DNA of 64,000 bases from Planctomycetota bacterium (GTDB lineage Bacteria; Planctomycetota; Phycisphaerae; Phycisphaerales; UBA1924). Where the stretch lies: NCBI GenBank assembly GCA_018968885.1, contig JAGWZK010000001.1, positions 186,001 through 250,000 of the forward strand. The letters run 5' to 3'. The translations under genes and the position numbers were made by a program. The notes under the pieces were generated by a model. It ran no database searches. It was not told the DNA's origin and saw only the letters and a program-made list of their open reading frames with translations. Positions 1-64,000 of this stretch are shown one piece after another; within the stretch, counting starts at the first letter, position 1, and each line of letters opens with the position of its first letter.

Positions 1-2
1 CA

Positions 3-224
3 CCGGGTGCGGCTTCCACGATACCCGCTCAGGTTCTGATGCTCAGTGGCGAGAATGACCCCATCATTCCTCTCGCCAACGCACGGCGACTGAGCACGCT
101 CTTTGCGCAGCGGGGTGACCGTGTGCAGCATGACGTGTTACCAACAGGACATCAGTTGACACCTCAGGATCTCGCTCTTGCCACATCGTGGTTGCAGGGT
201 GATCAGCGCCGTACGGTGTGGTAG
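3..224 (+). CDS. Alpha/beta hydrolase, C-terminal fragment (cut by window edge)
   Basis: The reading frame is open from the first bases of the window to a TAG at 222-224, giving 73 residues. It reads PAQVLMLSGENDPIIPLANA... and ends in GHQLTPQDLALATSWL. This is the last part of a phospholipase/carboxylesterase-type alpha/beta hydrolase: the Asp of GENDPIIP fits the acid, and the His of GHQL fits the base, of a Ser-His-Asp triad. The nucleophile elbow lies outside the window, so substrate cannot be inferred. Its last bases come within about 15 nt of the following MFS gene, which suggests co-transcription. Confidence 0.7.
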   Translation, partial: PGAASTIPAQVLMLSGENDPIIPLANARRLSTLFAQRGDRVQHDVLPTGHQLTPQDLALATSWLQGDQRRTVW

Positions 225-238
225 GAGAAACACGCGGC

Positions 239-1957
239 GTGAGTGAACCTGAAGGCACAACTTCAACACAGACCCATCGCCCCGGCGCGCTGGCTCCGCT
301 GGCGCGACCGGTCTTTCGCTGGCTTTGGATCGCGGCACTGGCCTCCAACATCGGCACGTGGGCCAATGAAGTTGGTGTTGGCTGGGAAATGACCACCCTG
401 ACCAAAGAGATGTCGGCGGGGCGGGCGTCGATGCTGGTCGCGTTGATTCAGGTGGCAGCGAGCTTGCCATCGTTCCTGTTGGCGATGCCTGCGGGGGCGT
501 TGGCGGATGTGCTGGACCGCCGCCGCATGATGATCTTCTGGCAGGTCTTCGCGCTTGGCGGCGCGGCGTTTCTGGCGATCACCACGTTTGCTGGCATTGC
601 ATCACCCGTGACACTGATCATGGGAACAGCATTGCTCGGCATCGGTGCAGCGATGACCAATCCTGCGTATCAGACCGCGATGGCGGATCTGGTGCCCCGC
701 GAAGAGCTGCCCAGCGCATCGGCCCTGAACTCGGTTTCGCTGAATCTTTCGCGTGCCACTGGCCCAGCCCTTGGCGGCTTGGTTGTGGCTGCGGTGGGGG
801 CCTGGGCTGTCTTTGCCCTCAATGCTCTGAGCTTTGTGGGGTTCATCGTGGTGCTGTGGTGGTGGCGCATGCAACCTCGGGCCAGCAGCGCGCCGACGGA
901 ACGATTTCTTGGCGCTTTGAAGGCGGGTGTGCGATATGTGCGCTACTCGCACCCGGCCCACGCCGTGCTGGTGCGCACCGCGAGTTACGTGCTTCCGGCC
1001 AGTGCACTGTGGGCGTTGATGCCCCTGCTGGCCAGAAACGAATTGGGAATGACTGCCAAGGGGTACGGAGTGCTTCTTGGTGCTCTGGGCGCAGGAGCGG
1101 TGACAGGCGCTGCTGTGCTGCCACGCATCCGCCGTGTGATCAATGAGGGTCGCATCAAACTCGTGGCCGTGTTGATCTACGCACTGGCGATGGCGATGCT
1201 GGGTGCGCTGGCCACGTTGGTGGACTCTGCCGCGACATGGCGTGTTCCTGCGGCGATCGGTGTCATGTTCTTTGCCGGCTGCTGCTGGCTCACCATGGTC
1301 ACTCTTGTGAATGTTGCGGCGCAGACCAGCAGCCCCGGTTGGGTACGAGCCCGCGTCTTTGCCTGCTATCTCACTGTTCACTTTGGAGCGTTGACAGCAG
1401 GATCACTGGTGTGGGGACAGGTGGCCGCCTTGTGGAATGTGCCGATCGCACTCTGGGTGGCAGCAGGCGCGATGGCGTTAGGCGCTGCGACCATGACCCG
1501 CTGGCCCCTGCCGCAGGTTCGCGCTGACGACTTTGGCCGCAGTGATCACTGGTTGCCGCCGAGTGTTTCTGGCCAGATCGATCCGGAGGCCGGTCCGGTG
1601 GTGATCACGGTGGAGTATCGCGTGATTCCCGCTCGCGCGGCGGAGTTCCGTCAGGCCATGGATGCCGTCGCCCAGACCCGCTATCGCGATGGGGCGGTGA
1701 CGTGGTTGCTCACCCAGGACACTGAAGATCAACACAAGTGGCTGGAGGTCTTCATTTGTGAGACCTGGGGCGAGCACCTTCGCCAGCATGATCGCGTCAC
1801 AGTCGCAGATCGGGAAATTCAGCAGTTTGCTCACAGCTTCCACACCGGGTCGGAACGCCCCAAGGTGGGCCACTTTGTTGCGCCACTTGCGCCGGGTGCC
1901 GCCGCGACAGCTTTGGAGAGTGCCCCATCGTCGGCAGTGAACCGGCAGACGGTGTAG
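239..1957 (+). CDS. MFS transporter of the MFS_3 (EntS-like) type with C-terminal monooxygenase-like domain
   Basis: About 572 residues. Residues 1-410 form a twelve-helix major facilitator opening with PLARPVFRWLWIAALASNIGTWANEVGVGWEM, the pattern of the MFS_3 'transmembrane secretion effector' family that includes the enterobactin exporter EntS. The last ~110 residues (GPVVITVEYRVIPARAAEFRQAM... to ...RPKVGHFVAP) look like the antibiotic-biosynthesis-monooxygenase (ferredoxin-like) domain often fused to this family. I prefer the GTG at 239 over the GTG at 218 because AGGAG at 223-227 sits about 11 nt upstream of 239. Probably an exporter of a small molecule; the substrate is not visible. 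It follows the partial hydrolase closely. Confidence 0.85.
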   Translation: MSEPEGTTSTQTHRPGALAPLARPVFRWLWIAALASNIGTWANEVGVGWEMTTLTKEMSAGRASMLVALIQVAASLPSFLLAMPAGALADVLDRRRMMIFWQVFALGGAAFLAITTFAGIASPVTLIMGTALLGIGAAMTNPAYQTAMADLVPREELPSASALNSVSLNLSRATGPALGGLVVAAVGAWAVFALNALSFVGFIVVLWWWRMQPRASSAPTERFLGALKAGVRYVRYSHPAHAVLVRTASYVLPASALWALMPLLARNELGMTAKGYGVLLGALGAGAVTGAAVLPRIRRVINEGRIKLVAVLIYALAMAMLGALATLVDSAATWRVPAAIGVMFFAGCCWLTMVTLVNVAAQTSSPGWVRARVFACYLTVHFGALTAGSLVWGQVAALWNVPIALWVAAGAMALGAATMTRWPLPQVRADDFGRSDHWLPPSVSGQIDPEAGPVVITVEYRVIPARAAEFRQAMDAVAQTRYRDGAVTWLLTQDTEDQHKWLEVFICETWGEHLRQHDRVTVADREIQQFAHSFHTGSERPKVGHFVAPLAPGAAATALESAPSSAVNRQTV

Positions 1958-1982
1958 GCGTGCTGCGGAGTACACTGGGCCG

Positions 1983-2822
1983 ATGAATCAGCAGCATGCA
2001 AGTGCACCAGCGGTCCCCAAGGCGTGGACCAAGTGGTTCCTGGGCGCATCACTGATCGCCGCGATCGGCGGCGTGATCGGATTGTGGCTGCACGGCGCGA
2101 TTCCGCAGGACCCTCATTATCACTGTTTTGCCGATGGGCGCGCGTGGCTGGGCATTCCCAACTTTGCTGATGTGATGTCAAACCTGCCGTTTGTGGTCTT
2201 TGGCGTGATGGGCTTGGTCTGGGTTTTTACAAAAGCCGTGCGACTGGCTCTGGCAGAGACCGAGCGTGCGGCATGGGCCATCTTCTTTGTCGGCGTGTTT
2301 CTCACTGGCTTCGGTTCGGGGTATTACCACTGGGCTCCGTCCAACGCCACACTGGTGTGGGATCGCATTCCCATGGCGATCTCCTTTGCCGGTTTGGTGG
2401 CGGCATTGGTCGCCGATCGCCTTTCGCTGAAAGCCGCGGCGTGGTTACTGATGCCGCTGGCGGCAGCGGGCGTGGCGAGTGTTTTCTATTGGGACTACAC
2501 CGAACGTGCAGGTCGTGGCGACCTGCGTCCCTACGCCATCGTGCAATTCGCGCCGCTCGTGATGATCCCTTCCGTGGCTGTTGCATTCAAGGGGCGATGG
2601 ATTCGCACCGGCACGCTCATGCACGCCCTGGCGTGGTATGTCGCAGCCAAGGTGCTCGAAGCACTCGATCACCAGGTATTTGATCTCTTGACTGTGAATG
2701 GCATCGCGCTGGTGAGTGGTCACTCACTCAAGCACATCGCGGCATCCATCGGACCCCTGGTGATCCTGCTGGGGCTCAAACGAGCGGTGGCTCACCCCGT
2801 GTCCGATCAACCTTCGAGATAG
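1983..2822 (+). CDS. Ceramidase-like (CREST superfamily) integral membrane hydrolase
   Basis: 279 residues with about seven hydrophobic segments. Near the N-terminus it has YHCFADGRAWLGIPNFADVMSNLPF, then GSGYYHWAPSNATLVWDRIPM, and near the C-terminus HSLKHIAASIG. These His/Asp/Ser motifs are typical of bacterial alkaline (phyto)ceramidase-like proteins, whose clustered His and Asp bind a catalytic zinc inside the membrane. Whether the substrate is really a ceramide is an inference from the family. The ATG at 1983 lies 25 nt after the MFS stop, so the two probably share a transcript. Its 3' end overlaps the end of the convergent speA by 16 nt. Confidence 0.75.
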   Translation: MNQQHASAPAVPKAWTKWFLGASLIAAIGGVIGLWLHGAIPQDPHYHCFADGRAWLGIPNFADVMSNLPFVVFGVMGLVWVFTKAVRLALAETERAAWAIFFVGVFLTGFGSGYYHWAPSNATLVWDRIPMAISFAGLVAALVADRLSLKAAAWLLMPLAAAGVASVFYWDYTERAGRGDLRPYAIVQFAPLVMIPSVAVAFKGRWIRTGTLMHALAWYVAAKVLEALDHQVFDLLTVNGIALVSGHSLKHIAASIGPLVILLGLKRAVAHPVSDQPSR

Positions 2823-4798
2823 GTATACCCCTCAAGGCCATCGTCATAGAACTTCAGCAAGCTGGCGCCCTCGGCCAGAGTCAGTCGCCCCTGGCGGCAC
2901 GCTGCTTCGATATCCAGACGCATGGCTCGCTTCATATCCGGAATGTCGTACTGCACATATTGCAGAACTTCCTCGACGGTGTCACCCTCGATGACCTCGT
3001 CGATCTCCCACGAACCATTCTCAGAGAAAGAAACGTGCACGGCGTGCGTGTCGCCCAAGAGGTTGTGCAAGTCGCCGAGAATCTCTTGATACGCGCCCAG
3101 CAGGAAGACGCCCAGGTAATACGGCTCGCACCCTTGGCCTTCACCGGGAAGGTCTTTGAGCTCGTGCAGTTCCAGAGTCTTCTTATCGATGCGCTTGTCG
3201 ACAAAGTGATCGATCTTGCCATCCGAATCGCAGGTGATGTCGGCGAGAATGGCCTGACGTGTCGGGTGCTCATTCAGCCGGTGAATCGGGCAGATGGGGA
3301 AGAGCTGATCAATCGCCCAGCTGTCGGGCATGCTCTGAAAGAGCGAGAAATTGCAGAAATAGATATCGCTGAGCAGCTCCGGCAGGGCCTCGAACTCATC
3401 GGGGAGTTCACCCTTCTTGCTGGCACGTTCCAACAGTTTGTGACCAAGAGCCCAGAAGACCTGCTCCGCCGCAGCGCGCATGCGCAGCGACATGTACCCA
3501 AGCGAGAAAAGACTCATCGCCTCATCGCGCGCCTGGGTGGCATCGTGATACGCCTCGACGAGGTTGCGATCTGTGAGATTGCGATAGGCATCCAGCAGAT
3601 CAATCACGGGTTGTGGCGGCTCTGTCTCGGCCTTCAGCTCTCGCTCAATCGCCTCGATATCAGGATTCGATTCAAACTTGCTGCACCCCAGCACGTCCAT
3701 CACCAGCACGCTGGAATACGCCGTCATGGCGCGCCCGGATTCCGAAACGATCATCGGGTGCGGCACCTTGGCATCGTCGCACACGCTCTTGATGCGATAC
3801 ACCACATCGCTGGCGTATTCCGCCACGGTGTAATTGATGCTGCTCGACCACGCGGATTGTGAGCCGTCGTAATCCACGCCCATGCCGCCACCGATGTCCA
3901 GCATCGACAGCCCTGCACCCATCTTGACCAACTCGCAGTAGATGTGCGTCAATTCGTTGACGGCGTTCTTGAAAACGCGGATATCGTACAACTGACTGCC
4001 GACATGGCAGTGCAAGAGATTCAGACAATCCAGCATGTTGTGCTTCTTCAGATACTCCACCGCCTGAAGCACTTCAGAGATAAACAAGCCAAACTTTGAT
4101 CTCGCGCCTGCGCTGGATTCCCAACGCCCCGCGCCGCGGCTGGAGAGCTTCACCCGCAGGCCAATCTTCGGACGCACGCCGTATTGCTTGGCGTGCTTGA
4201 CGATCAGTTCCAACTCAGTCCACTTCTCGACCACGGGAATGATGTTGCGCCCCAGTTTGGTCGCCAGCATCACAGTCTCGATGAACTCATCATCCTTGAA
4301 GCCGTTGCAGATGATGGGCATGCCATTCACGCCCGGACCGCCAGCCACCGCCGACAAGCCCAGCACTGCGATCAACTCCGGCTTGGAGCCGGCCTCAAGG
4401 CCGAAGTTCAGCTTCACCGCCAGCGACGCGATCTCTTCGCAGATGTGACGCTGCTGATTCACCTTGATGGGGTACACGCAGGAATATCCACCGGCGTACT
4501 GCTGCTCGGCCATGGCATCATCAAACGACTTGCGAATCTCGCGCAGACGATGATCAAGTATGTCGTTGAATCGCAGCAGGACGGGCGTGTGCACGCCGCG
4601 CTCGCGCAGGCCGTCGATCACTTCTTTCAGATCGATCTGCCGTGCCGGATCTTTGGTCGGCATGACCGTGACATGCCCGGTGGCATTCACGCTCACATAG
4701 CCCTTGCCCCAATCGGGAATGCCGTAGAGCTGGGCCGAATCAGAACTGGTCCACTGACCGTGGAGAAAACTGGATCGCGAGGAGGAGATGGTGGCCAT
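2807..4798 (-). CDS. speA: Biosynthetic arginine decarboxylase
   Basis: 663 residues, the normal length for the large biosynthetic SpeA. It converts arginine to agmatine and CO2, the first step of the agmatine route to putrescine. The pyridoxal-phosphate lysine is K112 in YSCVYPIKVNQQ. Other family blocks are GLEAGSKPELIAVL, IGLRVKLSSRGAGRWESSAG, LHCHVGSQL and LDIGGGMGVDYDGSQSAWSSSINYT. The end (EEVLQYVQYD... GLEGYTYLEG) is the typical SpeA C-terminus. Transcribed alone on the minus strand; no agmatinase or agmatine deiminase gene is visible in the window. The stop overlaps the convergent ceramidase-like gene by 16 nt, so neither unit has room for its own terminator there. Confidence 0.96.
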   Translation of the reverse strand: MATISSSRSSFLHGQWTSSDSAQLYGIPDWGKGYVSVNATGHVTVMPTKDPARQIDLKEVIDGLRERGVHTPVLLRFNDILDHRLREIRKSFDDAMAEQQYAGGYSCVYPIKVNQQRHICEEIASLAVKLNFGLEAGSKPELIAVLGLSAVAGGPGVNGMPIICNGFKDDEFIETVMLATKLGRNIIPVVEKWTELELIVKHAKQYGVRPKIGLRVKLSSRGAGRWESSAGARSKFGLFISEVLQAVEYLKKHNMLDCLNLLHCHVGSQLYDIRVFKNAVNELTHIYCELVKMGAGLSMLDIGGGMGVDYDGSQSAWSSSINYTVAEYASDVVYRIKSVCDDAKVPHPMIVSESGRAMTAYSSVLVMDVLGCSKFESNPDIEAIERELKAETEPPQPVIDLLDAYRNLTDRNLVEAYHDATQARDEAMSLFSLGYMSLRMRAAAEQVFWALGHKLLERASKKGELPDEFEALPELLSDIYFCNFSLFQSMPDSWAIDQLFPICPIHRLNEHPTRQAILADITCDSDGKIDHFVDKRIDKKTLELHELKDLPGEGQGCEPYYLGVFLLGAYQEILGDLHNLLGDTHAVHVSFSENGSWEIDEVIEGDTVEEVLQYVQYDIPDMKRAMRLDIEAACRQGRLTLAEGASLLKFYDDGLEGYTYLEG

Positions 4799-5164
4799 CG
4801 TGTGTGTGCCGCAGAGTCGCGGCTTGCATTGCGCTCAACGGATCGTCGCTTGGCTTGTGTGGCCAAAGCGAGCTTCCGTGGCTGTGCGAACTGGTCAGGG
4901 CGTCTGACCATGGTGGCGGGTTTGGCTTATTCGCACGTCCATCCCGGCGCCTGGCCATCCATGAAGGCCGCCGAGGTGGTCCTGCTCTGTCCGCCGCCGG
5001 GCGACGCCTTGCCCAACGCGAACCGATGCCGTAACCGCCGGATAGAAGGTTATCGACTTTTTTGCTCCAGACAAGAGCGCGAGGCGCACCTTTGGCCGGA
5101 AAAGTTTCCGCTTGCCCCTCTTCACACTTGCTTAGTGCATCGCCAGTGTGGGGCCAGTGTTCAG
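4799..5164. other. Intergenic region between speA and phhA
   Basis: About 366 bases that must hold the speA promoter (minus strand) and the end of the phhA transcript. I see no conserved coding frame, no clear T-tailed hairpin and no recognisable riboswitch. There are only loose inverted repeats, such as the one around ggccggaaaagtttccg near 5095. Confidence 0.4.
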
Positions 5165-6001
5165 CTAGTGTGCCGCGCCCACGCCCAGCACCTGCTCTGC
5201 ATAAGAGTTCATCGCATCGCGCAACTGGGCAAAGGAGTCGAGCACGTAGTAGATCGGCTGGAAGTGGTCAATCTCAAAGTCGGTATTGCACACTTGTTCG
5301 AGGTCAAATGGGCGGCGTTCCGGGATATCACTCTCCAGGGAGTACTTGCTCTCGCCGATCGAGGACATCAGCCCGCTGCCATAGATCTTCAGGCGCCCAT
5401 CCTCGCGAATCAGGCCAAACTCGACGGTGAACCAGAAAAGCCGCCCCAGCCGCTTCACATGAACCTCATCATCGCACATCAGGGCCGCCTTGCCATACGT
5501 CTGCAGAAACTCCGCAAACACCGGATCGGCATGCAGCGGCACATGCCCGTACACATCATGGAAAATGTCCGGCTCTGGCAGGTAATCCAGTTTGTCAAAG
5601 GGGCGAATGGTGATGGTGGTGGGGAACTCACGCCGCGCCAGGCACGCAAAAAAGCTCTTGGCCGGCAGATACCCCGGCACCGGGCGGCTTTGCCACCCCG
5701 TCTTACCCTGCAGCACCTTGTTTACCTCGCTCAGGCGGGGCATGTGCGTCTTGGGCAGATTGAAGGCATCAAACCCTGACAAAAACACGTTGCTGGCTTG
5801 CTCGCGCAGGGTCTCAATCCGCCGCGCATACAGCGCTGCCCACGTCCTGTGATTCTCCTCGGTATACCGGTCCCAGTGCTGAGTGATGTAGAACTTGGTC
5901 GCATCGATCTGATCCGCCGGAAGGTGTGCCCCGGCATCCGCCGCCGCCTGTGCCGCCATCGCCTCGGTGGAATCAATGATTGCGTCGTACTTCTGAACCA
6001 T
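5165..6001 (-). CDS. phhA: Phenylalanine 4-monooxygenase (phenylalanine hydroxylase)
   Basis: 278 residues, the size of single-domain bacterial phenylalanine hydroxylases. It uses tetrahydropterin, Fe(II) and O2 to make tyrosine from phenylalanine. The iron ligands are visible: His148 and His153 in PEPDIFHDVYGHVPLH and Glu194 in RLFWFTVEFGL. PGYLPAKSFFACLARREFPTT and GLMSSIGESKYSL are further family blocks. There is no N-terminal ACT regulatory domain, as expected for the bacterial type. No pterin dehydratase (phhB) lies beside it. The minus-strand DNA upstream has an AT-rich ctatatag stretch near 6057-6066 that could hold its promoter. Confidence 0.95.
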   Translation of the reverse strand: MVQKYDAIIDSTEAMAAQAAADAGAHLPADQIDATKFYITQHWDRYTEENHRTWAALYARRIETLREQASNVFLSGFDAFNLPKTHMPRLSEVNKVLQGKTGWQSRPVPGYLPAKSFFACLARREFPTTITIRPFDKLDYLPEPDIFHDVYGHVPLHADPVFAEFLQTYGKAALMCDDEVHVKRLGRLFWFTVEFGLIREDGRLKIYGSGLMSSIGESKYSLESDIPERRPFDLEQVCNTDFEIDHFQPIYYVLDSFAQLRDAMNSYAEQVLGVGAAH

Positions 6002-6115
6002 GGCATCGCCTCCGGCATCGGTTGCCTTGAGCAGACCACTTTCGGGGTTGGCAACCTCTATATAGATGATACGAACCAGGAGTGTTCGAGGTTGTGGGAG
6101 GAACCAACACGTCTT

Positions 6116-7471
6116 TCAGTGCCTCGAAACAAACGCCTTCCAGGAGTTTTCCTCAGTCAGTGCCTGCGCCGCTGCGATTGACAGAGACTCCGCCGCCACA
6201 CCGTCATTCAGTCCAAGCTCTCCCCGACCCACCGCCGCGGCGATGCTCGCAATCGGATCCGCAGGCACAATCGGGGCATCCGACCCAAACCACAGCAACT
6301 CCCCCGGCTTGCACCCAGCCATCATCATGTCGCGCAATGGTAAAACATGCTCCAACCGATCCGGCAAAGCCCGGGTCAGCACGGGAATGTCATAGATCAG
6401 GTGACACGGCTGCACACTCGCTATCGCGCCCAACGCTGCAAATCGCGGCACTTCGCGCGGATCTACCACCTCACAGTGCTCGATGCGATGGTGAATATCG
6501 GGGGCGATGCGCTCGCTCTTGACGGCCTCGATGGCATTGAGGACCGCACGAACTGCCGCGTCACCAATGGCATGCGTCGCGAGTGCCACTCCGCAACGCT
6601 CCGCGATGCGCACGGCTTCAGTGATCTGTTCGGGTGTCCAGTTCGGCAACCCGCGCGGATGCTCCGCCATCCCATCCACATATGGGTGCAGCATCCAAGC
6701 TGTGCGGCTGTTGAGCGTCCCATCGGCAAAGAGCTTGAACCCCCCCAACCGAACGTGATCGCGCTCCCAACTCTGCCGCGACTTCATGGTTTGGCCAGCT
6801 TCCTCCACCATCGGATAGAGCTCGATATGCATGTCGAGCTCACCGGCATCGGCCATTCGCGCCAACTCTGGCCCAAGCCACGCCGGGCTCTTGAGATCGT
6901 GGGCTTCGACAAACCCCAAAGAGCGAAGATGAGCAAGCGCGGCACGCAGATGCTGAGTGCGTTCCGTGGCACTCGGCTCAGGGACGCTTTTCCAGATCAG
7001 CGATTCCGCAGATTCCAACGCCACACCCGTCAATTCACCCATTTCATCACGCTTGAAGACGCCAGACGAGGGATCGGGCGTCCCTCGATGCACACCAGCA
7101 GCTCCAAGCGCGGCAGAGTTCGCCACCAGTGAGTGAAAATCAAAGGAGCGCACGATGCATGGCCGGTCAGGAAAGACGCGATCAAGGTCTTGTCGCGTCG
7201 GCCAACGCGCATCACTCCATGATTCGATGCGCATGCCGATGGCAATGACCCATTGACGCGATTCATCTGCGCGGAAAGTGGATGAGTTGTCGGTTATCAA
7301 CCCTTCAGCGTTGTGAGTGCAGACTCGCAACGCGTGCAGCATCTCGTCCAGCGAGCGGCACATCGACACATCAATCATCGATAACGCGCGTCCCAGCATG
7401 GGCAAGTGGCAGTGCGCTTCGCGCAATCTCGATGGTCGTGGCAGGGTCAGCATCTCATCCTCACCAATCAA
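6116..7471 (-). CDS. Metal-dependent amidohydrolase, YtcJ-like
   Basis: 451 residues. The first metal-binding motif is EAHCHLPMLGRAL (residues 18-30). Later blocks are IVRSFDFHSLVANSAAL, GFKLFADGTLNSRTAWML, LATHAIGDAAVRAVLNAIE, HHRIEHCEVVDP and LLWFGSDAPIVPADP, the order seen in the amidohydrolase_3 (YtcJ/NfdA-like) family. It starts almost directly at the metal site and lacks much of the N-terminal beta-sandwich usual in that family, so it may be a short version. The substrate is unknown; family members hydrolyse amides or N-formyl groups. Its start overlaps the stop of the upstream gene by 4 nt, so the two are translationally coupled. Confidence 0.8.
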   Translation of the reverse strand: MIGEDEMLTLPRPSRLREAHCHLPMLGRALSMIDVSMCRSLDEMLHALRVCTHNAEGLITDNSSTFRADESRQWVIAIGMRIESWSDARWPTRQDLDRVFPDRPCIVRSFDFHSLVANSAALGAAGVHRGTPDPSSGVFKRDEMGELTGVALESAESLIWKSVPEPSATERTQHLRAALAHLRSLGFVEAHDLKSPAWLGPELARMADAGELDMHIELYPMVEEAGQTMKSRQSWERDHVRLGGFKLFADGTLNSRTAWMLHPYVDGMAEHPRGLPNWTPEQITEAVRIAERCGVALATHAIGDAAVRAVLNAIEAVKSERIAPDIHHRIEHCEVVDPREVPRFAALGAIASVQPCHLIYDIPVLTRALPDRLEHVLPLRDMMMAGCKPGELLWFGSDAPIVPADPIASIAAAVGRGELGLNDGVAAESLSIAAAQALTEENSWKAFVSRH

Positions 7472-8145
7472 AAATCCTGCGCGTTGAGAATTGAAACCGT
7501 CGCGATGCGCGCATCCTCTTCATTCAATCTGGGCTCTTCAAAAGATGCACGCAGCGCGCCCGCGCGGCAACGAATCGTCAACCCCCACTCATCCACCGCA
7601 ACGGCTCGCGCGCCCTTCTGCACACTTCGCGCCAGCGCCGAAGCCAGTCGATCAATCAATTCGGCATGCGCGTTCGCCGCGCGAAGAATCGCCACTTCGC
7701 CGCGCGCAAAAGGATGAGGAATCGCAACCTCATGCGCCTCATACATGCGCCCGCCACAACGCCCCCATTGCACGCGACACTGCATCGCCGCCATCGACAT
7801 GTGGCTCTCACCGTCACGTCCGGCATGCCCCTGCAACGGACCATGCAGCATCTCCCAATGCAGCATCGCGGCATGTCGGGAAGCGTCAATTACTTCAAAA
7901 ACCCCGGAAATCTGCAGGGATCCTGGCCCATCCACAGGCACCCACAAACACGCATCCTGTGCATCCAGCACCTGCCGCGGACCAATCAACACCGGCCACC
8001 CGGTTTCGCGATCGATCGTCATCGTCACGGCGTGGGCCACGTCGTCCGCGAGCGCCACGCCCTGAACATGATCCAGCAATACTCGTCGCGGCAAGACATG
8101 CATTGCCAGGATCATTGGCACCATCACCACGCCTTGAGTGCGCAT
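7468..8145 (-). CDS. Unknown protein, possibly with a DUF2470/FMN-binding-split-barrel-like end
   Basis: 225 residues, no signal peptide, and no family I can name with confidence. The middle (VTMTIDRETGWPVLIGP... GPGSLQISGVFEVID) looks like beta-strands. The C-terminal part (NAHAELIDRLASALARSVQKGARAVAVDEWGLTIRCRAGALRASFEEP) loosely resembles the DUF2470 helix-strand domain found behind pyridoxamine-phosphate-oxidase-like barrels; this is an inference. It overlaps the amidohydrolase by 4 nt and is probably co-expressed with it. The ATG at 8145 directly follows the T-run of a minus-strand terminator (8146-8178), leaving no space for a ribosome site. Internal Met codons such as the one at 8124 are alternatives. 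Confidence 0.6.
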   Translation of the reverse strand: MRTQGVVMVPMILAMHVLPRRVLLDHVQGVALADDVAHAVTMTIDRETGWPVLIGPRQVLDAQDACLWVPVDGPGSLQISGVFEVIDASRHAAMLHWEMLHGPLQGHAGRDGESHMSMAAMQCRVQWGRCGGRMYEAHEVAIPHPFARGEVAILRAANAHAELIDRLASALARSVQKGARAVAVDEWGLTIRCRAGALRASFEEPRLNEEDARIATVSILNAQDF

Positions 8146-8178
8146 AAAAACGACACGGGACCGGCAAGCCGATCCCGT
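8146..8178 (-). terminator. Intrinsic terminator of the lysine-rich micro-gene
   Basis: A ten-pair stem with one G-U pair (8155-8164 with 8169-8178) and a four-base loop. On the minus strand it is followed by GTCG and TTTTT (8150-8146). It lies downstream of the micro-gene at 8334-8402 and directly against the start codon of the next gene. Confidence 0.75.
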
Positions 8179-8333
8179 ATCTCATGTCAGATTGAAAGTT
8201 CGTCTTGAGTGTCGGATGCCAGAACGGATCATCCGAGGAGCGGGCACTTGTGTGTGGGGTCGGCTTTGTTCGCTCTGACTTCTTTGCGTCGCGGGCGTCA
8301 CGCTCCTGTCCGCCTCGCGCTCCGACCCGCCAG

Positions 8334-8402
8334 TTACTTCTTCTTGCTGGCTTTCTTCTTCGAGGTCTTCTTTGCAGCTTTCTTCTTGGCTTTCTTCGCC
8401 AT
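8334..8402 (-). CDS. 22-residue Lys/Ala-rich basic micro-protein
   Basis: ATG at 8402 to TAA at 8334. The product begins MAKKAKKKAAKKTSKKK and has 14 lysines and no acidic residue. A strong ribosome site, AGGAG (minus-strand reading of 8414-8410), lies 7 nt upstream of the ATG. A T-tailed hairpin at 8146-8178 follows on the same strand about 155 nt downstream. The sequence resembles the lysine/alanine tails of bacterial histone-H1-like proteins, so nucleic-acid binding is a plausible role, but there is no globular domain. The opposite strand and other frames give only low-complexity Phe-rich or Glu/Ser-rich shadows. The ribosome site and terminator are my reasons for calling it real. Confidence 0.7.
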   Translation of the reverse strand: MAKKAKKKAAKKTSKKKASKKK

Positions 8403-8642
8403 CTGACAACTCCTTGTCTCGAAACTGTGAGAGAGCCACGCACCGTGCGCGTCCCGCTCACCTGAGGTATATCGGATACAACCTAAACACTTCTTGAGCG
8501 TTCGTCAAGTGCAGGCACCAACTTCGAGGGGGTGAAACATCCCTCAAGAGGTCGTTTGACCATCCTCGAACACCATATTCGCGCTCAACATCACTCCTCT
8601 AGAGTCTCGCTCTCATCATTCTGATCACCTTCGGAGTCAAAC

Positions 8643-9893
8643 GTGAGCATCATCAACACCATCACACTCGATTGCTCCATGCCGCTCGTCGTTGAAGAGA
8701 TGTCGGGCGTGAAATCCGCCGCCATCACTTTGGCGATTCCTGCGGGAAATGGTGAGGATTCCGCTGATTCGCTCGGCCTCGCACCCATGCTCGCCGAACT
8801 CATCCTGCGCGGCAGCGCCGACCGCGATTCTCGCGCTGATGCCGATGCCTTTGACCGCCTCGGAGTCGCCCGCGCAGCCGCCGCCGGCACCTACTACCTC
8901 TCCCTCTCTGCCACCATGCTCGGCGATCGACTCGACGACGCGCTGATTTTGCTCGTCGACATGCTCAGAAGGCCAAGATTTGACGAATCCGCCATCGATC
9001 CGGCACGCGAACAGTGCCTCGCGGCGATCGAATCACTCAAAGATGACCCCCAGGAACGTGCCGTCCTTGCCGCGCGCGACCGCCACTTCGCGTCCCCATT
9101 TGATCGAACCGGCCTCGGCACCGTCGAAGGACTCAACTCTCTCACGCGTGATTCCATCATCTCCGCATGGAATGCCCGCGCGGTTCCTTCACGCGCGATC
9201 TGTGGCGTCGCCGGCGATGTCAACCCAGATCGCGTGGCTGCAACGCTAAATCACCTTCTGCGTGGTTGGACCGGCACCCGCGCCCCATTTTCCATCGGAA
9301 AGGCCAAATCTCGCGGCTATCAACACACCCAAGACCCATCCAACCAGGTCCAGATCATCATCCTGCACGATGCACCCTGTGACAATGCCACCTCCGAACG
9401 CCAGGCCCTCCTCGAGAAAGTCATCGCCAATGTCCTCTCCGGCGGCATGGCCGGTCGTCTCTTCACCGAGGTGCGCGAGAAACGCGCGCTCTGTTACTCC
9501 GTCTCTGCTTCCTATCGAGGTGACCGAGAGTTCGGTACTTGCTCGGCATATGTAGGCACCACACCCGAGAAAGCACAGCAATCTATAGATGTATTGTGGG
9601 AGCAGTTGCAGCACATCAATACCCCTGCGGGGCGCATCACCCCAGAGGAGTTCGCTCGCGCCATGGTCAGCATGAAGACCGGCGTTGTCTTCGCTGGAGA
9701 GTCCACCGCTGGTCGCGCGGGTGCCCTGGTCAACGATGTGCACCGCTTTGGCAAGCCCCGCTCCCTCGCCTCCCTCGCCTCCGCGATCGATTCCATCACC
9801 CTCGATGAGGTCAACGCATACCTCGCCACCCGAACCATCACTCGCCCCACCATTCAGACTCTCGGGCCCACCGAGCTCCGCCCACCGATGTAA
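8643..9893 (+). CDS. M16-family (insulinase/MPP-like) protein lacking the zinc site
   Basis: 416 residues with the two-lobed architecture of M16B proteins: an N-terminal lobe opening at GVKSAAITLAIPAGNGEDS and a C-terminal lobe with ANVLSGGMAGRLFTEVREKRALCYSVSASY, the hallmark second-domain block. In active members the first lobe has G-L-A-H-x-x-E-H. Here the matching segment is GLAPMLAEL (residues 45-53), with H to P48, E to A51 and H to E52, so all three inverting-motif residues are gone. It should be the non-catalytic partner of an active M16 subunit or a structural protein. No partner gene is adjacent; the next gene is an ABC permease 45 nt downstream. No signal peptide is evident. Confidence 0.85.
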   Translation: MSIINTITLDCSMPLVVEEMSGVKSAAITLAIPAGNGEDSADSLGLAPMLAELILRGSADRDSRADADAFDRLGVARAAAAGTYYLSLSATMLGDRLDDALILLVDMLRRPRFDESAIDPAREQCLAAIESLKDDPQERAVLAARDRHFASPFDRTGLGTVEGLNSLTRDSIISAWNARAVPSRAICGVAGDVNPDRVAATLNHLLRGWTGTRAPFSIGKAKSRGYQHTQDPSNQVQIIILHDAPCDNATSERQALLEKVIANVLSGGMAGRLFTEVREKRALCYSVSASYRGDREFGTCSAYVGTTPEKAQQSIDVLWEQLQHINTPAGRITPEEFARAMVSMKTGVVFAGESTAGRAGALVNDVHRFGKPRSLASLASAIDSITLDEVNAYLATRTITRPTIQTLGPTELRPPM

Positions 9894-9938
9894 ACGCCGC
9901 GATTCTTCCTCAGGCACGCATCTATCCTCCCGCTTCGC

Positions 9939-11720
9939 ATGGGTCATCCGCCAGTTCACCCCAAACCCGCTTCACGCCGTCCTGTCTTTTCGTGGCAGGC
10001 CATCATCCTCTACGCGCTCATCGCATTTCTTCTCGTCACCCTCGTCTACCCCATCCTGTTGACTGTCCGTGGCGGGTTCGCGGCAGACATTGCCACCAAG
10101 TCCGGCTTCACCCTCGAACACCTCACCCTCATCTTCGCCGACCCCTCCACCCGACGCGCCCTCTTCAACTCCCTACTCCTGGCCTTGGGCACCACCACCC
10201 TCGCCACCTGCATCGCTTTGCCGCTGGCCATCCTCGCCGCCGGGTACAAGTTCCCCGGCAAGGGACTCTTCCAGGGCCTGGTCCTGGTCCCCATGATCCT
10301 GCCCCCATTCGTTGGCGCGATCGGAATGCGCGCCATCTTGGGACGCGAAGGGTCACTCAACTCTCTTCTGGGCACCGATTGGGATCTCCTCGGCGGCATG
10401 GTGCACGCCTTTGGCACCACCTGGTCACTCAAACCCCTCGGCGTCATTGTCCTGCAATCTCTGTCCCTGTACCCCATCATCTTCCTCAATACCACAGCGT
10501 CACTCGCCAACCTTGATCCCGCATTGGGCGAAGCCGCCGAGAACCTGGGCTCGACTCCTTGGCAGCGCTTCCGCCGCATCACACTGCCTTTGGTCCGCCC
10601 CGGCATCTTCGCCGGTGCCACCATCGTCTTCATCTGGTCCTTCACCGAACTGGGCACGCCCCTGATGTTCGACTACTACGACGTGGTGCCTGTGCAGATC
10701 TTCAACGGGCTTAAGGAAGTCGAAAACTCCGCCCGCCCCTACGCCCTCACCGTCGTCATGCTCGTGCTCGCCATCGGCATGTATCTGCTGGGCCGCAAGC
10801 TCTTTGGCGGCCGCTCCTACGCCATGTACGCCAAGGCCTCTCGCGCCGGTGGCGAAACCGAACTCACCGGTCTCAAGGCGTGGGCCGTCACCCTCGGCTT
10901 TGCCCTCGTTGCCTTCCTCGCCGTCCTGCCTCACCTGGGCGTCATCCTCACCAGCATCACCCGCCCCGGTCAGTGGTATGGCACCGTTCTCCCCACTGCC
11001 CTCACCACCTCACACTTCCAGCAGGCCCTCGGCGCTCCCGATTCCTTCCAGGCCATCGTCAACTCACTCAAGTTCAGCACGTTGGCGATGTGTACCAACG
11101 TGCTCCTGGGTCTTTTGATCGCCTACTTCATCGTCCGCACCCGCATACCCGGCCGCCAGTTCCTCGATGCCTTATGCATGTTGCCCCTCGCCGTTCCCGG
11201 TCTGGTGCTGGCCTTCGGCTTTGTCGCCATGAGTCTGCGCTGGCCCTTCAAGGGTGGTCCTTTAGAAGGGTTTGCCAGCATCTTCGGCACCGATCCCAAC
11301 CCTGTCCCATTCCTGGTCATCGCCTACGCCGTCCGACGCCTCCCCTACATCGTGCGTTCCACCGTTGCGGGCTTAGAGCAGACCAGCGCCGAACTCGAAG
11401 AAGCCGCGATCAACCTTGGCGCCAGCCGCGTGACAGCCGTCCGCCGCGTCATCGTCCCCCTCATCCTCGCCAACATCATCGCTGGCTCTCTACTGGTCTT
11501 CAGCTTCTCCATGCTTGAGGTCAGCGATTCCCTCATTCTCGCTCAGCAGGGGCGCGACTACCCAGTCACCAAGGCCATCCTGGCCTTCAGCGAGCGTCTC
11601 GGCGACGGCCCCTACATCGCCAGCGCCATGGGTGTGTGGGGCATGGCCTTGCTCACAGTCACACTCCTCGCCGCCAGCAACCTCCTGGGCAAAAAGCTCG
11701 GCTCCATCTTCCGCGTCTGA
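9939..11720 (+). CDS. Iron-type ABC transporter permease (fused double permease, FbpB/AfuB-like)
   Basis: 593 residues with about twelve transmembrane helices in two binding-protein-dependent permease domains. Each half has its cytoplasmic EAA loop: EAAENLGSTPWQRFRRITLPLVRPGI in the first and EEAAINLGASRVTAVRRVIVPLILANI in the second, where the ATPase docks. The fused layout is typical of Fe(III) and related importers (FbpB, AfuB, ThiP-like). ATG at 9939, 45 nt after the M16 gene. No ATPase or substrate-binding protein gene is beside it, so the rest of the importer must be encoded elsewhere. Confidence 0.87.
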   Translation: MGHPPVHPKPASRRPVFSWQAIILYALIAFLLVTLVYPILLTVRGGFAADIATKSGFTLEHLTLIFADPSTRRALFNSLLLALGTTTLATCIALPLAILAAGYKFPGKGLFQGLVLVPMILPPFVGAIGMRAILGREGSLNSLLGTDWDLLGGMVHAFGTTWSLKPLGVIVLQSLSLYPIIFLNTTASLANLDPALGEAAENLGSTPWQRFRRITLPLVRPGIFAGATIVFIWSFTELGTPLMFDYYDVVPVQIFNGLKEVENSARPYALTVVMLVLAIGMYLLGRKLFGGRSYAMYAKASRAGGETELTGLKAWAVTLGFALVAFLAVLPHLGVILTSITRPGQWYGTVLPTALTTSHFQQALGAPDSFQAIVNSLKFSTLAMCTNVLLGLLIAYFIVRTRIPGRQFLDALCMLPLAVPGLVLAFGFVAMSLRWPFKGGPLEGFASIFGTDPNPVPFLVIAYAVRRLPYIVRSTVAGLEQTSAELEEAAINLGASRVTAVRRVIVPLILANIIAGSLLVFSFSMLEVSDSLILAQQGRDYPVTKAILAFSERLGDGPYIASAMGVWGMALLTVTLLAASNLLGKKLGSIFRV

Positions 11721-11828
11721 TCGCATCTTTCAATCCGCAACCGACCATTGCATGAGTGCTCCGCCGCGCGCCGATACATCACGGGCATTTCGCGCCCTGC
11801 TCGCACCCCTCACATTCGGAATCTCCCC

Positions 11829-13226
11829 ATGATCGCGGACCTCTTCTCCGATTGGTCGCCACACCTGCGCGCCCTGTGGAACGATCCCTTGGTCTGGATC
11901 CGCGAACACTGGACCTTCGTCCTCCTCGCCATCATCTCCATCGCGGCAATCGGCTGGTGGTTCCTCGGCCTCCTCACCACCGACCACGGCCGCTTCTGCC
12001 CAGGTCCCCGCCCCGCCGGGTTCCTTCTCTGGCGACGCATCATCGCCGCCCTCTGGCCCGTCAACTGGGTCTCGCACTGGTCGTCCCTCGCCCGTTGCGG
12101 CTACGACCTCTCACACACTCCCGCCGACCACACCGGCCATCAAACCTGCCCAGAGTGCGGCACACGCTCTGCCCGATCACACCAAATCCCGGGAACTCTC
12201 TCCCTCGCTATTCGACCAACACGTTGGCGTCGACCTGTTTCCTTGCGATCCAGTCTCCGCCCCCGCATCTTCCGCCGCGATGTCGTCGCCGGGCTCACTC
12301 TGCTGGGCTGCCTGATCCTCTGGAAAAGTCCCACCTACCGCCACGCCACCTTCGTTCGTCATCTTCCTGATCGCGCCATCATCTCGCTCTGCTCCGCCCT
12401 TGGCCATGCCTCGCCGGACCATCTCGAATCTGAGTTCATGACCCGCGTCAGCGACCCCGCCCTCTCCGCCGCCGACGCTCCCCACGCCATCCCCGTCCTC
12501 ATCTCACGCCTCAGCGACGATTCGCGGCAATGGAATGGCTGGCAGGCCTCCGACACCCTCTGCCAGCTCCTCTCCTCCCCCGATGCCAAAATCTCCATCG
12601 CCGCCGACACCGCCCTCGATGCCGCGCTGCAACACCCCGATCGCCAGACTCGCCAGTTCGTCGCAGGCGTACTCCGCCGCCACCTCGCCAAACTTCCCGG
12701 CTCTACCCCATCTCCCCGGCTCCTTGCCGTCACCGTCGAAGGTCTCGATGGCGACAACCTCGATGAACGCACTGGCTGGCTCGCCAATGCCCGCGAGGGC
12801 GTGACGTTCCTGCAAACTCACGCCGCGGCATCCGCCCGCTTTCTGCATCACAAACTCAGCGATTCCAACCCCCAGGGTCGCTGGCTAGCCGCCGTCATCA
12901 TCGCCCGCGCCTCACTCACCGATCTCATCCCCGAGGCAGCGCCGATCCTCATCGCCCAACTCCGCGACAACGACACTTCTGGCGACGAACGCGTCGCCGC
13001 CGACGCTCTGCGGCACTTCGGCCCCGCCATCATCCCCCTCCTCACCCCGCACTTTGAATCCGACGATGCCCAACTCCGCACCTGGTGTGGCCGCCTCGTC
13101 CGCGAATTGCGCGAAGCCGAGCACGGGCTCGTTCCCGCGCCCATCCTTCCCCATCGGTACACCCTCATCTATACCCCAGGGGTCATCGTCGAAAGCCGCA
13201 CAAAACCTGTTGATGCAAACCCCTGA
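11829..13226 (+). CDS. Membrane-anchored zinc-ribbon protein with HEAT-like repeats
   Basis: About 465 residues from the ATG at 11829 (MIADLFSDWSPHLRAL). A longer frame from 11748 is possible but has no better start. One transmembrane helix (FVLLAIISIAAIGWWFLGLL) is followed by a zinc ribbon CGYDLSHTPADHTGHQTCPECG, a second hydrophobic stretch (VVAGLTLLGCLIL), then alpha-helical repeats (HAIPVLISRLSDDSRQWNGWQASDTLCQLL..., APILIAQLRDNDTSGDERVAADALRHFGPAIIPLL) that look like HEAT repeats. Role unknown. The same CGYxL...CPECG ribbon next to membrane segments occurs in three other proteins of this window. It ends 5 nt from the end of the convergent zinc-ribbon gene. Confidence 0.65.
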   Translation: MIADLFSDWSPHLRALWNDPLVWIREHWTFVLLAIISIAAIGWWFLGLLTTDHGRFCPGPRPAGFLLWRRIIAALWPVNWVSHWSSLARCGYDLSHTPADHTGHQTCPECGTRSARSHQIPGTLSLAIRPTRWRRPVSLRSSLRPRIFRRDVVAGLTLLGCLILWKSPTYRHATFVRHLPDRAIISLCSALGHASPDHLESEFMTRVSDPALSAADAPHAIPVLISRLSDDSRQWNGWQASDTLCQLLSSPDAKISIAADTALDAALQHPDRQTRQFVAGVLRRHLAKLPGSTPSPRLLAVTVEGLDGDNLDERTGWLANAREGVTFLQTHAAASARFLHHKLSDSNPQGRWLAAVIIARASLTDLIPEAAPILIAQLRDNDTSGDERVAADALRHFGPAIIPLLTPHFESDDAQLRTWCGRLVRELREAEHGLVPAPILPHRYTLIYTPGVIVESRTKPVDANP

Positions 13227-13231
13227 ATTCA

Positions 13232-14059
13232 CTACCAAAGCCGCTTGCGCATCCACGCAGGCAGCCAGGCAAAGCTCTCGCCTCGTGTTGGGATCGGCAA
13301 TTCCGGTGCCACCAATGGCCACGGACACCCACACTCCAGGCACCGCTTGGGCCCCATGCCTTCCACCCCTCGATCCAACTGATATCCGCAATCGCAACAC
13401 TGGCCCGCTTCAAGTCGATCCGCAAGCCGCGTCCGCAGCCGCTTGCCATACCAACCCATCAGCGTCAGTGCGACTACTAATCCAAATAAGAACGAGAGAC
13501 TCCGCATCCCACTGGCAAACGGAATCACTTTCGCAGCACCCGGCACCACATCACTCAACATCGCAAGTGCAAAGAACGTGCCAATACTCAACATCATCAG
13601 TGCGCTGATCTGCGGGTGCTGCCGCCAACGCTCATTTCTCGCAGTATCCGTATCGCGTCGCAGTATTCTCAACCACGCTTCCTGTCTGGCCCTCACTAAA
13701 GGCCAGTCGCCCCGCTCGGCCGCGAAAGTCCGTTGCCGCGACAACGCCACCATCCGCGCATCCGCCGGATACAGCATGAAGCTCAACGAGAGCACATACG
13801 CACTGACCACCATGCCGCGACCGAGAAACTGTCCGGTTCGTGACGACATATCGAACACGATGTTCCACGCAATCCACATTCCCACAATGAACACAAGAAT
13901 CAGAACCCGCACCCACGTCCGCCCCATCCTTGGCCAATGCAGCCAAAGTCGTCGCTGCCGCCCGAGAACCCCCAACCCGATTGGTCGACGCAGCCCCGCA
14001 AACACCTTGCGATCCAGCAAGGCCCGACTGCATTCATCAAACTGTGAAAATCGCTTCAC
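13232..14059 (-). CDS. Zinc-ribbon membrane protein of unknown function
   Basis: 275 residues. About four transmembrane helices (VLILVFIVGMWIAWNIVF, VVSAYVLSLSFMLYP, ALMMLSIGTFFALAML, LSFLFGLVVALTLMGWY) precede a C-terminal four-cysteine ribbon CCDCGYQLDRGVEGMGPKRCLECG. This is the reverse order (membrane then ribbon) of the neighbour ending at 13226. No enzymatic motif is visible. Start at ATG 14059; 47 nt separate it from the dnaE stop upstream on the same strand, so it may be the last gene of the dnaE transcript. Confidence 0.6.
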   Translation of the reverse strand: MKRFSQFDECSRALLDRKVFAGLRRPIGLGVLGRQRRLWLHWPRMGRTWVRVLILVFIVGMWIAWNIVFDMSSRTGQFLGRGMVVSAYVLSLSFMLYPADARMVALSRQRTFAAERGDWPLVRARQEAWLRILRRDTDTARNERWRQHPQISALMMLSIGTFFALAMLSDVVPGAAKVIPFASGMRSLSFLFGLVVALTLMGWYGKRLRTRLADRLEAGQCCDCGYQLDRGVEGMGPKRCLECGCPWPLVAPELPIPTRGESFAWLPAWMRKRLW

Positions 14060-14106
14060 GCCCGCAAGCGTAACCCATATTCCGTACCCCCACCATCAGC
14101 CACAAC

Positions 14107-17100
14107 TCACTCAAAATCGTCGCTCGGCCCCGAACTCTTCTTCTTCTCCCACGGCTTCTTTCGCTCAATCGGCTCCGCCGTCACTCCACCCACCACCTTC
14201 ATCGTGCTCGGTCCAAGCAACTCCGAAAGTGCCTTCAGCTTCGCCGGCTCCATCGGCATGCGCACCCGCCGATCCGTGTCCAGCACCACCACATTCGATT
14301 CGCTGACAAAGACAAGCTCCAACGGGAACGCCAGTCCGCCCGCAGCTTCTGCGGTTGGCTTGGCCTCGATCTGCGCCACGCCACCAGGCACGCCCGCCGT
14401 CTCTGCAATCCGATCAATCGCCGTCGGCGCATTGCCGTTCAATCGCGATTCATCAAGGAACAGCCGCAGTTTCCCCGCCGTGAACGGCACGCCATCAATC
14501 GGCACCAGCCGCTCAACCAGAAGTTGCGGCTCACCCCGCTGCTTGTCCACCCGTGCCAACACAAACAGTGTCGCATCCGTCACCGCCAGATGCCCAAATC
14601 GGTTATACGCCTCAGGGAAAAGCACCGCCTCCATCGTCCCCGACAGATCCTCAATCGTCAGCACACCCATCTTCTGCCCCGCCGCTTGCCCGCGCTTCGT
14701 CACCAGCGTGCGCACGGATTGCACCATCACACCCATCACGATGCGCGCATCAGCCGGCTTCTCCTTGGACTGCGCCACCGTGCAATCGCTGAAGACATCC
14801 GACCAGAACCTCCACCGATCAAGTGGATGACTAGACACATAGAACCCCAGCGCCTCCTTCTCCTTCGCCAGCGTTTCCGGCTCCGACCACTTCTCGGCCT
14901 TGGCAAGCGACACCGTCGGCGCGGCTTGCTCGTTCCCGCCGCCAAATCCAAACAGCGCCACCTGACCCGCTGCCTTATCCGCCCGCGCTCGCTGCGCTGC
15001 AGACATCGCCTGCTCAACCGTCGCCGTCATCGCGGCACGCGCATCACGCCCATGCAAGGAATCAAACGCCCCCGCTTTGATGAGGGCTTCCATCGTCGTC
15101 TTGTTGAGCGCCGTCGCATTCCGCGCCATCACACGCTCGCAGAAATCAAAGAGCGTGGGATAAGGCGCTGGCGAACCATCCTTGGCACTCCGCTCCGCGA
15201 TGATCGCCTGCACCGCCTTCTCGCCAGAGCCCTTGATCGCCGCCAACCCAAAGCGAATGTGACCCCGATCAGCGCGCTTCTCCTCCCCCTCAGGATACAC
15301 CACCGCAAAATCAGCACCGGAAAGATTGATATCCGGGGGCTTCACCTCCACACCCGTCTTCAGCACTGCGCCCGTCACAGGATCAATAAACCGCGACTTC
15401 TTGCAATCCTCCAGATACGGAGTCCACTCACTCACCTGCGAACTCTGCGATTCAAAGGTCAAAAACGCCGCCATGTAATGCGCGGGGAAGAACGTCTTCA
15501 GATACGCCGTCTGATACGCCACAATCGCATAACCCGTCGAGTGGCTCTTGTTGAAGCCGTACCCCGCAAACTTCAGAATCATTTCGAACAGTTCGTTGGC
15601 TTTGTCTTTGGAAAGGCCCTGCTTGACCGACCCCTCGATAAACCGCGGCCGCTCCGCCTCGATGATCTTCTCTTTCTTCTTGCTGATCGCCTTGATCAAG
15701 GAATACGCCGAGCGCAGCGGAATCCCGCCCAGGCCGTGCACGATCTGCATCACCTGCTCTTGATACACCATCACGCCGTACGTCTCACCTGTGTACTGCG
15801 TCACCACAGGATGCACTTCCGGCACCGCCGCTTCACCATGCTTGCGGCGGTTGTAATCGGGAATCAGATCCATCGGACCCGGACGGAAAAGCGCGTTCGC
15901 GGCAATCAGGTCCTCCAGCCGGTCTGGCTTCATCTCCACCAAAAGCCGCTTCATCCCCGGTGATTCAAACTGAAACACACCCGTCGTGTCGCCGCGGCGG
16001 AAAAGCTCAAACACCTTCTGGTCATCCGCTGTGAGGCGATCAAGGTCGAGAGGATGAGCACCGCCGTCAGCACGCCTGCGACCCACTGCGCGGAATATCT
16101 CGTCCTCGCTGAGTGATTCGCGAATCAGCCGTTTCGCTCGCTCAACTGTGCTAATCGTCCGAAGGCCCAGGAAGTCCATCTTCAGGAGGCCCATCTTCTC
16201 ACAGGTGGGTCCGTCCCACTGCGTCACCACATCCGTATCAGCAGCGCCCGAAGGCTTATACAGCGGCACAACCTCATGCAACGGCCGCGCCGCCACAATC
16301 ACGCCCGCCGCGTGCACAGATGCGTGCCGCGCCTGACCCTCCAGCGTCCTTGCCGTATCCAGAATCCGCTTCACCTGGGCATCACGGTCGTACAACGCCT
16401 TCAGATCCGGCTCACTCGCCAGCGCATCATCCAGCGTCGTCCCCAGCGCTTCAGGAATCAACTTGGCGATCTTGTCGACTTCGGGGAGAGGAAGCTCGAA
16501 AACGCGGCCGACATCGCGAATCGCCGCGCGCGCCTTCAGCGTTCCAAACGTGATGATCTGCGCGACGTGCCCGTACTTGGCGCGCACATAGTTGATGACG
16601 CGCTGCCGACCATCCTGACACAGATCGATATCAATATCGGGATACTCGCTGCGATCCGGATCGGTAAATCGTTCAAACAGCAGGCCGTACCGCACCGGGC
16701 ACGCGTTCGACAAACCCAGCACATACCCCACCATCGTTCCCACGCCCGAACCACGAGCCAGTGCCGGCACACCGTTCTGGCGGCCCCAGTTCACAAAGTC
16801 CCACACGATCAGGAAGTACGCGCTGATCGCTTTGTCCGCCAGAATCTTCAATTCACGCTGCAGCCGCGCGGTGCGATCCGGCTGTGCCGCACCCTCAACA
16901 CCATACCGCCAGATCGCCCCCGCCTCTGAGAGCATGTACAGCGTGGTGTCACACTCTTGCTTGGCTTCCGCCATCTGCTCCGCCGTCGCCGTCGCGCCAT
17001 TGAATGGCCGCACCTCAAACATCGAGCAGTACTTCTGATACCACGCCGTCAGATCGTCCGCAAACGCCTTGTCCGTCGGCTTTGGCAAGTCTTTCTTCGC

Positions 17101-18093
17101 CGGAATCTTCACCCGCACCATCGGCGCGTGATTCGCCCCCATCGGCAACTTCAGATTGCACCTCGCGGCAATCCGCAACGTGTTATCACACGCCTCCGCG
17201 CCAATGTCGCTGTACGGCGCAAATGCCTCACGCATCTCCGCCGGGCTCTTCACATACAACTCGCGCGGATACTTCATCCGCTGCTCATCGTGCTTGCTCT
17301 TCCCCGTCGAGATACAAATCAGCGTGTCGTGCGCATCATGATCCTCGGCCTTCAGAAAGTGCGAGTCGTTCGTCGCGACCAGCGGCAGCTTCAACTCCTG
17401 CGCAATCCGAATCAAGTGCGGATTGATCGAGTTCTGCTCGGCAATGTGTCTCTGCAACTCAACGAAAAACCGCGGCCCCGTCCCCTCATCCTTGAAGGTC
17501 TTGGCGTGCCATAGCGCACTCTCCACCGCCTTCTCCCACGCACTATCGCTCGATGACCGCTCAAACTCCAGAAGATGGTCCCCCATCTCGCTGCCTAAAT
17601 GCCCATTGATCGCAATCAATCCGCTGCTGTGCTTGGCGAGCAATTCCCGGTCAATCCGCGGCTTGTAATAAAATCCCGTCAGAAACGCCTCAGAACACAG
17701 CACCAGCAGGTTCTTCCAGCCAATGTCATTCTCTGCCAGCAGCACCAGGTGAAATCCACCTTCACCACCGCCGCTGTATGTGCGATCCGTCCGCGGCTTA
17801 TCCGGAGGCGTCACATACGCCTCCACACCCAATATCGCCTTGACACCCTTCTCCTTCGCCGTCGAATACGCCGCCACCGCGCCGAACATGTTGCCGTGAT
17901 CGGTGATGCCAACGCTCGTCATCCCCAACTCGGCCACCCGCGCCATCAACTTGTCCACGCGATTGCCACCATCCAACAGCGAGTACTCGGTGTGCAGGTG
18001 CAAGTGGGCAAAGCCCGTCCCAAACGCCGCGCCAGGTGGCGTCGGAGCCGAATTGGTTGAAGGTGTGGTAGATGGGGAAGCGTTCTCAGGCAT
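14107..18093 (-). CDS. dnaE: DNA polymerase III alpha subunit (replicative polymerase)
   Basis: 1328 residues. The PHP domain starts at FAHLHLHTEYSLLDGGNRVDKL and continues through VGITDHGNMFGAVAAYS. The polymerase catalytic aspartates are in YPDIDIDLCQDGRQRVI near residue 485; ALARGSGVGTMVGY and FRPGPMDLIPDYNRRKHGE (about residue 740) are further palm and finger blocks. A helix-hairpin-helix region and an OB-fold (ARIVMGVMVQSVRTLVTKRG) follow near residue 1120. The length fits DnaE1, the main chain-elongating enzyme. AGAGG 5 nt upstream of the ATG at 18093 supports the start. The acidic C-terminus GPSDDFE may include the beta-clamp or tau contact. Confidence 0.97.
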   Translation of the reverse strand: MPENASPSTTPSTNSAPTPPGAAFGTGFAHLHLHTEYSLLDGGNRVDKLMARVAELGMTSVGITDHGNMFGAVAAYSTAKEKGVKAILGVEAYVTPPDKPRTDRTYSGGGEGGFHLVLLAENDIGWKNLLVLCSEAFLTGFYYKPRIDRELLAKHSSGLIAINGHLGSEMGDHLLEFERSSSDSAWEKAVESALWHAKTFKDEGTGPRFFVELQRHIAEQNSINPHLIRIAQELKLPLVATNDSHFLKAEDHDAHDTLICISTGKSKHDEQRMKYPRELYVKSPAEMREAFAPYSDIGAEACDNTLRIAARCNLKLPMGANHAPMVRVKIPAKKDLPKPTDKAFADDLTAWYQKYCSMFEVRPFNGATATAEQMAEAKQECDTTLYMLSEAGAIWRYGVEGAAQPDRTARLQRELKILADKAISAYFLIVWDFVNWGRQNGVPALARGSGVGTMVGYVLGLSNACPVRYGLLFERFTDPDRSEYPDIDIDLCQDGRQRVINYVRAKYGHVAQIITFGTLKARAAIRDVGRVFELPLPEVDKIAKLIPEALGTTLDDALASEPDLKALYDRDAQVKRILDTARTLEGQARHASVHAAGVIVAARPLHEVVPLYKPSGAADTDVVTQWDGPTCEKMGLLKMDFLGLRTISTVERAKRLIRESLSEDEIFRAVGRRRADGGAHPLDLDRLTADDQKVFELFRRGDTTGVFQFESPGMKRLLVEMKPDRLEDLIAANALFRPGPMDLIPDYNRRKHGEAAVPEVHPVVTQYTGETYGVMVYQEQVMQIVHGLGGIPLRSAYSLIKAISKKKEKIIEAERPRFIEGSVKQGLSKDKANELFEMILKFAGYGFNKSHSTGYAIVAYQTAYLKTFFPAHYMAAFLTFESQSSQVSEWTPYLEDCKKSRFIDPVTGAVLKTGVEVKPPDINLSGADFAVVYPEGEEKRADRGHIRFGLAAIKGSGEKAVQAIIAERSAKDGSPAPYPTLFDFCERVMARNATALNKTTMEALIKAGAFDSLHGRDARAAMTATVEQAMSAAQRARADKAAGQVALFGFGGGNEQAAPTVSLAKAEKWSEPETLAKEKEALGFYVSSHPLDRWRFWSDVFSDCTVAQSKEKPADARIVMGVMVQSVRTLVTKRGQAAGQKMGVLTIEDLSGTMEAVLFPEAYNRFGHLAVTDATLFVLARVDKQRGEPQLLVERLVPIDGVPFTAGKLRLFLDESRLNGNAPTAIDRIAETAGVPGGVAQIEAKPTAEAAGGLAFPLELVFVSESNVVVLDTDRRVRMPMEPAKLKALSELLGPSTMKVVGGVTAEPIERKKPWEKKKSSGPSDDFE

Positions 18094-18364
18094 GACAAAC
18101 CTCTCTGAAGCTCCAGTTTATGGGGCGGCTCCCCCTTCTCCAAGACAAAAGCGCTCAACCGACACGCATCAACACCGCGTTGTCGCCGTGCACATGTGTA
18201 CCTGCGCCGGAATAGCCCCCACAAGCGGACCCGTTTCACGGTGAATCTCCCGGAGCACTGGCACTCACTCAAGCCGCATTGCACATTCAAAGTGCACGAG
18301 GTTCGTGCAGCCGCTTTCCGCGAGCGGATCAGAAACAAGACACATCGCACAAGTGGAGAGAATC

Positions 18365-19084
18365 ATAAAAACCGCCAAGCTCATCGTCGCCGTTGCCGCC
18401 ACCACCATCGCCGCCTCGGCCTTCGCCGGCCCCGTCAATGTCGATTACACCGGCACCGGTGCAGGCCAGAACGTCAAAATCACCGTCGGCTCCAGCACGT
18501 ACAACGTCTTTGCCGGCCAGTTGAAGCACACCTTGAGCGGCGCCACCGGCGCTGATGCGGTGTGGAATGGCACCTACCGCACCTTCTGCACCGATTTGTC
18601 GCAGGGTGTGGTCAGTGGCGTCGACTCCTTCGACATCGTCGATCTCACCTCCATGCCCGATTCCTCGCCCATGGGCGCTACCAAGGCCAACGCCATCAAA
18701 GACATGTTCGCCTACACCACCAACTCGGTGACCACCAGCGGCGCATCCAACAACCTCGCCACCGCCTTCCAGCTCGCCGTCTGGGAAATCGTCAAGGACT
18801 TCAACACCGCCTCGGCCAATAACGGCCTCAGCATCACCAGTGGCTCGTTGCGCACCAAGGCCAGCGATGGCTCGGCCCTCTCCAGTGGCATCACTTCCAT
18901 CCTCACAAACCTCCTCGCCGTCGCCGGCACCGGAATCTACAGCAACACCACCGATATCGAAATCAAGGGCATCAGCAACGACTGCGCCCAGGATCAGATC
19001 ATCACCCGCGTCGTTCCCGCCCCCGGCATGGCTGGCCTGGGCCTCATCGGTGGTCTCGCCATGGCCCGCCGCCGCAATCGCTAA
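18365..19084 (+). CDS. Secreted protein with PEP-CTERM-like sorting tail (start codon not ATG)
   Basis: About 239 residues. The N-terminal signal peptide reads KTAKLIVAVAATTIAASAFAGP. The C-terminus is VVPAPGMAGLGLIGGLAMARRRNR, a short motif, hydrophobic helix and Arg cluster like PEP-CTERM tails, which direct sorting to the envelope. The body contains FCTDLSQGVVSGVDSFDIVDL and an AFQLAVWEIVKDF block seen in CTERM surface proteins. No ATG lies before the signal peptide. GGAGAG at 18355-18360 places the ribosome near an ATA at 18365 (6 nt after GGAG), while in-frame GTG codons exist at 18353 and 18305. The boundary is therefore uncertain. A hairpin at 19118-19136 follows the stop. Confidence 0.7.
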   Translation: MKTAKLIVAVAATTIAASAFAGPVNVDYTGTGAGQNVKITVGSSTYNVFAGQLKHTLSGATGADAVWNGTYRTFCTDLSQGVVSGVDSFDIVDLTSMPDSSPMGATKANAIKDMFAYTTNSVTTSGASNNLATAFQLAVWEIVKDFNTASANNGLSITSGSLRTKASDGSALSSGITSILTNLLAVAGTGIYSNTTDIEIKGISNDCAQDQIITRVVPAPGMAGLGLIGGLAMARRRNR

Positions 19085-19117
19085 CTCTTCAACCCAGTCA
19101 CACCCTTCTCATCGCCG

Positions 19118-19149
19118 GGGCCCCTCAGAGGGGCCCTGGACCGCTTTTA
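19118..19149 (+). terminator. Hairpin terminator after the CTERM gene
   Basis: A perfect eight-pair GC stem (19118-19125 with 19129-19136) with a three-base loop, followed by TGGACCGCTTTTA. The T-run is short and offset, so termination strength is uncertain. Confidence 0.5.
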
Positions 19150-19204
19150 TGGGACTACGTTCCGGAATGTCAAACCCGACGCTCCCTTTTCCGTACCATC
19201 CTTC

Positions 19205-19582
19205 ATGCCCGTTCGCATCCAGATGTTGTCAGGTCACTCCGCCGCCGCGCCACGTGGCGGCTTGCTCGTCGGTCTCATTCTCGGACTCCTGATCCTCGTC
19301 GCCCTGGCCATCTTCCTCCTCCCCTTTGTCCTCATCGCGGGCGCCCTGGGCTTGGTCGCGTTCGGTCTGTACAAACTCAATCGCTGGATCCGCACACTCG
19401 GTCAACCCCGCGCTCGCCCACCCGTCGAAGGCGAAGACTTCGACTCCCTCCGCGCCCGACTCGAACAACGCGGCACCCTCAACTCCACCACCGCAACCAA
19501 CGACACCACCCAATCGTCTCCCTCCGATCAGGTTGATGACCTCGGCCGCCGCAACGTCCGCGTCGTCGGCACCCAGCACTGA
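19205..19582 (+). CDS. Small membrane protein of unknown function
   Basis: 125 residues. Two closely spaced hydrophobic segments (LLVGLILGLLILVALAIFLLPFVLIAGALGLVAFGLY) form a helical hairpin. A polar C-terminal half follows: RPPVEGEDFDSLRARLEQRG... DDLGRRNVRVVG. No family motif is recognised. No good ribosome site precedes the ATG at 19205, and the ATG at 19223 is an alternative. It lies alone between a terminator and the STAS gene. Confidence 0.5.
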   Translation: MPVRIQMLSGHSAAAPRGGLLVGLILGLLILVALAIFLLPFVLIAGALGLVAFGLYKLNRWIRTLGQPRARPPVEGEDFDSLRARLEQRGTLNSTTATNDTTQSSPSDQVDDLGRRNVRVVGTQH

Positions 19583-19850
19583 TCGCCGCCAGCGCAGGCC
19601 TCACAGACCGCACACTCCTCCTATCGCGCACATTCGCCACGCACGCCCCATCTCTTCCGCTTTGACACCCTTCATTGATTCTGCCCCGCAATCGCTGGAC
19701 GATCCTCCACGCAAATCCCCTATTTCTCCTGCGTATTTCGGGGTGTTTCGCGGCACGTGCCGCGCCTCAGCTCCGAATCCCAAGTTCAGAACCGGTCCGA
19801 CTCATGGCGGCCGGTGGCGCGCCCTCGTCGGATCGGCACGGGGGTTGTGT

Positions 19851-20315
19851 ATGTACGAAGTCGTGAATGCCTCAACGATGACTCCGGGCGATGCCCTCGT
19901 CTGGTCCGAAGTGCACCAGGGTGTCACCATCGCCCACATCAGCATCGCCAGCATCAAAGACAAGCAGGCTGCACTCCTCCGCCAATCCCTCATCGCTCTC
20001 GTCAAGGAACGCCGCGGCCGCGTCGCACTCGACCTCTCCTCCGTCACCGATTTCACCTGCGCCTGGATCAACGTCATGCTCGAGCTCACCCGCGCATGCC
20101 GCCGCGACAATTGGGATCTCGCCATCTACGGCCTCCACGGGCCGACTCGCGGCATTCTCCGCGCCACTCATCTTGATCGCAAAATGACCATCTGCCCCAA
20201 TCGCGATGAAGCCCTGGGCAAACTCGGCATCGAGCAGCCCACCATGTGGGAACGCCTCATTGGCGGCGCTCGCCCACCACAGCCAAACGCCCAACCCCTC
20301 AGTCAGGCCGCCTGA
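19851..20315 (+). CDS. STAS-domain (anti-sigma-antagonist-like) protein
   Basis: 154 residues from the ATG at 19851, preceded by a purine-rich GGGGG run. The core, VTIAHISIASIKDKQAALLRQSLIALVKERRGRVALDLSSVTDFTCAWINVMLELTRACRRDNWDLAIYGL, has the strand-helix pattern of STAS anti-sigma-factor antagonists. In classical members a phosphorylatable Ser follows the Asp (D-S-S-G). Here the loop is TDFTCAWIN, so that Ser is replaced by Thr/Cys. It may act in a partner-switching module or as a binding-only STAS protein. No anti-sigma kinase or sigma gene is adjacent. Frame extensions further upstream exist but lack family similarity. Confidence 0.72.
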   Translation: MYEVVNASTMTPGDALVWSEVHQGVTIAHISIASIKDKQAALLRQSLIALVKERRGRVALDLSSVTDFTCAWINVMLELTRACRRDNWDLAIYGLHGPTRGILRATHLDRKMTICPNRDEALGKLGIEQPTMWERLIGGARPPQPNAQPLSQAA

Positions 20316-20537
20316 AGCCTGACGCCTGAATCAGGGAGTGACGGGGATTCACCCCCCTAGTTATCAGGCACTTCAATGGGTGTGAAATTGGGGGGTTTAC
20401 CAGATTCACCCTCGCTAGGGAGTATTCCCATCCCTTCCACCTTGATGTGATGCACCTTTTCGGTACGCTGAGACGAAGAGAGATATGGCTCTCCGGGGTG
20501 CTGATGCTGTGGGTGAAGAGCGAGGAGACGGCTGAGC

Positions 20538-22721
20538 ATGGAAGGTTCTCTTTCCCGATCTGACGACGGAGGTTTCTGGCTGCGCGCGGCGGTCGCCGCG
20601 TGCGGCTTGGCTCTTGCTGCTGGCAGCGTGTGTGCGGATGTGGTTCGCCCTCGAGTGCTCGCACGCGAAGGTGTATTGAACCTGCGTGTCGGCGACATTG
20701 ACCTGAACGCCCTGCCCCCTCTGAGTGCTCAAGCCATCGACGCCGCAAGCGCAGCCGGCACCGAAGTGCTGCTCGTGCTCCCCGGTTCATTGGATGAGGC
20801 ACGCCGTCAGGTGCTGGACGCCCTGGGCGTGCGCCGAATGGGGTACCTCCCCACCAACTGCTTTGTGGCAGATGTCTCCAAAGTGCGCGCGGCCGACCTC
20901 CTCGCCAGCGGCGCAGTCGCCAAAGTCGTCGCCTATCCGCGCGAGTGGAAAGTCGATCCCGCCATCGGCACCGTGAACTTTCAGACTCCTGATCGTCTGC
21001 AACTGGCCAAGACCGGCCATGTCGCCGTGCGCGTCGTGATGTTCCCCGGTGTGAGCGCCGAAGAGACGCAGGCGCGCTTGAATGCCATCCCCGGTGCATC
21101 GGTCACCGGCGGCGAAGCCATCGGCGATGCCGCCAGCGCCGTGGTGGTGATGCCATTGACCAAGGTGGGCCAATTGCGCGATGTGCAGGGGTTGCGCTGG
21201 GCCGAAGAGCTCTCTGAGTTCACCCCGCGCGACTTTGGTCAGCGCTGGATCGTGCAATCCAATGTGCAGAACTCCTATCCGATCTACGTTCGCGGATTGA
21301 CCGGCGCCGGTCAGATCGTTGGCGTAATCGATGGTTGGATGGCTGCGGATCACTGCGCATTCTCTGATCCCGGCAATCCCATCGGACCCAATCACCGCAA
21401 GATCGTCGCATACAACACCAGCATCAACTACGACCTGCACGGCACGCACGTCGCCGGCATCGTCGCCGGTGATCCCGGCACCGAGTCCGCGGCACGGGGT
21501 GTGGCATACGCCGCGCGGCTCGCCTTCAACATCTGGCCCTCCACGACCCAGGCCTCGTTTCTGAGCCGCTTCTCACTGCATGAGTCGCAAGGTGCCCGAA
21601 TTCACACCAATTCCTACGGCAACGACGCAACCATTGAATACGACTACGCCTCATGTGCCCTCGACACCTTTCTGTGGGGCAGCGACAACAACATGATCGT
21701 GTGGTCCACTTCCAACAGCACCACCTTGCGTAACCCCGAAAATGCAAAGAACGTGCTGTCAACCGGCGCCACTGGAAACAACCCATCGCAGGCTTGGGTC
21801 TGCTCCGGAGGCACCGGCCCCACCGTCGATGGTCGACGCAAGCCCGATCTGATGGCCCCCGGCTGCGCTGTGTACTCCGCTGTCAACGCCAGCGGCTGCC
21901 TGGTCGCCGCACTTTCCGGAACCTCGATGGCGGCCCCCGCCATGGCTGGTGTCGGCGCTTTGGTTCGACAGTACTTCTCCAGCGGCTACTACCCCTCCGG
22001 CACTCAAAGTCCAGGGGATGGCTTTGATCCTTCCGGCCCCCTCGTCAAGGCCATGCTCATCGCCGGTGGCGAGAACATGACCGGCGTGGACGGCTATCCC
22101 TCCGAGCGCGAAGGATGGGGTCGCATCCGCGCCGAAGGGTGCCTGGTCTTTGCCGAAGAGCCGCAGTCCCTGGTCGTCAAGGAGGTGCGAAACAACAGCA
22201 CTTCAGCACTGGTCACCGGAAGCGAGCAGTCAATGGTCGTGCGCGTCGTCGCAAACGATCAACCCCTGCGCGTGGTGCTGTCGTACTTCGACGCGCCCGC
22301 CACACTCCCCGCAACCTTCGCTCCCGTCAACGACATCGATCTGATCCTGGTCTCACCCAGTGGCCAGCGCTATTACGGCAATTTCTTCGCCAACGGCATC
22401 AGCGCGCCAAACGGCACCCCCGACGGTCTGAACTCAACCGAGGTCGTCCACCTTCCGCAGCCCGAGCGAGGACTCTGGACCGTCTCCATCCGCGGCGCTG
22501 CCGTGAATGAAGGCCGCCAGGGCTTCGGCCTCGTCGCCGTCGGCCACGTCGCTCGCTGCATCGCCGATGTCAACAACGATGGCGTCCTCGACTTCTTTGA
22601 CTACCTCGACTTCGTCAGCATCTTCGCCAACATGGAGCCCAACGCCGACTTCAATCACGATGGCGAAATCGACATCTTCGACTACCTCGATTTTGTCAAC
22701 GCCTTCGCCATGGGCTGCTGA
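20538..22721 (+). CDS. Secreted subtilisin-like (S8) serine protease with GC-type dockerin tail
   Basis: 727 residues. A signal peptide (LRAAVAACGLALAAGSVCADV, residues 15-35) starts a long prodomain-like region. The catalytic triad is visible: Asp265 in GVIDGW, His301 in HGTHVAGIVAG, and Ser463 in LSGTSMAAPAMAGVGALV. A beta-rich domain (LRVVLSYFDAPATL...) follows, then the C-terminal pair of Ca-binding-like repeats DVNNDGVLDFFDYLDFVSIF and DFNHDGEIDIFDYLDFVNAF ending in MGC. That tail marks the planctomycete GC-type dockerin proteins. It stands alone on the plus strand and ends at a strong terminator shared with the convergent gsp operon. Confidence 0.93.
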   Translation: MEGSLSRSDDGGFWLRAAVAACGLALAAGSVCADVVRPRVLAREGVLNLRVGDIDLNALPPLSAQAIDAASAAGTEVLLVLPGSLDEARRQVLDALGVRRMGYLPTNCFVADVSKVRAADLLASGAVAKVVAYPREWKVDPAIGTVNFQTPDRLQLAKTGHVAVRVVMFPGVSAEETQARLNAIPGASVTGGEAIGDAASAVVVMPLTKVGQLRDVQGLRWAEELSEFTPRDFGQRWIVQSNVQNSYPIYVRGLTGAGQIVGVIDGWMAADHCAFSDPGNPIGPNHRKIVAYNTSINYDLHGTHVAGIVAGDPGTESAARGVAYAARLAFNIWPSTTQASFLSRFSLHESQGARIHTNSYGNDATIEYDYASCALDTFLWGSDNNMIVWSTSNSTTLRNPENAKNVLSTGATGNNPSQAWVCSGGTGPTVDGRRKPDLMAPGCAVYSAVNASGCLVAALSGTSMAAPAMAGVGALVRQYFSSGYYPSGTQSPGDGFDPSGPLVKAMLIAGGENMTGVDGYPSEREGWGRIRAEGCLVFAEEPQSLVVKEVRNNSTSALVTGSEQSMVVRVVANDQPLRVVLSYFDAPATLPATFAPVNDIDLILVSPSGQRYYGNFFANGISAPNGTPDGLNSTEVVHLPQPERGLWTVSIRGAAVNEGRQGFGLVAVGHVARCIADVNNDGVLDFFDYLDFVSIFANMEPNADFNHDGEIDIFDYLDFVNAFAMGC

Positions 22722-22752
22722 GCCAGCATCTCAGATCTTCGACACGCAACAC

Positions 22753-22800
22753 ATAGGTCCTATGCGACTCATCCGTCCCATAGGACCTATTTGCTTTTTC
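22753..22800 (+). terminator. Intrinsic terminator after the S8 protease
   Basis: A perfect twelve-base inverted repeat (22753-22764 ataggtcctatg with 22779-22790) with a fourteen-base loop, followed by TTGCTTTTTC. It lies between the convergent S8 protease and gspE genes. The T-run favours the plus strand. Confidence 0.85.
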
Positions 22801-22813
22801 CAATGCCCGCTCA

Positions 22814-24541
22814 TCAGTGCAACACGCGATACACCTCGGCCTCATCCGTCAATCCCATCGCAATCTTCCGCGCCGCATCATCGTGCATCGGCTTGAAGCC
22901 GTGCCGCAGAGCCGCCGCACGCAAGGTCACTGCGTCCTTGTTCTGATTGGTCAGATCACGCAATTCATCGTTCATCGCCATGATCTCATACACCGCCATG
23001 CGCCCGCGATAGCCGGTGCCAAAGCACTGCTCACAGCGCATTCCATCATGAGTGCCGCTGCCTTTGCACACCACACACTTGCGCCGCACCAGCCGCTGCG
23101 CCAAGACCGCCATCAATGACGACGTCACCAGATACGGCTGCAATCCGATATCAATCAAACGCGGAATGGCGCTGGGCGCGTCGTTGGTGTGCAGCGTCGC
23201 CAGCACCAGGTGGCCAGTCAACGACGCCTGAATCGCGAGCTGCGCCGTCTCGGGATCGCGCACTTCGCCCACCAGAATCACATCCGGGTCCTGACGCAAC
23301 AGCGCCCGCAGGCCTGCCGCAAACGTCACACCCCGCTTGGGGTTCACCTGCATCTGTGAAATGCCATCGAGGTGATATTCAACCGGATCCTCAATCGTCA
23401 TCACGTTGCGGCTGCCACGGTCAATCTGCGCCAACGCCGCATACAACGTCGTCGTCTTGCCGCTACCCGTCGGGCCCGTAACCAGAATGATCCCCGTCGG
23501 TCGATCAATCAGGTCCACCAACTGGGCCTGCATCTCTTTGGTCATGCCGATCTGATCCAGCGACAACTGTGTCGTCGCCTGATCGAGAAGGCGCAGCACC
23601 AATCGCTCCCCATACACCGTGGGAATGCACGAAAAACGAATATCCACCTTGCGGCTGCCGATGCGCACACTCGTATACCCGTCCTGCGGGCTGTGACGAT
23701 TGGCAATATCCAGCTCGGTCATCACCTTCAGGCGGCTGGAAATCGCCGGCGCCAGCGATGCCGGCGGGCTGAAGGCGTCCACCAGCATCCCGTCCACGCG
23801 GAATCGGATCACCAGCTTGTTCTCTTGCGGGTGCACGTGAATGTCGCTGGCTCGCCGTCTGAGCGCCTCAAACAGGATCATGTTCACCAGTCGAATGACC
23901 GGGGTCTGCCGCGCCAGTTGCAGAAGGTCCGTCGAGTTTCCCGCGCTTCCCGCTGCCGCCGCGATCGCGCGATCATCCAGCGGCATCTCATCGACGATCT
24001 CTGTGACCAGATCCTGGCGCTGCTCATATCCGCGGTTGATCAGGTTGACCACCGCCGCGCGGGGCGAAAGCACAATCCGGATCGGCGCATCCAGCAGATC
24101 CTCAAGCATCGCGTACACGCCCGGCATCATCGGCTGGGCGCTGGCGATCGTCACCACCCCTTGCTCAACACTCACACCGGCCACCTGATGCTGGCGTGAG
24201 ATATCCGCCGGCACACTCTCAAAGTATCTCTGCGCCGAATCCTGCAAGCGCGGCTCGGCTGCATACTCAAGGCCGGTCCGCTTGGCCAGCATCTCCAGCG
24301 CGTGATGCTCATCGATCGCCAGCATCGACAACAGCACATCCCATGGCTCGTTGTCGCTGCCTTCGGTTCCCGCAAATCGCGCGAGCTGCTCCGGGCGCAG
24401 CTTGATCGGGCTGAAGAGTTCCGCAACCCTGCCCCAATCCTGATGACTGGGCTTGGGAATCTGGAGCACGGCACCCGACCCGCCGCTCACCGCTTCCAGC
24501 GCCGGTGCCTTGCCGTTCCCGTTTGTTCCGGTCCCTGCCAT
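22814..24541 (-). CDS. gspE: Type II secretion / type IV pilus assembly ATPase
   Basis: 575 residues. The N-terminal third (PEQLARFAGTEGSDNEPWDVLLSMLAIDEHHALEMLAKRTGLEY) is a divergent GspE N-domain. The core has ASDIHVHPQENKLVIRFRVDGMLVDAF, the Walker A motif GPTGSGKTTTLY near residue 360, the Asp box TIEDPVEYHLDGISQMQVN, Walker B DVILVGEVRDPETA and LATLHTNDAPSAIPRLIDIG. The tetracysteine zinc loop CVVCKGSGTHDGMRCEQC follows near residue 510. It powers pseudopilus assembly at the inner membrane. The ATG overlaps the last base of gspD, so the two are translationally coupled. GspF, GspG-K, GspL/M and GspC are not in the window apart from a separate pilin-like gene at 28902. Confidence 0.94.
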   Translation of the reverse strand: MAGTGTNGNGKAPALEAVSGGSGAVLQIPKPSHQDWGRVAELFSPIKLRPEQLARFAGTEGSDNEPWDVLLSMLAIDEHHALEMLAKRTGLEYAAEPRLQDSAQRYFESVPADISRQHQVAGVSVEQGVVTIASAQPMMPGVYAMLEDLLDAPIRIVLSPRAAVVNLINRGYEQRQDLVTEIVDEMPLDDRAIAAAAGSAGNSTDLLQLARQTPVIRLVNMILFEALRRRASDIHVHPQENKLVIRFRVDGMLVDAFSPPASLAPAISSRLKVMTELDIANRHSPQDGYTSVRIGSRKVDIRFSCIPTVYGERLVLRLLDQATTQLSLDQIGMTKEMQAQLVDLIDRPTGIILVTGPTGSGKTTTLYAALAQIDRGSRNVMTIEDPVEYHLDGISQMQVNPKRGVTFAAGLRALLRQDPDVILVGEVRDPETAQLAIQASLTGHLVLATLHTNDAPSAIPRLIDIGLQPYLVTSSLMAVLAQRLVRRKCVVCKGSGTHDGMRCEQCFGTGYRGRMAVYEIMAMNDELRDLTNQNKDAVTLRAAALRHGFKPMHDDAARKIAMGLTDEAEVYRVLH

Positions 24542-27141
24542 CAGCGCGTCGCCCCTTCGCTGTCGCGGCTCGGTTCCGTCAGTGTCTTGGGACGGTTGAC
24601 TGTCGCCGGGCTCGTGTAGTTGTTGTTGTGCATCTCGATCGATGTCGGAACCAGATCCGGCAGGTGCTTGGGAATCGCGCTCTTGGCCTGCGGTCCTTCC
24701 GTCATCAACTTCATGTCCATGAAGTTGGGATCACGCATGATCCGGGGCGTCATGAAGATGTACAGCGTGGTCTTGCGCTTGTTGTCCTTGGTGTCGCCAA
24801 AGAGACGACCGATGATCGGAATGTCGCCGATGCCGGGAATCCGGTCGTAATTCTTGGTGGCGCTGTCGTACGTCAACCCACCCACCACGATGGTAAAGTC
24901 GCTGGGCACCGTCACCGCATCTGCCTTCACGTTGTTGTTCTGGCTCGGCGGGGGGAGGCCCTGTGTCGCTGCGCCGGTAAAGCTCGACAACTCTGCCTCA
25001 TACTTCAAGCGCAGATAGCCACCCTCGGAAATCTGCGGCTTGACCTTGAGTTTGGTACCCGCCTCGCTCGTGCCACCCAGCGAGGTCGTCGTCGTGCTCG
25101 TGCTCTGATTGGTCTGGGCGTACGGCACCTTGTCCACCGAGTCGATCGATGCCTCTTCGTTGTCATCCACCAGAATCTGCGGGCTGCTCACGATGCGCGA
25201 ATCGGTTTCCTTGGCCAGCGCGGTCATGATGATCGGCACCTGATCGCTCTTGATCAGCGCCAGCGTCGCGCCACCCAACCCAGTCGCCACGGTCTTGGGC
25301 TGAGTGATCACACCATTAGTGCCAAACGATGACAACCCGAAGTTGGTGTTCAGCACGCCGCCAGTGCCGCCAGAGTTGATGAGCTGCGTCTCAAACGCCA
25401 GGCGCAGATCATCTGACCACGTCACGGCCACGATCTTGGTTTCGATATACACCTGGGGGCGACGCAGGTCGAGCTTTTCCAGCAGCCGCTTGAAATCCGG
25501 CTGCTGCTTCATCGGCGCCTTCACCATAATCTGGTTGTTGGCCTTATCTGCCATCACAAAGACGTTGTTGCCGTTCCCCAGCGACAACTCTGAACCACCC
25601 TCCATCCCCGGCGCCACCATGATCACGTTCGGCTGCACATTCATGCCTCGCCCGTTACCTCCGGGCAACAGCGACGAATCCTCGCGATTGGGCGCGCGAT
25701 TCTGAATCAGGCCCTGCACCAGATCGGCCACCTTTTCCGCATCCGCATTCTTCAATTTGTAATTGCGGATGACGATTGCTTCCTGCTCCAGGTCCAGTTC
25801 TGCGATCAATCGATCCAGTTGCACCTGCTGCTCTGATGTGCCGTAGTACATGATCGTGCCGCGGCCTTCATCCACCACCATCACCGGGCCACCCACTGAT
25901 GAGGTCGTGCCGCGCGAGCGTGCATTTCCGCTCTGGTCTCCGTAGTTGTAGTTGTAGTTGTACTGGGGCTGATTGCTCGGCGCCTCAATCGTCAGCACTT
26001 CGCCCAGACCGCGCTTTTGGGCAAGATCCGCCACCTGCTTAGCCGCAGAGCCCACGGTGTACTTCTTCGGCACCAATTGGTTCAAGACATCGATCACTTC
26101 CAGTACAGATCTGACCTGCGCCGTTTCTGCCTCCACGCCGCGGAAGATCAAAGCATTTCCCTGTGGGTCAATCGTCAGGCGATCACCGATCGATTCCAGG
26201 CGATTGCCACCACCCGGCTGGGGCTGCACCTGCTGGGGCTGACCCTCATTAGGGTTCCCCACGTTGGCGCGCGGTTGTGCCGCCTGGCCCAACAATTGCA
26301 GCACGCGCTCTCTCGCCACCGGCGCGGCAACGTGCTTCAACTCCAGGCGAATGAACTTGCTCTTGCCATATTCATCCAGCAATCGCGTGATCAGATTCTC
26401 AAGTGCCGCGAGCTTCTTTGGCGTATCCGTCGCGATCAACACACCCATCTCATCAATCGCGCTCACCTTAGTCTGGGTTCCCTGACCGCCCGCCTGCGCC
26501 GTCAACTGCTCTGCCAGTGCTTGCTTCACGCTCGATGGTTTCAGATTCGGCGTGGAAAACACCCGCGTCGTCGGCAGTTCACCCGACAGGTTCACGCCTA
26601 CTTCATTCTGATTCACAACCGAGTAAAAGGTGCTGCTGGCGTCGTACGTAAGCGTGAAACCCTGCTGCTCCAACAGCGAAGAGATCAATGGAATCAGGCG
26701 CGACTTGGGCACCGACACCGGCGCGTTGAAGACAATCGTTCCCGTCAGATTGCTCTTGATGCTGATGTTGATCCCCAGCGCCTTGGCGGCGTAATCCACC
26801 AGCGTCGACAACTCCACCGGCTCGGCAAACGCCGAGAAGGTCACCATGTCACCTTCGACGGGAATCTCTTGCGGGTTATTCGCACTCCCCGGTGCCGCGG
26901 CATTCGGCGCGCCATTGACCGGGTTCACGGCACCCGGCTGACGACCCACTGCATTGGGATTCAGTGGCGTGCCCGTCGGACCCAGTGGCACCGGAGTGGG
27001 CTGACCAACCCCCGATGGCTGCGCTGTCACCGCTGGCTGCGCCACACTCATCATCGAGATCGACACGCACACGCCCGCCGCCATCACCACCATCAAGCGC
27101 TGTCGGCGGCACATCATCTCTGCACGTGTGAACTGCTGCAT
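24541..27141 (-). CDS. gspD: Type II secretion outer-membrane secretin
   Basis: About 866 residues from the ATG at 27141, chosen because GGAAGGG lies about 4-10 nt upstream; a longer frame to 27252 has no such site. A signal peptide (RLMVVMAAGVCVSISMMSVAQP) leads to N-domains (VSVPKSRLIPLISSLLEQQGFTL) and a Pro/Gly/Asn-rich linker. The secretin core has VYIETKIVAVTWSDDLRLAFE, SRIVSSPQILVDDNEEASID, LKVKPQISEGGYLRLKYEAEL and VVGGLTYDSATKNYDRIPGIGDIPIIGRLFG. It forms the outer-membrane channel of the secretion system whose ATPase follows at once. Insertions rich in Asn/Gln/Gly are longer than in proteobacterial GspD. Confidence 0.93.
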   Translation of the reverse strand: MQQFTRAEMMCRRQRLMVVMAAGVCVSISMMSVAQPAVTAQPSGVGQPTPVPLGPTGTPLNPNAVGRQPGAVNPVNGAPNAAAPGSANNPQEIPVEGDMVTFSAFAEPVELSTLVDYAAKALGINISIKSNLTGTIVFNAPVSVPKSRLIPLISSLLEQQGFTLTYDASSTFYSVVNQNEVGVNLSGELPTTRVFSTPNLKPSSVKQALAEQLTAQAGGQGTQTKVSAIDEMGVLIATDTPKKLAALENLITRLLDEYGKSKFIRLELKHVAAPVARERVLQLLGQAAQPRANVGNPNEGQPQQVQPQPGGGNRLESIGDRLTIDPQGNALIFRGVEAETAQVRSVLEVIDVLNQLVPKKYTVGSAAKQVADLAQKRGLGEVLTIEAPSNQPQYNYNYNYGDQSGNARSRGTTSSVGGPVMVVDEGRGTIMYYGTSEQQVQLDRLIAELDLEQEAIVIRNYKLKNADAEKVADLVQGLIQNRAPNREDSSLLPGGNGRGMNVQPNVIMVAPGMEGGSELSLGNGNNVFVMADKANNQIMVKAPMKQQPDFKRLLEKLDLRRPQVYIETKIVAVTWSDDLRLAFETQLINSGGTGGVLNTNFGLSSFGTNGVITQPKTVATGLGGATLALIKSDQVPIIMTALAKETDSRIVSSPQILVDDNEEASIDSVDKVPYAQTNQSTSTTTTSLGGTSEAGTKLKVKPQISEGGYLRLKYEAELSSFTGAATQGLPPPSQNNNVKADAVTVPSDFTIVVGGLTYDSATKNYDRIPGIGDIPIIGRLFGDTKDNKRKTTLYIFMTPRIMRDPNFMDMKLMTEGPQAKSAIPKHLPDLVPTSIEMHNNNYTSPATVNRPKTLTEPSRDSEGATR

Positions 27142-27332
27142 ACGTCCCTTCCAGGGGTTGTTGACCACGCCGCAACATCTGACCTTGATCAGAAGTGTCG
27201 CGGCGTGTGCCCTCGCGGGCGTCAATCGGGGAAGTCCATTCCCGTGCCGCAACTCTACCGTTCCGACACGCCCGCCGCACGACGGTTCCCCGGGCTTTTG
27301 ACTTTCACCTTTCGACTTTCAACTGTGTCCGC

Positions 27333-28313
27333 ATGCGGGTTGTTTCCCTTGTTCCCAGCGCCACCGAGATCCTCGCCCTCCTGATTCAGGAGGCGGGCCC
27401 TTCGTGCCCGGTTCAACTGGTTGGACGCTCCCACGAATGCGACTTCCCTCCTTCACTCGCCGATGTGCCAATCCTGACTTCTCAGACCACCACGCCGGGG
27501 TCACCATCCGAAATCGATTCCCAAGTTCGGGCCCAACTGGAAACCGCATCCTCTTTATACACTCTCGATGCCCGGCGGCTGGCGGACCTGAAACCGGACC
27601 TGATCATCACCCAGGATCTGTGCTCGGTGTGTTCTATCGATCTCACCACCGTTCGCGGCATCGCTCAAGGGCTTTCCCCCTCGCCTTCCATTCTCTCTCT
27701 GAACCCCGACACGGTGGAGGCGATGCTGGATGACATCCATCGCGTGGGGGTGGCGGTTGGATTGCAAGCCGTTGCCAGCACAGTGGTTGTGCGCTTGAGA
27801 GAGCGGCTGCACACGGCCCAGGAATACGTCAATCCCTTTGATCCGCCGATTGCCGTGGCGTTTCTGGAATGGACTGATCCGATCTTTGTCGGGGGGCATT
27901 GGACCCCCCAACTGATTGAGAGGGCGGGGGGAAGTCACGTTTTGAATCCGACGCAGGCGGCGGATGAATCGGGTGCCGCGATGGGGCCGCAGATGGCGTA
28001 TCGCAAGGCGGGAAAGAGCGTGAAGGTGCCGCGGGAGATTCTGGCGGCGACCAATCCCGACCGGATCATCATCTGCCCATGTGGATTGGACTTGGCAGCG
28101 ACGCGGGAATGTTTTGCGCAACTCATGCAACAGCAGTGGTTTAGAGAGATGCGAGCGGTTCGGATGGGGGAGGTGGCGTTGGTAGATGGGAATCAGTATT
28201 TCAATCGGCCCGGGCCGCGGCTGGTGGATGGGTTGGAATGGCTGGTGGGGTGGCTGCAGGGGAGGCCGGAGGTGATTCCGGAGGGTTTTGTTTGGGATGC
28301 GATGGCAAAGTGA
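27333..28313 (+). CDS. Cobalamin-binding-like (BtuF/TroA-fold) protein without signal peptide
   Basis: 326 residues from the ATG at 27333. It begins RVVSLVPSATEILALL, the strand-helix start of BtuF-type vitamin B12 binding proteins, and continues with LVGRSHECDFPPSLADVPILT, LKPDLIITQDLCSVCSID, VAFLEWTDPIFVGGHWTPQLIERAGG and NPDRIIICPCGLDLAAT. No export signal precedes the domain, so it may stay in the cytoplasm, as in other single-gene members of this family. No BtuC/BtuD gene is adjacent. It is divergent from gspD. Base composition changes inside the gene: C-rich coding strand in the first third, G-rich afterwards. Confidence 0.8.
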   Translation: MRVVSLVPSATEILALLIQEAGPSCPVQLVGRSHECDFPPSLADVPILTSQTTTPGSPSEIDSQVRAQLETASSLYTLDARRLADLKPDLIITQDLCSVCSIDLTTVRGIAQGLSPSPSILSLNPDTVEAMLDDIHRVGVAVGLQAVASTVVVRLRERLHTAQEYVNPFDPPIAVAFLEWTDPIFVGGHWTPQLIERAGGSHVLNPTQAADESGAAMGPQMAYRKAGKSVKVPREILAATNPDRIIICPCGLDLAATRECFAQLMQQQWFREMRAVRMGEVALVDGNQYFNRPGPRLVDGLEWLVGWLQGRPEVIPEGFVWDAMAK

Positions 28314-28901
28314 TGCCTGCAGTTTTCCTGCAACAGAATGTGTTGACGGTGCGTACCATTTTTTGTATCCTCTCTTTCGCTCCCTTCCATATGGGGGGTG
28401 GGAAGGGGGCAAACGTTTGCGGCGAGGTGGCAACACCGAAGCCCGCGGACGTGGCAGGTGCGACTGGCCATTTGGCTTCATTCGACCTGAATCGTTCTGA
28501 TAGGGTGATGTTGAGTCACCCGGCTTATTCAAGCCCTTTGTCAGAGACGCCTGCCGACAATCCGGAATGAAGATCGCAGTGCTCGCCGGCCACCAGACAA
28601 TCCGCCGGGCGGGTGCGAGAAGGTCTTCAGGGTGTTCGTCGGTCGGCAAAGCCACCCTCGTCCAGCATTCGCGACGCGTCTCGGCGCCTCGGATGTCCTC
28701 ACCCCAAGAAGTGTGATCAAGTTCTGCTTTGGCAGGGCAAGAACACACGAGGACGACTGGTGATTTCGCCCAATCGATTGTCAGGGTTCTCGAACGCGAC
28801 CCTTCCTTAGCGTTCGCACCGGACGGTGGATCCCCGGTTGTGTGGTATCGCAGCGTTCGCTGCACATGCAACCCTCCCTCCAGCCGTCCTCCGGAGTTCA
28901 T
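28314..28901 (+). other. Long leader region upstream of the pilin-like gene
   Basis: About 588 bases without a convincing gene. A good promoter lies at 28343-28371, so most of the stretch should be transcribed as a 5' leader. It contains several small hairpins: a GGTG-GCAA-CACC tetraloop at 28427-28438, a GGGTGA...TCACCC stem at 28503-28521, and a GGCTT...AAGCC stem at 28522-28535. A 65-residue frame at 28613-28810 has no ribosome site and looks accidental. I could not match it to a known riboswitch. Confidence 0.5.
28343..28371 (+). promoter_or_regulatory. Sigma-70-type promoter for the pilin-like transcript
   Basis: TTGACG (28343-28348), a 17-base spacer, and TATCCT (28366-28371). Transcription would start near 28378, more than 500 bases before the pilin ATG. 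Confidence 0.6.
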
Positions 28902-29855
28902 ATGAAGAAGAATCTCAAGGCCTTTACGCTGATCGAGCTGCTGGTGGTTATCGCCATCATCGCCCTCCTCATCGCCATCCTGCTCCCCGCCCTCGGTAAG
29001 GCGCGCGCTGCTGCTCGTCAGCTCAAGTGCTCCACCCAGGTTCGCGGCATCATGCAGGGCAACGTGATCTGGGCTCAGTCGAACGGCGACAAGTACCCCC
29101 TCCCCTCTGACCTCGACAAGAACAACAACACCGTCGCGACGACGACCCCCATCGAGGCGAAGGACAACAACAAGAACATCATGTCCATCCTGATCTACAA
29201 CGGTTACATCCCCACTGAAATGGGTGTGACCCCCGCCGAAGCCAACGGCAACATCAAGGCCTACGAGGGTTACCAGTTCAACAGCCCCCAGCAGGCCGCT
29301 GCTTCTGACAAGTCTCTGGCCCTGTGGGACCCCGGCTTCCGCGCCATCACCAGCGATGCTGGCCAGGGTGTGAGCACGACGATCACCGCTGGTGGCGTTT
29401 CTTACGCCATCAACATCCCCTTTGCTGGTCGCAAGGCCCGCTGGGGTAACACCTTCACCGCCACCGAAGTTGCCGTCGGCAACCGCGGTCCGGTGTACGA
29501 AGCCAACGGCAGCGGCGCAACGCTGACCTGGAAGCTCAAGGCCGATGGCACCGGCACCGGCTCGAACAGCCTCCTGATTCACGGCAGCCGCACGACCTGG
29601 GAAGGCAACCTCGGCTTCAACGACAACCACGTTGACTACGTGACCAAGCCCGATCCCGAGGCCGTCACCTTCACCTTCACCGGCCTGGCTGCTGGTCAGC
29701 GCACCCAGCCCGACAACGTTTTCGTCAACGAGAACGATGGCACTCGCGTGGTCGACACCTCCCTCAACCAGACCAACGCCCTGATCAAGATGATCCCCTC
29801 GGGCGGCGTGACTGGCGCTAGCACCAACCTGACCGTCACCTTCTACCAGGACTAA
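28902..29855 (+). CDS. Type II secretion / type IV pilin-like prepilin
   Basis: 317 residues from the ATG at 28902, with GGAG (28892-28895) in place as ribosome site. The leader MKKNLKAF is followed by the prepilin cleavage and methylation motif [16 protein letters not shown], with the Glu at mature position 5. The rest is a large, mostly beta domain ending [10 protein letters not shown]. Planctomycetes use many such proteins as pseudopilins or surface filaments. Base composition is balanced and codons look optimised (aac, aag, ggc), unlike the skewed genes around it, which suggests high expression. A strong promoter with a long leader precedes it and an intrinsic terminator follows. Confidence 0.85.
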
Positions 29856-29886
29856 TTCCTGAGTTGATTGGTACATCGAGTTCTTT

Positions 29887-29923
29887 CCAACCCCCTGGCC
29901 ATTGGCTGGGGGGTTGTGTTTTT
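29887..29923 (+). terminator. Intrinsic terminator of the pilin-like gene
   Basis: Arm AACCCCCTGGCC (29889-29900) pairs with GGCTGGGGGGTT (29904-29915), with a one-base mismatch or bulge, followed by GTGTTTTT. It ends the single-gene transcript. Confidence 0.8.
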
Positions 29924-29929
29924 GGGAGA

Positions 29930-29946
29930 GAGGCACTGGGCACTAG
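29930..29946. repeat. Short copy of the GGCACTAGGCAC repeat (family B)
   Basis: gaggcactgggcactag matches the tandem GGCACTAGGCAC units at 34439-34476 and 36921-36950. It lies just downstream of the pilin terminator. Confidence 0.5.
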
Positions 29947-30002
29947 TGGGATGCGGAAAGGCAGAGAGGTAAGAGGGGGATCAAGTGGTGCGGGAAGTAC
30001 CC

Positions 30003-30455
30003 GCACCGCTGGCGCGGTGCACAACCAAGTGCGTTGATCTTGTACGTGGGTGTGGCTGCGCCACTACCCCCGTCTATTCACCGATGCCGCTACGCGGCGT
30101 CAAATCCCCTCACGGAGGTACCCAACCTGACTATTCACCATTGCAGGTACGCGGCGGAAGCATGTATGACATCGCGTAGCGATGGTGGTGAATAGCCGTG
30201 GGCTGTCGCGCAGCGACGCCCACGGAGCACGTCCTCCTTTCGAGCTGTGCACCACGCAGTGGTGCAGTTGGCCCACCAGCACCGCTGGCGCGGTGCCGTG
30301 TTGATGGGTTGGGCGAGTTCCGGGGGTGGGGCTACGCCCCAACCCCCGTCTATTCACCATTGCCGCTACGCGGCAGAAGTTGCCGCAGATTGAGTTCGTG
30401 GGGTTGAGATGTTGCGGCAACCCACGTTCATCGACGGTTGCCGCTGCGCGACAGA
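30003..30455. repeat. Cluster of REP-like palindromes upstream of the IS200-like transposase
   Basis: A dense set of short stems with TAC, GTA, TGC, GCA or TGGC loops. GCACCGC-TGGC-GCGGTGC occurs twice, identically (30003-30020 and 30279-30296). The word CTATTCACC followed by a small stem occurs at 30074-30098 (GCCGC-TAC-GCGGC), 30131-30154 and 30350-30374 on the plus strand, and inverted at 30170-30195 (CATCGC-GTA-GCGATG). A longer hairpin precedes CTATTCACC in three of the four copies (for example 30196-30225). A further stem is TGCACCAC-GCA-GTGGTGCA at 30248-30266. A degenerate copy may lie at 30428-30455. No gene is supported in this roughly 450-base stretch. Confidence 0.8.
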
Positions 30456-30477
30456 TGCGTGTGGTACATTCATCGTC

Positions 30478-30930
30478 ATGGCCAACACGTTGACGAGCAT
30501 TCTGATTCACATCACATTTTCGACGAAGAATCGTGAGCCGATGATTGCAGCCGACATTCGCGACGAGTTGTTTCAATACATGGGTGGCGTGTGCCGCGAG
30601 ATGAAATGCGTGCTGGTGCATGCGGGCGGGGTGAGTGATCACGTTCATCTCCTGATTTCACTGGACAAGACTGTGTGTGTTTCGGATCTGATGATGCATG
30701 TGAAGCGGGCGAGTTCGGGGTGGATGAAGAACAGTCGGCCGGGGCAGCACCTGTTTGCGTGGCAGGATGGGTATTTCGCGTTTTCAGTTGGACATGATGA
30801 TGTGGAGCGAGTGCGGGCGTATTTTGACGGGCAAGAAGAGCATCATGCGAGGGTTGATTTCAAGACAGAGATGGAAACGTTTTTGAAGAAGTATGGTGTG
30901 GCGTTTGATCCGAAGTATGTTTGGAACTGA
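30478..30930 (+). CDS. IS200-like / REP-associated tyrosine transposase (Y1, HUH)
   Basis: 150 residues. The HUH metal motif is H55-V-H57 in GVSDHVHLLIS. The likely nucleophile is Tyr115 in RVRAYFDGQEEHH. ILIHITFSTKNREPMI at the N-terminus and FAWQDGYFAFSV plus FLKKYGVAFDPKYVWN at the C-terminus match the small IS200/REP-type transposase family, which cleaves and joins single-stranded DNA at hairpins. No TnpB or second ORF is present, and only the upstream side carries palindromes. This fits a RAYT with its REP substrates better than a complete IS. The gene is intact. It lies 21 nt from the end of the convergent phage-like operon. Confidence 0.88.
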   Translation: MANTLTSILIHITFSTKNREPMIAADIRDELFQYMGGVCREMKCVLVHAGGVSDHVHLLISLDKTVCVSDLMMHVKRASSGWMKNSRPGQHLFAWQDGYFAFSVGHDDVERVRAYFDGQEEHHARVDFKTEMETFLKKYGVAFDPKYVWN

Positions 30931-30951
30931 CCTGCACTCAGTGTGTTGAGT

Positions 30952-31221
30952 TCAGCGTGTGGTGCGGGGGCGGCGGCGTGACTGGAGTCGGGGTTGGAGG
31001 CGATTGAGGAGGATGCGTTGGGTGGATTCGAGGGCGGTGAGGGCGCGGGTGCAGTTTTGAGTGAGGGTGGCGAGGGTGTCGAAGCCGAGGCGTTCGGTGA
31101 TGAGTTTGTTGTGGGCGTCGGCGAGTTGTTTGTCGCGTGTGAGTGCCGCGCGTCGCTCGAGAAGCCAGCAGCAGGCGATGAGGCCGGCTGCGCCGAAGTT
31201 GGTGAGGAGGGTGGGGTCCAT
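30952..31221 (-). CDS. Small membrane-anchored phage-like protein (possible holin or Rz-like role)
   Basis: 89 residues. One N-terminal hydrophobic segment (LLTNFGAAGLIACCWLLE) is followed by an amphipathic, probably coiled region (RDKQLADAHNKLITERLGFDTLATLTQNCTRALTALESTQ) and a basic tail. This resembles small phage membrane proteins placed after tail genes, but the function is inferred only from layout. GGAG lies about 5 nt before the ATG. It is the last gene of the minus-strand capsid operon. The opposite strand and alternate frames give low-complexity shadows. Confidence 0.6.
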   Translation of the reverse strand: MDPTLLTNFGAAGLIACCWLLERRAALTRDKQLADAHNKLITERLGFDTLATLTQNCTRALTALESTQRILLNRLQPRLQSRRRPRTTR

Positions 31222-31283
31222 GGGGGCTCCGGAGAATCGAGGTGTCGAGCGGAGGAGAGCAGGAGAGCAACTCGCTGCGCGGA

Positions 31284-31658
31284 TCAGGTGGGGAGGAGTT
31301 TGCGGAAGGTGGCGGAGTAGGTGATGGAGCGGGTGCGGGCGCGATCGGTGGGGGCGAGTTCTTTGAAAGCGACGAAGTGGATGTCGGACCAGGTGTGGCC
31401 GTGGTCGTCGATGAGATCGGCGGCGGTGGGAGGGTGAGTGAGGAGCGCGGTGATGTTGTTGCGCAGCGTCCAGAGAGCAGATTCGGTGGAGGCGACGAGG
31501 CGGCCGGTGACGGTGATGACAAGCTCTTTGAGGCCGATGGGGAGAGAGGCGGGGTCGAGCGCGCCCTGGGAGATGAGTGGGATGAGGGTTTGTCCTTGAT
31601 CGCCGATGGTGAAGCGATGAGGCCCGACGAAGATGGAGAGGCCGTTGAAGGTGGACAT
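31284..31658 (-). CDS. Phage-like structural protein, probably tail-associated
   Basis: 124 residues, MSTFNGLSIFVGPHRFTIG... to ...ITYSATFRKLLPT, mostly predicted beta-strand with no signal or membrane segment. I recognise no family by motif. Size, position behind the capsid and connector-like genes, and coupling to the neighbour (9 nt after its stop) suggest a head-completion or tail protein. GAGGTG lies 6 nt upstream of the ATG. Confidence 0.55.
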   Translation of the reverse strand: MSTFNGLSIFVGPHRFTIGDQGQTLIPLISQGALDPASLPIGLKELVITVTGRLVASTESALWTLRNNITALLTHPPTAADLIDDHGHTWSDIHFVAFKELAPTDRARTRSITYSATFRKLLPT

Positions 31659-31667
31659 GACAGCACC

Positions 31668-32063
31668 TCAGAGGATGGTGATGGGGTCGGTGGCGCCATT
31701 GGTTGAGATGGCGATGAGGGAGATGGTGCGGGTGGCGCCTTTGGGATTGAGGGAATGGGTGCAGGAGCGGACGACGGTGGAGGCCTGGAGGGTGAGAGAG
31801 CCACTGTCGGAGTCGTTGGGTTTGGCGTGGATAGTGAGGGTGGCGGAGGAAGAGGGAAGGGGCGCGGCGAAGTCGGATGAGGTGAGATACTGAAGGATGG
31901 TGATGAGAACTTTCTGCTCGGGGATATCGGCGAAGGTGGGGTGTGGGCCTGCATCGGAGAAGTCGATGGCTTCGCGCGACGCGGTGCGATCGATGGAGAT
32001 GGAGGAGACGCTAGAGAGGAGGAGAGAACCGAAGGTGACGCGAGTGGGGGATGAGAGGAACAT
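31668..32063 (-). CDS. Phage-like structural protein, probably tail-associated
   Basis: 131 residues from the ATG at 32063 (MFLSSPTRVTFGSLLLSSVSSISIDR). GGAG 8 nt upstream fixes this start over the longer frame to 32105. The sequence is beta-rich (ATLTIHAKPNDSDSGSLTLQASTVVRSC) and ends TISLIAISTNGATDPITIL. Function unknown; placement suggests a tail or neck protein. It is followed 9 nt later by the next structural gene and preceded by a roughly 230-nt gap filled with repeats. Confidence 0.55.
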   Translation of the reverse strand: MFLSSPTRVTFGSLLLSSVSSISIDRTASREAIDFSDAGPHPTFADIPEQKVLITILQYLTSSDFAAPLPSSSATLTIHAKPNDSDSGSLTLQASTVVRSCTHSLNPKGATRTISLIAISTNGATDPITIL

Positions 32064-32100
32064 GGCAAAATCTCCAGAAGGGAGGCATAAAACCGAAGAG

Positions 32101-32270
32101 TTCAACGCAGAGGCACAGAGACGCAGAGGTTGATCGGAGGAAGAAAGAGGAAGTGACGGAGTGGCAGAGTGAAGAGATGAGAATTGCAGATTTGAAATTC
32201 AGATTTGAAAAGAATCAGAAGCAGCAGAAGAAAAGCGTGAGAGACACACTGACCCCAAAGCGGGTCAGTG
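32101..32270. repeat. Gap with dispersed repeats A and C and a perfect hairpin
   Basis: 32101-32150 carries family A (TTCAACGCAGAGGCACAGAG... then CGGAGGAAGA), also found at 32969-33019. 32183-32212 carries family C (GCAGATTTGAAATTCAGATT), also found at 36969-37000. 32247-32255 and 32262-32270 form a perfect nine-pair stem CACTGACCC/GGGTCAGTG. The gap lies inside the phage-like operon. Confidence 0.65.
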
Positions 32271-32297
32271 GCACGGAGAAGGGCATTGGGAAGGGAG

Positions 32298-32945
32298 TCA
32301 GGCGCGAGTGAGGTGGAATTGGGAGGGGGAGCGGGTGGTATCGGGGAGGCCATCGGAGTTGGTATCGAGTTGGGCGGAGATGAAGCGTGCCGCGCGTTCG
32401 AAGAGGAGCATGTAGACCGTTGCAGCGCGGGCGATGGAAGCGGAGGAGGGGAGGGTGAGAGAGGCGGCATCGGCGAGATGACGGAGAGTGAGGAGAGCGA
32501 TGGGGCGGATGAGTGTGCGGGGATTGGTGATGTGGAGTTCGGTGAGGGTGCCGCTGGGAGGGGATGTGGAGGAGGGAGTGAGGCCGAGGGATGAGAGGAT
32601 TTCGGATTCGGCGGCGGCGAGCTGGGGGGCGAAGGTGTGGATGGAGTAGGGGCGATCGGTGAGTGTGCCGATGGGGAGAGGAGAGCCGCTGGGTTCGGCA
32701 CGGAGGCGGGAGATGGTGAGGGTGTTGGCGGAGGTGCGGGCGATGATCTCGTAGGAGATGTCGTCGATGGTGATAATGTGGCCGGGAGAGATGTTGGCGG
32801 CGGTGAAGGTGGAGTCTTGAGTTGATGCGGTGAGCGCGGTGGCACTGACGGAGCAGACGCCGGTGGAGAGGCGCTGGCCGAGCCAGGAGACGGAGCGGAG
32901 GAGGGAGGGATCGATGACGAGGAGGTCGCGGTCGGAGGTGAGCAT
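32298..32945 (-). CDS. Phage-like head-tail connector candidate
   Basis: 215 residues. The start (MLTSDRDLLVIDPSLLRSVSWLGQRLSTG) is followed by a beta domain (ITIDDISYEIIARTSANTLTISRLR) and a helical segment with LRHLADAASL and YMLLFERAARFISAQLDTNSDGLPD. It lies directly downstream of the capsid gene, where head-completion or connector proteins usually sit. The assignment is from position; I see no decisive motif. A run AAAGGAACTCCC before the ATG supports the start. Confidence 0.55.
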   Translation of the reverse strand: MLTSDRDLLVIDPSLLRSVSWLGQRLSTGVCSVSATALTASTQDSTFTAANISPGHIITIDDISYEIIARTSANTLTISRLRAEPSGSPLPIGTLTDRPYSIHTFAPQLAAAESEILSSLGLTPSSTSPPSGTLTELHITNPRTLIRPIALLTLRHLADAASLTLPSSASIARAATVYMLLFERAARFISAQLDTNSDGLPDTTRSPSQFHLTRA

Positions 32946-32968
32946 GGGAGTTCCTTTTTGAAGGACTT

Positions 32969-33019
32969 TTCAACGCAGAGTCACAGAGACGCAGAGGACA
33001 ATCGGAGGAAGACGAGAAG
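32969..33019. repeat. Dispersed repeat family A, second copy
   Basis: TTCAACGCAGAGTCACAGAG followed by ACGCAGAGGACAATCGGAGG matches 32101-32150 over about 45 bases. A third fragment (acaacgcagaggcggggaga) is at 34491-34510. All three sit in gaps between capsid-operon genes. Confidence 0.7.
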
Positions 33020-33080
33020 AGAGAGGAAGAGGTGCAGAAGAGAAATGGGCAAATAAGCGAGGAAGGAGAAAGGCGGGGTT

Positions 33081-33192
33081 CGTCCGCACAAAGTGCGGGC
33101 GGTGTAGAGAGGCGTTTTCCGGGGGCTGGATCGCCCAATCTTCGATTGGTCGCTCTGCGCACCCCGGCAATTCTCGTTCGCCCTACGGGCGA
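33081..33192 (+). repeat. Composite REP-like element, copy 1
   Basis: In order: CGTCCGCACAAAGTGCGGG (stem), TTTTCCGGGGGCT, a stem around TCGCCCAATCTTCGATTGG, GGTCGCTCTGCGC, CCCGGCAATTCTCGTTCG, and the stem CGCCC-TAC-GGGCG. The same blocks in the same order occur inverted at 63431-63529. A stem with a TAC loop is also the core of the palindromes next to the transposase. It lies between the capsid and connector-like genes. Confidence 0.75.
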
Positions 33193-33247
33193 AGAGGGAA
33201 CGGAAAGCCTTGCCGCGGACAGTGGCCTGCGGCAAGACTGAGAGTGA

Positions 33248-34420
33248 TCAGGTGATGCTGAGGCCGCGGATCATGCCGTGGGCGAGTTCGTTGCGGAACT
33301 CGAGGGTGTATTCGCCCAGGAGTTGTCCACTGACGGAATCGCCGGTGGTGGCGAGGGGTTTGTAGTGGAAGGAGCGATTGGTGAGGGGGAGGACGTTGAT
33401 GCGTGAGGAATCGAGGAGGAGGAGGGAATCAGCGGGCATCCAGCGTGAGACGACGACGCGGCAGACACCGAAATCGGATTCGTAGACGCTGACCATTTCA
33501 CCGAGGCGTGCATCGGCGGGGGAGTAGGCGCGTGCGGTGCTGGCGATGAACTGGTTGATGCGGCGCTTTTGGAAGCCACCGACGACGATGGTGTCGACGG
33601 AGCCATTGGATTGCTCCCAGATATTGCGGAGGGCGGTGTTGACGAGGGTTTCGTTGAGGTCGGTGCCGCTGCCGCCACCGGAGGGGAAGCCGCCGGAGCC
33701 GGGAGTGAACTTGTTGGTGGTGATGTATTTGACGAGGCCATCCATGGTGCGGCGGACGGAGGAAGTGCCCTGGGGGTTGGTGCTGGCGGCGACGCCATTG
33801 ATGATGCAGTTTTCGAGATCGCGAAGGAGTTCGCGGGCGCGTTCGGACTTTTGGTAGTCGAGCTCATCGGCGATACCGATTTTGCGTGCGGCCTGCATGG
33901 AGCCACTGACATCGACGGTTGCGGAGAAGATCTGGGTGTAGTTCTGTCGACGCTGACGAGTGGTGGCGCGGGCGGCGGAGGCGGGGGCGCCTTCGAGGGC
34001 GGCGTTGCCGATGATGTGGAGACGGCGGCCGTTGGTGAGGGTGAAGGCGGGGGATGAGCCGTAACGACGGATGACGGTGATGATGCTGGCGTTGATGGCG
34101 GTGACGAGGAGGACTTCGCTCGAGGTATCGGGGCGAACCAGATCACCAACCTGGAAGCGGGAGATATTGGCGACGGTGATGTCGGTGCAATCCTGACCGT
34201 TGGGGGAGAAGGTGGTCTGATTGACGGAATCGAAATTGGGGAGGAGGGTGTCTTCGATCCACTCGTGGACAGTGGATTGCGCGACGCGCTGAGGATCGCC
34301 GAGACGATCGAGGAGAGGAGTTTCATAGGGAGAGACGATGGAGATGATGTCGGAGATGTCTTCGGCGAGTTCGGGGAGAGTGGAGCCGGCATCGAAGGTG
34401 GATTTTCCGGTGTAAGGCAT
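33248..34420 (-). CDS. Major capsid protein, SU10-like (DUF5309) type
   Basis: About 390 residues from the ATG at 34420 (MPYTGKSTFDAG), with AAAGGA upstream; the longer frame runs into repeat B and is unlikely. The N-terminal block SDIISIVSPYETPLLDRLGD, then STVHEWIEDTLLPN, QIFSATVDVSGSMQAARKIGIADELDYQKSERARELLRDLENCIING, and the late blocks VVVSRWMPADSLLLLDSSRINVLPL and LLGEYTLEFRNELAHG are those of SU10-type capsid proteins with the HK97 fold. The frame is intact. It should form the shell of a virus-like particle together with the portal and scaffold-like gene upstream. Confidence 0.82.
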   Translation of the reverse strand: MPYTGKSTFDAGSTLPELAEDISDIISIVSPYETPLLDRLGDPQRVAQSTVHEWIEDTLLPNFDSVNQTTFSPNGQDCTDITVANISRFQVGDLVRPDTSSEVLLVTAINASIITVIRRYGSSPAFTLTNGRRLHIIGNAALEGAPASAARATTRQRRQNYTQIFSATVDVSGSMQAARKIGIADELDYQKSERARELLRDLENCIINGVAASTNPQGTSSVRRTMDGLVKYITTNKFTPGSGGFPSGGGSGTDLNETLVNTALRNIWEQSNGSVDTIVVGGFQKRRINQFIASTARAYSPADARLGEMVSVYESDFGVCRVVVSRWMPADSLLLLDSSRINVLPLTNRSFHYKPLATTGDSVSGQLLGEYTLEFRNELAHGMIRGLSIT

Positions 34421-34438
34421 GGGGAGTCCTTTCAAGAG

Positions 34439-34476
34439 AGGCACTAGGCACTTGGCACTAGGCACTAGGCACTAGG
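34439..34476. repeat. Tandem GGCACTAGGCAC repeat (family B) before the capsid gene
   Basis: Five near-identical 7-8 base units of ggcacta/ggcactt type lie directly upstream of the capsid ribosome site. Related arrays occur at 36921-36950, inside a glycosyltransferase gene, and at 29930-29946. Confidence 0.7.
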
Positions 34477-34535
34477 GGAAAGAAAGACAGACAACGCAGA
34501 GGCGGGGAGAAATGGGGTCAATGAGGCGGTGAGGA

Positions 34536-35030
34536 TCAGGAGTTGCGTTTCAGCCGCAGGTAGGAGAGGAGTGAGCGGCGGTCGTTGGTGGAGCGTGCGG
34601 CGTCGGCGAGATCGGAGAGGGAGGTTTGCGGTTGGCCGGTGAAGGGAGGATCGGGGGACATGGAGGAAGGGGGCGGCGATGTACGGAAGAGGTAGGGCTT
34701 GGTGCGCTGAAGTTGTTTGAGGGCTTCGGCGGAGGACTTGGCGCCTTTGGCGACGGCGTCTTTGATGAGGGTGCGGGTGATATCGGTGTCGATGGCGGCG
34801 CTGGTGAGGATGGTGCGATCGAGATCGGCATCGGCGCGAGATTCGGCGAGGGCGGTGTTGGCTTTGTTGAGATCCGCGCGGAGTTGATCGAGTTGTTTGG
34901 AGAGATCATCGATGCGGGCTTCGGCGCGGAGGGCGCGATCGCGCCATGCAGAGTCGTTGGGCTTTGGTGATGGAGCGTTGATGGGAGGCGGTGAGCCGCC
35001 ACCACCTTCTTCGGGAAGGCCTTCGGGCAT
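34536..35030 (-). CDS. Scaffold-like phage protein
   Basis: 164 residues. A Pro/Gly-rich start is followed by a strong coiled coil (WRDRALRAEARIDDLSKQLDQLRADLNKANTALAESRADAD), a helical middle and an Arg/Lys-rich end (NDRRSLLSYLRLKRNS). Length, coiled coil, basic C-terminus and position between portal and capsid match phage scaffolding proteins such as the GP20-like type. AGGAG lies 7 nt before the ATG. No protease domain is fused or adjacent. Confidence 0.7.
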   Translation of the reverse strand: MPEGLPEEGGGGSPPPINAPSPKPNDSAWRDRALRAEARIDDLSKQLDQLRADLNKANTALAESRADADLDRTILTSAAIDTDITRTLIKDAVAKGAKSSAEALKQLQRTKPYLFRTSPPPSSMSPDPPFTGQPQTSLSDLADAARSTNDRRSLLSYLRLKRNS

Positions 35031-35060
35031 GGGAATCTCCTTGTGTGAGAGGTGAAGGAA

Positions 35061-36518
35061 TCAGGCGACGACGTCGTCGCCGGGTGCGTAACCGAGTTCT
35101 TTCAAGAGGCGTTCGGTGGGAACGCCCAGGCGTTGCTTGATTTCAGCAGCGCGGAGGGCGGCTTCGGGATCGACGGGGAGTGGGTCGGACCAATCGACAC
35201 GGGTGGTGCGTTGGTCGGGCGCGGTGGGGAGGAGGTGGTGGGCGTCGAGTGTGTCGAGGATGAGAGAGTTGAGTGTGGTGATGGCGTGGGCGTAGGCGAC
35301 GCGTTTGCGGGCGGTTTTGCTGAGGACGCCCATGAGGGTGATGCGGAGGGCGTTGGCGCTGGAGAGGTTGCCGATTTTGGCCTTGACGACGCCGGTGGCA
35401 ATGGGAGGGACGCCGGAGATTTTGTCGAGGGCATCGCGGAGTTCGTCGATGTGGGCGTTTTCGGAGGGGCTGGAGGAATCTCCACCGAATTCGGAGATGG
35501 AGGCATCGGGGTTGTCGGTGCTCCAGACGACGCCGGGAGAGACGGGGGATTTGTCGAAGCCGTGGAGGCCTTTGGCCAGATACATCTTGAAGGACTGCAT
35601 AGTGACGCGCGATGCGCGATCGGAAAGTCGCGTGTTGAGTTCATCCTGGAGGGGGATGAGAGGTTCGACTTCGGAGAGACCTTCGTAGCGGAAGGGTTGC
35701 GAGGAGTTTTGGATGTGGACGACGGGGAGGGGAGAGTTTGGAATGAGAGAGGGGTGTGTTGCGCTGGCGCGGCCGGAGGTGAGAGAGAGGGAAGAGCCGG
35801 GGAGGATGAGTTCGCCGGTGAGTGAGGAATCGCGGGGGTGATCTCCCCAGGCGGCCTCCCCTTTGCGTCCGGTGGTTGAGAGCCGCAGTTGATTGAGCAT
35901 CTCAATAAGCCGCGCGGGCGCGAAAGGAGAGGCCGAGCCGACGGAGGGAGGAGCGGAGACGAAGAGGGCATCGAGGGTGCGGTAATCGCGCGAGTTCAGG
36001 ATGGGGACTGCGCGAGTGGGATCGACGAGCTCGATGCGGATGAGATCGAGGGCCTGGTCGAGGGAGTTGATGCGAGGAAGGGAAGGATCGATGCGGAGGA
36101 CGAGATCGATGTGGCCGTAGATGTGAGCGAGGAGCGCGGCATCGTGAAGGAGCGCGGTGCCACCGGAGCGCTCCCAGATGGTGTCGAGAGTGGATTCGAT
36201 GGTGCGAGCGGTGGGAAGATCTGTGGCGGCGGAGCGGAGGGAGATGGGTTTACCGAAGAGAAAATCGACCATGGTGTGAATGCGCCAGCCGATGTCATTT
36301 TCGATGACGGGTTCGCGGTGCGCGGCGTTGGCGGAGTTGATGCGGGGCGGGAGGGAGCATTGCTGCGCCAGGGAGTACCAGCGATGCTGAGAGGTGGAAT
36401 TGGGCGTGAGGGGATTGCGGTAGTAGGAGTGGAGTTTGCGGAAGAGTGGGAGGCGCTGGGTGTTGTGAGTGGTGAGTGCCGCGGAGAGGCGGAGGCGGAG
36501 TGGTTCGTTAAGGGGCAT
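35061..36518 (-). CDS. Phage portal protein, SPP1 Gp6-like
   Basis: About 485 residues. The ATG at 36518 has GGAG 7 nt upstream; the TTG at 36530 would overlap that site. Blocks include RWYSLAQQCSLPPRINSANAAHREPVIENDIGWRIHTMVDFLFGKPISL, a portal-type N-terminus, then EVEPLIPLQDELNTRLSDRASRVTMQSFKMYLAKGL and ISGVPPIATGVVKAKIGNLSSANALRITLMGVLSKTARKRVAY, the helical part in which Gp6-type portals join the wing and crown. In a virion, twelve copies form the DNA gate. It is the first gene of the minus-strand capsid operon, and no terminase gene lies upstream of it. Confidence 0.8.
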   Translation of the reverse strand: MPLNEPLRLRLSAALTTHNTQRLPLFRKLHSYYRNPLTPNSTSQHRWYSLAQQCSLPPRINSANAAHREPVIENDIGWRIHTMVDFLFGKPISLRSAATDLPTARTIESTLDTIWERSGGTALLHDAALLAHIYGHIDLVLRIDPSLPRINSLDQALDLIRIELVDPTRAVPILNSRDYRTLDALFVSAPPSVGSASPFAPARLIEMLNQLRLSTTGRKGEAAWGDHPRDSSLTGELILPGSSLSLTSGRASATHPSLIPNSPLPVVHIQNSSQPFRYEGLSEVEPLIPLQDELNTRLSDRASRVTMQSFKMYLAKGLHGFDKSPVSPGVVWSTDNPDASISEFGGDSSSPSENAHIDELRDALDKISGVPPIATGVVKAKIGNLSSANALRITLMGVLSKTARKRVAYAHAITTLNSLILDTLDAHHLLPTAPDQRTTRVDWSDPLPVDPEAALRAAEIKQRLGVPTERLLKELGYAPGDDVVA

Positions 36519-36567
36519 GGGAAACTCCAAAGGTGGGACACAAGTGCGTCTTTACCCATGGAGTTGA

Positions 36568-36597
36568 GCGACGCGTTTGCGCGCGCAAACGTGTCGC
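36568..36597. promoter_or_regulatory. Long palindrome, candidate operator 1 of the capsid operon
   Basis: A 30-base palindrome with 14 of 15 pairs, core GTTTGCGCGCGCAAAC flanked by GCGACGC and GTGTCGC. It lies 50 nt upstream of the portal start codon. Its core recurs at 36691-36706. Confidence 0.6.
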
Positions 36598-36625
36598 ACG
36601 GGGGTCGCGAAAAGTGGTGGATACG

Positions 36626-36640
36626 CCTTATGGGATAAGG
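36626..36640. promoter_or_regulatory. CCTTATGGGATAAGG palindrome between the two operators
   Basis: Perfect six-base arms around GGG, in an AT-richer stretch that may hold the operon promoter. Confidence 0.4.
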
Positions 36641-36690
36641 ACTTATGACTTTTTTCTGGGGTGGTCCGGTAACGTGATTTTCGTGACCGG

Positions 36691-36706
36691 GTTTGCGCGC
36701 GCAAAT
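36691..36706. promoter_or_regulatory. Candidate operator 2 of the capsid operon
   Basis: GTTTGCGCGCGCAAAT followed by GCGTCGC, sharing the core and one GCGACGC flank with site 1. The two centres are about 116 bases apart. Confidence 0.55.
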
Positions 36707-36746
36707 GCGTCGCTCTTAACAAATCGTTCGGGTTGGTGGAGCGCGA

Positions 36747-38195
36747 TCAGGCGTTGCGAAGGCGGGAGAGGGTGTGGTGCAGAAGCGCGAGGTAGCAGAG
36801 GGCAAGGGCCCAGGAGATGCCGCCGACGGAGCGCCACTTCTCGACGGCGTCTTTGAAGTACTCACCACCGGGGGGGAGGATGAGGGCGAGAAAGAGGATG
36901 AGGGTGGAGAAGAAAAGCAAGGCGCTAGGCACTAGGCGCTTGGCACCAGGGTCGGAAGCAGAAGAAAGAGATTTGAGATTTGAGATTTCAGATTTGAAAA
37001 ACGAGGAACCAAGAACACCGGCCTGGAGACGGGTGCCACCCAAGACAGAGCCACGCAACAGAAGCAGCGCGGCGATGAGGATGAACATGGGGAGGAGGAG
37101 GACCAGGTGCCGCGGATTGGTCTGCGGACCGAAGCAGAGGACGGTGGCGAGGAGGCCACTGAACTCGGTGGCGATCAGGAGTGGTGAAGAGTGGGCGGGG
37201 TGAGGAGGATTCCAGGGAAGAGTGAAGAGGGGGATGCGGGCAGTGCGGTAGAGAAGGAGAGCGGAAGTGACGAAAGCCGCGGCGGCGAGAGAGATGAGGG
37301 AGAGCGTGAGGGGATCGGTGAGGGGCTTACTGGTGAAGCGGGAGATGGCGCTGGGGATGCTGATGGAGCGGATGTCGGCGAGACCTGCGATGCGGGCGGT
37401 GGATTGGCCGGGGGTGGTGGGAGCGATCGTGTTGGGATCGCGTTCACGGGCATCGGTGATTTCCGATTCGTGGCTGACCATGCGGGTGAGGCCGCCGAAG
37501 GCCTTGGCGAGGTAGCGGGAGTTGGTTTCTGTGCCGAGGGTTGTGGCGGGGAGGAGTGCCCAGAGCGCGCTGAAGAGGAGAGAGAACGCCGCGGCTTTGT
37601 AGTTGCGACGGAGGAGGAAGTAGGGGACGGCGATGAGTGTGATGTATTTGATGTTGGCTGTGAAGCCGAGGATGAGGCCAGCGAGCGCGGGGCGACGCTC
37701 CATGAAGATGAGGACGAGGAGCCAGAGGGCAGCGATGAGGAGATTGCACTGACCCATGACGATGTCGGCGCGGGTTTTGTCGGCGATGAGGATGAGCCCG
37801 GCTGAAGCGACGAGGAGTGCGGTGGGTGAGAAGGTGGGGAGTGTTGAGCCAATGACGCGGCGGAGGACATCGCGCGAGGCAAGGAGAGCGGTGAAGAGGA
37901 GAAGGGAGAGGTTGAGCGCTATCCAGAGAAGGGCGGCGTGGTGATCGGCGAGACGTGAGAGGGGAACGAGGAGCCAAGCCAGGAGGGGTGGATAGATGTA
38001 GCCGAGGGAACCGGCGGAATAGAGGTCTGTGCCCATGTCGAGGGCACGGGCCCCGGCGAGGAACTCGGCGAAATCCTTGAGTTTGCCATCGTTGATGGCG
38101 CGGATGGTGGAGCCCGCCGACCAGATGGCGATGCCCAGGAGGATGGCGGCGGAGATGGAGCCGAGGATGCGGGATGAGCGGGGGTTGAAGGGCAC
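36747..38195 (-). CDS. GT87-like membrane glycosyltransferase (DUF2029)
   Basis: 482 residues with about ten to twelve transmembrane helices. The signature is near the start: DFAEFLAGARALDMGTDLYSAGSLGYIYPPLLAWLLVPLSRLA, a periplasmic loop with acidic residues and the Y-x-YPP motif of the polyprenyl-phosphate-dependent GT87 (PimE-like) mannosyltransferases. LILGFTANIKYITLIAVPYFLLRR is another family block. Near the C-terminus the segment FFKSEISNLKSLSSASDPGAKRLVPSALLFF is encoded by dispersed repeats B and C (36921-37000) that have entered the gene in frame. The sugar and acceptor are unknown. Confidence 0.78.
   Translation of the reverse strand: MPFNPRSSRILGSISAAILLGIAIWSAGSTIRAINDGKLKDFAEFLAGARALDMGTDLYSAGSLGYIYPPLLAWLLVPLSRLADHHAALLWIALNLSLLLFTALLASRDVLRRVIGSTLPTFSPTALLVASAGLILIADKTRADIVMGQCNLLIAALWLLVLIFMERRPALAGLILGFTANIKYITLIAVPYFLLRRNYKAAAFSLLFSALWALLPATTLGTETNSRYLAKAFGGLTRMVSHESEITDARERDPNTIAPTTPGQSTARIAGLADIRSISIPSAISRFTSKPLTDPLTLSLISLAAAAFVTSALLLYRTARIPLFTLPWNPPHPAHSSPLLIATEFSGLLATVLCFGPQTNPRHLVLLLPMFILIAALLLLRGSVLGGTRLQAGVLGSSFFKSEISNLKSLSSASDPGAKRLVPSALLFFSTLILFLALILPPGGEYFKDAVEKWRSVGGISWALALCYLALLHHTLSRLRNA
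36921..37000. repeat. Dispersed repeats B and C inside the GT87-like gene
   Basis: 36921-36950 is an array of ggcgctaggcactaggcgct type (family B). 36969-37000 is agatttgagatttgagattt type (family C). They lie within the coding frame without breaking it. Confidence 0.7.
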
Positions 38196-38257
38196 AGGCG
38201 TGGACTATACAAGAGCGAGTGGTGAACCGGGAACTCGCGTGACAGTACACTGAGAGT

Positions 38258-38914
38258 GTGAGAGCGAGTCATATTTGTCCACGGTGCGGGAGCGAGCTGG
38301 CGAAAGTGCGTGGCGAGTGGTGTGATGGTGTCGCGCGGCAGGTGGTGCGGTGTGGGTGTGGGTATGTGGTGGCGAGGGGGGAGGCGAGAAGGAAACAGAT
38401 CAGAGAGGTGACGCGACCGGTGTTGGCGGTGGCGCTGCTGGTGGGAACGCTTTTGGTGTGGGCGGGTGGAATCGTGGCGTGTGCAACGGGGGCGTTTTTT
38501 GGGAGTATCGAGTTGTACTCGACGTTGCGGCACGGCGGCGGATTGAGCGCGTGGACGGCTCCATTGGCGCTCTTTGCGATTGGTGGGTGTGGCGCGGCGG
38601 TGGTGGGGGCGTGGATGCGGGTGGTGCGCGAGGATGGGGCAGATTGGAAGCGATGGGGAGTTTTTGTGGTGCTGGCGCTGGCGTGGCTGGGAGGGGAACT
38701 GGCACTGGCCAAGGGAGTGGGGGACATGGTGAGTGGGCGGAATCTTGCGGGTGCGTTGCCATGGTTGTGGGTGCCGGTGCCCGTGCTGGCGTTGATGTGG
38801 TGGGTGGGGGCGGCAATCGGAGCACTGGGGCGGTGGATGCAGGGGTTGGCTCGCAGCGTGTTGTGGAGGCGACGTTTGCAGAGGGCGCGGCACATGCGGC
38901 CAATGCGCGTGTGA
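38258..38914 (+). CDS. Zinc-ribbon membrane protein of unknown function
   Basis: 218 residues from a GTG at 38258. The N-terminal zinc ribbon is CPRCGSELAKVRGEWCDGVARQVVRCGCGY, followed by about four transmembrane helices (PVLAVALLVGTLLVWAGGIVAC, APLALFAIGGCGAAVVGAWM, WGVFVVLALAWLGGELAL, WVPVPVLALMWWVGAAIGALG) and a basic tail RRRLQRARHMRPMRV. No enzyme motif. It is divergent from the GT87-like gene and is followed 62 nt later by another zinc-ribbon membrane protein, so the two may form an operon. Confidence 0.6.
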   Translation: MRASHICPRCGSELAKVRGEWCDGVARQVVRCGCGYVVARGEARRKQIREVTRPVLAVALLVGTLLVWAGGIVACATGAFFGSIELYSTLRHGGGLSAWTAPLALFAIGGCGAAVVGAWMRVVREDGADWKRWGVFVVLALAWLGGELALAKGVGDMVSGRNLAGALPWLWVPVPVLALMWWVGAAIGALGRWMQGLARSVLWRRRLQRARHMRPMRV

Positions 38915-38976
38915 TGAGCGTGTCATGGGTGTGTCGTGGGCGAGCGGAGCGCACGTAAGACGGAATAGGAATGAAC

Positions 38977-39927
38977 ATGAGTGAGCGCGGCAATCAGGAT
39001 GAACGGGTGTCGAAGATCGGAGGCGATCGGTTGTGCTCGGGGTGCGGGTTCAATCTGTTTGGGCAACCGGTGAAGCGTGATGCGGGAACGGGATTGATGT
39101 TGTCGCGGTGTCCGGAATGTGGTGCGGCGGCATCGCTGCAGGAGTATCCGGGGCCATTTCGAGCGTTGAAATGGCTGACGGGGGCGTTGATTGCGTTGTG
39201 GCTATTCGTGCTTCTGGGAATGGTGGCAGGAACCGTGGGGGTGATCACGGGGTCGGCGGTTGCCATGCGCGAGGTGACGATCGAAGAGACGAGCGTGGAG
39301 ATTGGCAAGCAGCACGCCAAGTGGTTTGTCGAGACCAAGCAGGAGCAGGAACTGCAGAAGCAGGTCGCTGCGGGGACGATGACGCAGGCGGCCAGGCAGC
39401 AGATTGTGCAGCAGGTGCAGGGTGGCGGATGGGGATGGGCGCAGGTGACGGATTCGTGGTGGGATGGGGTGGATCAGCAAGGCATGATCTCGTGGCCGTG
39501 GACTGGCGATCGAGAGAAGAAGGTGATGTCGGCGTATATGGGAGTGATGCTGATCATCGGGGTGTGGATGTGTGGTGTGCTGCTGGCGACGGCGATGCCC
39601 GGTGTGCGCGGGGTGCGGCGCGTGGTGCTGGTGTTGATCGTGTGTGGTGTAGCCTGCGCGATCTTTGAAATGGTGGTGCTGACATCGAGCGTGCGGGGAT
39701 GGAAGCCAGCGGGGGGATATACGTCGACGCGGGAGCTGGCGTATCAGATCGTGCCGCAGATGGTGGGATTTGCAATGATTGCGGGGTTAAGCGGGGTTCT
39801 GGCGGTAGGGGTGTGCACCGGGCGGAGTGTGTCGCGTTGGGTGATTCGGGGGGTGCTGCCGCAGCGCTTGGCGGCACAGTTGCATGTGCTGTGGGAGGCG
39901 GATGGGTTGATTTTCCGCAGGAAATAG
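38977..39927 (+). CDS. Zinc-ribbon membrane protein of unknown function
   Basis: About 316 residues. I chose the ATG at 38977 because AGGA ends 6 nt before it; the ATG at 38971 directly abuts that site. A zinc ribbon CSGCGFNLFGQPVKRDAGTGLMLSRCPECG (residues ~20-49) precedes one helix (LIALWLFVLLGMVAGTVGVITG), an extracytoplasmic Gln-rich segment (KQEQELQKQVAAGTMTQAARQQIVQQVQ), then three further helices. Function unknown. Same ribbon class as the proteins at 11829, 13232 and 38258. Confidence 0.6.
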   Translation: MSERGNQDERVSKIGGDRLCSGCGFNLFGQPVKRDAGTGLMLSRCPECGAAASLQEYPGPFRALKWLTGALIALWLFVLLGMVAGTVGVITGSAVAMREVTIEETSVEIGKQHAKWFVETKQEQELQKQVAAGTMTQAARQQIVQQVQGGGWGWAQVTDSWWDGVDQQGMISWPWTGDREKKVMSAYMGVMLIIGVWMCGVLLATAMPGVRGVRRVVLVLIVCGVACAIFEMVVLTSSVRGWKPAGGYTSTRELAYQIVPQMVGFAMIAGLSGVLAVGVCTGRSVSRWVIRGVLPQRLAAQLHVLWEADGLIFRRK

Positions 39928-39980
39928 GTGATGGTGGTGTAAACCCCACCATTTGATGAGTGGTTTTGCACGAATAACAG

Positions 39981-40940
39981 TCAGCGGGCAGCGCGAGTGG
40001 CGAGCATGACGGCGGCGGTGATGAGGGCGAAGATCAGCACAGCGACGCGGAAGGCATTGTCTTTGTATGCCAGTTCGGTGGGGTCGTCGTATTTGCCACG
40101 TTCCATCTGCACGATGGTGCGGAGTAGTGCATAGGTGGCAGGGAGCATGGTGAGCCAGAGAAGATTGAAGCCCCAGCCGGCGTAATGGATGGTGCCTTGT
40201 TCAGCGCGGGATTGGACGTAACCGGCGTAAGTGACCAAACAAGCAACGGCTGTGACGACGACGGCCATGCGGAGAAAGTCGATGGTGTAGATGCCCAGCA
40301 CGCCGCGAACGCTGGCGGCAGCGTCGCCCAGGGAGCGAAGTTCGCCCAATCGCTTGCCCAGCGCGAGGAACATGGAGACAAAGAAGGTGCAATTCAGCAA
40401 CCAGGAGCTGGGCTCGACTCCTGCGGCGGCACAGCCACCGAGTACGCGAATGACAAAACCCAGGGAGAGAGAAAGGACATCGAGTATGACCAAGTGCTTG
40501 ATGCGGATGGAGTAGATGAGAGTGTTGAAGATGTAGGCAGCGACGAGAAGGGCGGTCCAGATGCTGCTCTGGAGTGAGGAGGTCGCGGCGGGGTTGATGA
40601 ATGAGATCGCGGGCGCGAGGGCGGCAAACGCGGCGAGGAGAAAGAGGATGAACGCAAAACCGATGGCCGTGGCAGGAGTGATACTGCCACTGGCGAGGGG
40701 GCGTTTGGACTTGCGAGGGTGCTGGCGGTCGGCCTCGATGTCGCGCAGGTCATTGATGATGTAGCAGCCACTGGAGGCAAAGCCGAAAGCCAGGAATGCG
40801 CAGGCGACGTTGAGCCAATGGATGGTGGGGTGCTTGGCGGGATCAGCCAGGGCGTAGAGGGGCCCGATGAGGACGAATACGCCTTTGGCCCATTGCGCGG
40901 GGCGGGCGAGTTTGATGAGGTTGAAGGCAGGCGAAGGCAC
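39981..40940 (-). CDS. UbiA-family prenyltransferase, decaprenyl-phosphate phosphoribosyltransferase-like
   Basis: 319 residues with about eight to nine membrane helices. The first Asp-rich motif is NDLRDIEADRQHPRKSKRPLASG, which matches the DPPR synthase subgroup (Rv3806c-like), where HP-K-RP follows the NDxxD motif. SIRIKHLVILDVLSLSLGFVIRVLGG is the second conserved region. DPPR synthase transfers phosphoribose from PRPP to polyprenyl phosphate, the first step to a lipid-linked arabinose or ribose donor. The nearby membrane glycosyltransferases would fit use of such polyprenyl-linked sugars. The epimerase partners (DprE1/E2) are not in the window. Confidence 0.82.
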   Translation of the reverse strand: MPSPAFNLIKLARPAQWAKGVFVLIGPLYALADPAKHPTIHWLNVACAFLAFGFASSGCYIINDLRDIEADRQHPRKSKRPLASGSITPATAIGFAFILFLLAAFAALAPAISFINPAATSSLQSSIWTALLVAAYIFNTLIYSIRIKHLVILDVLSLSLGFVIRVLGGCAAAGVEPSSWLLNCTFFVSMFLALGKRLGELRSLGDAAASVRGVLGIYTIDFLRMAVVVTAVACLVTYAGYVQSRAEQGTIHYAGWGFNLLWLTMLPATYALLRTIVQMERGKYDDPTELAYKDNAFRVAVLIFALITAAVMLATRAAR

Positions 40941-41197
40941 GGATGAAGGTTATCGACCAAATCCGGGGGGGTTCCCGAGTGATTGGGGGAGGAGCGATCC
41001 GCAAGTTTTTGTTTGAGGCGCGATCCAGACAGAATGGACGGGTGAAGGGGTATGTGAATCGCAACAGGTTTGCACCCACCGATGGCGGATGGAGGTCCGG
41101 GATCGGGAGTGGTGAGCTGGGTCAGAGTGCGTGCGCACGTGGCCGGGCTATCGGTGCGCCTGATGGGGTTTGGAAATACGGAAAAGGAGAAGGAAAG

Positions 41198-42040
41198 ATG
41201 AAGAAGGCATTTGTGTTGGTGGCGCTGGCTGGTATGGTGAGCATTGCATCGGCCGAGGGGATCGTGGGCCTGACCCTGAACAATGAACTGGTGCGGTTTG
41301 ATTCGGCCTCGCCGAATGCAACCTTTGGCACCGTCGCGGTCAGCGGCTTGCAGGCTGGCGAGCGCCTGCTGGGGATCGATTTCCGTCCGGCGACGGGTCA
41401 GCTGTTCGGCATCGGCAGCGACAGCCGCCTTTACAAAGTGAACGTTGTGACGGGTGTCGCGACGCAGGTAGGCAGTGGTCAGTTCTCGACACTGCTGACG
41501 GCCAACAACTATGGCTTTGACTTCAACCCCACGGTGGATCGCATTCGCGTGGTGGGAAGCAATGGCCAGAACCTGCGCCTGAACCCGATCACGGGTGGCG
41601 TGGCTGCGGTGGATGGGACGATCGTGTATGCGGCTGGTGATACCAACGCGAACGTGACCCCGTCGGTGGTGGGAAGCGCGTACACCAACAACTTCAACGG
41701 CGCATCCTCAACCACGCTGTACAACATTGATCTGGCGACCGGCGCGCTGGTGACGCAGATTCCGCCGAATAACGGTGTGTTGAACACGGTGGGCATGCTT
41801 GGCGCCGCGTTTGACGTGAACACTGGGTTTGATATCTCCAGCCAGACTGGTGTGGCGTTTGCCTCACTGAATTCTGGCGGCTTGACTCGCCTCTACACCA
41901 TCAATCTGGCCACGGGCGCGGCGACGTTGGTGGGCACTGTGGGTGCTGGTCTGAGCGATATCTCGGTGTTCATCCCGACGGCTCCGTCGGTGGCAGCGCT
42001 GGGTTTGGGTGGGGTTGTGGCGCTGCGTCGTCGGCGCTGA
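41198..42040 (+). CDS. DUF4394 secreted protein with CTERM-like tail
   Basis: 280 residues from the ATG at 41198, preceded by AAGGAGAAGGAAAG. Signal peptide MKKAFVLVALAGMVSIASAEG. The body is a DUF4394 beta-propeller-like domain: IVGLTLNNELVRFDSASPNATFGTVAVSGLQAGERLLGIDFRPATGQLFGIG... VNVVTGVATQVG... YGFDFNPTVDRIRVVGSNGQNLRLNPITG. The C-terminus IPTAPSVAALGLGGVVALRRRR is a hydrophobic helix plus Arg cluster like PEP-CTERM tails. Expected to be exported and sorted to the envelope. Role unknown. An intrinsic terminator follows. Confidence 0.88.
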   Translation: MKKAFVLVALAGMVSIASAEGIVGLTLNNELVRFDSASPNATFGTVAVSGLQAGERLLGIDFRPATGQLFGIGSDSRLYKVNVVTGVATQVGSGQFSTLLTANNYGFDFNPTVDRIRVVGSNGQNLRLNPITGGVAAVDGTIVYAAGDTNANVTPSVVGSAYTNNFNGASSTTLYNIDLATGALVTQIPPNNGVLNTVGMLGAAFDVNTGFDISSQTGVAFASLNSGGLTRLYTINLATGAATLVGTVGAGLSDISVFIPTAPSVAALGLGGVVALRRRR

Positions 42041-42077
42041 GTGAAACACTCACGAAGTGGCTTCTCTCCAATTCGTA

Positions 42078-42119
42078 CGCCGCCCGGTCCTTCCCAGGGG
42101 ATCGGGCGGCGGTGTTTTT
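42078..42119 (+). terminator. Intrinsic terminator after the DUF4394 gene
   Basis: A thirteen-pair stem with one G-U pair (42078-42090 with 42099-42111), an eight-base loop, and GTGTTTTT following. Confidence 0.85.
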
Positions 42120-42170
42120 GCCCTGCCTAAGGGTGATGCGAGGGGAGGGGTGCGGTGCTAGATTGTGGGT

Positions 42171-43796
42171 ATGGCAGATGAGACGGGGCGAAGTGAAGAG
42201 GGTGTTGAAGGAAGTGCCGCCGGCGAAGGTGACTCGGTTGACTTCGACCCCACATCGCCTCGCTCTATGTGGCCCGGCCTGTTGGACGCCCTGACCGGGG
42301 TGGGCTATGCGCTTTTGGCTCTCTTTGTCGGCGAGTTTCTGGGCCCGGCTGGCCGTGCGGGATTTGATGCTCTCAATTACCACGTTCCGACGATCGTGCG
42401 GTTTGCCGATCAAATGCCTCGTCCGGATTTGAGTGACTATCTCTCGGCAACGACGCCAGGATACCACTTGCTCATGGCGGTTTGCGGATTCACTGGCGCG
42501 ACAAGTATCGGGGCTGCGGCAATTGGCGTGGTGCTCTTGCAAGTGACTTTTACCGGGTTGTTTGGGAGGATTTCGAAGTATCGGGTGTTTCTTGAATCTC
42601 GTGGAGACGCCCAGGCGACGGACCCATCGGTTGGGCTGTCCTGGTTGTGTAGATTGTGCATCACCGCTCCGCTTCTCGCGAGCGTATATGTCTTCACGAG
42701 TTCTGCGTGGTCGCTGCCCGACAATCTGGCGTGGGCAGGGGTTGTGGCGGTTCTCGTAACTGCTATCCACTTCCGACAATCCGCTGTGGTGTACGTTTTC
42801 GCGGCAGTGTTTTTGGCCCTGCTGGTTTTCGTTCGTCAGATCCACCTCTGGGCCGCAGCACCGCTCGTTGTGGCTGCATGGATGAGCGCGGGTATTCAAA
42901 GCGGCTTGCCTGTGCGACTGAATCAATCGCACGAGGCGGGTTGGACGTGGCGCGATCTTTTGTTCACGCAACTGGATCGACGCATCAAGCGAGCCGCGAT
43001 GGCTGTGCTTTGCACATTGCCCGCATTTGCCCTCGTGGGATTCTTCGTTCATCTGTGGGGCGGACTCACGCCGCCGACGTTTCAGGGTCAGTATCCGGTG
43101 GATATGAGTAAGCCGCCACTTTTGCGGCTGATCAATGCGCCCGCCGCGCCCGCGTTTGTGCTCGCATTGTTTGGAGTGTTTGGCTCGTTCTTCGCGGCGT
43201 GGTGGGGGCCAGCGGCTATTCGTGGCTTGAAGCATTCGCGCGGGCGAGTGGTGTTGATCGCAGGTGCTGTTTTTGGATTACTCGCGGCAGTGATTCCGGC
43301 GACAACGTATTCGATGGCAGAGGGCCGATGGAGCGGACTCTGGAACATCGCGGCGAAGTTGCCGACGGTCGGGCATACATCACTGTTGATCGCGGCGTGC
43401 TCGATATTGGGGGGTGTGATTGTCGCAGCGATGATGTTGGGGATGCGGGTGAATCAGGCGGCGGTGTTGCTGACGAGCATCGCGGGGTTTGCCGCGGCAC
43501 AGATGGCGAGCTTTCAATTGTGGCAGCGCTACAACGAGCCGTTTGTGTTGATTGTGCTGATCCTGTGCTGCGGGCCACTGTTGAGCACGCAGGATGTGAC
43601 TGAGCCGGCGCGACCACTGAGCGCGAAGTGGTGGTGGAGGTTGCGGATCGCCGGGCCGCTTGTACTCGCGTTGCTCTTGGGGGCGGTGACGGTAAATGAG
43701 CTAAGGAAGGCAACGCCGCAACCGGTATTGAATTTGGAGCCGGGGACAGAGCGGACCAAGGAGTTCCTGCGGACAGGGAAGATTGAAGAGAAGTGA
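42171..43796 (+). CDS. Polytopic membrane protein, GT-C glycosyltransferase-like
   Basis: About 541 residues with 11-13 membrane helices. Right after the first helix comes DALNYHVPTIVRFADQMPRPDLSDYLSATTPGYHLLMA, a loop with acidic residues and a TTPGYH motif similar in layout to GT-C enzymes of the ALG10 kind. SSAWSLPDNLAWAGVVAVLV and LLVFVRQIHLWAAAPLVV also recall that family. I infer a polyprenyl-sugar-dependent transferase; the exact family is uncertain. The ATG at 42171 is preceded by a weak purine stretch; a GTG at 42165 is an alternative. It lies between the DUF4394 gene and gmd. Confidence 0.6.
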   Translation: MADETGRSEEGVEGSAAGEGDSVDFDPTSPRSMWPGLLDALTGVGYALLALFVGEFLGPAGRAGFDALNYHVPTIVRFADQMPRPDLSDYLSATTPGYHLLMAVCGFTGATSIGAAAIGVVLLQVTFTGLFGRISKYRVFLESRGDAQATDPSVGLSWLCRLCITAPLLASVYVFTSSAWSLPDNLAWAGVVAVLVTAIHFRQSAVVYVFAAVFLALLVFVRQIHLWAAAPLVVAAWMSAGIQSGLPVRLNQSHEAGWTWRDLLFTQLDRRIKRAAMAVLCTLPAFALVGFFVHLWGGLTPPTFQGQYPVDMSKPPLLRLINAPAAPAFVLALFGVFGSFFAAWWGPAAIRGLKHSRGRVVLIAGAVFGLLAAVIPATTYSMAEGRWSGLWNIAAKLPTVGHTSLLIAACSILGGVIVAAMMLGMRVNQAAVLLTSIAGFAAAQMASFQLWQRYNEPFVLIVLILCCGPLLSTQDVTEPARPLSAKWWWRLRIAGPLVLALLLGAVTVNELRKATPQPVLNLEPGTERTKEFLRTGKIEEK

Positions 43797-43944
43797 CGGC
43801 GGTTTCCTTGCGACTCGATGCTGGAAGTTGGGTGCTGTTTGGGCTGCGGGTGCATTTGCGGCGCACCAACACACAATCCGCACTTGGCCGTACTTTGGTT
43901 TGGTGATTTCTGAGCCGATACAAGGTGTAGCGACTGCACGGGAT

Positions 43945-44002
43945 GCCCCCGGAATCGGGGGCTGATCACTGCCGCAGCGCGAACCGCCTCCGGCGGCGTT
44001 CG
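43945..44002. repeat. Two palindromes upstream of gmd
   Basis: GCCCCCG-GAAT-CGGGGGC (43945-43962, perfect) and CGAACCGCC-TCC-GGCGGCGTTCG (43980-44002, two-base bulge), in the 246-base gap before gmd. They could be a leader hairpin or degenerate REP-like units. No T-run follows either. Confidence 0.4.
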
Positions 44003-44042
44003 TATCGTTGCCTCCCTCGATTCTCATCACAGGAACAAGAAC

Positions 44043-45107
44043 ATGGCCACTGCTCGCTCGAAGGTTGCTCTCATCACCGGTATCACTGGCCAGGACGGCT
44101 CGTATCTTGCCGAGTTTCTGATCGCCAAGGGGTATCAGGTGCACGGCATCATCCGCCGCTCTTCGAGCTTTAACACTGGCCGCATCGACCACATTTATCT
44201 TGATCCGCACGTCAAGGGTGGCAATCTGAAGTTGCATTACGGCGACCTGTGCGATTCCAATTCGCTGCAGCGGATTCTGGATCAGGCCAACCCCAGCGAG
44301 GTGTACAACCTCGGTGCCCAGTCGCACGTGCGCGTGTCGTTTGACATGCCGATCTACACGGCAGAGACGGTGTCAATGGGCGCGCTGAAACTGCTCGAGG
44401 CCGTTCGCGAGCATCAGCAGCGCACAAAGACCGAAGTGAGGTATTACCAGGCCTCCAGCTCTGAGCAGTATGGCCTGGTACAGGAAGTGCCCCAGAAAGA
44501 AACCACGCCTTTCTATCCCCGTTCGCCGTACGCCTGTGCGAAGTTGATGGCTCACTGGGCGACGGTGAATTATCGCGAGAGTTACGGCATGCACGCATCC
44601 TGTGGCATCCTTTTCAACCACGAATCACCCCGCCGCGGCGAGACGTTTGTGACCCGCAAGATCACCCGCGCCGTCGGCCGCATCAAGATGGGTCTGCAGG
44701 ACAAGGTCTTCCTGGGCAATCTTGACAGCAAGCGCGACTGGGGCTTTGCCGGCGACTATGTGAAGATGATGTGGATGATGCTGCAGCAGGAGAAGGCGGA
44801 TGATTACGTCGTCGCCACCGGCCGCACCATCACGGTGCGCGAGTTTGCTGAGATGGCCTTCCGCCATGCAGGTCTTGATTTCCAAAAGCACGTGCAGTTT
44901 GACCCGCGCTACCTGCGTCCGGCCGAGGTGGATCTCTTGTTGGGCGACCCCTCCAAGGCGATGAACAAGCTTGGTTGGAAGCCCGAAACCAGCGTCGAGC
45001 AGCTCGCGGCGATGATGGTGGACCACGACACCGAACTGGCTTCGCGTGAAAAGACCCTGCGCGATGCCGGGCACGCCATGCCGGCATTTGCCGGGCATGA
45101 TCAGTGA
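44043..45107 (+). CDS. gmd: GDP-mannose 4,6-dehydratase
   Basis: 354 residues, the usual Gmd length. It converts GDP-mannose to GDP-4-keto-6-deoxymannose, the precursor of fucose, rhamnose and related sugars. The NADP site is [40 protein letters not shown]. The catalytic Tyr-x-x-x-Lys is in [14 protein letters not shown], with the Ser/Thr region [11 protein letters not shown] before it. [16 protein letters not shown] is a hallmark Gmd block, as is [18 protein letters not shown]. No GDP-fucose synthase or other reductase gene follows. It is the clearest nucleotide-sugar gene in this envelope-polysaccharide region. Confidence 0.96.
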
Positions 45108-45153
45108 GTTTGCGGCGAATCGGGCCGCTTGACTGATTCTGTATGATGCTCTG

Positions 45154-47633
45154 ATGAGAGCACTTCTGCCGCAGCGGGGTGACTGGTCACTCTGTTGCTT
45201 GAGTGTGTGTGTTATGGCGTTCGTCGCCCGCGCGCAGCCGTGCGCACCGGCCTGGATTGCCGGTGATCCGATTCCTGGCGTACACGGAAAGGTCTGGGGC
45301 ACTTGTCTCTGGGATCGTGATGGTTCCGGACCCGGTCAGCCGCTGGTTGTAGCGGTGGGAGAATTCAATATTGCGGGCGATCAGTTTGCCGCCAACGTAG
45401 CAACTTTTGATCTGGCGACCCAGCGTTGGTCGCGTTGCCGTGATGGAGTAAATGCCAAGGCGCGAGCGTGTACATCGATTCGCAATGCCGCGGGGGGCGA
45501 AGACCTCGTCGTTGGTGGTGATTTTTCAATGGCGGGAGGCGTGGCGGTTCAGCATCTGGCGCGGTTTGACGGCTCGCGCTGGCATGATGTTGGTGGCGGG
45601 GTGAATGGTGTGGTTCGCGCGCTGGCTTCGATACCGACAAGCAGCACCACAAGTCTGCTATGTGTCGGCGGAGCCTTCACCGCTTCGAGTAGCGTGCCGT
45701 CACCGTACCTGGCTACTTGGGACGGGACCTCTTGGGGTAGTCTGGTTTCGGGTTTGAGAGATGAAGTAAATGCGCTTTCAATCGCCGTGAATGCGACGGG
45801 CTCGCCTGATCTTGTGATAGCCGGACGATTCTTTGTGCGCGGTGGACTAATGGTGTGTGGGTCAGCCTGCCGCAGGTCCCGTTTTATCCATCACCAACCG
45901 GGCTTGCGGCAATCGGTTGGCCTCGAACCGGTGGCGGCTATGACCTCATCGCGGGAGCAGAACAAACTAATATTTTCAACATGACCGACTATTACACGAT
46001 GTACTGGTCAGGGAGCAGTTGGTCATTCCTGCACGGTCCATCCGGTCGTCTGAACTACTCACACTTTGCTTTTGGAACAGCTCGACAAGCCGCCGGCAGG
46101 CCCGCTCTGTTTACAACGATCAGATCCGGTCCGGGAGCTGGCGTTTACGTAGAGAATGGCGCAGGGTGGTCTCAAACTCTGGGCGTGGAAGCCTCCTGCT
46201 TCTTGGCCCTACCGGTTTCACCTGTTGTGGACGACTTAATCATCGGCGGATTGTTTCGGGCACTAGGCGGTAACTCAGTTCTGCGGTTGAGTGGCAACTC
46301 CTGGTCTCCAATGGGAAGCGGACTTGAACGACCCGTGACTCAGCTGGCTCGGATGAGAGACGCTTCCGGTTCGCGGCGAGTGGTTGCTGCGGGATCGTTC
46401 ACGATTCCTGGGCAGGGAACCTCGCGGCTTGCGTATCAAAGTCGGAGTTCTTGGATATGGCTTGGCGGACCTGTCAATCGCGAGGTTCGTGACATGCTGG
46501 TTTTGCCGCAGGCGAGTGGACCCGATCACCTTTTGATCGCAGGTGACTTCACTTCGATCGGAGGAGCGCTAATCGCTCATCTTGCAAAGTGGGATGGCAC
46601 ATCGTGGTCTTCATTTGGAACGGGTGCCTTCATTGGCGGCGGACCTGTTTGTATGACCTTGCATCCGAATGGATCGGGTGGAGAGGATCTGGTCGTTGGC
46701 GGGACTTTCACATCCATCGGGGGTGTTGCGGCAACGCGGATCGCCAAGTGGGATGGAACGCAGTGGCACACACTCGGCGACGGGTTTAGCTACTCCAATA
46801 CCAATCCCGCGCCCGTTGTGAAAGCGGTTGCAAGTGTACCGCGTATCGGTGGCGGTGCAGATCTTTATGCCGGCGGCAATTTCGACCAAACCGGTACCAC
46901 ACCTCGATCAAGCATCTGCCGCTGGAACGGAACCTCGTGGGACGATCTGGGGGGCGGCTTAGGCGGACCCAGGTTTCCGTTCTCCGGGTACGGGCCCCCA
47001 ATCTACTGTAACTTTGTCACGGCGCTTGATGTCGTGCCGCGACGAGGCGGAGGTGCAGACTTGGTTGTTGGTGGGTGTTTTGATTCAGCGGGAGGTATGC
47101 CAGTGTTGCGAATTGCCCGCTGGGATGGCAATGCCTGGCATCCGATGGGTTCCGGGCTTGGAAGACGAAGCGAGGGCATTTTCGCGGCTCCTGTCGCGCT
47201 AACTCATATGCCAAACATGCTCGCGGGCTGGGACGTGTTTGCCGGCGGAGGATTTGTCACGGCAGGCGGAAACCCCGCAAAGCGCATCGCGAGGTGGGAT
47301 GGCGCGCAATGGCATCATGTTGATGGGGGATTGGATGGTGAAGTTGCAGACTTACTCGTTGTGCCCGGCACCAACGGCCGCTCCGAGTTGTACGCCGCAG
47401 GAGACTTTGTGCAAGCGGGTTCGGTGATTTCGTGCCGCATCGCGATTGCCAATTGTCCCACTCCTATGTGTAAGACCGATATCAATGGGGACATGCAAGT
47501 GGATTTTTTCGACTATGTGGCCTTTCTTTCCGCGTTTGCCGAACAGGCCGATATCGCTGATTTCAACGAGGATTTCACGGTTGACTTTTTTGATTATCTG
47601 GACTTCGCTGCAGGGTTTTCCCAAGGGTGCTGA
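45154..47633 (+). pseudogene. Frameshifted beta-propeller protein with GC-type dockerin tail
   Basis: Two overlapping frames together make one protein. Frame 1 (45154-45984) has a signal peptide (SLCCLSVCVMAFVARAQPCAP) and repeats of the type FDGSRWHDVGGGVNGVVRAL and WDGTSWGSLVSGLRDEVNALS. It stops making sense after LVIAGRFFVRGG near 45846. Similarity continues one frame back (from about 45855) with VWVSLPQVPFYPSPTG, more WDGTxWxxLGxGL repeats, and the end DINGDMQVDFFDYVAFLSAF plus DFNEDFTVDFFDYLDFAAGFSQGC, a dockerin pair. A single missing base between roughly 45840 and 45860 would explain it. I see no slippery heptamer, so decay or sequencing error is likelier than programmed shifting. Confidence 0.85.
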
Positions 47634-47645
47634 AGAGAGGTTTAC

Positions 47646-48458
47646 ATGAACACAAAGACACTGCTTGCATGGTCCGTGACCGCCCAACTGCTTGCCACAT
47701 CCCCTGCTCTTGCTCAAACCGCATCACTGCGCTGGGAAGCTCGGTTCCCGGGTGGCCCGTGGCAAAGTGGCGCCATCGCCTCCGCCGCTCAACAGGCGAT
47801 TGAGGTTCGCCTCGTCGCTTCTTGGGATGTGCCCGGGAGCACGGGTGCAGCGTGGTTATACATGGATGCGCTTGTCAAGGATGCGGCAAACGACGACAGC
47901 GCGGTGAACCCGGTGCGTGTGCCGCCATTCAACGCCCGTCCACAGACGATCTCGGCGCGACGCGTCGCGCAAGGCATCAAGATCGACGACAATGCTGATC
48001 TTGGCGAAGCGGGGGCCAATCCTTCGTCGCTCATCCTTCTGCAGCTGCGTTCAGAGATCAGCGGCACCAACTACAGCACCAGCAATCCCGTCACGCTTCT
48101 CACTTTCCAGTTGCAGGTCGGCAGCGAAGCAGGAATCCGCCGCGTGACGTGCGCGTGGCCGTCGAACGTGACGAACGACCCAGTGCATCGCAACCTGCGC
48201 GTGTACACCACGCCGCAGGGTGCCAATACCCAGCCCTTCACGCAGCCGTGCGATCTGACCATTTATGTCGGCGGCGGTCCCGGACCCGGACCCTGCTATT
48301 TTGCGGACTTCAATCGCGATGAAGTGGTTGATTTCTTTGATTATCTCGATTTCGTCGCCGACTTCTCATCCGCGATGCCGAGCGCTGATGTGAACTACGA
48401 CTGTGAGATCGATTTCTTTGATTATCTGGATTATCTGGAGTACTTCAGCGGGTGCTGA
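47646..48458 (+). CDS. Secreted GC-type dockerin protein of unknown function
   Basis: 270 residues. Signal peptide MNTKTLLAWSVTAQLLATSPALAQT. The middle (IEVRLVASWDVPGSTGAAWLYMDALVKD... NPVTLLTFQLQVGSEAGIRRVTC) looks like a beta-sandwich. A Gly/Pro linker (YVGGGPGPGPCYF) leads to the tail DFNRDEVVDFFDYLDFVADF and DVNYDCEIDFFDYLDYLEYFSGC, two Ca-binding-like dockerin repeats ending in Gly-Cys. It starts 12 nt after the stop of the frameshifted propeller gene and is probably in the same transcript. GAGAGG before the ATG is the ribosome site. The stop lies only 15 nt from the end of the convergent gene. Confidence 0.85.
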   Translation: MNTKTLLAWSVTAQLLATSPALAQTASLRWEARFPGGPWQSGAIASAAQQAIEVRLVASWDVPGSTGAAWLYMDALVKDAANDDSAVNPVRVPPFNARPQTISARRVAQGIKIDDNADLGEAGANPSSLILLQLRSEISGTNYSTSNPVTLLTFQLQVGSEAGIRRVTCAWPSNVTNDPVHRNLRVYTTPQGANTQPFTQPCDLTIYVGGGPGPGPCYFADFNRDEVVDFFDYLDFVADFSSAMPSADVNYDCEIDFFDYLDYLEYFSGC

Positions 48459-48473
48459 TCGAGTACGCGGCGA

Positions 48474-49667
48474 TCACGGAAAGAGCGGCACAAGTTTGCC
48501 AAAGAGGCCCTGTATCTCCTGCTCTGGGCCAGCGGCGAAGTAGAGGTGGTTCTTGTAGCCGAGGGTTTCGCCGTTGCCCCAGGTGAGGCCCCAGAGGCCG
48601 TCGAGTTCGATGGGCTCACCCTTCTGATCGCGCAAGGTGTCGACGTAGGCTCCGGAGACAAGGTCGTACGCGAGAATGCGTCCGTCGCCAAAGTTGCCGA
48701 CCAAGAGGTGGTTGGAGAGAGCACCAAAGTCCTGAGGCGCAATCGCGAGCCCCCACGGCGCATTCAGTTGGATGGAGTGCTGCAGGGAGCGGATAAGGCG
48801 GCCTTCTTCGTCAAAGACTGACAGGTAACCGTAACCGGGGTAGGCCTCCGCATCGCCGGGTTCGTTGGCGATGCGAGCCCACGCGGCGTATATCTTGCCT
48901 TCGTGCCACCAGAGATTGAAGATGGCGTAGCCATCACCGACGGCAGGATCTTTGAAATCTCCGGCGAGGGTGACGGGTTTCCATCCACCATCGAATACGT
49001 CGACGACGGATGTGTTCATGCAGCAGGCGTAAATGCGGCTGCCAGAAGTTTTTTCGGTTGCGGCGAGTCCGACGTACATGCGCCCCTCGCCGCCACGATC
49101 GATGACTTTCACTCCCTTTTCCTGACCGTTGGTCCAGCCATAGATGGTGCCATCGAGGGCGACGAAGATGAATTTGCTGGAGCCCTTCACCTTGCCATCG
49201 TCGACGGGGTATTCGGTGGTGGCAAAGCCGCTGTACACCATACCTGTGGGCTGTGAGAATGTCTCGTTTTTCTCGTGCAGTGCGCCGACGGGGAGGTGAA
49301 CGACTTCGAGTTCATCCTGGCCGAAGGGGTGCCCTGGCGCATCACCGATGTAGGTGGTCGTGGTGCCGGTGCCGGTGTTGGTGATCCACCAGTGGCCACC
49401 CTTGCCCGGCGGGCGAATCGCGATCCCCCACGCATCGACCATGAGTTCATCCACGATCAGGGGGTTGTCTGACTCGCGGGTAGAGACCAGCGGCACCATG
49501 ATGTAGGCGTTGCGGTAATCCTTGCGTGCGGGGAGTTCTGGTTGGATCCAGCGCTTGTCGCGCACTTCGAGGGGGTCAGGGATCTTGTAGACCTGCGCGG
49601 AGACCAGTGATGCGGCGTGCGTGGCGAGGGCGACACCCAGTGCGATGGTGATGTGTTGCTTGTTCAT
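48474..49667 (-). CDS. TIGR03118-family secreted protein
   Basis: 397 residues. Signal peptide HITIALGVALATHAASLVSAQV. The family blocks are present: VPLVSTRESDNPLIVDELMVDAWGIAIRP, a WITNTGTGTTTTYIGD segment, PTGMVYSGFATTEYPV, SKFIFVALDGTIYGW, and the ending LNAPWGLAIAPQDFGALSNHLLVGNFGDGRILAYDL plus LDGLWGLTWGNGETLG. It is a six-bladed-propeller-like protein of unknown biochemical role, presumably exported. It is divergent from a PhoX-like dockerin protein, with a 277-base shared upstream region. Confidence 0.87.
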   Translation of the reverse strand: MNKQHITIALGVALATHAASLVSAQVYKIPDPLEVRDKRWIQPELPARKDYRNAYIMVPLVSTRESDNPLIVDELMVDAWGIAIRPPGKGGHWWITNTGTGTTTTYIGDAPGHPFGQDELEVVHLPVGALHEKNETFSQPTGMVYSGFATTEYPVDDGKVKGSSKFIFVALDGTIYGWTNGQEKGVKVIDRGGEGRMYVGLAATEKTSGSRIYACCMNTSVVDVFDGGWKPVTLAGDFKDPAVGDGYAIFNLWWHEGKIYAAWARIANEPGDAEAYPGYGYLSVFDEEGRLIRSLQHSIQLNAPWGLAIAPQDFGALSNHLLVGNFGDGRILAYDLVSGAYVDTLRDQKGEPIELDGLWGLTWGNGETLGYKNHLYFAAGPEQEIQGLFGKLVPLFP

Positions 49668-49944
49668 GGTGCGACGCTAGCGATGCGATGTTTTGTTCGT
49701 GTCGTTTTCTGATGAGGTTCGCGTGAAGGTCTTGCAAAGACGATGGGGAGGAATGAGTGCGCGGGAAATCCCTGTGAGAGAGAACCTTCGCACGGTCTTG
49801 AATCGCCGCTAACACATCCGCGCTCCGAAGTGGATTCACTCTGGCCAATTGAAGTGGCATCTCGATGCGCAGGTTCTGGTGGACCTTCGCGTTCAAGATC
49901 GCACCGGGTTCCGGTTCACCCATTTGGACCCAGGGAGATTGAAT

Positions 49945-51672
49945 ATGAAGCGTTCCTGTCTTTCCGCTCTTGCACTGTTGGCGCTCGCTGGCTCATTGGC
50001 TTCGGCACAGGTCACCGGCCCCAACGCTGGCGCCCCGCCGTACATGCTTCCGAGCGATGGCTCCTCGGGAACGATCTTCGTCTCCATCGCCACCAATGGC
50101 CGCGGCGGGGCGAACGTTGATCCGGACATCACCTATCCCAAACTGGGCGGCGGCGTGTATCGCCTGTGGGGCCTTGTGGATGGTGCCGGCGCGTTCCGTG
50201 ATGCGGATGACTTGGCGAACAACACCTTCTCATTCCTGGTCAATCACGAAGTCGGCTCGGGCTCGGGCGGAGTGAAGGGCCACGGGGCTAACGGCACGAC
50301 GGTGTCTCTCTGGAAGATTAAGGCAGATGCCACCGACCTTCAGGTGATTGGCGGCAAGGACCTGATGACCAACGTGTTGCTGTGGGATACGACCACGAAC
50401 GCGTATGTTGCCGGCTCGCCGTCGCTCGGTCGCTTCTGCGCTGCTGAATTGGCCGCGCCCAGTGCTTTCCGCTTCGGTTCACTCGGTACGGATGAGCGGA
50501 TCTTCCTGAACGGTGAAGAGACGGGCGCCAACGGCCGCGCCTTTGCTCACATCGCCACCGGCCCGAACGCCGGCACGACGTACGAACTCCCCAGCCACGG
50601 TGACTACTCCTGGGAAAACAACGTTGCTTCACCCTTCCCCCAAGCCAAGACGGTGGTGATCGGCGCTGATGACTCGACCCCCGGCAACGTCTTTGTGTTT
50701 GTGGGCAATAAGCAGTCGACCGGCACCGAGATCGAGCGTGCGGGCCTCACCGGCGGCACGGTGTACGCGATCGGTATGAGCGGCACGACGGTCAACGGCA
50801 GCGGCCAGAACGAAGAGAGCGCGACCAACATCCTGGGTAATGCGGTCTCCGGCCCAGTGGCCAGCAAGGCATTCACCATGATCAACATGGGTGACCTGAC
50901 CAACGTGTCGGGCGCAACCCTGCAGAGCAGCGCGGACGCACAGGGTCAGATGAACTTCAACCGCCCCGAAGACCTCTGCTGGGATACTCGAAATCCCAAC
51001 GTGGCTTACTTCCTTACCACTGCGTCTTTCAACGGCAACAGCCGCCTGTGGAAGATGGAGTTCACCGACATCACCCTGCCCCAGTTGGGCGGCACCATCA
51101 CCATGCTGCTGGATGGCAACGACATTACCACGGCCTCGGGTGGATTCACTTCCGCCACCGGCGCGACACAGCTGAAGATGATGGACAACATCGGCATAAC
51201 CCGCGGCGGCATCCTGCTCATCCAGGAAGACCCCGGCAACAACGCTCGTCTCGCTCGCATGTGGGCCTACGACATCTACGCAGACTCGGTTGTTGAAGTC
51301 GGTATCTCCAGCTCCAACTACTTTGTCACCGGCGCGCCCAGCTTCCTCACCCAGGACGAAGAGACCTCCGGCGTGCTCGAGGCGTGGGACATCCTCGGTC
51401 CCGGTTGGACTCTGCTGGACATGCAGGCCCACTACAGCATCACCGCCAACGGCCTCTCTGAAGGTGGTCAGTTGCTCGCGGCTTACATCCCCGCAGCCAA
51501 GCGCCTGTGCCAGGTCGACATCAACAGCGATTCGATCGTCGACTTCTTTGACTACCTGGATTTCGTTTCCGCCTTCAGCAGCAACGCCCGCTTCGCTGAC
51601 TTCAACCTCGACGGCGTGATCGACTTCTTTGACTACCTGGATTTCGTTGCCGCTTTCAGCACTGGCTGCTGA
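49945..51672 (+). CDS. PhoX-like (DUF839) secreted protein with GC-type dockerin tail
   Basis: 575 residues from the ATG at 49945, with GGGAG about 7 nt upstream. Signal peptide MKRSCLSALALLALAGSLASAQ. The body has PhoX/DUF839-type blocks: FSFLVNHEVGSGSGG, GRFCAAELAAPSAF, IFLNGEETGANGRAFAH, QMNFNRPEDLCWDTRNPNVAYFLTT and GILLIQEDPGNNARLARMWAYDI. PhoX enzymes are Ca/Fe-dependent phosphatases with a propeller fold; activity here is not proven. The tail, DINSDSIVDFFDYLDFVSAF then DFNLDGVIDFFDYLDFVAAFSTGC, is a dockerin pair. The DNA encoding FFDYLDFV is nearly identical in both repeats. Confidence 0.85.
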   Translation: MKRSCLSALALLALAGSLASAQVTGPNAGAPPYMLPSDGSSGTIFVSIATNGRGGANVDPDITYPKLGGGVYRLWGLVDGAGAFRDADDLANNTFSFLVNHEVGSGSGGVKGHGANGTTVSLWKIKADATDLQVIGGKDLMTNVLLWDTTTNAYVAGSPSLGRFCAAELAAPSAFRFGSLGTDERIFLNGEETGANGRAFAHIATGPNAGTTYELPSHGDYSWENNVASPFPQAKTVVIGADDSTPGNVFVFVGNKQSTGTEIERAGLTGGTVYAIGMSGTTVNGSGQNEESATNILGNAVSGPVASKAFTMINMGDLTNVSGATLQSSADAQGQMNFNRPEDLCWDTRNPNVAYFLTTASFNGNSRLWKMEFTDITLPQLGGTITMLLDGNDITTASGGFTSATGATQLKMMDNIGITRGGILLIQEDPGNNARLARMWAYDIYADSVVEVGISSSNYFVTGAPSFLTQDEETSGVLEAWDILGPGWTLLDMQAHYSITANGLSEGGQLLAAYIPAAKRLCQVDINSDSIVDFFDYLDFVSAFSSNARFADFNLDGVIDFFDYLDFVAAFSTGC

Positions 51673-51730
51673 TCGATCACCACTTCACGCGGCCACTCCA
51701 CCGCGACATCTGTTTGACTTGGAGACGCCT

Positions 51731-51770
51731 GCCGCCCGAAGCCGCCATCGCTTCGGGCGGCGGGTTTTTT
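51731..51770 (+). terminator. Intrinsic terminator after the PhoX-like gene
   Basis: A perfect twelve-base stem GCCGCCCGAAGC/GCTTCGGGCGGC (51731-51742 with 51750-51761), then GGG and TTTTTT (51765-51770). It separates this gene from the convergent flippase gene. Confidence 0.9.
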
Positions 51771-51771
51771 C

Positions 51772-53391
51772 TCACACTCTCATCACAGTTCGAGACAACC
51801 TGCCCGCCGGACCCGGCAAGGCCTGACACACTTCGCGCACCACGCCAGCCAAGGCCACGCGGCACAGCGCGGCATAGGCCACCGCAAACACACCGCCCAC
51901 AACCATGATCCGTATCACATCCACGCACCGTTCGCGCCATGCAGGATTGTGAATCACTCCAAACCACACACTCAGTCGCTCTGGCAGGTCGCCGTAGTAA
52001 TCCGCGCTGATGGCAAGTCCAGCCGCGACACACGCCAGCAACCATGCCGGGAACATGCCCTTGAAGACCTCGCCCCAACCGATACCCAGGGGCTTGAGCG
52101 AAATCCCCGTGCACAAGACGCGCGTCACCAGCAACGATCCACCCGTCCACCATGCCACACCTTCAACAGTGCCGTGCAACAAAGCTCCAAGCGTTCCGCA
52201 GCCGACGACACCCACGCCTTCGATCGCTGTCAGCCAGGCAAGCTTCTTGAACTTGCCTTGCGCCATCAGCACCGCAGCAGAGAGGCCGAAGGTGACTCGA
52301 AAAGCAAAGAAGAGGCCCAGAATCATCACTGCAACAACCGCGCCGCTCCACTTTCCCTGCCAGAGCAGACGCTCAAGCGGTTCCATCACGCACGCGATGC
52401 CCAGCGATGCCGCCGCACCCAGCATCATCTGCACACCCTGCGCCCTGCGAACTGCCGCCGCAAATCGCTCCGGCTCATCTTTCAATCGCGCAAATGCGGA
52501 AAAGAGCACCTGCTGCACAGTAAACCCGAGAATGGTGCCGACATTGGCGATCCAGTAGTACGCAAAGAAATACTCACCTGTGAGCTGCTTGCTCAGGATC
52601 ATCCCGATGACACCGAAGCTGGCCACATCCATAAGGGTGTTGGAAACCGCACCGATGATCATCCACACACCACTGGCGAGAAGCTCGCGCCAGTACTTCA
52701 CACCCATGCCGCGCATCCACGGCGCGTCTCGGGTGGCCAGATACGACCATACATTCTCAAGAACCGCAACACCGAGCAGCGGAATTACAAATGCGAGCGG
52801 ATTACGCAGCCACCACGCCAGCAGAATCGTGCCGCCATTGCGTACGACGGCACCCCCCAGCGAAATGTGGCTCAGTGTGTCAAACTTCAGATCCAGCCGC
52901 AGCTTTCCCTGCAGCACTGCCACGGGTGTATTCATGGGCAGCGTGACGGCGATGATTGCCAGCATCCATGGCATGTAAGGATCGGCGTATGTTTCACTCA
53001 ACCACTCTGGCCGATGCTTCTGCATCCACCAGATTGCCGCGCCCGCACCGCCCATCAACGCCGCGGCAAACAGATTCATAAGCCCCGCAAGTCCAAACAC
53101 CGCAGGTGCCAAATCCCGATAATCCGCAGGGCCGCGCTGAACCAGCACCTCGCGCACGCCGCCGTCGCGAAAAATCTGTACAAAGCCGGAGAGTGCGATG
53201 GTCACGCCAAAGACCGCAAAGTCGCCGTTGCTCAGCCACCAACCCAGCAGAATTTGCGTCACAAACGCCGCGATCTTGGTCAAGATCGTAGCGGCAACCA
53301 TCCACGATGCCCCACGACCCACTGTCGCGCCGAGCGCCTTCTGGGTCGTCCCGGGTGCCACGCTTTCGTCGCTTGGTTTGGGTTCACTCAT
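51772..53391 (-). CDS. Lipopolysaccharide/polysaccharide flippase (Wzx/MATE-like)
   Basis: 539 residues with 12-14 membrane helices. Near the N-terminus it reads GATVGRGASWMVAATILTKIAAFVTQILLGWWLSNGDFAVFGVTIALSGFVQIFRDGGVREVLVQRG, the pattern of polysaccharide_synt / Wzx-type exporters. ILSKQLTGEYFFAYYWIANVGTILGFTVQQVLFSAFARL matches the second half. It would flip lipid-linked sugar repeat units across the inner membrane, consistent with the membrane glycosyltransferases and gmd at 36-45 kb. It is transcribed alone. No polymerase or glycosyltransferase is directly adjacent. Confidence 0.85.
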   Translation of the reverse strand: MSEPKPSDESVAPGTTQKALGATVGRGASWMVAATILTKIAAFVTQILLGWWLSNGDFAVFGVTIALSGFVQIFRDGGVREVLVQRGPADYRDLAPAVFGLAGLMNLFAAALMGGAGAAIWWMQKHRPEWLSETYADPYMPWMLAIIAVTLPMNTPVAVLQGKLRLDLKFDTLSHISLGGAVVRNGGTILLAWWLRNPLAFVIPLLGVAVLENVWSYLATRDAPWMRGMGVKYWRELLASGVWMIIGAVSNTLMDVASFGVIGMILSKQLTGEYFFAYYWIANVGTILGFTVQQVLFSAFARLKDEPERFAAAVRRAQGVQMMLGAAASLGIACVMEPLERLLWQGKWSGAVVAVMILGLFFAFRVTFGLSAAVLMAQGKFKKLAWLTAIEGVGVVGCGTLGALLHGTVEGVAWWTGGSLLVTRVLCTGISLKPLGIGWGEVFKGMFPAWLLACVAAGLAISADYYGDLPERLSVWFGVIHNPAWRERCVDVIRIMVVGGVFAVAYAALCRVALAGVVREVCQALPGPAGRLSRTVMRV

Positions 53392-53593
53392 GCCTGCTCT
53401 GCTTCACCATGCGCAACAAGATTCATAATCATCCTTGCAACCGCCCCGACGCACGCGGCGGATCAATCCCCAACCCTCGTGCGTCTCGCGGGGTCCGAGA
53501 ATCTATCGTCCATTTTTCGGTTATTCCACGATTTCAATGCGTGCCACGATGGGATGCTGGGGTTTGATCTGCCATTCAGTACCTTTATCTGCG

Positions 53594-55834
53594 ATGACCG
53601 TGCTCCATACGCCACATCACGAATCGAGTTCGCCACAATCCTGCCAGGGCTGGGTGGCGTGTATCGTCGGCTTGGCGGGGCTCATTCTTTCTCGTCCGGC
53701 ACTGGGCGCGCCCCAGTTCTTTGATGTTCCGGGAGTTGGCCCAACCTCAGCATGGGAGTTTCCTGGACAACGAGCTTTCCTCGACCGCATTGATCGCCTG
53801 ATCGAGGCGCGCACCACCGCTTCACCGGTCATTCGCTCTCGAGTCCGCTACATCTGCCAGGACCCTGCCGGAGATGGGCGGGGTGGTGGCGGCGATGGCC
53901 TCACACCCGCCACTGCGTATCGCTGCAAGAACATGATGGATGTGCGGCAGGTTGTCTACCTGGCGCTGAATTCGCCCGACACCTCCGTGCTCTTTCGCTG
54001 TGGTGATACGTTCTTCGCGGCACCTTCTCAGGATTGGCAGGGGCTGCCCCATATGCCCTTTGGCCGATATTCCTTTGGCTCCTATGTCGATCCTGCTCGT
54101 CCCAGTTCCGCCAAGCCGCGCTTGCTCGGTTTCGTGCCGGTCACCATCGATGACTCGTGGATCTACGCCAGCCCAACCACTCGTCAAGGTCCGTACATCT
54201 TTGAGCCCTACTGGGTGCGTTCGCGCCCGGATAATGCGGAACCTGGCTCCGGGTTCCGTGTTGTTCCGTATCACAAGAATTCCGATCTGTTTCTCGTTCC
54301 CTCGTTCTCCGGCAGCTTTGCCTGGAGCTCTGCATCGCAACAGTTGGCCATCAACATTCCCGCCGGACACACTGCGGTCGAAGCATGCATCGCTCGCGGC
54401 CCGGGAGTTCTGGTTTACAACGTCGACGATGTCCGCATTGATGGCCTGATCTTCGAGGGGTGGGGGATGGAAGCCCCAACCAGCACCTTCTCCGCTATCA
54501 CCTTCTACGGTTCGTATGGCCAGTCGATTCATGTCAGTAATTGTGAATGGGCGTGGACCGCCTATCACGGCTTTGCCCATATCGCCACCGACGGTGAGGG
54601 TGGAATTGCCACACTGACTGACTGCACCTTCGGCCTGCACACGCAGCGGACCACTGCACAAGGAGGTGGCGGTGATGGTGCGGTTTCTTTTGCCAATCGA
54701 GGTCAAAACGAGTTTGTACTCGTCAACTGCCGCGGCTTTGCCGGTGGTCTGCGCCGGGTCGGCCAATCTGGTGCCGACTCCCTCTGGCTCGGCATGCCAA
54801 CCTACATCCACACTGCGGGAGAGCAGCCCATCGGTCTGCATGTCCGCAAGAACTGCACGTTCTCCAGCACCATCGCCGACCGCGCTCGCTATGTCGACTA
54901 CAACATCGGCTCTGACGCCATCGTCAATCTTTTGGGTCAGCGCGTGAACGAACCGGCCGATCCCTCTGATATCCGCTCGTATCGATCCTTCATCATCAAC
55001 GAATCCGCAGATCTGGATTTCGGCCCTGCCGGCGGCTCGTGGCGAGGCGTGGACATCAACTGCCGAATCAACCTTGCAGTTCAGAATGCTCCTCGCGCCT
55101 ACTTCTGGGGAGTCGCAAACGCCTCACCTCACGGCATCTCCATCAATCGTGATATCAACATCACTCTCCCCATCGGCTTCTCCGGCCTCTTTGCCATGTC
55201 CGAAGTCCTCAACCCTCACAAGACCATCACCCTGCACCAGCGTCTGCGGCTCACTGGTTCTCCCATTTCCAGCAATGAGATTTTCCGCGCCGAGGTCCAG
55301 GCCGCGCGACTTTCCCTCACCAGGCACTACAACAGCATCTTCTCCAACGAGCTCAGCAGCAACCTCTTCACCCTCAATTACCCCAACTCCAATCCCGACA
55401 CCGCTTACGGGGGCGCTGGTCATTGCGGCTATTTCGCCATCAATCCATCCTTCTATTCCCAGACCCGATCTCCAGTGGTCGCCTCTGCCGCACCGGACTT
55501 CCCACTCACGGACGCGGGCCGCGACACCATCCCCGGCCAACTCCGCTTTGCTGCCTCCACATCGATGGGCAATTCCCCTCAAGGCCCCATCGTCGTCCAA
55601 TACGACGCCTTGGGCCTGACCCGCGGCAGCACGCCCACCATCGGCCCCCTCGAAGCCACCTCAGTCTTCTGCCCCGCCGATTTCAATCGCGACCAAGTCG
55701 TGGACTTCTTTGACTACCTGGACTTTGTCGATGCCCTCGCCACCCAACACCCCGCCGCCGATTACAACCTCGATGGCATCATCGACTTCTTTGACTACCT
55801 CGACTTTGTCGCTGATTTCAGCGCTGGTTGCTGA
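53594..55834 (+). CDS. Secreted beta-helix-like protein with GC-type dockerin tail
   Basis: About 746 residues from the ATG at 53594. The signal region is WVACIVGLAGLILSRPALGAPQFFDVPG; an earlier in-frame start at 53435 or 53540 is possible, and no clear ribosome site decides. The middle has the short strand pattern of a right-handed parallel beta-helix: VYNVDDVRIDGLIFEGWGM, FYGSYGQSIHVSNCEWAWT, GIATLTDCTFGLHTQ, EFVLVNCRGFAGG. No catalytic motif is evident; polysaccharide lyases and adhesins share this fold. The tail CPADFNRDQVVDFFDYLDFV... DYNLDGIIDFFDYLDFVADFSAGC is a dockerin pair. A strong terminator follows. Confidence 0.8.
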   Translation: MTVLHTPHHESSSPQSCQGWVACIVGLAGLILSRPALGAPQFFDVPGVGPTSAWEFPGQRAFLDRIDRLIEARTTASPVIRSRVRYICQDPAGDGRGGGGDGLTPATAYRCKNMMDVRQVVYLALNSPDTSVLFRCGDTFFAAPSQDWQGLPHMPFGRYSFGSYVDPARPSSAKPRLLGFVPVTIDDSWIYASPTTRQGPYIFEPYWVRSRPDNAEPGSGFRVVPYHKNSDLFLVPSFSGSFAWSSASQQLAINIPAGHTAVEACIARGPGVLVYNVDDVRIDGLIFEGWGMEAPTSTFSAITFYGSYGQSIHVSNCEWAWTAYHGFAHIATDGEGGIATLTDCTFGLHTQRTTAQGGGGDGAVSFANRGQNEFVLVNCRGFAGGLRRVGQSGADSLWLGMPTYIHTAGEQPIGLHVRKNCTFSSTIADRARYVDYNIGSDAIVNLLGQRVNEPADPSDIRSYRSFIINESADLDFGPAGGSWRGVDINCRINLAVQNAPRAYFWGVANASPHGISINRDINITLPIGFSGLFAMSEVLNPHKTITLHQRLRLTGSPISSNEIFRAEVQAARLSLTRHYNSIFSNELSSNLFTLNYPNSNPDTAYGGAGHCGYFAINPSFYSQTRSPVVASAAPDFPLTDAGRDTIPGQLRFAASTSMGNSPQGPIVVQYDALGLTRGSTPTIGPLEATSVFCPADFNRDQVVDFFDYLDFVDALATQHPAADYNLDGIIDFFDYLDFVADFSAGC

Positions 55835-55855
55835 TCTCACTGTTTCTCAAAAACG

Positions 55856-55897
55856 CACGCCCGCGAACAAACAGTGCTCGCGGGCGTGTGTCTTTTT
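55856..55897 (+). terminator. Intrinsic, possibly bidirectional terminator
   Basis: A perfect eleven-base stem CACGCCCGCGA/TCGCGGGCGTG (55856-55866 with 55878-55888), followed by TGTCTTTTT. On the other side an AAAAA run at 55849-55853 lets it also work for the convergent DUF4139 gene. Confidence 0.85.
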
Positions 55898-55921
55898 GGC
55901 ATTATCTCTTCTGGAGTTGTC

Positions 55922-57814
55922 TCAGTTCACGCCGCCAGACAGAATCATCTGCTTGTCATGCTCGATCCTGAATCCATACTCCAACCCAAACTCGTTGGTG
56001 CCAATTGCGCTGGCGGGCACCGACACTTCCCAGCGCAAGAGGCCCGTCTTGGCCTTGTTCTTGGCATACTCAGGATCATCAGACAATCCAGTGATCGCGC
56101 CGGGAGTGATCGTCAGATCCTTGCTTGGCGACAAAGGCAGTCGATCCTGCAAACGCACCTGCGCTGGCGTGGAGCCAAAGTTCTCTAGGCGCAAGCGATA
56201 CGAAACATTGATCACGCGATTGCCACCTTGCGTGCTCTCCGTCCGCTCTACCAGGTCGCGATACGCACGCAGCGATGAATCGATGCCGAATCCAACGGTG
56301 AAGCGCTCACCCGCCGTGATCGTCGCCATGTCACCACGCCCCACAAAAGCGCCATCCGCATAGGTGGTCAGAGGTCCCGCCAGCATCACCATGTTGCTGC
56401 TGTTGGTCACACTCGCTTCGTCATACACATACGAAGTCAATGCCGGGCTCGCCACCTTGGCAAAGTTTGCAGGCAGCTTCGCCGCCGTGATCTGCACCAA
56501 TTGGTGATCGTCGCGGCTAGGGACACTGATCTTCCCCGGCAGCGTGTAGGTCACGCTCAATCCCTCACTCCGCGCCGGCTTGATCACGTCTCCCTTGCGC
56601 AGAATGCTGCGACTCGCCACCAGATCCAGCAACTGGTCATCCGCCGCGGCAAGGTTGATGTCCTTGGTCAATCTCACCTTCAGCTCCGTCGCATCATCTC
56701 GCCACTGCCCAAACGATCCACCTCCCGTCGACGCTGTCTGCGCACGAGTCTGCGATGCCGCACCCTCCGGCCTTCCCGGCGCGCGGTTCATCGCCTCATT
56801 CAGCATCGCTTGCTTGTCGCGCAATTCCTTCTTGGCATCGTCGTAACTCTTGCTCATCAGCTCGCGCGTGCGAGCCACCTCCGCATCCGCTTGCGGATTG
56901 GCCAGCGCCAGCGTCATCGGCAACAGCTTCGGACCGTCAGATGCCAGCGATGGCGTGGCCGTCGACAGTGTCAACGCCGCATCGCTCCAATCCTCGCCAG
57001 AAAGTTGTGTGATGTCCGCAAAATACTCAAGCTGCACCGTCTTGCCGTCGTTGTTCTGACTCCGCGAATCACGCCGCGCCACATAACTGGGCGACCATGT
57101 TGCGTTGTTCACGATGTAGTACAGGTTCACGCGCCCTGCGCCGCCATCTTTATTCAGCGTGATGACCGCCTCGTGCAGCGTCTTGGAAGACCCGGCAGTC
57201 AGTTTCTGCCGCTCGGCATTGGCCAACGCCAATTGCTTTTCCAATCCCTGTTTCTCCGCCGCCAGCGCCAGCTCACGTTCCGCAAACTTGGCCCGCTCAC
57301 CCATGATGAATGTGGAAATCTCCTGCACGGTCTTGGCGTTGAGTACGCCAGACTTGAATTCTGTCGCGGCAGTGGGGGCCACGAAACCCTGGAGAGACTC
57401 CACGTACTTCTTCTGCTCTTCGATCAATCCCGCCTGCCGCGCGTTGGCTGTGAGCGCCCCCTGTAATTCAGCGATCTTGGCGTCAAGCGCCCGCACATTC
57501 TCGTTCACATCCGCCACCACAGGCCGGGCCCGATAGCGAACGCTTTGCACCTTGGCCCCGCTGATTCCCTCGGCAAACAAACTCGCTGGTTCAATCGTCG
57601 CTGGCAATTCCGTCACTACCAGTTCCACCAGTCCGCTTCCACCGGCGCTGGGAACATCCACCGCGCGCATCACCATCGCCTGCCCCCGGTACACCGTGAC
57701 GGCCTCGACCCTTCCCTTTGAGGTCGGTCCATCCGCCCCCCACGCCACACTGCACATCTGCCCCGCTACACCCATCAAGACCGCTGCCATCACTGCATTC
57801 TGCTTGTTCGACAT
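55922..57814 (-). CDS. DUF4139 (MuiA-like) secreted protein
   Basis: About 630 residues. The ATG at 57814 is chosen because AGGAG lies 7 nt upstream; the longer frame to 57862 has none. Signal peptide NAVMAAVLMGVAGQMCSVAWGADG. The N-terminal domain RVEAVTVYRGQAMVMRAVDVPSAG resembles DUF4140. A coiled coil (ENVRALDAKIAELQGALTANARQAGLIEEQKKYVESL, ELALAAEKQGLEKQLALANAERQKL) follows. The DUF4139 core begins INLYYIV-type VNLYYIVNNATWSPSYVARRD and contains GEDWSDAALTLSTATPSL. Family members include the mucoidy inhibitor MuiA; the mechanism is unknown. Probably periplasmic or surface-located. Confidence 0.88.
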   Translation of the reverse strand: MSNKQNAVMAAVLMGVAGQMCSVAWGADGPTSKGRVEAVTVYRGQAMVMRAVDVPSAGGSGLVELVVTELPATIEPASLFAEGISGAKVQSVRYRARPVVADVNENVRALDAKIAELQGALTANARQAGLIEEQKKYVESLQGFVAPTAATEFKSGVLNAKTVQEISTFIMGERAKFAERELALAAEKQGLEKQLALANAERQKLTAGSSKTLHEAVITLNKDGGAGRVNLYYIVNNATWSPSYVARRDSRSQNNDGKTVQLEYFADITQLSGEDWSDAALTLSTATPSLASDGPKLLPMTLALANPQADAEVARTRELMSKSYDDAKKELRDKQAMLNEAMNRAPGRPEGAASQTRAQTASTGGGSFGQWRDDATELKVRLTKDINLAAADDQLLDLVASRSILRKGDVIKPARSEGLSVTYTLPGKISVPSRDDHQLVQITAAKLPANFAKVASPALTSYVYDEASVTNSSNMVMLAGPLTTYADGAFVGRGDMATITAGERFTVGFGIDSSLRAYRDLVERTESTQGGNRVINVSYRLRLENFGSTPAQVRLQDRLPLSPSKDLTITPGAITGLSDDPEYAKNKAKTGLLRWEVSVPASAIGTNEFGLEYGFRIEHDKQMILSGGVN

Positions 57815-57980
57815 GACATGACTCCTGTGCACCCCTTCGCCCAACGCGCGGCAAAGGTGCACAGAAACCTACTCGCCAACCCAGGTCTGGTTGGTCACAC
57901 CCTCGTAACCGCCTTTTTCACGCCCTAGAATGTCTCTCGCACACCACCCCGGACGACAGCCCGGGTTTGGAGATTGCTCG

Positions 57981-58961
57981 ATGCTTCCGAAGCCCCCGCC
58001 GCGAGACGGCACACTCGGGTTCCTGTACCTTCCCCCATACCGCATTCAAGGCGTTTCCATCGCCGGCGAAGCAACCTGCATCCAGGTTCCCGAGTTGGAC
58101 ATCTGTTTTGACATGGGCCTGTGCCCACGCATGGCCTTGGCTTCCAAGATTTGCGCCATCTCGCATGGCCACATGGATCACATCGGTGGTCTGGCGTATT
58201 GGTGCAGCCAGCGCAAGTTCCAGGGCATGGGCGTCGGCAAGATCATCTGCGATGAGCGCATCGCCCCCGCCATCGACAAGATGATGGCTGGCTTTGTCGA
58301 TCTGGAGCGCCAGCGCACTCCTTACGAACTCATCAAGGTTCAACCGGGTCAAGATCTTCAGATCAAGAACGGTATCTTCCTCCGCCCCTTCCTCACCGAG
58401 CACACCGCCCCCAGCATGGGCTACTCCCTCATCGAGAAACGATCCAAGCTTAAGCCCGAGTTTCTCGATCTTCCTCAAGACAAACTCCGCGAGCTCAAAG
58501 ATCGCGGCATCGAGATCACCCGCACCCTGGAAATCCCCCTCATCGCCTACGTCGGTGATACAGCTCCCGGTCCACACCTGATTCACGATGACATCCGCAA
58601 GGCCCAGATCGTGCTTGGCGAGTGCACCTTCTTTGAGCCCGACCACAAAGATCGCGCCAAGATCGGCATGCACATGCACGTCAGCGATGTGGCAGAGTGG
58701 CTGCGCGTGCTGGAATGCCAGCATCTCATCCTCATCCACGTTTCCCGCAGAACGGACATGCAGGCCGCTCGCAAGCACTTTGTCCAGACTGTGGGCGAAG
58801 AGGCTGCATCAAAGGTTCTCTTCCTGATGGACCACAAGACCAACCGGCTCCGCTACGAAAAACAACTCGCCGAGGCCGAGGCCCTTGCCGCCGCCCACGC
58901 CGCGGCCAGCGGCAAGAAGCAATACCCCGATGTGCAGGTCGAAGCCGAAGACGAGCAGTGA
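57981..58961 (+). CDS. Metallo-beta-lactamase-fold hydrolase, RNase Z-like
   Basis: About 326 residues. The ATG at 57981 has GGAG 8 nt upstream; the frame extends to 57930 without a better site. The zinc motif is ISHGHMDHIGG. Further ligands are plausible in RPFLTEHTAPSMGYSLIE, IAYVGDTAPGPH and LILIHVSRRTD. The layout (YRIQGVSIAGEATCIQVPELDICFDMGLCP at the start) resembles tRNase Z-like proteins of the MBL superfamily, though the exosite arm is not clear. The C-terminal tail is Ala/Glu rich. A processing nuclease role is an inference. Confidence 0.75.
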   Translation: MLPKPPPRDGTLGFLYLPPYRIQGVSIAGEATCIQVPELDICFDMGLCPRMALASKICAISHGHMDHIGGLAYWCSQRKFQGMGVGKIICDERIAPAIDKMMAGFVDLERQRTPYELIKVQPGQDLQIKNGIFLRPFLTEHTAPSMGYSLIEKRSKLKPEFLDLPQDKLRELKDRGIEITRTLEIPLIAYVGDTAPGPHLIHDDIRKAQIVLGECTFFEPDHKDRAKIGMHMHVSDVAEWLRVLECQHLILIHVSRRTDMQAARKHFVQTVGEEAASKVLFLMDHKTNRLRYEKQLAEAEALAAAHAAASGKKQYPDVQVEAEDEQ

Positions 58962-58977
58962 TTCAAACAAAGCACAC

Positions 58978-59013
58978 AAGCCCGCAGCGCGAGGTGTGTC
59001 GCACGACGGGCTT
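58978..59013. terminator. Weak hairpin between convergent genes
   Basis: AAGCCCG (58978-58984) pairs with CGGGCTT (59007-59013) around a 22-base loop that has its own partial pairing. There is no T-run, so this is a weak candidate. Confidence 0.35.
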
Positions 59014-59050
59014 GGTGGTGCAGAAGGGTTGATCTTCGATTCAATCCAGA

Positions 59051-60151
59051 TCAGTGGATGATGTTGGCATAGGGATCAGTGGTTCCCAGGCCGCCGCCAA
59101 CGTTGCCGATGAACATCGGGCTGGCCGTGCCGGTCACCAGCGTGCCGATGCGGTTGTTCGCTGCGACATTGAAGGCGTGCGTGCAGCCACGGAAGCTGTT
59201 GCTGAAGGCATAGTTGTTGCCGGTCAAAAGACTGACACCGACATACATCCGAGTAATGGCATTGCCTTCGATGCGCGTACCGCTGGTGTTCTGCACCTGG
59301 ATGCCGATGCTCTGGTCAACGAAGGTGTTGTTGGAGATGCTGTTGTTGCTGTTCAAGGCGTTTCCGTTGGCGCGAATACCGAGGTCGCGATTGTCCTGGA
59401 CGGTTGAGTCTTTCACAACTCCTGCCTCAATTGTGATGCCCACGAAGTTGTCTGCGGCAGTGCAGCCCAGCACAGTACCAGTGGTGACAGAAATGCCCGT
59501 GCCGCTGTTTGACGATGCCGACGAATTCCGCACGGTTCCAGAGTACATGTTGAGGCCGTTGCTGCCGTTGTCGTAGAAGGTGCAATCCTCCACGGTCGAC
59601 GCGGTGTTGGCCGTGATGAATGCGCCGATGCCGCCGCTCCGCTCAATCTCGCAGTGGCGAAGAGCCCCGCCGCCAATGAACACGCCGTCGTTAGTGCTTT
59701 GGCTAATCACAAGGTCTTCGAGCACAATCGCCTGGTGATAACTCGTTGAATGTGTGATGTAGATGCCGGTGCTCATGCCGACGATGCGACCATTGACAAC
59801 CTTGACACGATCTTTACCACCACCAGAAACGCCCGCCACCGAGCCCGCGATGCCCTTGATCGTGAAGCCGTTCAGATCAATCGTGACATTCGATGCCTGT
59901 ACCACGATGCCGCTCTTGCTCGCATCGACATTCACATCACCCGTCAGGTAGTATGAACCCGGCTGGCTGATCACGAACATCGCATTCGATGCCCCCGGCG
60001 TATTCGTCGCGTTGATCGCAATCCGCGCCTCAAACTCAGCCAGCGTCTTCATCGTCGCCGCGATCGGGCCCGGAGGAGGATTCAAAGGGCCAGCCATCGC
60101 CGTCGAAGCCGCCGCCACCAACATCATCACTGCGAAAGTCTTGCGATTCAT
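59051..60151 (-). CDS. Secreted right-handed parallel beta-helix protein
   Basis: 366 residues. Signal peptide MNRKTFAVMMLVAAASTAMAGP. The start ISQPGSYYLTGDVNVDASKSGIVVQASNVTIDLNGFTIKG is the common opening of planctomycete beta-helix proteins. Regular rungs follow: VKVVNGRIVGMSTGIYI, GVFIGGGALRHCEIERSGGIGAFI, VEDCTFYDNGSNGLNMYSGTVRNSSASSNSGTGISV, NSISNNTFVDQSIGIQVQNTSGTRIEGNAITRM. It matches NosD/pectate-lyase-like repeats without a visible active site. There is no dockerin or CTERM tail. Possibly a polysaccharide-binding or surface protein. GGAG lies upstream of the ATG at 60151. Confidence 0.82.
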   Translation of the reverse strand: MNRKTFAVMMLVAAASTAMAGPLNPPPGPIAATMKTLAEFEARIAINATNTPGASNAMFVISQPGSYYLTGDVNVDASKSGIVVQASNVTIDLNGFTIKGIAGSVAGVSGGGKDRVKVVNGRIVGMSTGIYITHSTSYHQAIVLEDLVISQSTNDGVFIGGGALRHCEIERSGGIGAFITANTASTVEDCTFYDNGSNGLNMYSGTVRNSSASSNSGTGISVTTGTVLGCTAADNFVGITIEAGVVKDSTVQDNRDLGIRANGNALNSNNSISNNTFVDQSIGIQVQNTSGTRIEGNAITRMYVGVSLLTGNNYAFSNSFRGCTHAFNVAANNRIGTLVTGTASPMFIGNVGGGLGTTDPYANIIH

Positions 60152-60438
60152 GGTTCAAACTCCTGTGTGCAATCTGTTGCGTTGTTGGGCCCTGGTCGAA
60201 TCCGCTCCCTCGCAGACCCACCACCCAAGCCAACACACGCAGTGCGACACCTCGCAACACACCGGCTAACCACTCGCCAAAATCTCTGAAGGTCGCGACT
60301 TATCGGGTCTGAACCCCGCCAGTCAAGGCCCGTTTTCCTCGTTTCCGCCACCCCGCCGATTTGCCCCAAATCCGCTATCCTGACCCCTTGGCTGATCCGC
60401 CCGCTCGGGCAATTGGCCACACGCAGGAGTCCCCGTAC

Positions 60439-62088
60439 ATGTCCAACGGACCAGTCACCAATCCTCAAACGCCTGTCGGCCCCGTCTATACACCACCACC
60501 CTCCGTCAACACCAAGCAGATCCTGGGTCATCCCATGGGTCTCTTTCTCCTCTTCCTCGTCGAGATGTGGGAACGCTTCTCGTATTACGGCATGCGCGGC
60601 TTGCTGGTGCTTTATCTCATCCGCCGCACCACAGAAATGGCCGGAGCCGAAACTGAACTCAACCCCGGACGTGGTTGGTCCAAAGCCGAAGCTTCAGTCC
60701 TGTATGGTTGGTACACAGGTTTGGCTTACCTCTTCCCCATCTTCGGCGGCATCATCGCCGACAAACTCATCGGAACACACCGTTCGATGCTCGTGGGCGG
60801 CATCCTGATCTCACTCGGTCACATTGTTTTGGGTTTCAGCGGCATGGGCGCGTTTGCCCAGAATCAAGAGGGCATGGCCATCTTCATGGCCGGACTCGCC
60901 CTCATTGTTTGCGGCACGGGCCACTTCAAGCCAACAGTCTCCGTCATGGTCGGACAGCTTTACGCCTCTGGCGATCCTCGCCGCGATGGTGCCTTCACGA
61001 TCTTCTATATGGGTATCAACCTTGGTGCCTTCCTCTGCGCATTCGTCTGTGGCACGCTGGGCGAAAAGGTTGGCTGGCACTGGGGCTTCGGTGCAGCCGC
61101 TGTAGGCATGATTTTGGGGCTTGGCCTCTACACATTTGGAAAGCCGGTATTGCTTCGCGGCATTGGAGAGGCTCCAGCCCACATCAAAAACCCCTCAGGT
61201 GCCACTGCTGTGTTCTTTGTGGGTTCGATTGTGCTGTCCGCCCTGTTTGCTTTGGCGTATCACGCTGGCCTGATCACGCAGGTCGGCGAGTTGATGAAGA
61301 AAGTGGGCGAAGACAGCACGCTGCGAATTGCTGTGCCTGCCGTACTTATCGTGGGCTTGCTTGGCTGGATCGGCTGGTTCCTGTCTCAGAATCGCCCCGA
61401 GGATCGTGGCCCGGTGCTCAGCATCTTCATTTTCATGGCCTTCAACACCTTCTTCTGGTGCGCATTTGAGCAGGCCGGCTCTTCTATCAACGTGTTCACT
61501 GAACAGAACACCGATCGGTTCATCGCTGGCCCTGGCTCCTTCGAAGTTCCTGCAACTTGGTTCCAATCCGTCAATGCCGGTCTCATCTTCATTCTCGCCC
61601 CAATCTTCGCGATCATCTGGACCAAGCTGGGCAAGAAGAACCTCAACCCCAGCCAGCCCGTCAAGATCGCGCTTGGCCTCATCTTCCTCGGTCTTGGCTA
61701 TCTCTTTATGGTGATGGCTGGCAAAGTAGTGGGGGGTGGCGCGAAGGCTGGCATGATCTTGGTTGTCGCTACCTACTTCTGGCACACCGTCGGAGAGCTT
61801 TGTTTGTCCCCGACAGGACTTTCCTACGTCACCAAAACTGCTCCCGCCCGCTTCATGGCTTTGCTCATGGGTATCTGGTTTGTCTCCTCTTTCGTCGCGG
61901 GTCTGGGTGGCGGGCTGATCGCCGCACAAGTTGAAGCCATCGAAAAAGGCCAGATCAAGCTGCCCTGGAACTTCGGCGGACAGGCCGACTTCTTCTTCCT
62001 CTTCGTCGTTACGTCAATTGGAGCTGGTGTAGTGATTCTCATCTTCACCCCGCTGCTCAAGAAACTGATGCGCAACCCCAACGACTGA
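60439..62088 (+). CDS. POT-family proton-coupled peptide transporter (PTR2)
   Basis: About 549 residues from the ATG at 60439, with AGGAG 9 nt upstream. The family signatures are clear: FLVEMWERFSYYGMRGLLVLYL (the ExxERFxYY motif that couples protons), WSKAEASVLYGWYTGLAYLFPIFGGIIADKLIG, GTGHFKPTVSVMVGQLY, and FYMGINLGAFLCAFVCGTLGEKVGWHWGFGAAAVGM. About 12-14 membrane helices. It imports di- and tripeptides with protons; exact substrates are unknown. A strong terminator ends the transcript just before the next gene. Confidence 0.93.
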   Translation: MSNGPVTNPQTPVGPVYTPPPSVNTKQILGHPMGLFLLFLVEMWERFSYYGMRGLLVLYLIRRTTEMAGAETELNPGRGWSKAEASVLYGWYTGLAYLFPIFGGIIADKLIGTHRSMLVGGILISLGHIVLGFSGMGAFAQNQEGMAIFMAGLALIVCGTGHFKPTVSVMVGQLYASGDPRRDGAFTIFYMGINLGAFLCAFVCGTLGEKVGWHWGFGAAAVGMILGLGLYTFGKPVLLRGIGEAPAHIKNPSGATAVFFVGSIVLSALFALAYHAGLITQVGELMKKVGEDSTLRIAVPAVLIVGLLGWIGWFLSQNRPEDRGPVLSIFIFMAFNTFFWCAFEQAGSSINVFTEQNTDRFIAGPGSFEVPATWFQSVNAGLIFILAPIFAIIWTKLGKKNLNPSQPVKIALGLIFLGLGYLFMVMAGKVVGGGAKAGMILVVATYFWHTVGELCLSPTGLSYVTKTAPARFMALLMGIWFVSSFVAGLGGGLIAAQVEAIEKGQIKLPWNFGGQADFFFLFVVTSIGAGVVILIFTPLLKKLMRNPND

Positions 62089-62115
62089 TTGCGCACTTCT
62101 ATTCTCGTTCTTCTC

Positions 62116-62151
62116 TAGCGATCCGATCCCCATCGGATCGCTATTCTTTTT
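62116..62151 (+). terminator. Intrinsic terminator between the peptide transporter and the aminotransferase
   Basis: A perfect twelve-base stem TAGCGATCCGAT/ATCGGATCGCTA (62116-62127 with 62132-62143) with loop CCCC, then TTCTTTTT. It ends 3 nt before the ATG of the next gene. Confidence 0.92.
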
Positions 62152-62154
62152 GCC

Positions 62155-63363
62155 ATGCCCGTCTCCTCTACTCTCGCACCCTTCGGCACCAGCATCTTCG
62201 CAGAGATGACTGGCCTTGCCATGCGCCATCAGGCCATTAATCTCTCTCAAGGCTTTCCGGATTTTGATGGCCCCGACTTTCTCAAAGTCGCCGCCGTCGC
62301 CGCCATCCGCGCTGGTCACAACCAATACGCTCGCTCTTTCGGCGTCCCCGCGCTGAATGCCGCCATCGCTCGCGATTTCACCACCACGGGTGGCTACACC
62401 ATCACCGATCCCGACACCCACATCACCATCACCAGCGGCTGCACCGAAGCTCTCCCCGCCACCATCCTCGGCCTCATCAACCCCGGCGACGAAGTCATCC
62501 TCATCGAGCCCTTCTACGACTCCTACCCCGCCTGCATCGCCCTTGCCCGCGCCACACCCCGTGTCCTCACGTTGCGCCCAGATAAATCGGGTACCTTCGC
62601 CCTCGATCCCGCCGAGCTCGAAGCCGCCTTCAACACCCGCACCCGTGCCATCCTCCTCAACACGCCGCACAACCCCACAGGCAAAGTCTTTTCCCAAGCT
62701 GAGCTTTCCCACATCTCATCACTCTGCATCAAACACAACGTCCTTTGCATCGTCGATGAGGTCTACGAAAAACTCGTCTACAGCCCCGCGCTCCCCCACC
62801 TGCACATCGCCTCCTTCCCCGGCATGGCCGAGCGCACCATCACCCTCTCCTCTCTTGGCAAATCCTTCAGCGTCACGGGCTGGAAAATCGGCTGGGCCAT
62901 CGCACCACCGCACCTCACCGCCGGAGTCCGCGCCGCTCACCAATTCCTCACCTTCGCCACCAGCACCCCCATGCAGCATGCCGCGGCACACGCCCTTGCC
63001 TCCCCCGATGGTGCTGCGTACCTGAAATCTCTGATCGCCCAATACGCCGCCTCGCGCGATCAACTCGCCGCGGCACTCACACATGCCGGCTTCATTCCCC
63101 ATCGCACCGATGGCACCTACTTCATCATGGCCGATGCCTCACCAGTCATCTCGCGGCTCGCCGCCCGCCCCGGGCTCGGCCACATTCAGGATGACATCAC
63201 CCTCTGCCGCTGGATGACCGAACACCTCAAGGTCGCCGCCATCCCGCCCACTGCCTTCTACATCAACAAAGCCCACGGCAGGCACTTTGTCCGCTTTGCC
63301 TTCTGCAAAAAGCCCGAAACCCTCGCCGCCGCGGCGGAGCGGTTGAATATGCTCTGCTCCTGA
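62155..63363 (+). CDS. Class I/II aminotransferase (methionine/kynurenine aminotransferase-like)
   Basis: 402 residues. The opening FGTSIFAEMTGLAMRHQAINLSQGFPDFDGP is that of the KAT/MtnE-like aminotransferases (YbdL group). PLP-binding blocks: TSGCTEALPATILGLINPGDEVI, NTPHNPTGKVFSQ, IVDEVYEKLVY, and the Schiff-base lysine K236 in SLGKSFSVTGWKIGW. The Arg contacting the carboxylate lies in GRHFVRFAFCK. It probably transaminates methionine or aromatic amino acids to 2-oxo acids. The ATG at 62155 is only 3 nt after a terminator T-run, so there is no leader for a ribosome site, and the mRNA may be leaderless or made by read-through. Confidence 0.93.
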   Translation: MPVSSTLAPFGTSIFAEMTGLAMRHQAINLSQGFPDFDGPDFLKVAAVAAIRAGHNQYARSFGVPALNAAIARDFTTTGGYTITDPDTHITITSGCTEALPATILGLINPGDEVILIEPFYDSYPACIALARATPRVLTLRPDKSGTFALDPAELEAAFNTRTRAILLNTPHNPTGKVFSQAELSHISSLCIKHNVLCIVDEVYEKLVYSPALPHLHIASFPGMAERTITLSSLGKSFSVTGWKIGWAIAPPHLTAGVRAAHQFLTFATSTPMQHAAAHALASPDGAAYLKSLIAQYAASRDQLAAALTHAGFIPHRTDGTYFIMADASPVISRLAARPGLGHIQDDITLCRWMTEHLKVAAIPPTAFYINKAHGRHFVRFAFCKKPETLAAAAERLNMLCS

Positions 63364-63430
63364 TTTTGCTGCTTGGGGTACACCCCACGCTCCGCCAAAC
63401 TTGCCGCTTTCCTGATTTGCTTCTCGTTCC

Positions 63431-63529
63431 TCGCCCGTAGGGCGAACGAAAATTGCCAGGGGTAAAGGTCGCGCAGCGACCAAGCCCCCGGAAATCTCAT
63501 CCATATGACTCCCGCCCTTTGGGCGGACG
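63431..63529 (-). repeat. Composite REP-like element, copy 2 (inverted)
   Basis: Read on the minus strand: GCGTCCGCCCAAAGGGCGGG (stem), TTTCCGGGGGCT, the stem GGTCGC-TGC-GCGACC, CCCCTGGCAATTTTCGTTCG and the stem CGCCC-TAC-GGGCG. These are the same blocks as at 33081-33192. The final block of about 25 bases (GGCAATTYTCGTTCGCCCTA) is nearly identical. It fills most of the 225-base gap before the esterase-like gene. Confidence 0.75.
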
Positions 63530-63588
63530 CAAAAACGCACCCTTCCTCCCTCACCCCCGGTAGGATCATGTCTTCCGGAGGTTGTCCC

Positions 63589-64000
63589 ATGAACCGCCAA
63601 ACCATCCTCATCTCCTCTCTCATCATCCTCATCACAGGTCTTGCGGCGTCCGCGCGAGCCGACGACCCCACACCTGCGGATAAGAAGCCGGCTCCCGCAC
63701 CCAAAGCCCCCATCACCAACGTCGAACTCGAACGCATCTTCTCTCTCAAAGAAGTCGCCGACCCCATCCTCACCATCGACCCCGCCTCCGACGAATACTC
63801 CGATCTTCTTCCCATCCTCAGCAAGATCGGCACCGCACGCGTCGTACTCCTTGGCGAGCCCTCACACGGCGATGGTGCCACCTTCCTCGCCAAGTCACGA
63901 CTCGTCAAATTTCTCCATCAGCGTGGCGGCTTCGATGTCGTCGCCTTCGAAAGCGGCCTCTACGACTGCAAACGCGTTAACGATGGCTTCCGCGAAGAGT
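63589..64000 (+). CDS. Erythromycin-esterase-family protein, N-terminal part (cut by window edge)
   Basis: 137 residues are visible. The ATG at 63589 has GGAGG 7 nt upstream; an in-frame ATG at 63568 would include that site. Signal peptide ILISSLIILITGLAASARAD is followed by a Lys/Pro-rich linker. The domain start RVVLLGEPSHGDGATFLAKSRLVKFLHQRGGFDVVAFESGLYDC is the hallmark of the erythromycin esterase (EreA/B-like) family, with the catalytic His of GEPSHG and a metal/acid Glu in FESG. Such exported homologues in environmental bacteria often have unknown substrates; drug resistance should not be assumed. Confidence 0.8.
   Translation, partial: MNRQTILISSLIILITGLAASARADDPTPADKKPAPAPKAPITNVELERIFSLKEVADPILTIDPASDEYSDLLPILSKIGTARVVLLGEPSHGDGATFLAKSRLVKFLHQRGGFDVVAFESGLYDCKRVNDGFREE

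Follow-up and report, generated by a model that had tools for sequence, protein, structure and literature searches.

Short palindromes crowded against the gene of a single-strand transposase may be the ends of an insertion sequence, sites that it inserts into, RNA-level elements that lie there by chance, or REPs that belong to the transposase itself. We asked which of these applies to a locus in Planctomycetota bacterium GCA_018968885.1 (3.39 Mb in 52 contigs, 92% complete), and to which class its transposase belongs. The window, by which we mean the whole stretch of DNA analysed, is 64 kb of contig JAGWZK010000001.1 (186,001-250,000) and is 78% coding.

The locus

The transposase gene, tnpA, is an intact ORF whose product matches Pfam Y1_Tnp at E=5e-25, in agreement with the initial annotation. 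Genome search found the gene once, and no tnpB adjoins it within the window. Directly upstream, where about ten stems with TAC, TGC or TGGC loops had been reported, there are 12 perfect stems (at least 5 bp, loops of 3-5) at 29987-30386, with TAC/GTA, TGC/GCA and TGGC loops plus a few others. The bin 30001-30500 is the densest of the 128 500-base bins of the window (11 stems, against a mean of 1.84), and the cluster is found only upstream of tnpA.

The word CTATTCACC, described as occurring three times direct and once inverted, does so at 30074+, 30131+, 30350+ and 30187-. These are its only copies in the 64 kb and all lie in the cluster, against 0.18 expected; none of 100 shuffles reached four. 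A larger hairpin had been said to come before the word; three of the four copies have one on their foot side, and the 30131 copy is a remnant. The word is the complement of a spacer plus an ATAG foot, so the foot of the window units is of the canonical GTAG type and is read on the strand opposite to the word. The planctomycete REPs, expected to differ in sequence, are thus not wholly different in kind. The unit has three hairpins (here H3, H2 and H1), an anatomy beyond the initial annotation, and flanks the gene on both sides in most relatives.

The window holds one pair of units with feet outward, one further unit and two decayed units. R1 in the list is a covariance model built from 30 units.

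30478-30930, +: tnpA, intact ORF of 150 aa, Y1 (HUH) transposase with motifs DHVH, WQ and YFDGQEEHH
30170-30375, both strands: REPIN-like pair of a + unit and a - unit, feet outward (R1 matches at 30168-30225, +, and 30320-30377, -)
30170-30184, +: H3 of the pair's + unit, GTA loop (stem scan, R1)
30192-30195, +: ATAG foot of the pair's + unit; GGTGAATAG is the inverted CTATTCACC
30196-30225, +: H2 of the pair's + unit, bulged, GCA loop
30248-30266, +: H1 of the pair's + unit, GCA loop (stem scan)
30279-30296, -: H1 of the pair's - unit, TGGC (GCCA) loop (stem scan)
30321-30348, -: H2 of the pair's - unit, TAC (GTA) loop (stem scan, R1)
30350-30358, -: CTATTCACC of the pair's - unit, complement of spacer and ATAG foot
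30361-30375, -: H3 of the pair's - unit, TAC (GTA) loop (stem scan)
30003-30101, -: further unit (R1 match at 30044-30101, -, E=1.8e-9), with H1 at 30003-30020, H2 at 30044-30073, CTATTCACC at 30074-30082 and H3 at 30086-30098
30126-30160, -: decayed unit, CTATTCACC at 30131-30139 and a broken H3 (repeat family D2; without R1 match)
30399-30452, -: decayed unit, 61% like the first (family D1; without R1 match)

Our home-made codon model, for which this genome served as training set, does not call tnpA (30478-30930) as a gene, so the codon usage of tnpA is atypical. Close 3′ of tnpA is the gene of an SU10-type major capsid protein (33248-34465, -; PF17236 at E=2e-89; PHROG major head protein), accompanied by small ORFs at 30952-32945 (-). 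Next to the tnpA element there is a prophage or phage-derived cluster, which may be the reason why the window gene lacks a downstream unit. On the other side, a prepilin-like gene (28842-29855; Pfam N_methyl) is followed by an inverted repeat and then a T-rich stretch at 29888-29916, probably its terminator and outside the REP cluster.

Anatomy of the unit

The plan of the unit was drawn by comparing the flanks of relatives. Read on the foot strand it is H3 (about 6 bp, GNA triloop), 6-8 nt, the foot (A/G)TAG, a bulged H2 (8-bp outer stem, one unpaired base, 5-bp inner stem, GNA loop; longer in many relatives) and, after a gap of about 21 or 38 nt, H1, whose loop is mostly GNA. With loci turned to the gene strand, this gap follows no clean left/right rule.

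Stems of at least 7 bp that lie no more than 400 bp from tnpA at 34 Phycisphaerae loci have 249 feet, of which 41 are RTAG, against 0.15 in shuffled flanks; 30 of the 41 face outward and 11 inward. At 16 tnpA loci of other phyla RTAG accounts for 10 of 98 feet (0.10 in shuffles). The upstream and downstream labels were swapped at 13 minus-strand loci, which leaves outward and inward counts unaffected. H3 lies 6-8 nt from the foot in 72 of 89 RTAG-plus-stem units, and its loop on the foot strand is GNA in 61 of these 72 and TNC in none, so the unit is strand-specific. In DNA, cGNAg loops have an unusually high stability. Both helices are supported by paired changes in alignment A1 (30 of the 32 short units, leaving out L040 and one of two like copies of L045), with pair counts that are biased because the rows were chosen on their stems. 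Mini-hairpins number 138 at 32 Phycisphaerae tnpA loci (17 in shuffles); at class-2 RAYT loci, leaving out L104, L117 and L134, they number 48 (15.2 in shuffles) and stand on both sides in 9 of 37.

Association with one transposase clade

R1 gave 125 matches in 50 loci of the tnpA clade. An outward-foot unit lies within 400 bp of the gene at 39 of the 50 and on both sides at 26; among the 36 loci outside R1 training the counts are 25 and 16. The remaining 11 loci have no outward unit. Units within 200 bp of tnpA face outward 63 times and inward 15 times. The 50 loci are part of the tnpA matches found (one search yielded loci for 30 listed places); L001-L003, L035, L037-L039 and L042 were left out as places already covered, and L059 and L060 as short partial matches.

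The units might instead belong to the genome's class-2 RAYT, with an IS200-like element merely inserting into them, as ISPpu9 inserts into Pseudomonas REPs (in the part of PMC8450116 available to us). The genome does have such a gene, at C41:27342-27794 (L099; 199 aa, EHFHV, YIHNNP), the only one above cut-off with the NCBIfam REP-associated model (86.7 bits), and class 2 is common, being present in 120 of 200 genomes. Yet no R1 unit lies near the C41 gene, and a scan of 41 class-2 loci from the same order, this one among them, gave no R1 match. Among 19 further class-2 loci one had R1 matches, four of them, and this locus, L210, had been chosen because a match was seen beside its class-2 gene. 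Its units lie at least 246 bp after that gene, between it and a gene that we take by eye to be sdhB-like. The L210 gene has different palindromes of its own, GGACCTTC...AAGGTCC at 1417-1446 and 2240-2270, seemingly the REP family of that class-2 RAYT.

Co-occurrence points the same way. Of the 200 genomes, 60 have tnpA, and 54 of these have units; among the 140 without tnpA, 21 do (at a tnpA threshold of E<=1e-20, 21 genomes have units without tnpA and six tnpA without units). Within the same family, class-2-positive genomes have units in 36 of 38 with tnpA and 12 of 37 without; for class-2-negative genomes the figures are 12 of 14 and 6 of 31. With tnpA held fixed, class 2 thus has no clear association with units. 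The p values of these comparisons overstate, because the genomes are related, and unit counts per genome in the multi-genome R1 scans are lower bounds, limited by how many candidates were scored. A phylum-wide draw found units in 30 of 392 genomes at E<=1e-5. On the 41-locus null and the co-occurrence we reject the class-2 RAYT as owner of the units, with L210 as one coincidence; insertion into class-2 REPs also sits badly with the fixed outward orientation and range of the units that flank tnpA, and we regard it as improbable. The units have a common structure, are dispersed and are tied specifically to the tnpA clade.

Class of the transposase

The initial annotation had likened the locus to the RAYTs (class 2) of Gammaproteobacteria; the transposase does not group with these. 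A tree of 89 proteins, made by a quick method and with long branches flagged, puts class 2 on one side (support 100) and class 1 on the other (100); L030, L055, L056 and L058 and the class-2 loci L104, L117 and L134 were left out, and the 30 Bacteroidales relatives described below also lie outside this tree. Subclass 1.1 (IS608, ISDra2, Sulfolobus solfataricus and two loci of the order) has its own branch (99), and the window protein falls in a clade of seven (99) whose members have the same short kind of unit. The HUH, Gln and Tyr motifs are kept: among 50 relatives, Y---Q--HH is found in 44, [DN]H[VI]H in 48 and WQ in 44. The window protein scores above cut-off with the NCBIfam IS200 model and reaches 25.7 bits with the REP-associated model, below its cut-off of 80. 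It has all three motifs of subclass 1.2: DH[IV]H, WQ and Y---Q--HH. Judged by sequence, the transposase is class 1, on the IS200 side, with motifs that match subclass 1.2.

Three other identities were rejected. A class-2 RAYT is ruled out by YFDGQEEHH (not Y---NP), tree position and the NCBIfam REP score; subclass 1.1 by WQ (not W[TS]), its separate branch and the single gene copy; and class 3 TnpAY1 by DHVH, WQ, Y---Q--HH and the RTAG foot. In the part of PMC6006769 available to us, class 3 (Planctomycetes, Acidobacteria) is considered to stand between IS200 and REPtron, and is like our locus in its atypical flanking hairpins with copies elsewhere in the genome; its NHVH, W[TA], YV[VI][AENY]EQ and CnGA foot fit nothing here.

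Likeness to subclass 1.2 as given in the same portion of PMC6006769 extends to length (about 150 aa), a conserved tail, low copy number and divergent copies: the window gene is present once, and relatives have one to seven matches per positive genome, most far below 70% identity as measured to the query, not copy against copy. That text places the subclass mostly in Cyanobacteria and Bacteroidetes and describes it as without REP and generally without terminal structures. In contrast, our hosts are Planctomycetota and Verrucomicrobiota, and the 39 of 50 loci with units contradict the described lack of REPs and terminal structures, as do the 138 mini-hairpins at Phycisphaerae loci.

An ordinary IS200 insertion sequence with hairpin ends, its old copies having left the scattered units as dead ends, would account for the IS200 model score and for the gene lying between two inverted units at 26 of 50 loci, which therefore looks like an element with ends; the locus also shares with IS200/IS605 (subclass 1.1: IS608, ISDra2) the class-1 fold family, the HUH/Tyr/Gln motifs and hairpins at both flanks. 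The ends differ: in IS608 they are two different hairpins, and here they form an inverted repeat with a single kind of foot. The rest of the evidence is also against it. One gene faces about 29 distant units in its own genome, with solo units scattered and no adjoining tnpB in the window; single units have common edges, one at H3 and one at H2, and gene-free pairs recur. Gene copies within a relative are few and divergent, whereas the mean identity of copies in subclass 1.1 is 99.4% in the accessible part of PMC6006769. Ordinary IS200 was found in 2 of 200 genomes at E<=1e-25. We give this explanation little credence.

Dispersal and gene-free pairs

The initial annotation had tied the palindromes to the transposase as REP-like and proposed a genome search with its word, counting intergenic against coding copies. 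A 22-base version of the word, with up to two mismatches, found only the three local direct copies; it was too narrow, since CTATTCACC shows spacer and foot in a local variant form. R1 found 32 matches in the genome at E<=0.011 (26 at E<=1.8e-4), three at tnpA and 29 elsewhere. By the home-made codon model 27 of the 30 fetched copies, the three at tnpA included, are intergenic, and the other three fall within low-scoring ORFs, which bears out the REP-like character. Stems confined to this cluster beside an IS200 present in several complete copies, the outcome that would speak against REPs, are not what the genome holds: the stems are dispersed and the transposase is single-copy. GTAG-footed palindromes that both adjoin the gene and are dispersed in intergenic DNA are a trait of the RAYT type, and one that this locus shares.

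Copies L063, L064, L066 and L068 are 95-98% identical over about 59 nt from the start of H3 to the end of H2, except that the pair L063-L068 aligned over 118 nt at 84%. H3-foot-H2 is therefore the copied unit. Its 5′ edge, two pyrimidines and a C, starts 26 of 27 dispersed copies. The units at L071, L073, L083, L086 and L087 are no more than about 200 bases away from the end of a contig; the assembly therefore probably breaks there, and the copy count is probably low. A second subfamily of units in the genome (L069, L071, L073, L075, L076, L064, L090) has a conserved box, ACACGGTCTCCCGATGCAC, at the place of H1, and no transposase was seen for it. A DNA search with the whole cluster returned, besides the cluster itself, two weak matches.

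The neighbours are convergent for 9 of the 15 intergenic copies with both neighbours called, a setting that would also suit terminators or mRNA 3′ ends near tnpA by chance. Such an RNA-level reading is highly improbable: an Rfam search of the units gave no match, the unit contains no T tract, and the fixed RTAG foot, the pairing of inverted units and the link with a single transposase clade would go unexplained.

In three relatives we fetched 18 gene-free pairs with feet outward (eight, six and four; two further stretches of relative G029 are left out of this set). Their common order is H3-foot-H2-H1 ... H1-H2-foot-H3; the hairpins are conserved or vary in concert (a few are altered, and one pair is cut by a contig end), and the linkers and flanks are unrelated. 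The window pair has the same plan. These pairs follow the plan of a REPIN: in all 18 and in the window pair the REPs are inverted, the feet point outward and no gene lies between, and they occur at several places.

Relatives in Bacteroidales

Y---Q--HH is present in all 30 Bacteroidales relatives. RTAG feet occur at 6 of the 30 loci and are not the commonest foot, so we claim no GTAG rule for this order; the foot seems to differ between clades. Mini-hairpins number 85 in the 27 of 30 loci used (14.6 in shuffles) and stand on both sides at 16 of the 27, several loci showing the H3-H2-H1 order. Matching hairpins are seen on both flanks at L182 (-101 and +61 of tnpA), L198 (-115 and +95), L177 and L178, with GTAG, TCAG or other feet. 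In Porphyromonas uenonis (L055) an H1-H2-CTAC-H3 arrangement (3440-3570) lies downstream of a subclass 1.2-type tnpA, followed at 3588-3830 by GTAGGGACG repeats in inverted pairs and at 4142-4923 by 10 tandem 63-nt coding repeats. A plasmid search for Bacteroidetes relatives returned two records.

Discussion

The evidence for the anatomy of the units and for their association with tnpA is strong. The explanation that we favour, and hold to be quite probable, is that the locus is a REPtron-like single-strand transposition system, in which a class-1 TnpA of the 1.2 type has a REP family of its own. Non-autonomous derivatives of this TnpA system are the best reading of the REPIN-like pairs. Like REPtrons with a class-2 TnpAREP/RAYT, the locus has a Y1 gene of low copy number beside palindromes with a GTAG-type foot and a bulged stem, dispersed intergenic copies and inverted pairs with feet outward. 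Unlike them, it has a class-1 enzyme off the class-2 branch (Y---Q--HH, not Y---NP), an extra H3 before the foot, an H1 after it, and a foot that is often ATAG. GTAG repeats are described in Rhodopirellula baltica and Opitutus terrae in the part of PMC3733652 available to us; they too are GTAG-footed palindromes of the PVC superphylum, and as described there have no tie to a class-1 transposase and no H3 or H1 hairpins.

According to the available part of PMC8266576, the HUH/Tyr enzymes of IS608, ISDra2 and Escherichia coli TnpAREP cleave single strands, and a guide tetranucleotide that lies 5′ of a hairpin helps to select the site; contacts to GTAG separate TnpAREP from the single-strand transposases. 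By position, RTAG would be the guide tetranucleotide here and H2 the guided hairpin. We infer binding by TnpA, guide function, cleavage, choice of strand and mobility of the units as follows. When the foot strand is single-stranded, for example as lagging-strand template, H3, H2 and H1 would fold as GNA-capped DNA hairpins; the strand-specific GNA triloops suggest which strand is the substrate. TnpA would bind the bulged H2 with (A/G)TAG as guide, and its HUH/Tyr site would cut near the edge of the unit and rejoin the strand at another place, which would let inverted pairs and single H3-foot-H2 units spread in trans. WQ, which in Table 1 of PMC6006769, as far as accessible, marks 1.2 and most GTAG-linked class-2 subclasses and is absent from 1.1, may, judging by its position among the motifs, contribute to recognising GTAG. 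The role of H3 and H1 may be to hold the strand in its folded form or to offer a binding site for a second subunit.

In relatives the gene usually lies inside an outward-foot pair, in the manner of an IS; the window copy has lost its downstream unit or never had one. Its one pair lies upstream, and phage-like genes follow it downstream; it therefore cannot move as a two-flank element, and its TnpA could still act in trans.

The route from IS200 elements to REPtrons is the question that these units touch. Within class 1, the accessible portion of PMC6006769 assigns IS ends to subclass 1.1 and nothing to subclass 1.2; the class-1 TnpA here has GTAG-type units; a search of titles and the beginnings of abstracts, with most subscription journals outside its scope, found no REPs tied to subclass 1.2. 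We are evenly divided on a wider proposal: that subclass 1.2 is a second REP-making lineage and a living intermediate between IS200 and REPtron, with GTAG-type feet and H3-foot-H2-H1 GNA-capped ends, extending over Planctomycetota and Verrucomicrobiota and also, with different feet, over Bacteroidales. If true, it would stand between IS200, whose two ends are hairpins, and REPtrons, in which the gene is domesticated and the REPs are dispersed. Units on both flanks of the gene, solo units and gene-free pairs all occur in one bacterial family, which makes the transition from IS200 to REPtron directly testable there.

Follow-up and report, generated by a model that had tools for sequence, protein, structure and literature searches.

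We consider it probable that seven genes in the window (the whole 64,000-nucleotide stretch of Phycisphaerales DNA analysed here) encode the head module of a DNA-packaging particle that the Phycisphaerae have domesticated and inherit vertically, a particle divided between loci and poor in tail genes, and that this particle is most likely a gene transfer agent (GTA); particle, cargo and transfer are unproven. Head genes and separate motor genes that appear to be inherited class-wide with the chromosome, and not acquired by infection, look like an unrecognised gene-transfer system, for which no particle has been shown. What was observed, by computation, is the identity of the genes, their conservation and co-occurrence, their purifying selection, a capsid that descends vertically, and the promoter.

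When the raw sequence was read, the operon was found to comprise seven uninterrupted minus-strand open reading frames spanning 36518 to 30952, each with a ribosome site of the GGAG/AGGA type, so that a first-pass annotation of the window was right to describe seven intact genes. Their order is portal, scaffold, SU10-type capsid, g4, g5, g6 and g7; portal-scaffold-capsid is the usual order in phages. The portal protein is of the SPP1 gp6 type (35061..36518, minus strand, 485 aa; PF05133, SPP1_portal, 7.6e-15; phrog_64, 9.2e-17), and a portal search recovered one copy in the genome. The scaffold-like coiled-coil protein (34536..35030, minus strand, 164 aa) matched phrog_194 (head scaffolding) at 4.3e-7 and PF06810 (Phage_scaffold) at 4.6e-8, the latter with a score of 33.7 bits, slightly below the 35-bit cut-off. 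The major capsid protein is of the SU10 type (33248..34420, minus strand, 390 aa; PF17236, SU10_MCP, 1.9e-89). These matches bear out the portal, scaffold and capsid assignments made previously, and no capsid or portal Pfam family other than SU10_MCP and SPP1_portal was reported for the operon. Searches of Pfam, PHROG and NCBIfam gave no meaningful NCBIfam match and no Pfam or PHROG match for g4 to g7. Starts taken from the sequence lie at 36518 (portal), 35030 (scaffold), 34420 (capsid, ATG), 32945 (g4), 32063 (g5, ATG), 31658 (g6) and 31221 (g7); capsid residue numbers in our search tables are 1 higher, the query having started one codon upstream.

Host genes flank the operon on the window chromosome. 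As the annotation had stated for terminase, protease, tape measure and integrase, none of these genes was present within the operon or immediately beside it, nor was a tRNA. The GC content of the operon (0.61) equals that of its surroundings and the locus therefore does not have the look of a recent acquisition. A possible lipoprotein at 51.8 kb of the window was rejected as a chance reading, since that stretch reads as a different, larger membrane protein. The terminase missing from the operon is nevertheless encoded elsewhere in the genome, where it is invisible from the window alone.

The orphan large terminase (TerL), which the annotation had proposed to look for, was located 157 kb away from the capsid gene, at C19:60118-61755, with its catalytic residues intact and with conserved counterparts in relatives. 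Walker A, Walker B, the nuclease acids D361/D431/D514/D521 and four cysteines are invariant across the class, and TerL is found in almost every operon-bearing genome. Capsid and TerL occurred together in 147 genomes, capsid alone in 12, TerL alone in 16 and neither in 126 (phi 0.81), a test that is uncorrected for shared ancestry and in which incompleteness of metagenome-assembled genomes blurs absences. The two genes lie a median of 37 kb apart (minimum 8.5 kb), and a Mantel test finds their trees correlated (r 0.70, p 1e-4). Resolution of the terminase tree is poor, and the TerL of the window genome sits on a long branch. Around TerL there is a conserved island that encodes a CI/LexA-like S24 repressor retaining the GDSM serine and the Ala-Gly cleavage site, a sigma-like HTH protein and an ABC-ATPase/GNAT-like pair, and some islands carry operator-like inverted repeats. 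No integrase or replication genes were seen at the head operon or at the TerL locus. Thus two properties expected of a GTA are met: derivation from tailed-phage head and packaging genes that are still intact (portal, scaffold, capsid and catalytically intact TerL), and a lack of self-propagation genes with dispersal over several loci (TerL being 157 kb away).

For the remaining genes we relied largely on structure prediction. The AlphaFold2 model of g4 (32298..32945, minus strand, 215 aa; pLDDT 94.5), which has an inserted beta domain, gave full-length but weak structural matches to phage necks and adaptors: the Mu neck (Z 6.1), and Moo19/B2/N4 tail proteins, the SU10 virion and the JBD30 connector (Z 5-6). 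Foldseek returned no match for g4 below 0.001 in the PDB and mostly partial matches in BFVD. The position of g4 beside the capsid gene is kept across loci, and from its model it is a probable head-tail adaptor (connector), in agreement with the earlier connector-like call. The model of g6 (31284..31658, minus strand, 124 aa; pLDDT 93) has a tail-tube/Dit fold, superposing on SPP1 Dit with Z 9.9 and an rmsd of 2.5 Å over 111 residues and on baseplate proteins of Milano, E217 and Pam3 with Z about 10; Dit-like matches were also obtained in BFVD. As modelled, g6 is probably a distal-tail or hub ring. The annotation had called two genes tail-like, a description that fits the predicted fold of g6. 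In the window's family g4 and g6 are separated by g5 (31668..32063, minus strand, 131 aa), which is conserved in 69 of 120 loci, has no match in PDB sequences, Pfam or PHROGs and is of unknown fold. Sequence profiles of g4, g5 and g6 retrieved nothing credible from the PDB. The last gene, g7 (30952..31221, minus strand, 89 aa), agrees with the small membrane protein described before: judged by eye, it has an N-terminal membrane helix and a coiled coil, and it is holin/spanin-like. G, W, ER and H are invariant in an alignment of 26 homologues, and homologues weakly match PHROG families of Rz-like spanins (best 3.1e-5) and bacteriocin-associated proteins (best 9e-4).

Of a delivery apparatus, the Dit-fold g6 is present, and the hub gene of long-operon relatives is absent genome-wide in all genomes tested of the window's family and of families f2, f4, f7 and f8, so that a phage-like injection route is doubtful. 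When the hub profile was used to look in the window's family for a third locus bearing tail genes, none was found, a search that cannot exclude unrelated tail genes; a full-tail gene set was not found in this family or in several others. The most reduced operons, those of f4 and f8, contain only portal, scaffold, capsid, adaptor, transmembrane coiled-coil protein and lipoprotein. We raise, tentatively and with more doubt than conviction, the possibility that several Phycisphaerae lineages keep under selection tailless DNA-packing capsids composed of portal, scaffold, shell, adaptor, membrane coiled-coil protein and lipoprotein, the terminase being unlinked. In that case the tailless heads would carry DNA out of the cell or store it, and delivery, if any, would not be phage-like and might instead rely on membranes or on DNA uptake. 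We know of no description of a tailless gene-transfer or DNA-storage particle.

The same missing tails and reduced f4 and f8 operons would also suit domesticated heads put to some other use, as filled or empty capsids that are retained or released without cell-to-cell transfer and that might serve as a DNA store, a kin-directed lysis particle or a nanocompartment. We judge this unlikely, since the portal and a catalytically intact TerL are retained and co-occur, which implies DNA packaging, and since g6 is predicted to have a tail-tube/Dit fold, so that some delivery end may remain in the window's family. For a shell with another cargo, which the annotation had offered as one of two readings, retention of portal and TerL likewise makes the case weaker without excluding it. 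An encapsulin would be expected as a lone shell gene with a cargo enzyme and without portal or terminase; here portal and scaffold adjoin the capsid gene and TerL co-occurs.

The reading as an inherited, divided packaging particle draws further support from comparison across relatives. Of 118 genomes sampled from the window's family, about 109 carry the operon, in single copy, and a single-copy capsid gene, open and mostly 54-69% identical, is found in 159 of 301 genomes sampled from the order. Further orders of the class have the operon too, as does, in diverged form (capsid 44-51%), another class, and its gene order is retained in most loci. In the capsid tree family f1 forms one clade (support 100/99), as do f2, f4, f8 and f30, and host labels change 13 times, where the minimum is 11 and shuffles give 26.9. 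The branching matches host taxonomy at the level of both families and orders, and the capsid has descended vertically. Median dN/dS of the seven genes is 0.12-0.26 (capsid 0.12, portal 0.17), with 0.036 for the capsid in one same-genus pair. Vertical inheritance and purifying selection, both expected of a GTA, are thus met by the capsid tree, the single copy and dN/dS. In about a dozen genomes the capsid gene is cut by 10-12-kb elements, and in three it has an internal stop. The annotation had asked for this comparison and named two findings that would refute domestication: full phage modules around the same genes in close relatives with relaxed selection here, and a complete prophage elsewhere in the same replicon of which the operon would be a recent fragment. 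Close relatives have the same compact operon, not full phage modules, with low dN/dS for every gene, and the portal and capsid searches found no second copy in the genome. Its suggestion of a GTA-like domesticated particle with unlinked packaging genes is therefore supported by the orphan TerL, the capsid tree and dN/dS, while gene transfer itself is inferred.

Widespread active temperate phages or satellites, with split genomes that co-diverge with their hosts, could produce part of this picture. Two IMG/VR contigs (L242 and L243) combine phage DNA-metabolism genes with capsids 54-58% identical, which shows that phages can carry related capsids. We nevertheless regard this as quite improbable: neither locus has integrase or replication genes, there is no immunity-like gene apart from the S24 repressor, genomes usually have a single copy, and the capsid tree agrees with taxonomy. 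When 2.9 million viral contigs were scanned with a sequence pattern, just three relatives emerged, and among the matches listed none exceeded about 35% identity in 50,697 phage records. A temperate phage or prophage would be expected to carry integrase, replication and full packaging-tail-lysis modules in one mobile block, none of which was seen around the operon. A functionless, decaying prophage remnant, to which missing tail genes and broken genes in a few relatives might point, is scarcely credible: the reading frames stay open while the proteins are 54-69% identical, dN/dS is far lower than 1, and the catalytic residues of TerL do not vary within the class.

Ahead of the portal gene lies a dedicated promoter element of the operon (36539..36733, minus strand) with two perfect palindromes, TTTGCGCGCGCAAA, at 36576-36589 and 36692-36705, a spacing of 116 bp. 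The window holds only these 2 sites at 0-1 mismatch to the 16-mer. Genome-wide there are 13 exact sites and six pairs, every one spaced by exactly 116 bp, against 0 for the reversed pattern; paralogous elements of ~180 bp are 82-88% identical to the operon's own. Related pairs were present ahead of 29 of 100 portal genes, versus 0 of 5000 shuffles. The palindromes are absent from the genome's own TerL island at 0-3 mismatches and no matching pair lies near TerL in other islands, so shared control of both loci is not shown and the idea that these palindromes govern the TerL island is unsupported. Profile comparison also gave no support for multicopy 'HPYERPP' genes, which have the same promoter, as small terminases.

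Assembly, induction, a host-DNA cargo, release and gene transfer are all inferred. In the mechanism that we propose, the operon would make an SU10-type shell on its scaffold, with portal, adaptor, a Dit-fold ring of g6 and the membrane/coiled-coil protein, and the unlinked island about 157 kb off would make the terminase motor and its controls. On induction, the S24 repressor would be inactivated and an unknown regulator would act on the paired palindromes; procapsids would then form, and TerL would dock on the portal and fill them with DNA. The packed DNA would most likely be host chromosome, because no replication, integration or self-recognition genes lie alongside and the head and motor genes are tens to hundreds of kb apart. 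Release may occur by lysis via the transmembrane coiled-coil protein, helped in many relatives by a lipoprotein encoded next to it.

So far, gene transfer agents have been proven in few groups. RcGTA has an HK97-family capsid and a complete siphovirus-like tail. RcGTA and CcGTA of Alphaproteobacteria consist of phage-derived genes vertically inherited over deep time, at several loci and with dedicated regulators (PMC11841831, PMC9632790). The Phycisphaerae system has deep-time vertical inheritance, several loci and dedicated regulators in common with them, and differs in its SU10-type capsid, its SPP1-type portal, a TerL apart from the portal and the lack of a full tail cluster. It is not of RcGTA type, which would require a homologous head-tail cluster with TerL beside the portal. 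A GTA review (PMC11841831) puts on record a prophage-like gene-transfer system with a divided genome, for which it cites Stanton et al. 2009, and this is the likeness to ours; that system belongs to a different phylum, and the Phycisphaerae split separates head from terminase and lacks most of the tail genes. The capsid family is also shared with SU10-capsid tailed phages of Sporosarcina, Bacillus, Pseudomonas and Vibrio. Among the matches listed, the nearest INPHARED phage capsids are about 24-35% identical to that of the operon, and phage TerL proteins are only about 24-29% identical to the TerL found here, over part of its length.

No Planctomycetota gene transfer agent was found in the literature searched, an absence that is not proof. 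A class-wide inherited candidate there would represent an independent domestication in a new phylum, peculiar in having its motor encoded far from the head genes and much of the tail missing. Poriferisphaera heterotrophicis ZRK32 has the operon, at a locus without tail genes (L148), and released hexagonal phage-like particles of about 30 nm, assigned by the authors to a 21.9-kb extrachromosomal phage (PMC10945688). It is thus a member of the Phycisphaerae with both operon and released particles, and a link between the two has not been shown. Complete genomes matching the cultured Mucisphaera calidilacus Pan265 (G039), Poriferisphaera corsica KS4 (G049) and P. heterotrophicis ZRK32 (G055) make a direct laboratory test possible.

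The seven minus-strand genes of the head operon (window 36518-30952) were all open at the positions claimed in the first-pass annotation, each with a plausible ribosome site before it. Pfam and PHROGs confirmed the SPP1-type portal and the SU10-type capsid and agreed with the scaffold-like coiled coil, but the latter match was borderline; g4, g5, g6 and g7 had no family match in either collection on their own sequence. The operon is flanked by ordinary host genes and its GC content is that of its surroundings. Next to it no integrase was found, in line with the earlier claim, and no tRNA either. Short repeats in the scaffold, capsid, g4 and g5 spacers recur elsewhere in the window, as expected of a long-resident locus. 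A 44-base repeat (CTCTGCGTCTCTGTG...) lies in two operon spacers (window 32101-32144 and 32969-33012), and other parts of the spacers match short sequences that lie upstream of the operon (window 36910-37000). Directly downstream (window 30409-30930, plus strand) is a gene resembling, by eye and from sequence motifs, a REP-associated (Y1-type) transposase.

For the products originally labelled connector-like and tail-like, AlphaFold2 runs on homologue alignments yielded confident models of g4 and g6. The g6 model (pLDDT 93) matched SPP1 Dit with a Z of 9.9 over 111 residues and other baseplate proteins with a Z of about 10, and g6 is predicted from this model to have the tail-tube/Dit fold. 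The g4 model (pLDDT 94.5) carries an inserted beta domain, and its full-length structural matches were phage neck and adaptor proteins with weak Z of 5-6. The g7 product has a single helix and a coiled coil, and its homologues show weak matches to spanin families and to bacteriocin-associated (BhlA/UviB-like) ones. About half of the loci have a lipoprotein gene after or near g7.

A capsid protein search of the order found the gene in 159 of 301 genomes; in the window's own family (f1) about 109 of the 118 genomes sampled have it, nearly always in a single copy. A phylum-level search located it outside the order in three further families of the same class (f7, f8 and f9) and, in another class, in several families (f30, f51, f81, f83 and f91; mostly 44-51% identity). 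Named capsid-bearing records are Phycisphaerae/Planctomycetota or unspecified bacteria, the sole exception being one bin titled Cyanobacteria (L207, RHKP01000008.1), which carries a Phycisphaerae operon and is probably mislabelled. In a tree of 43 capsids f1 formed one clade (support 100/99), f2, f4, f8 and f30 were likewise single clades, and taxonomic labels changed 13 times (minimum 11; shuffled mean 26.9); the exceptions to taxonomy were three IMG/VR contigs and the weakly resolved f5, f6 and f9. The nearest phage capsids listed from INPHARED are only about 24-35% identical. By sequence comparison, vertical inheritance of the capsid reaches as deep as a bacterial class. Two IMG/VR contigs carry phage genes and a 54-58% identical capsid gene in an unusual position, among early genes: L242:3844-18057 has RecT, an exonuclease, DNA methyltransferases and TerL, and L243:5970-10288 a DNA methyltransferase.

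Codon comparison of close pairs, a check proposed with the first-pass annotation, gave low median dN/dS for all seven genes (0.12-0.26): capsid 0.12, portal 0.17, scaffold 0.22, g4 0.20, g5 0.26, g6 0.22 and g7 0.17. In one same-genus pair (G068/G184) the capsid ratio was 0.036 and that of TerL about 0.22 (dN 0.057, dS 0.255). From these ratios we infer that the operon genes are in use. In one relative (G119) a 1317-aa protein kinase-WD40-like gene (L034:10931-14884) separates portal from scaffold; in another (G012) the portal was found in frame only for its C-terminal part (L039, portal region 10562-11110), and this operon may be broken.

A search of the rest of the genome for an orphan large terminase (TerL), using the Terminase_6N and PHROG 2 profiles, found one 157 kb away from the capsid, at C19:60118-61755. 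Its island has a conserved content: a repressor (HTH and S24 peptidase), a sigma-region-4-like HTH protein encoded divergently from it, an ABC/AAA ATPase, a GNAT-like protein and TerL. Upstream of TerL, other families have a ParB-like protein and a protein that by eye resembles a small terminase. Thirteen TerL proteins compared are invariant in Walker A, Walker B, the nuclease acids and four cysteines, and the repressor GDSM serine and Ala-Gly site are kept in the five genomes checked. Three islands, including that of the window's genome, have GTTCAC...GTGAAC-type inverted repeats in their divergent promoter region. TerL was detected in 167 genomes of the order. Leaving out four weak TerL matches, and without correction for ancestry, capsid and TerL occurred together in 147 genomes, capsid only in 12, TerL only in 16 and neither in 126 (phi 0.81). 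On 52 shared contigs the distance between them ranges from 8.5 to 647 kb (median 37 kb), and in complete or near-complete genomes they lie nearer each other than under random placement. In a genome of another order (G613) the terminase island and the head operon share a strand and are ~10 kb apart, separated by host genes; in a genome from another class (G474) the head genes are directly followed by TerL. We infer that the ancestral arrangement was probably one cluster, split later. Distance matrices of the capsid and TerL trees were correlated (r 0.70, p 1e-4; within f1 r 0.43, p 0.03); the TerL tree is weakly resolved, with the TerL of the window's genome on a long branch.

Several lines of evidence support one of the possibilities raised from the window, a domesticated DNA-packaging particle with unlinked packaging genes: descent is vertical, the genes are under selection and conserved as single copies, an intact TerL motor co-occurs with them, and propagation genes are absent. 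We consider this the best explanation and a fairly likely one, particle formation itself being inferred. A review states that the genes of gene transfer agents (GTAs) commonly lie at more than one locus and that GTAs are confused with remnants; its list of proven GTAs names no planctomycete (PMC11841831). No sequence definition exists for the GTA class; when tested for membership of the alphaproteobacterial RcGTA family, the system did not qualify. ZRK32, a cultured species of the group, was reported to release hexagonal particles about 30 nm in size, which the authors attributed to an extrachromosomal phage (PMC10945688); for this operon they are a lead only.

The strangest feature of the system is the missing full tail. 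A longer operon, found in f5 and part of f6 and f9, also encodes a LamG domain, a protein of 700 aa and a hub-like one of ~580 aa. Genome-wide, the hub profile (A9) had no match in any tested genome of f1, f2, f4, f7 or f8, nor in some f6 and f9 genomes, and tail-module presence changes at least three times on the capsid tree. Absence of the hub where head genes and TerL are present implies that heads and motor have been kept without this tail module. Unrelated tails are not excluded.

Two perfect palindromes, TTTGCGCGCGCAAA, spaced 116 bp, precede the portal. The window's genome has 13 exact sites, including six pairs, every one exactly 116 bp apart; the reversed pattern, searched genome-wide, had no site. 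Among 100 portal genes from relatives (some duplicate records included), 57 had at least one TTTGYGCGCRCAAA-like site upstream and 29 a pair 85-125 bp apart, against 2.2% and 0% in shuffles. No such pair was found near TerL in the islands. In at least four cases, paralogous ~180-bp elements precede a multicopy gene whose N-terminus is near-identical between copies. Copies in the window's genome (G000:C11, C14, C16 and C26; L336-L339), each behind the capsid operon's 180-bp paired-palindrome promoter, start HPYERPPIPIANLTAEDH and are nearly identical over the first ~134 residues; most are found at the end of a contig or close to it. In genome G224 there are just two exact pairs. The first shares a contig with the capsid gene and is located about 2.2 kb past it, towards the portal; the second precedes an orphan gene (L341:8924-10453) with a helical-looking core and low-complexity tail. 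By eye, this orphan gene is small-terminase-like.

In about a dozen genomes from the capsid search of the order, the match begins near codon 57, as if cut. The three examined (G033, G164 and G128; loci L132:7182-8978, L050, L133/L042 and L134/L043) have a 10.5-11.6-kb element inside the capsid gene, near codons 57-61, with portal and scaffold on one side and the remaining operon genes on the other. By eye, the element encodes a large serine recombinase of ~600 aa at one end, together with a RepA-like ATPase and a fusion of prohead protease and HK97 capsid. These elements look like capsid-forming phage satellites with an attachment site inside the domesticated capsid gene; their excision could restore the gene, so that the particle may be turned off and on by them.
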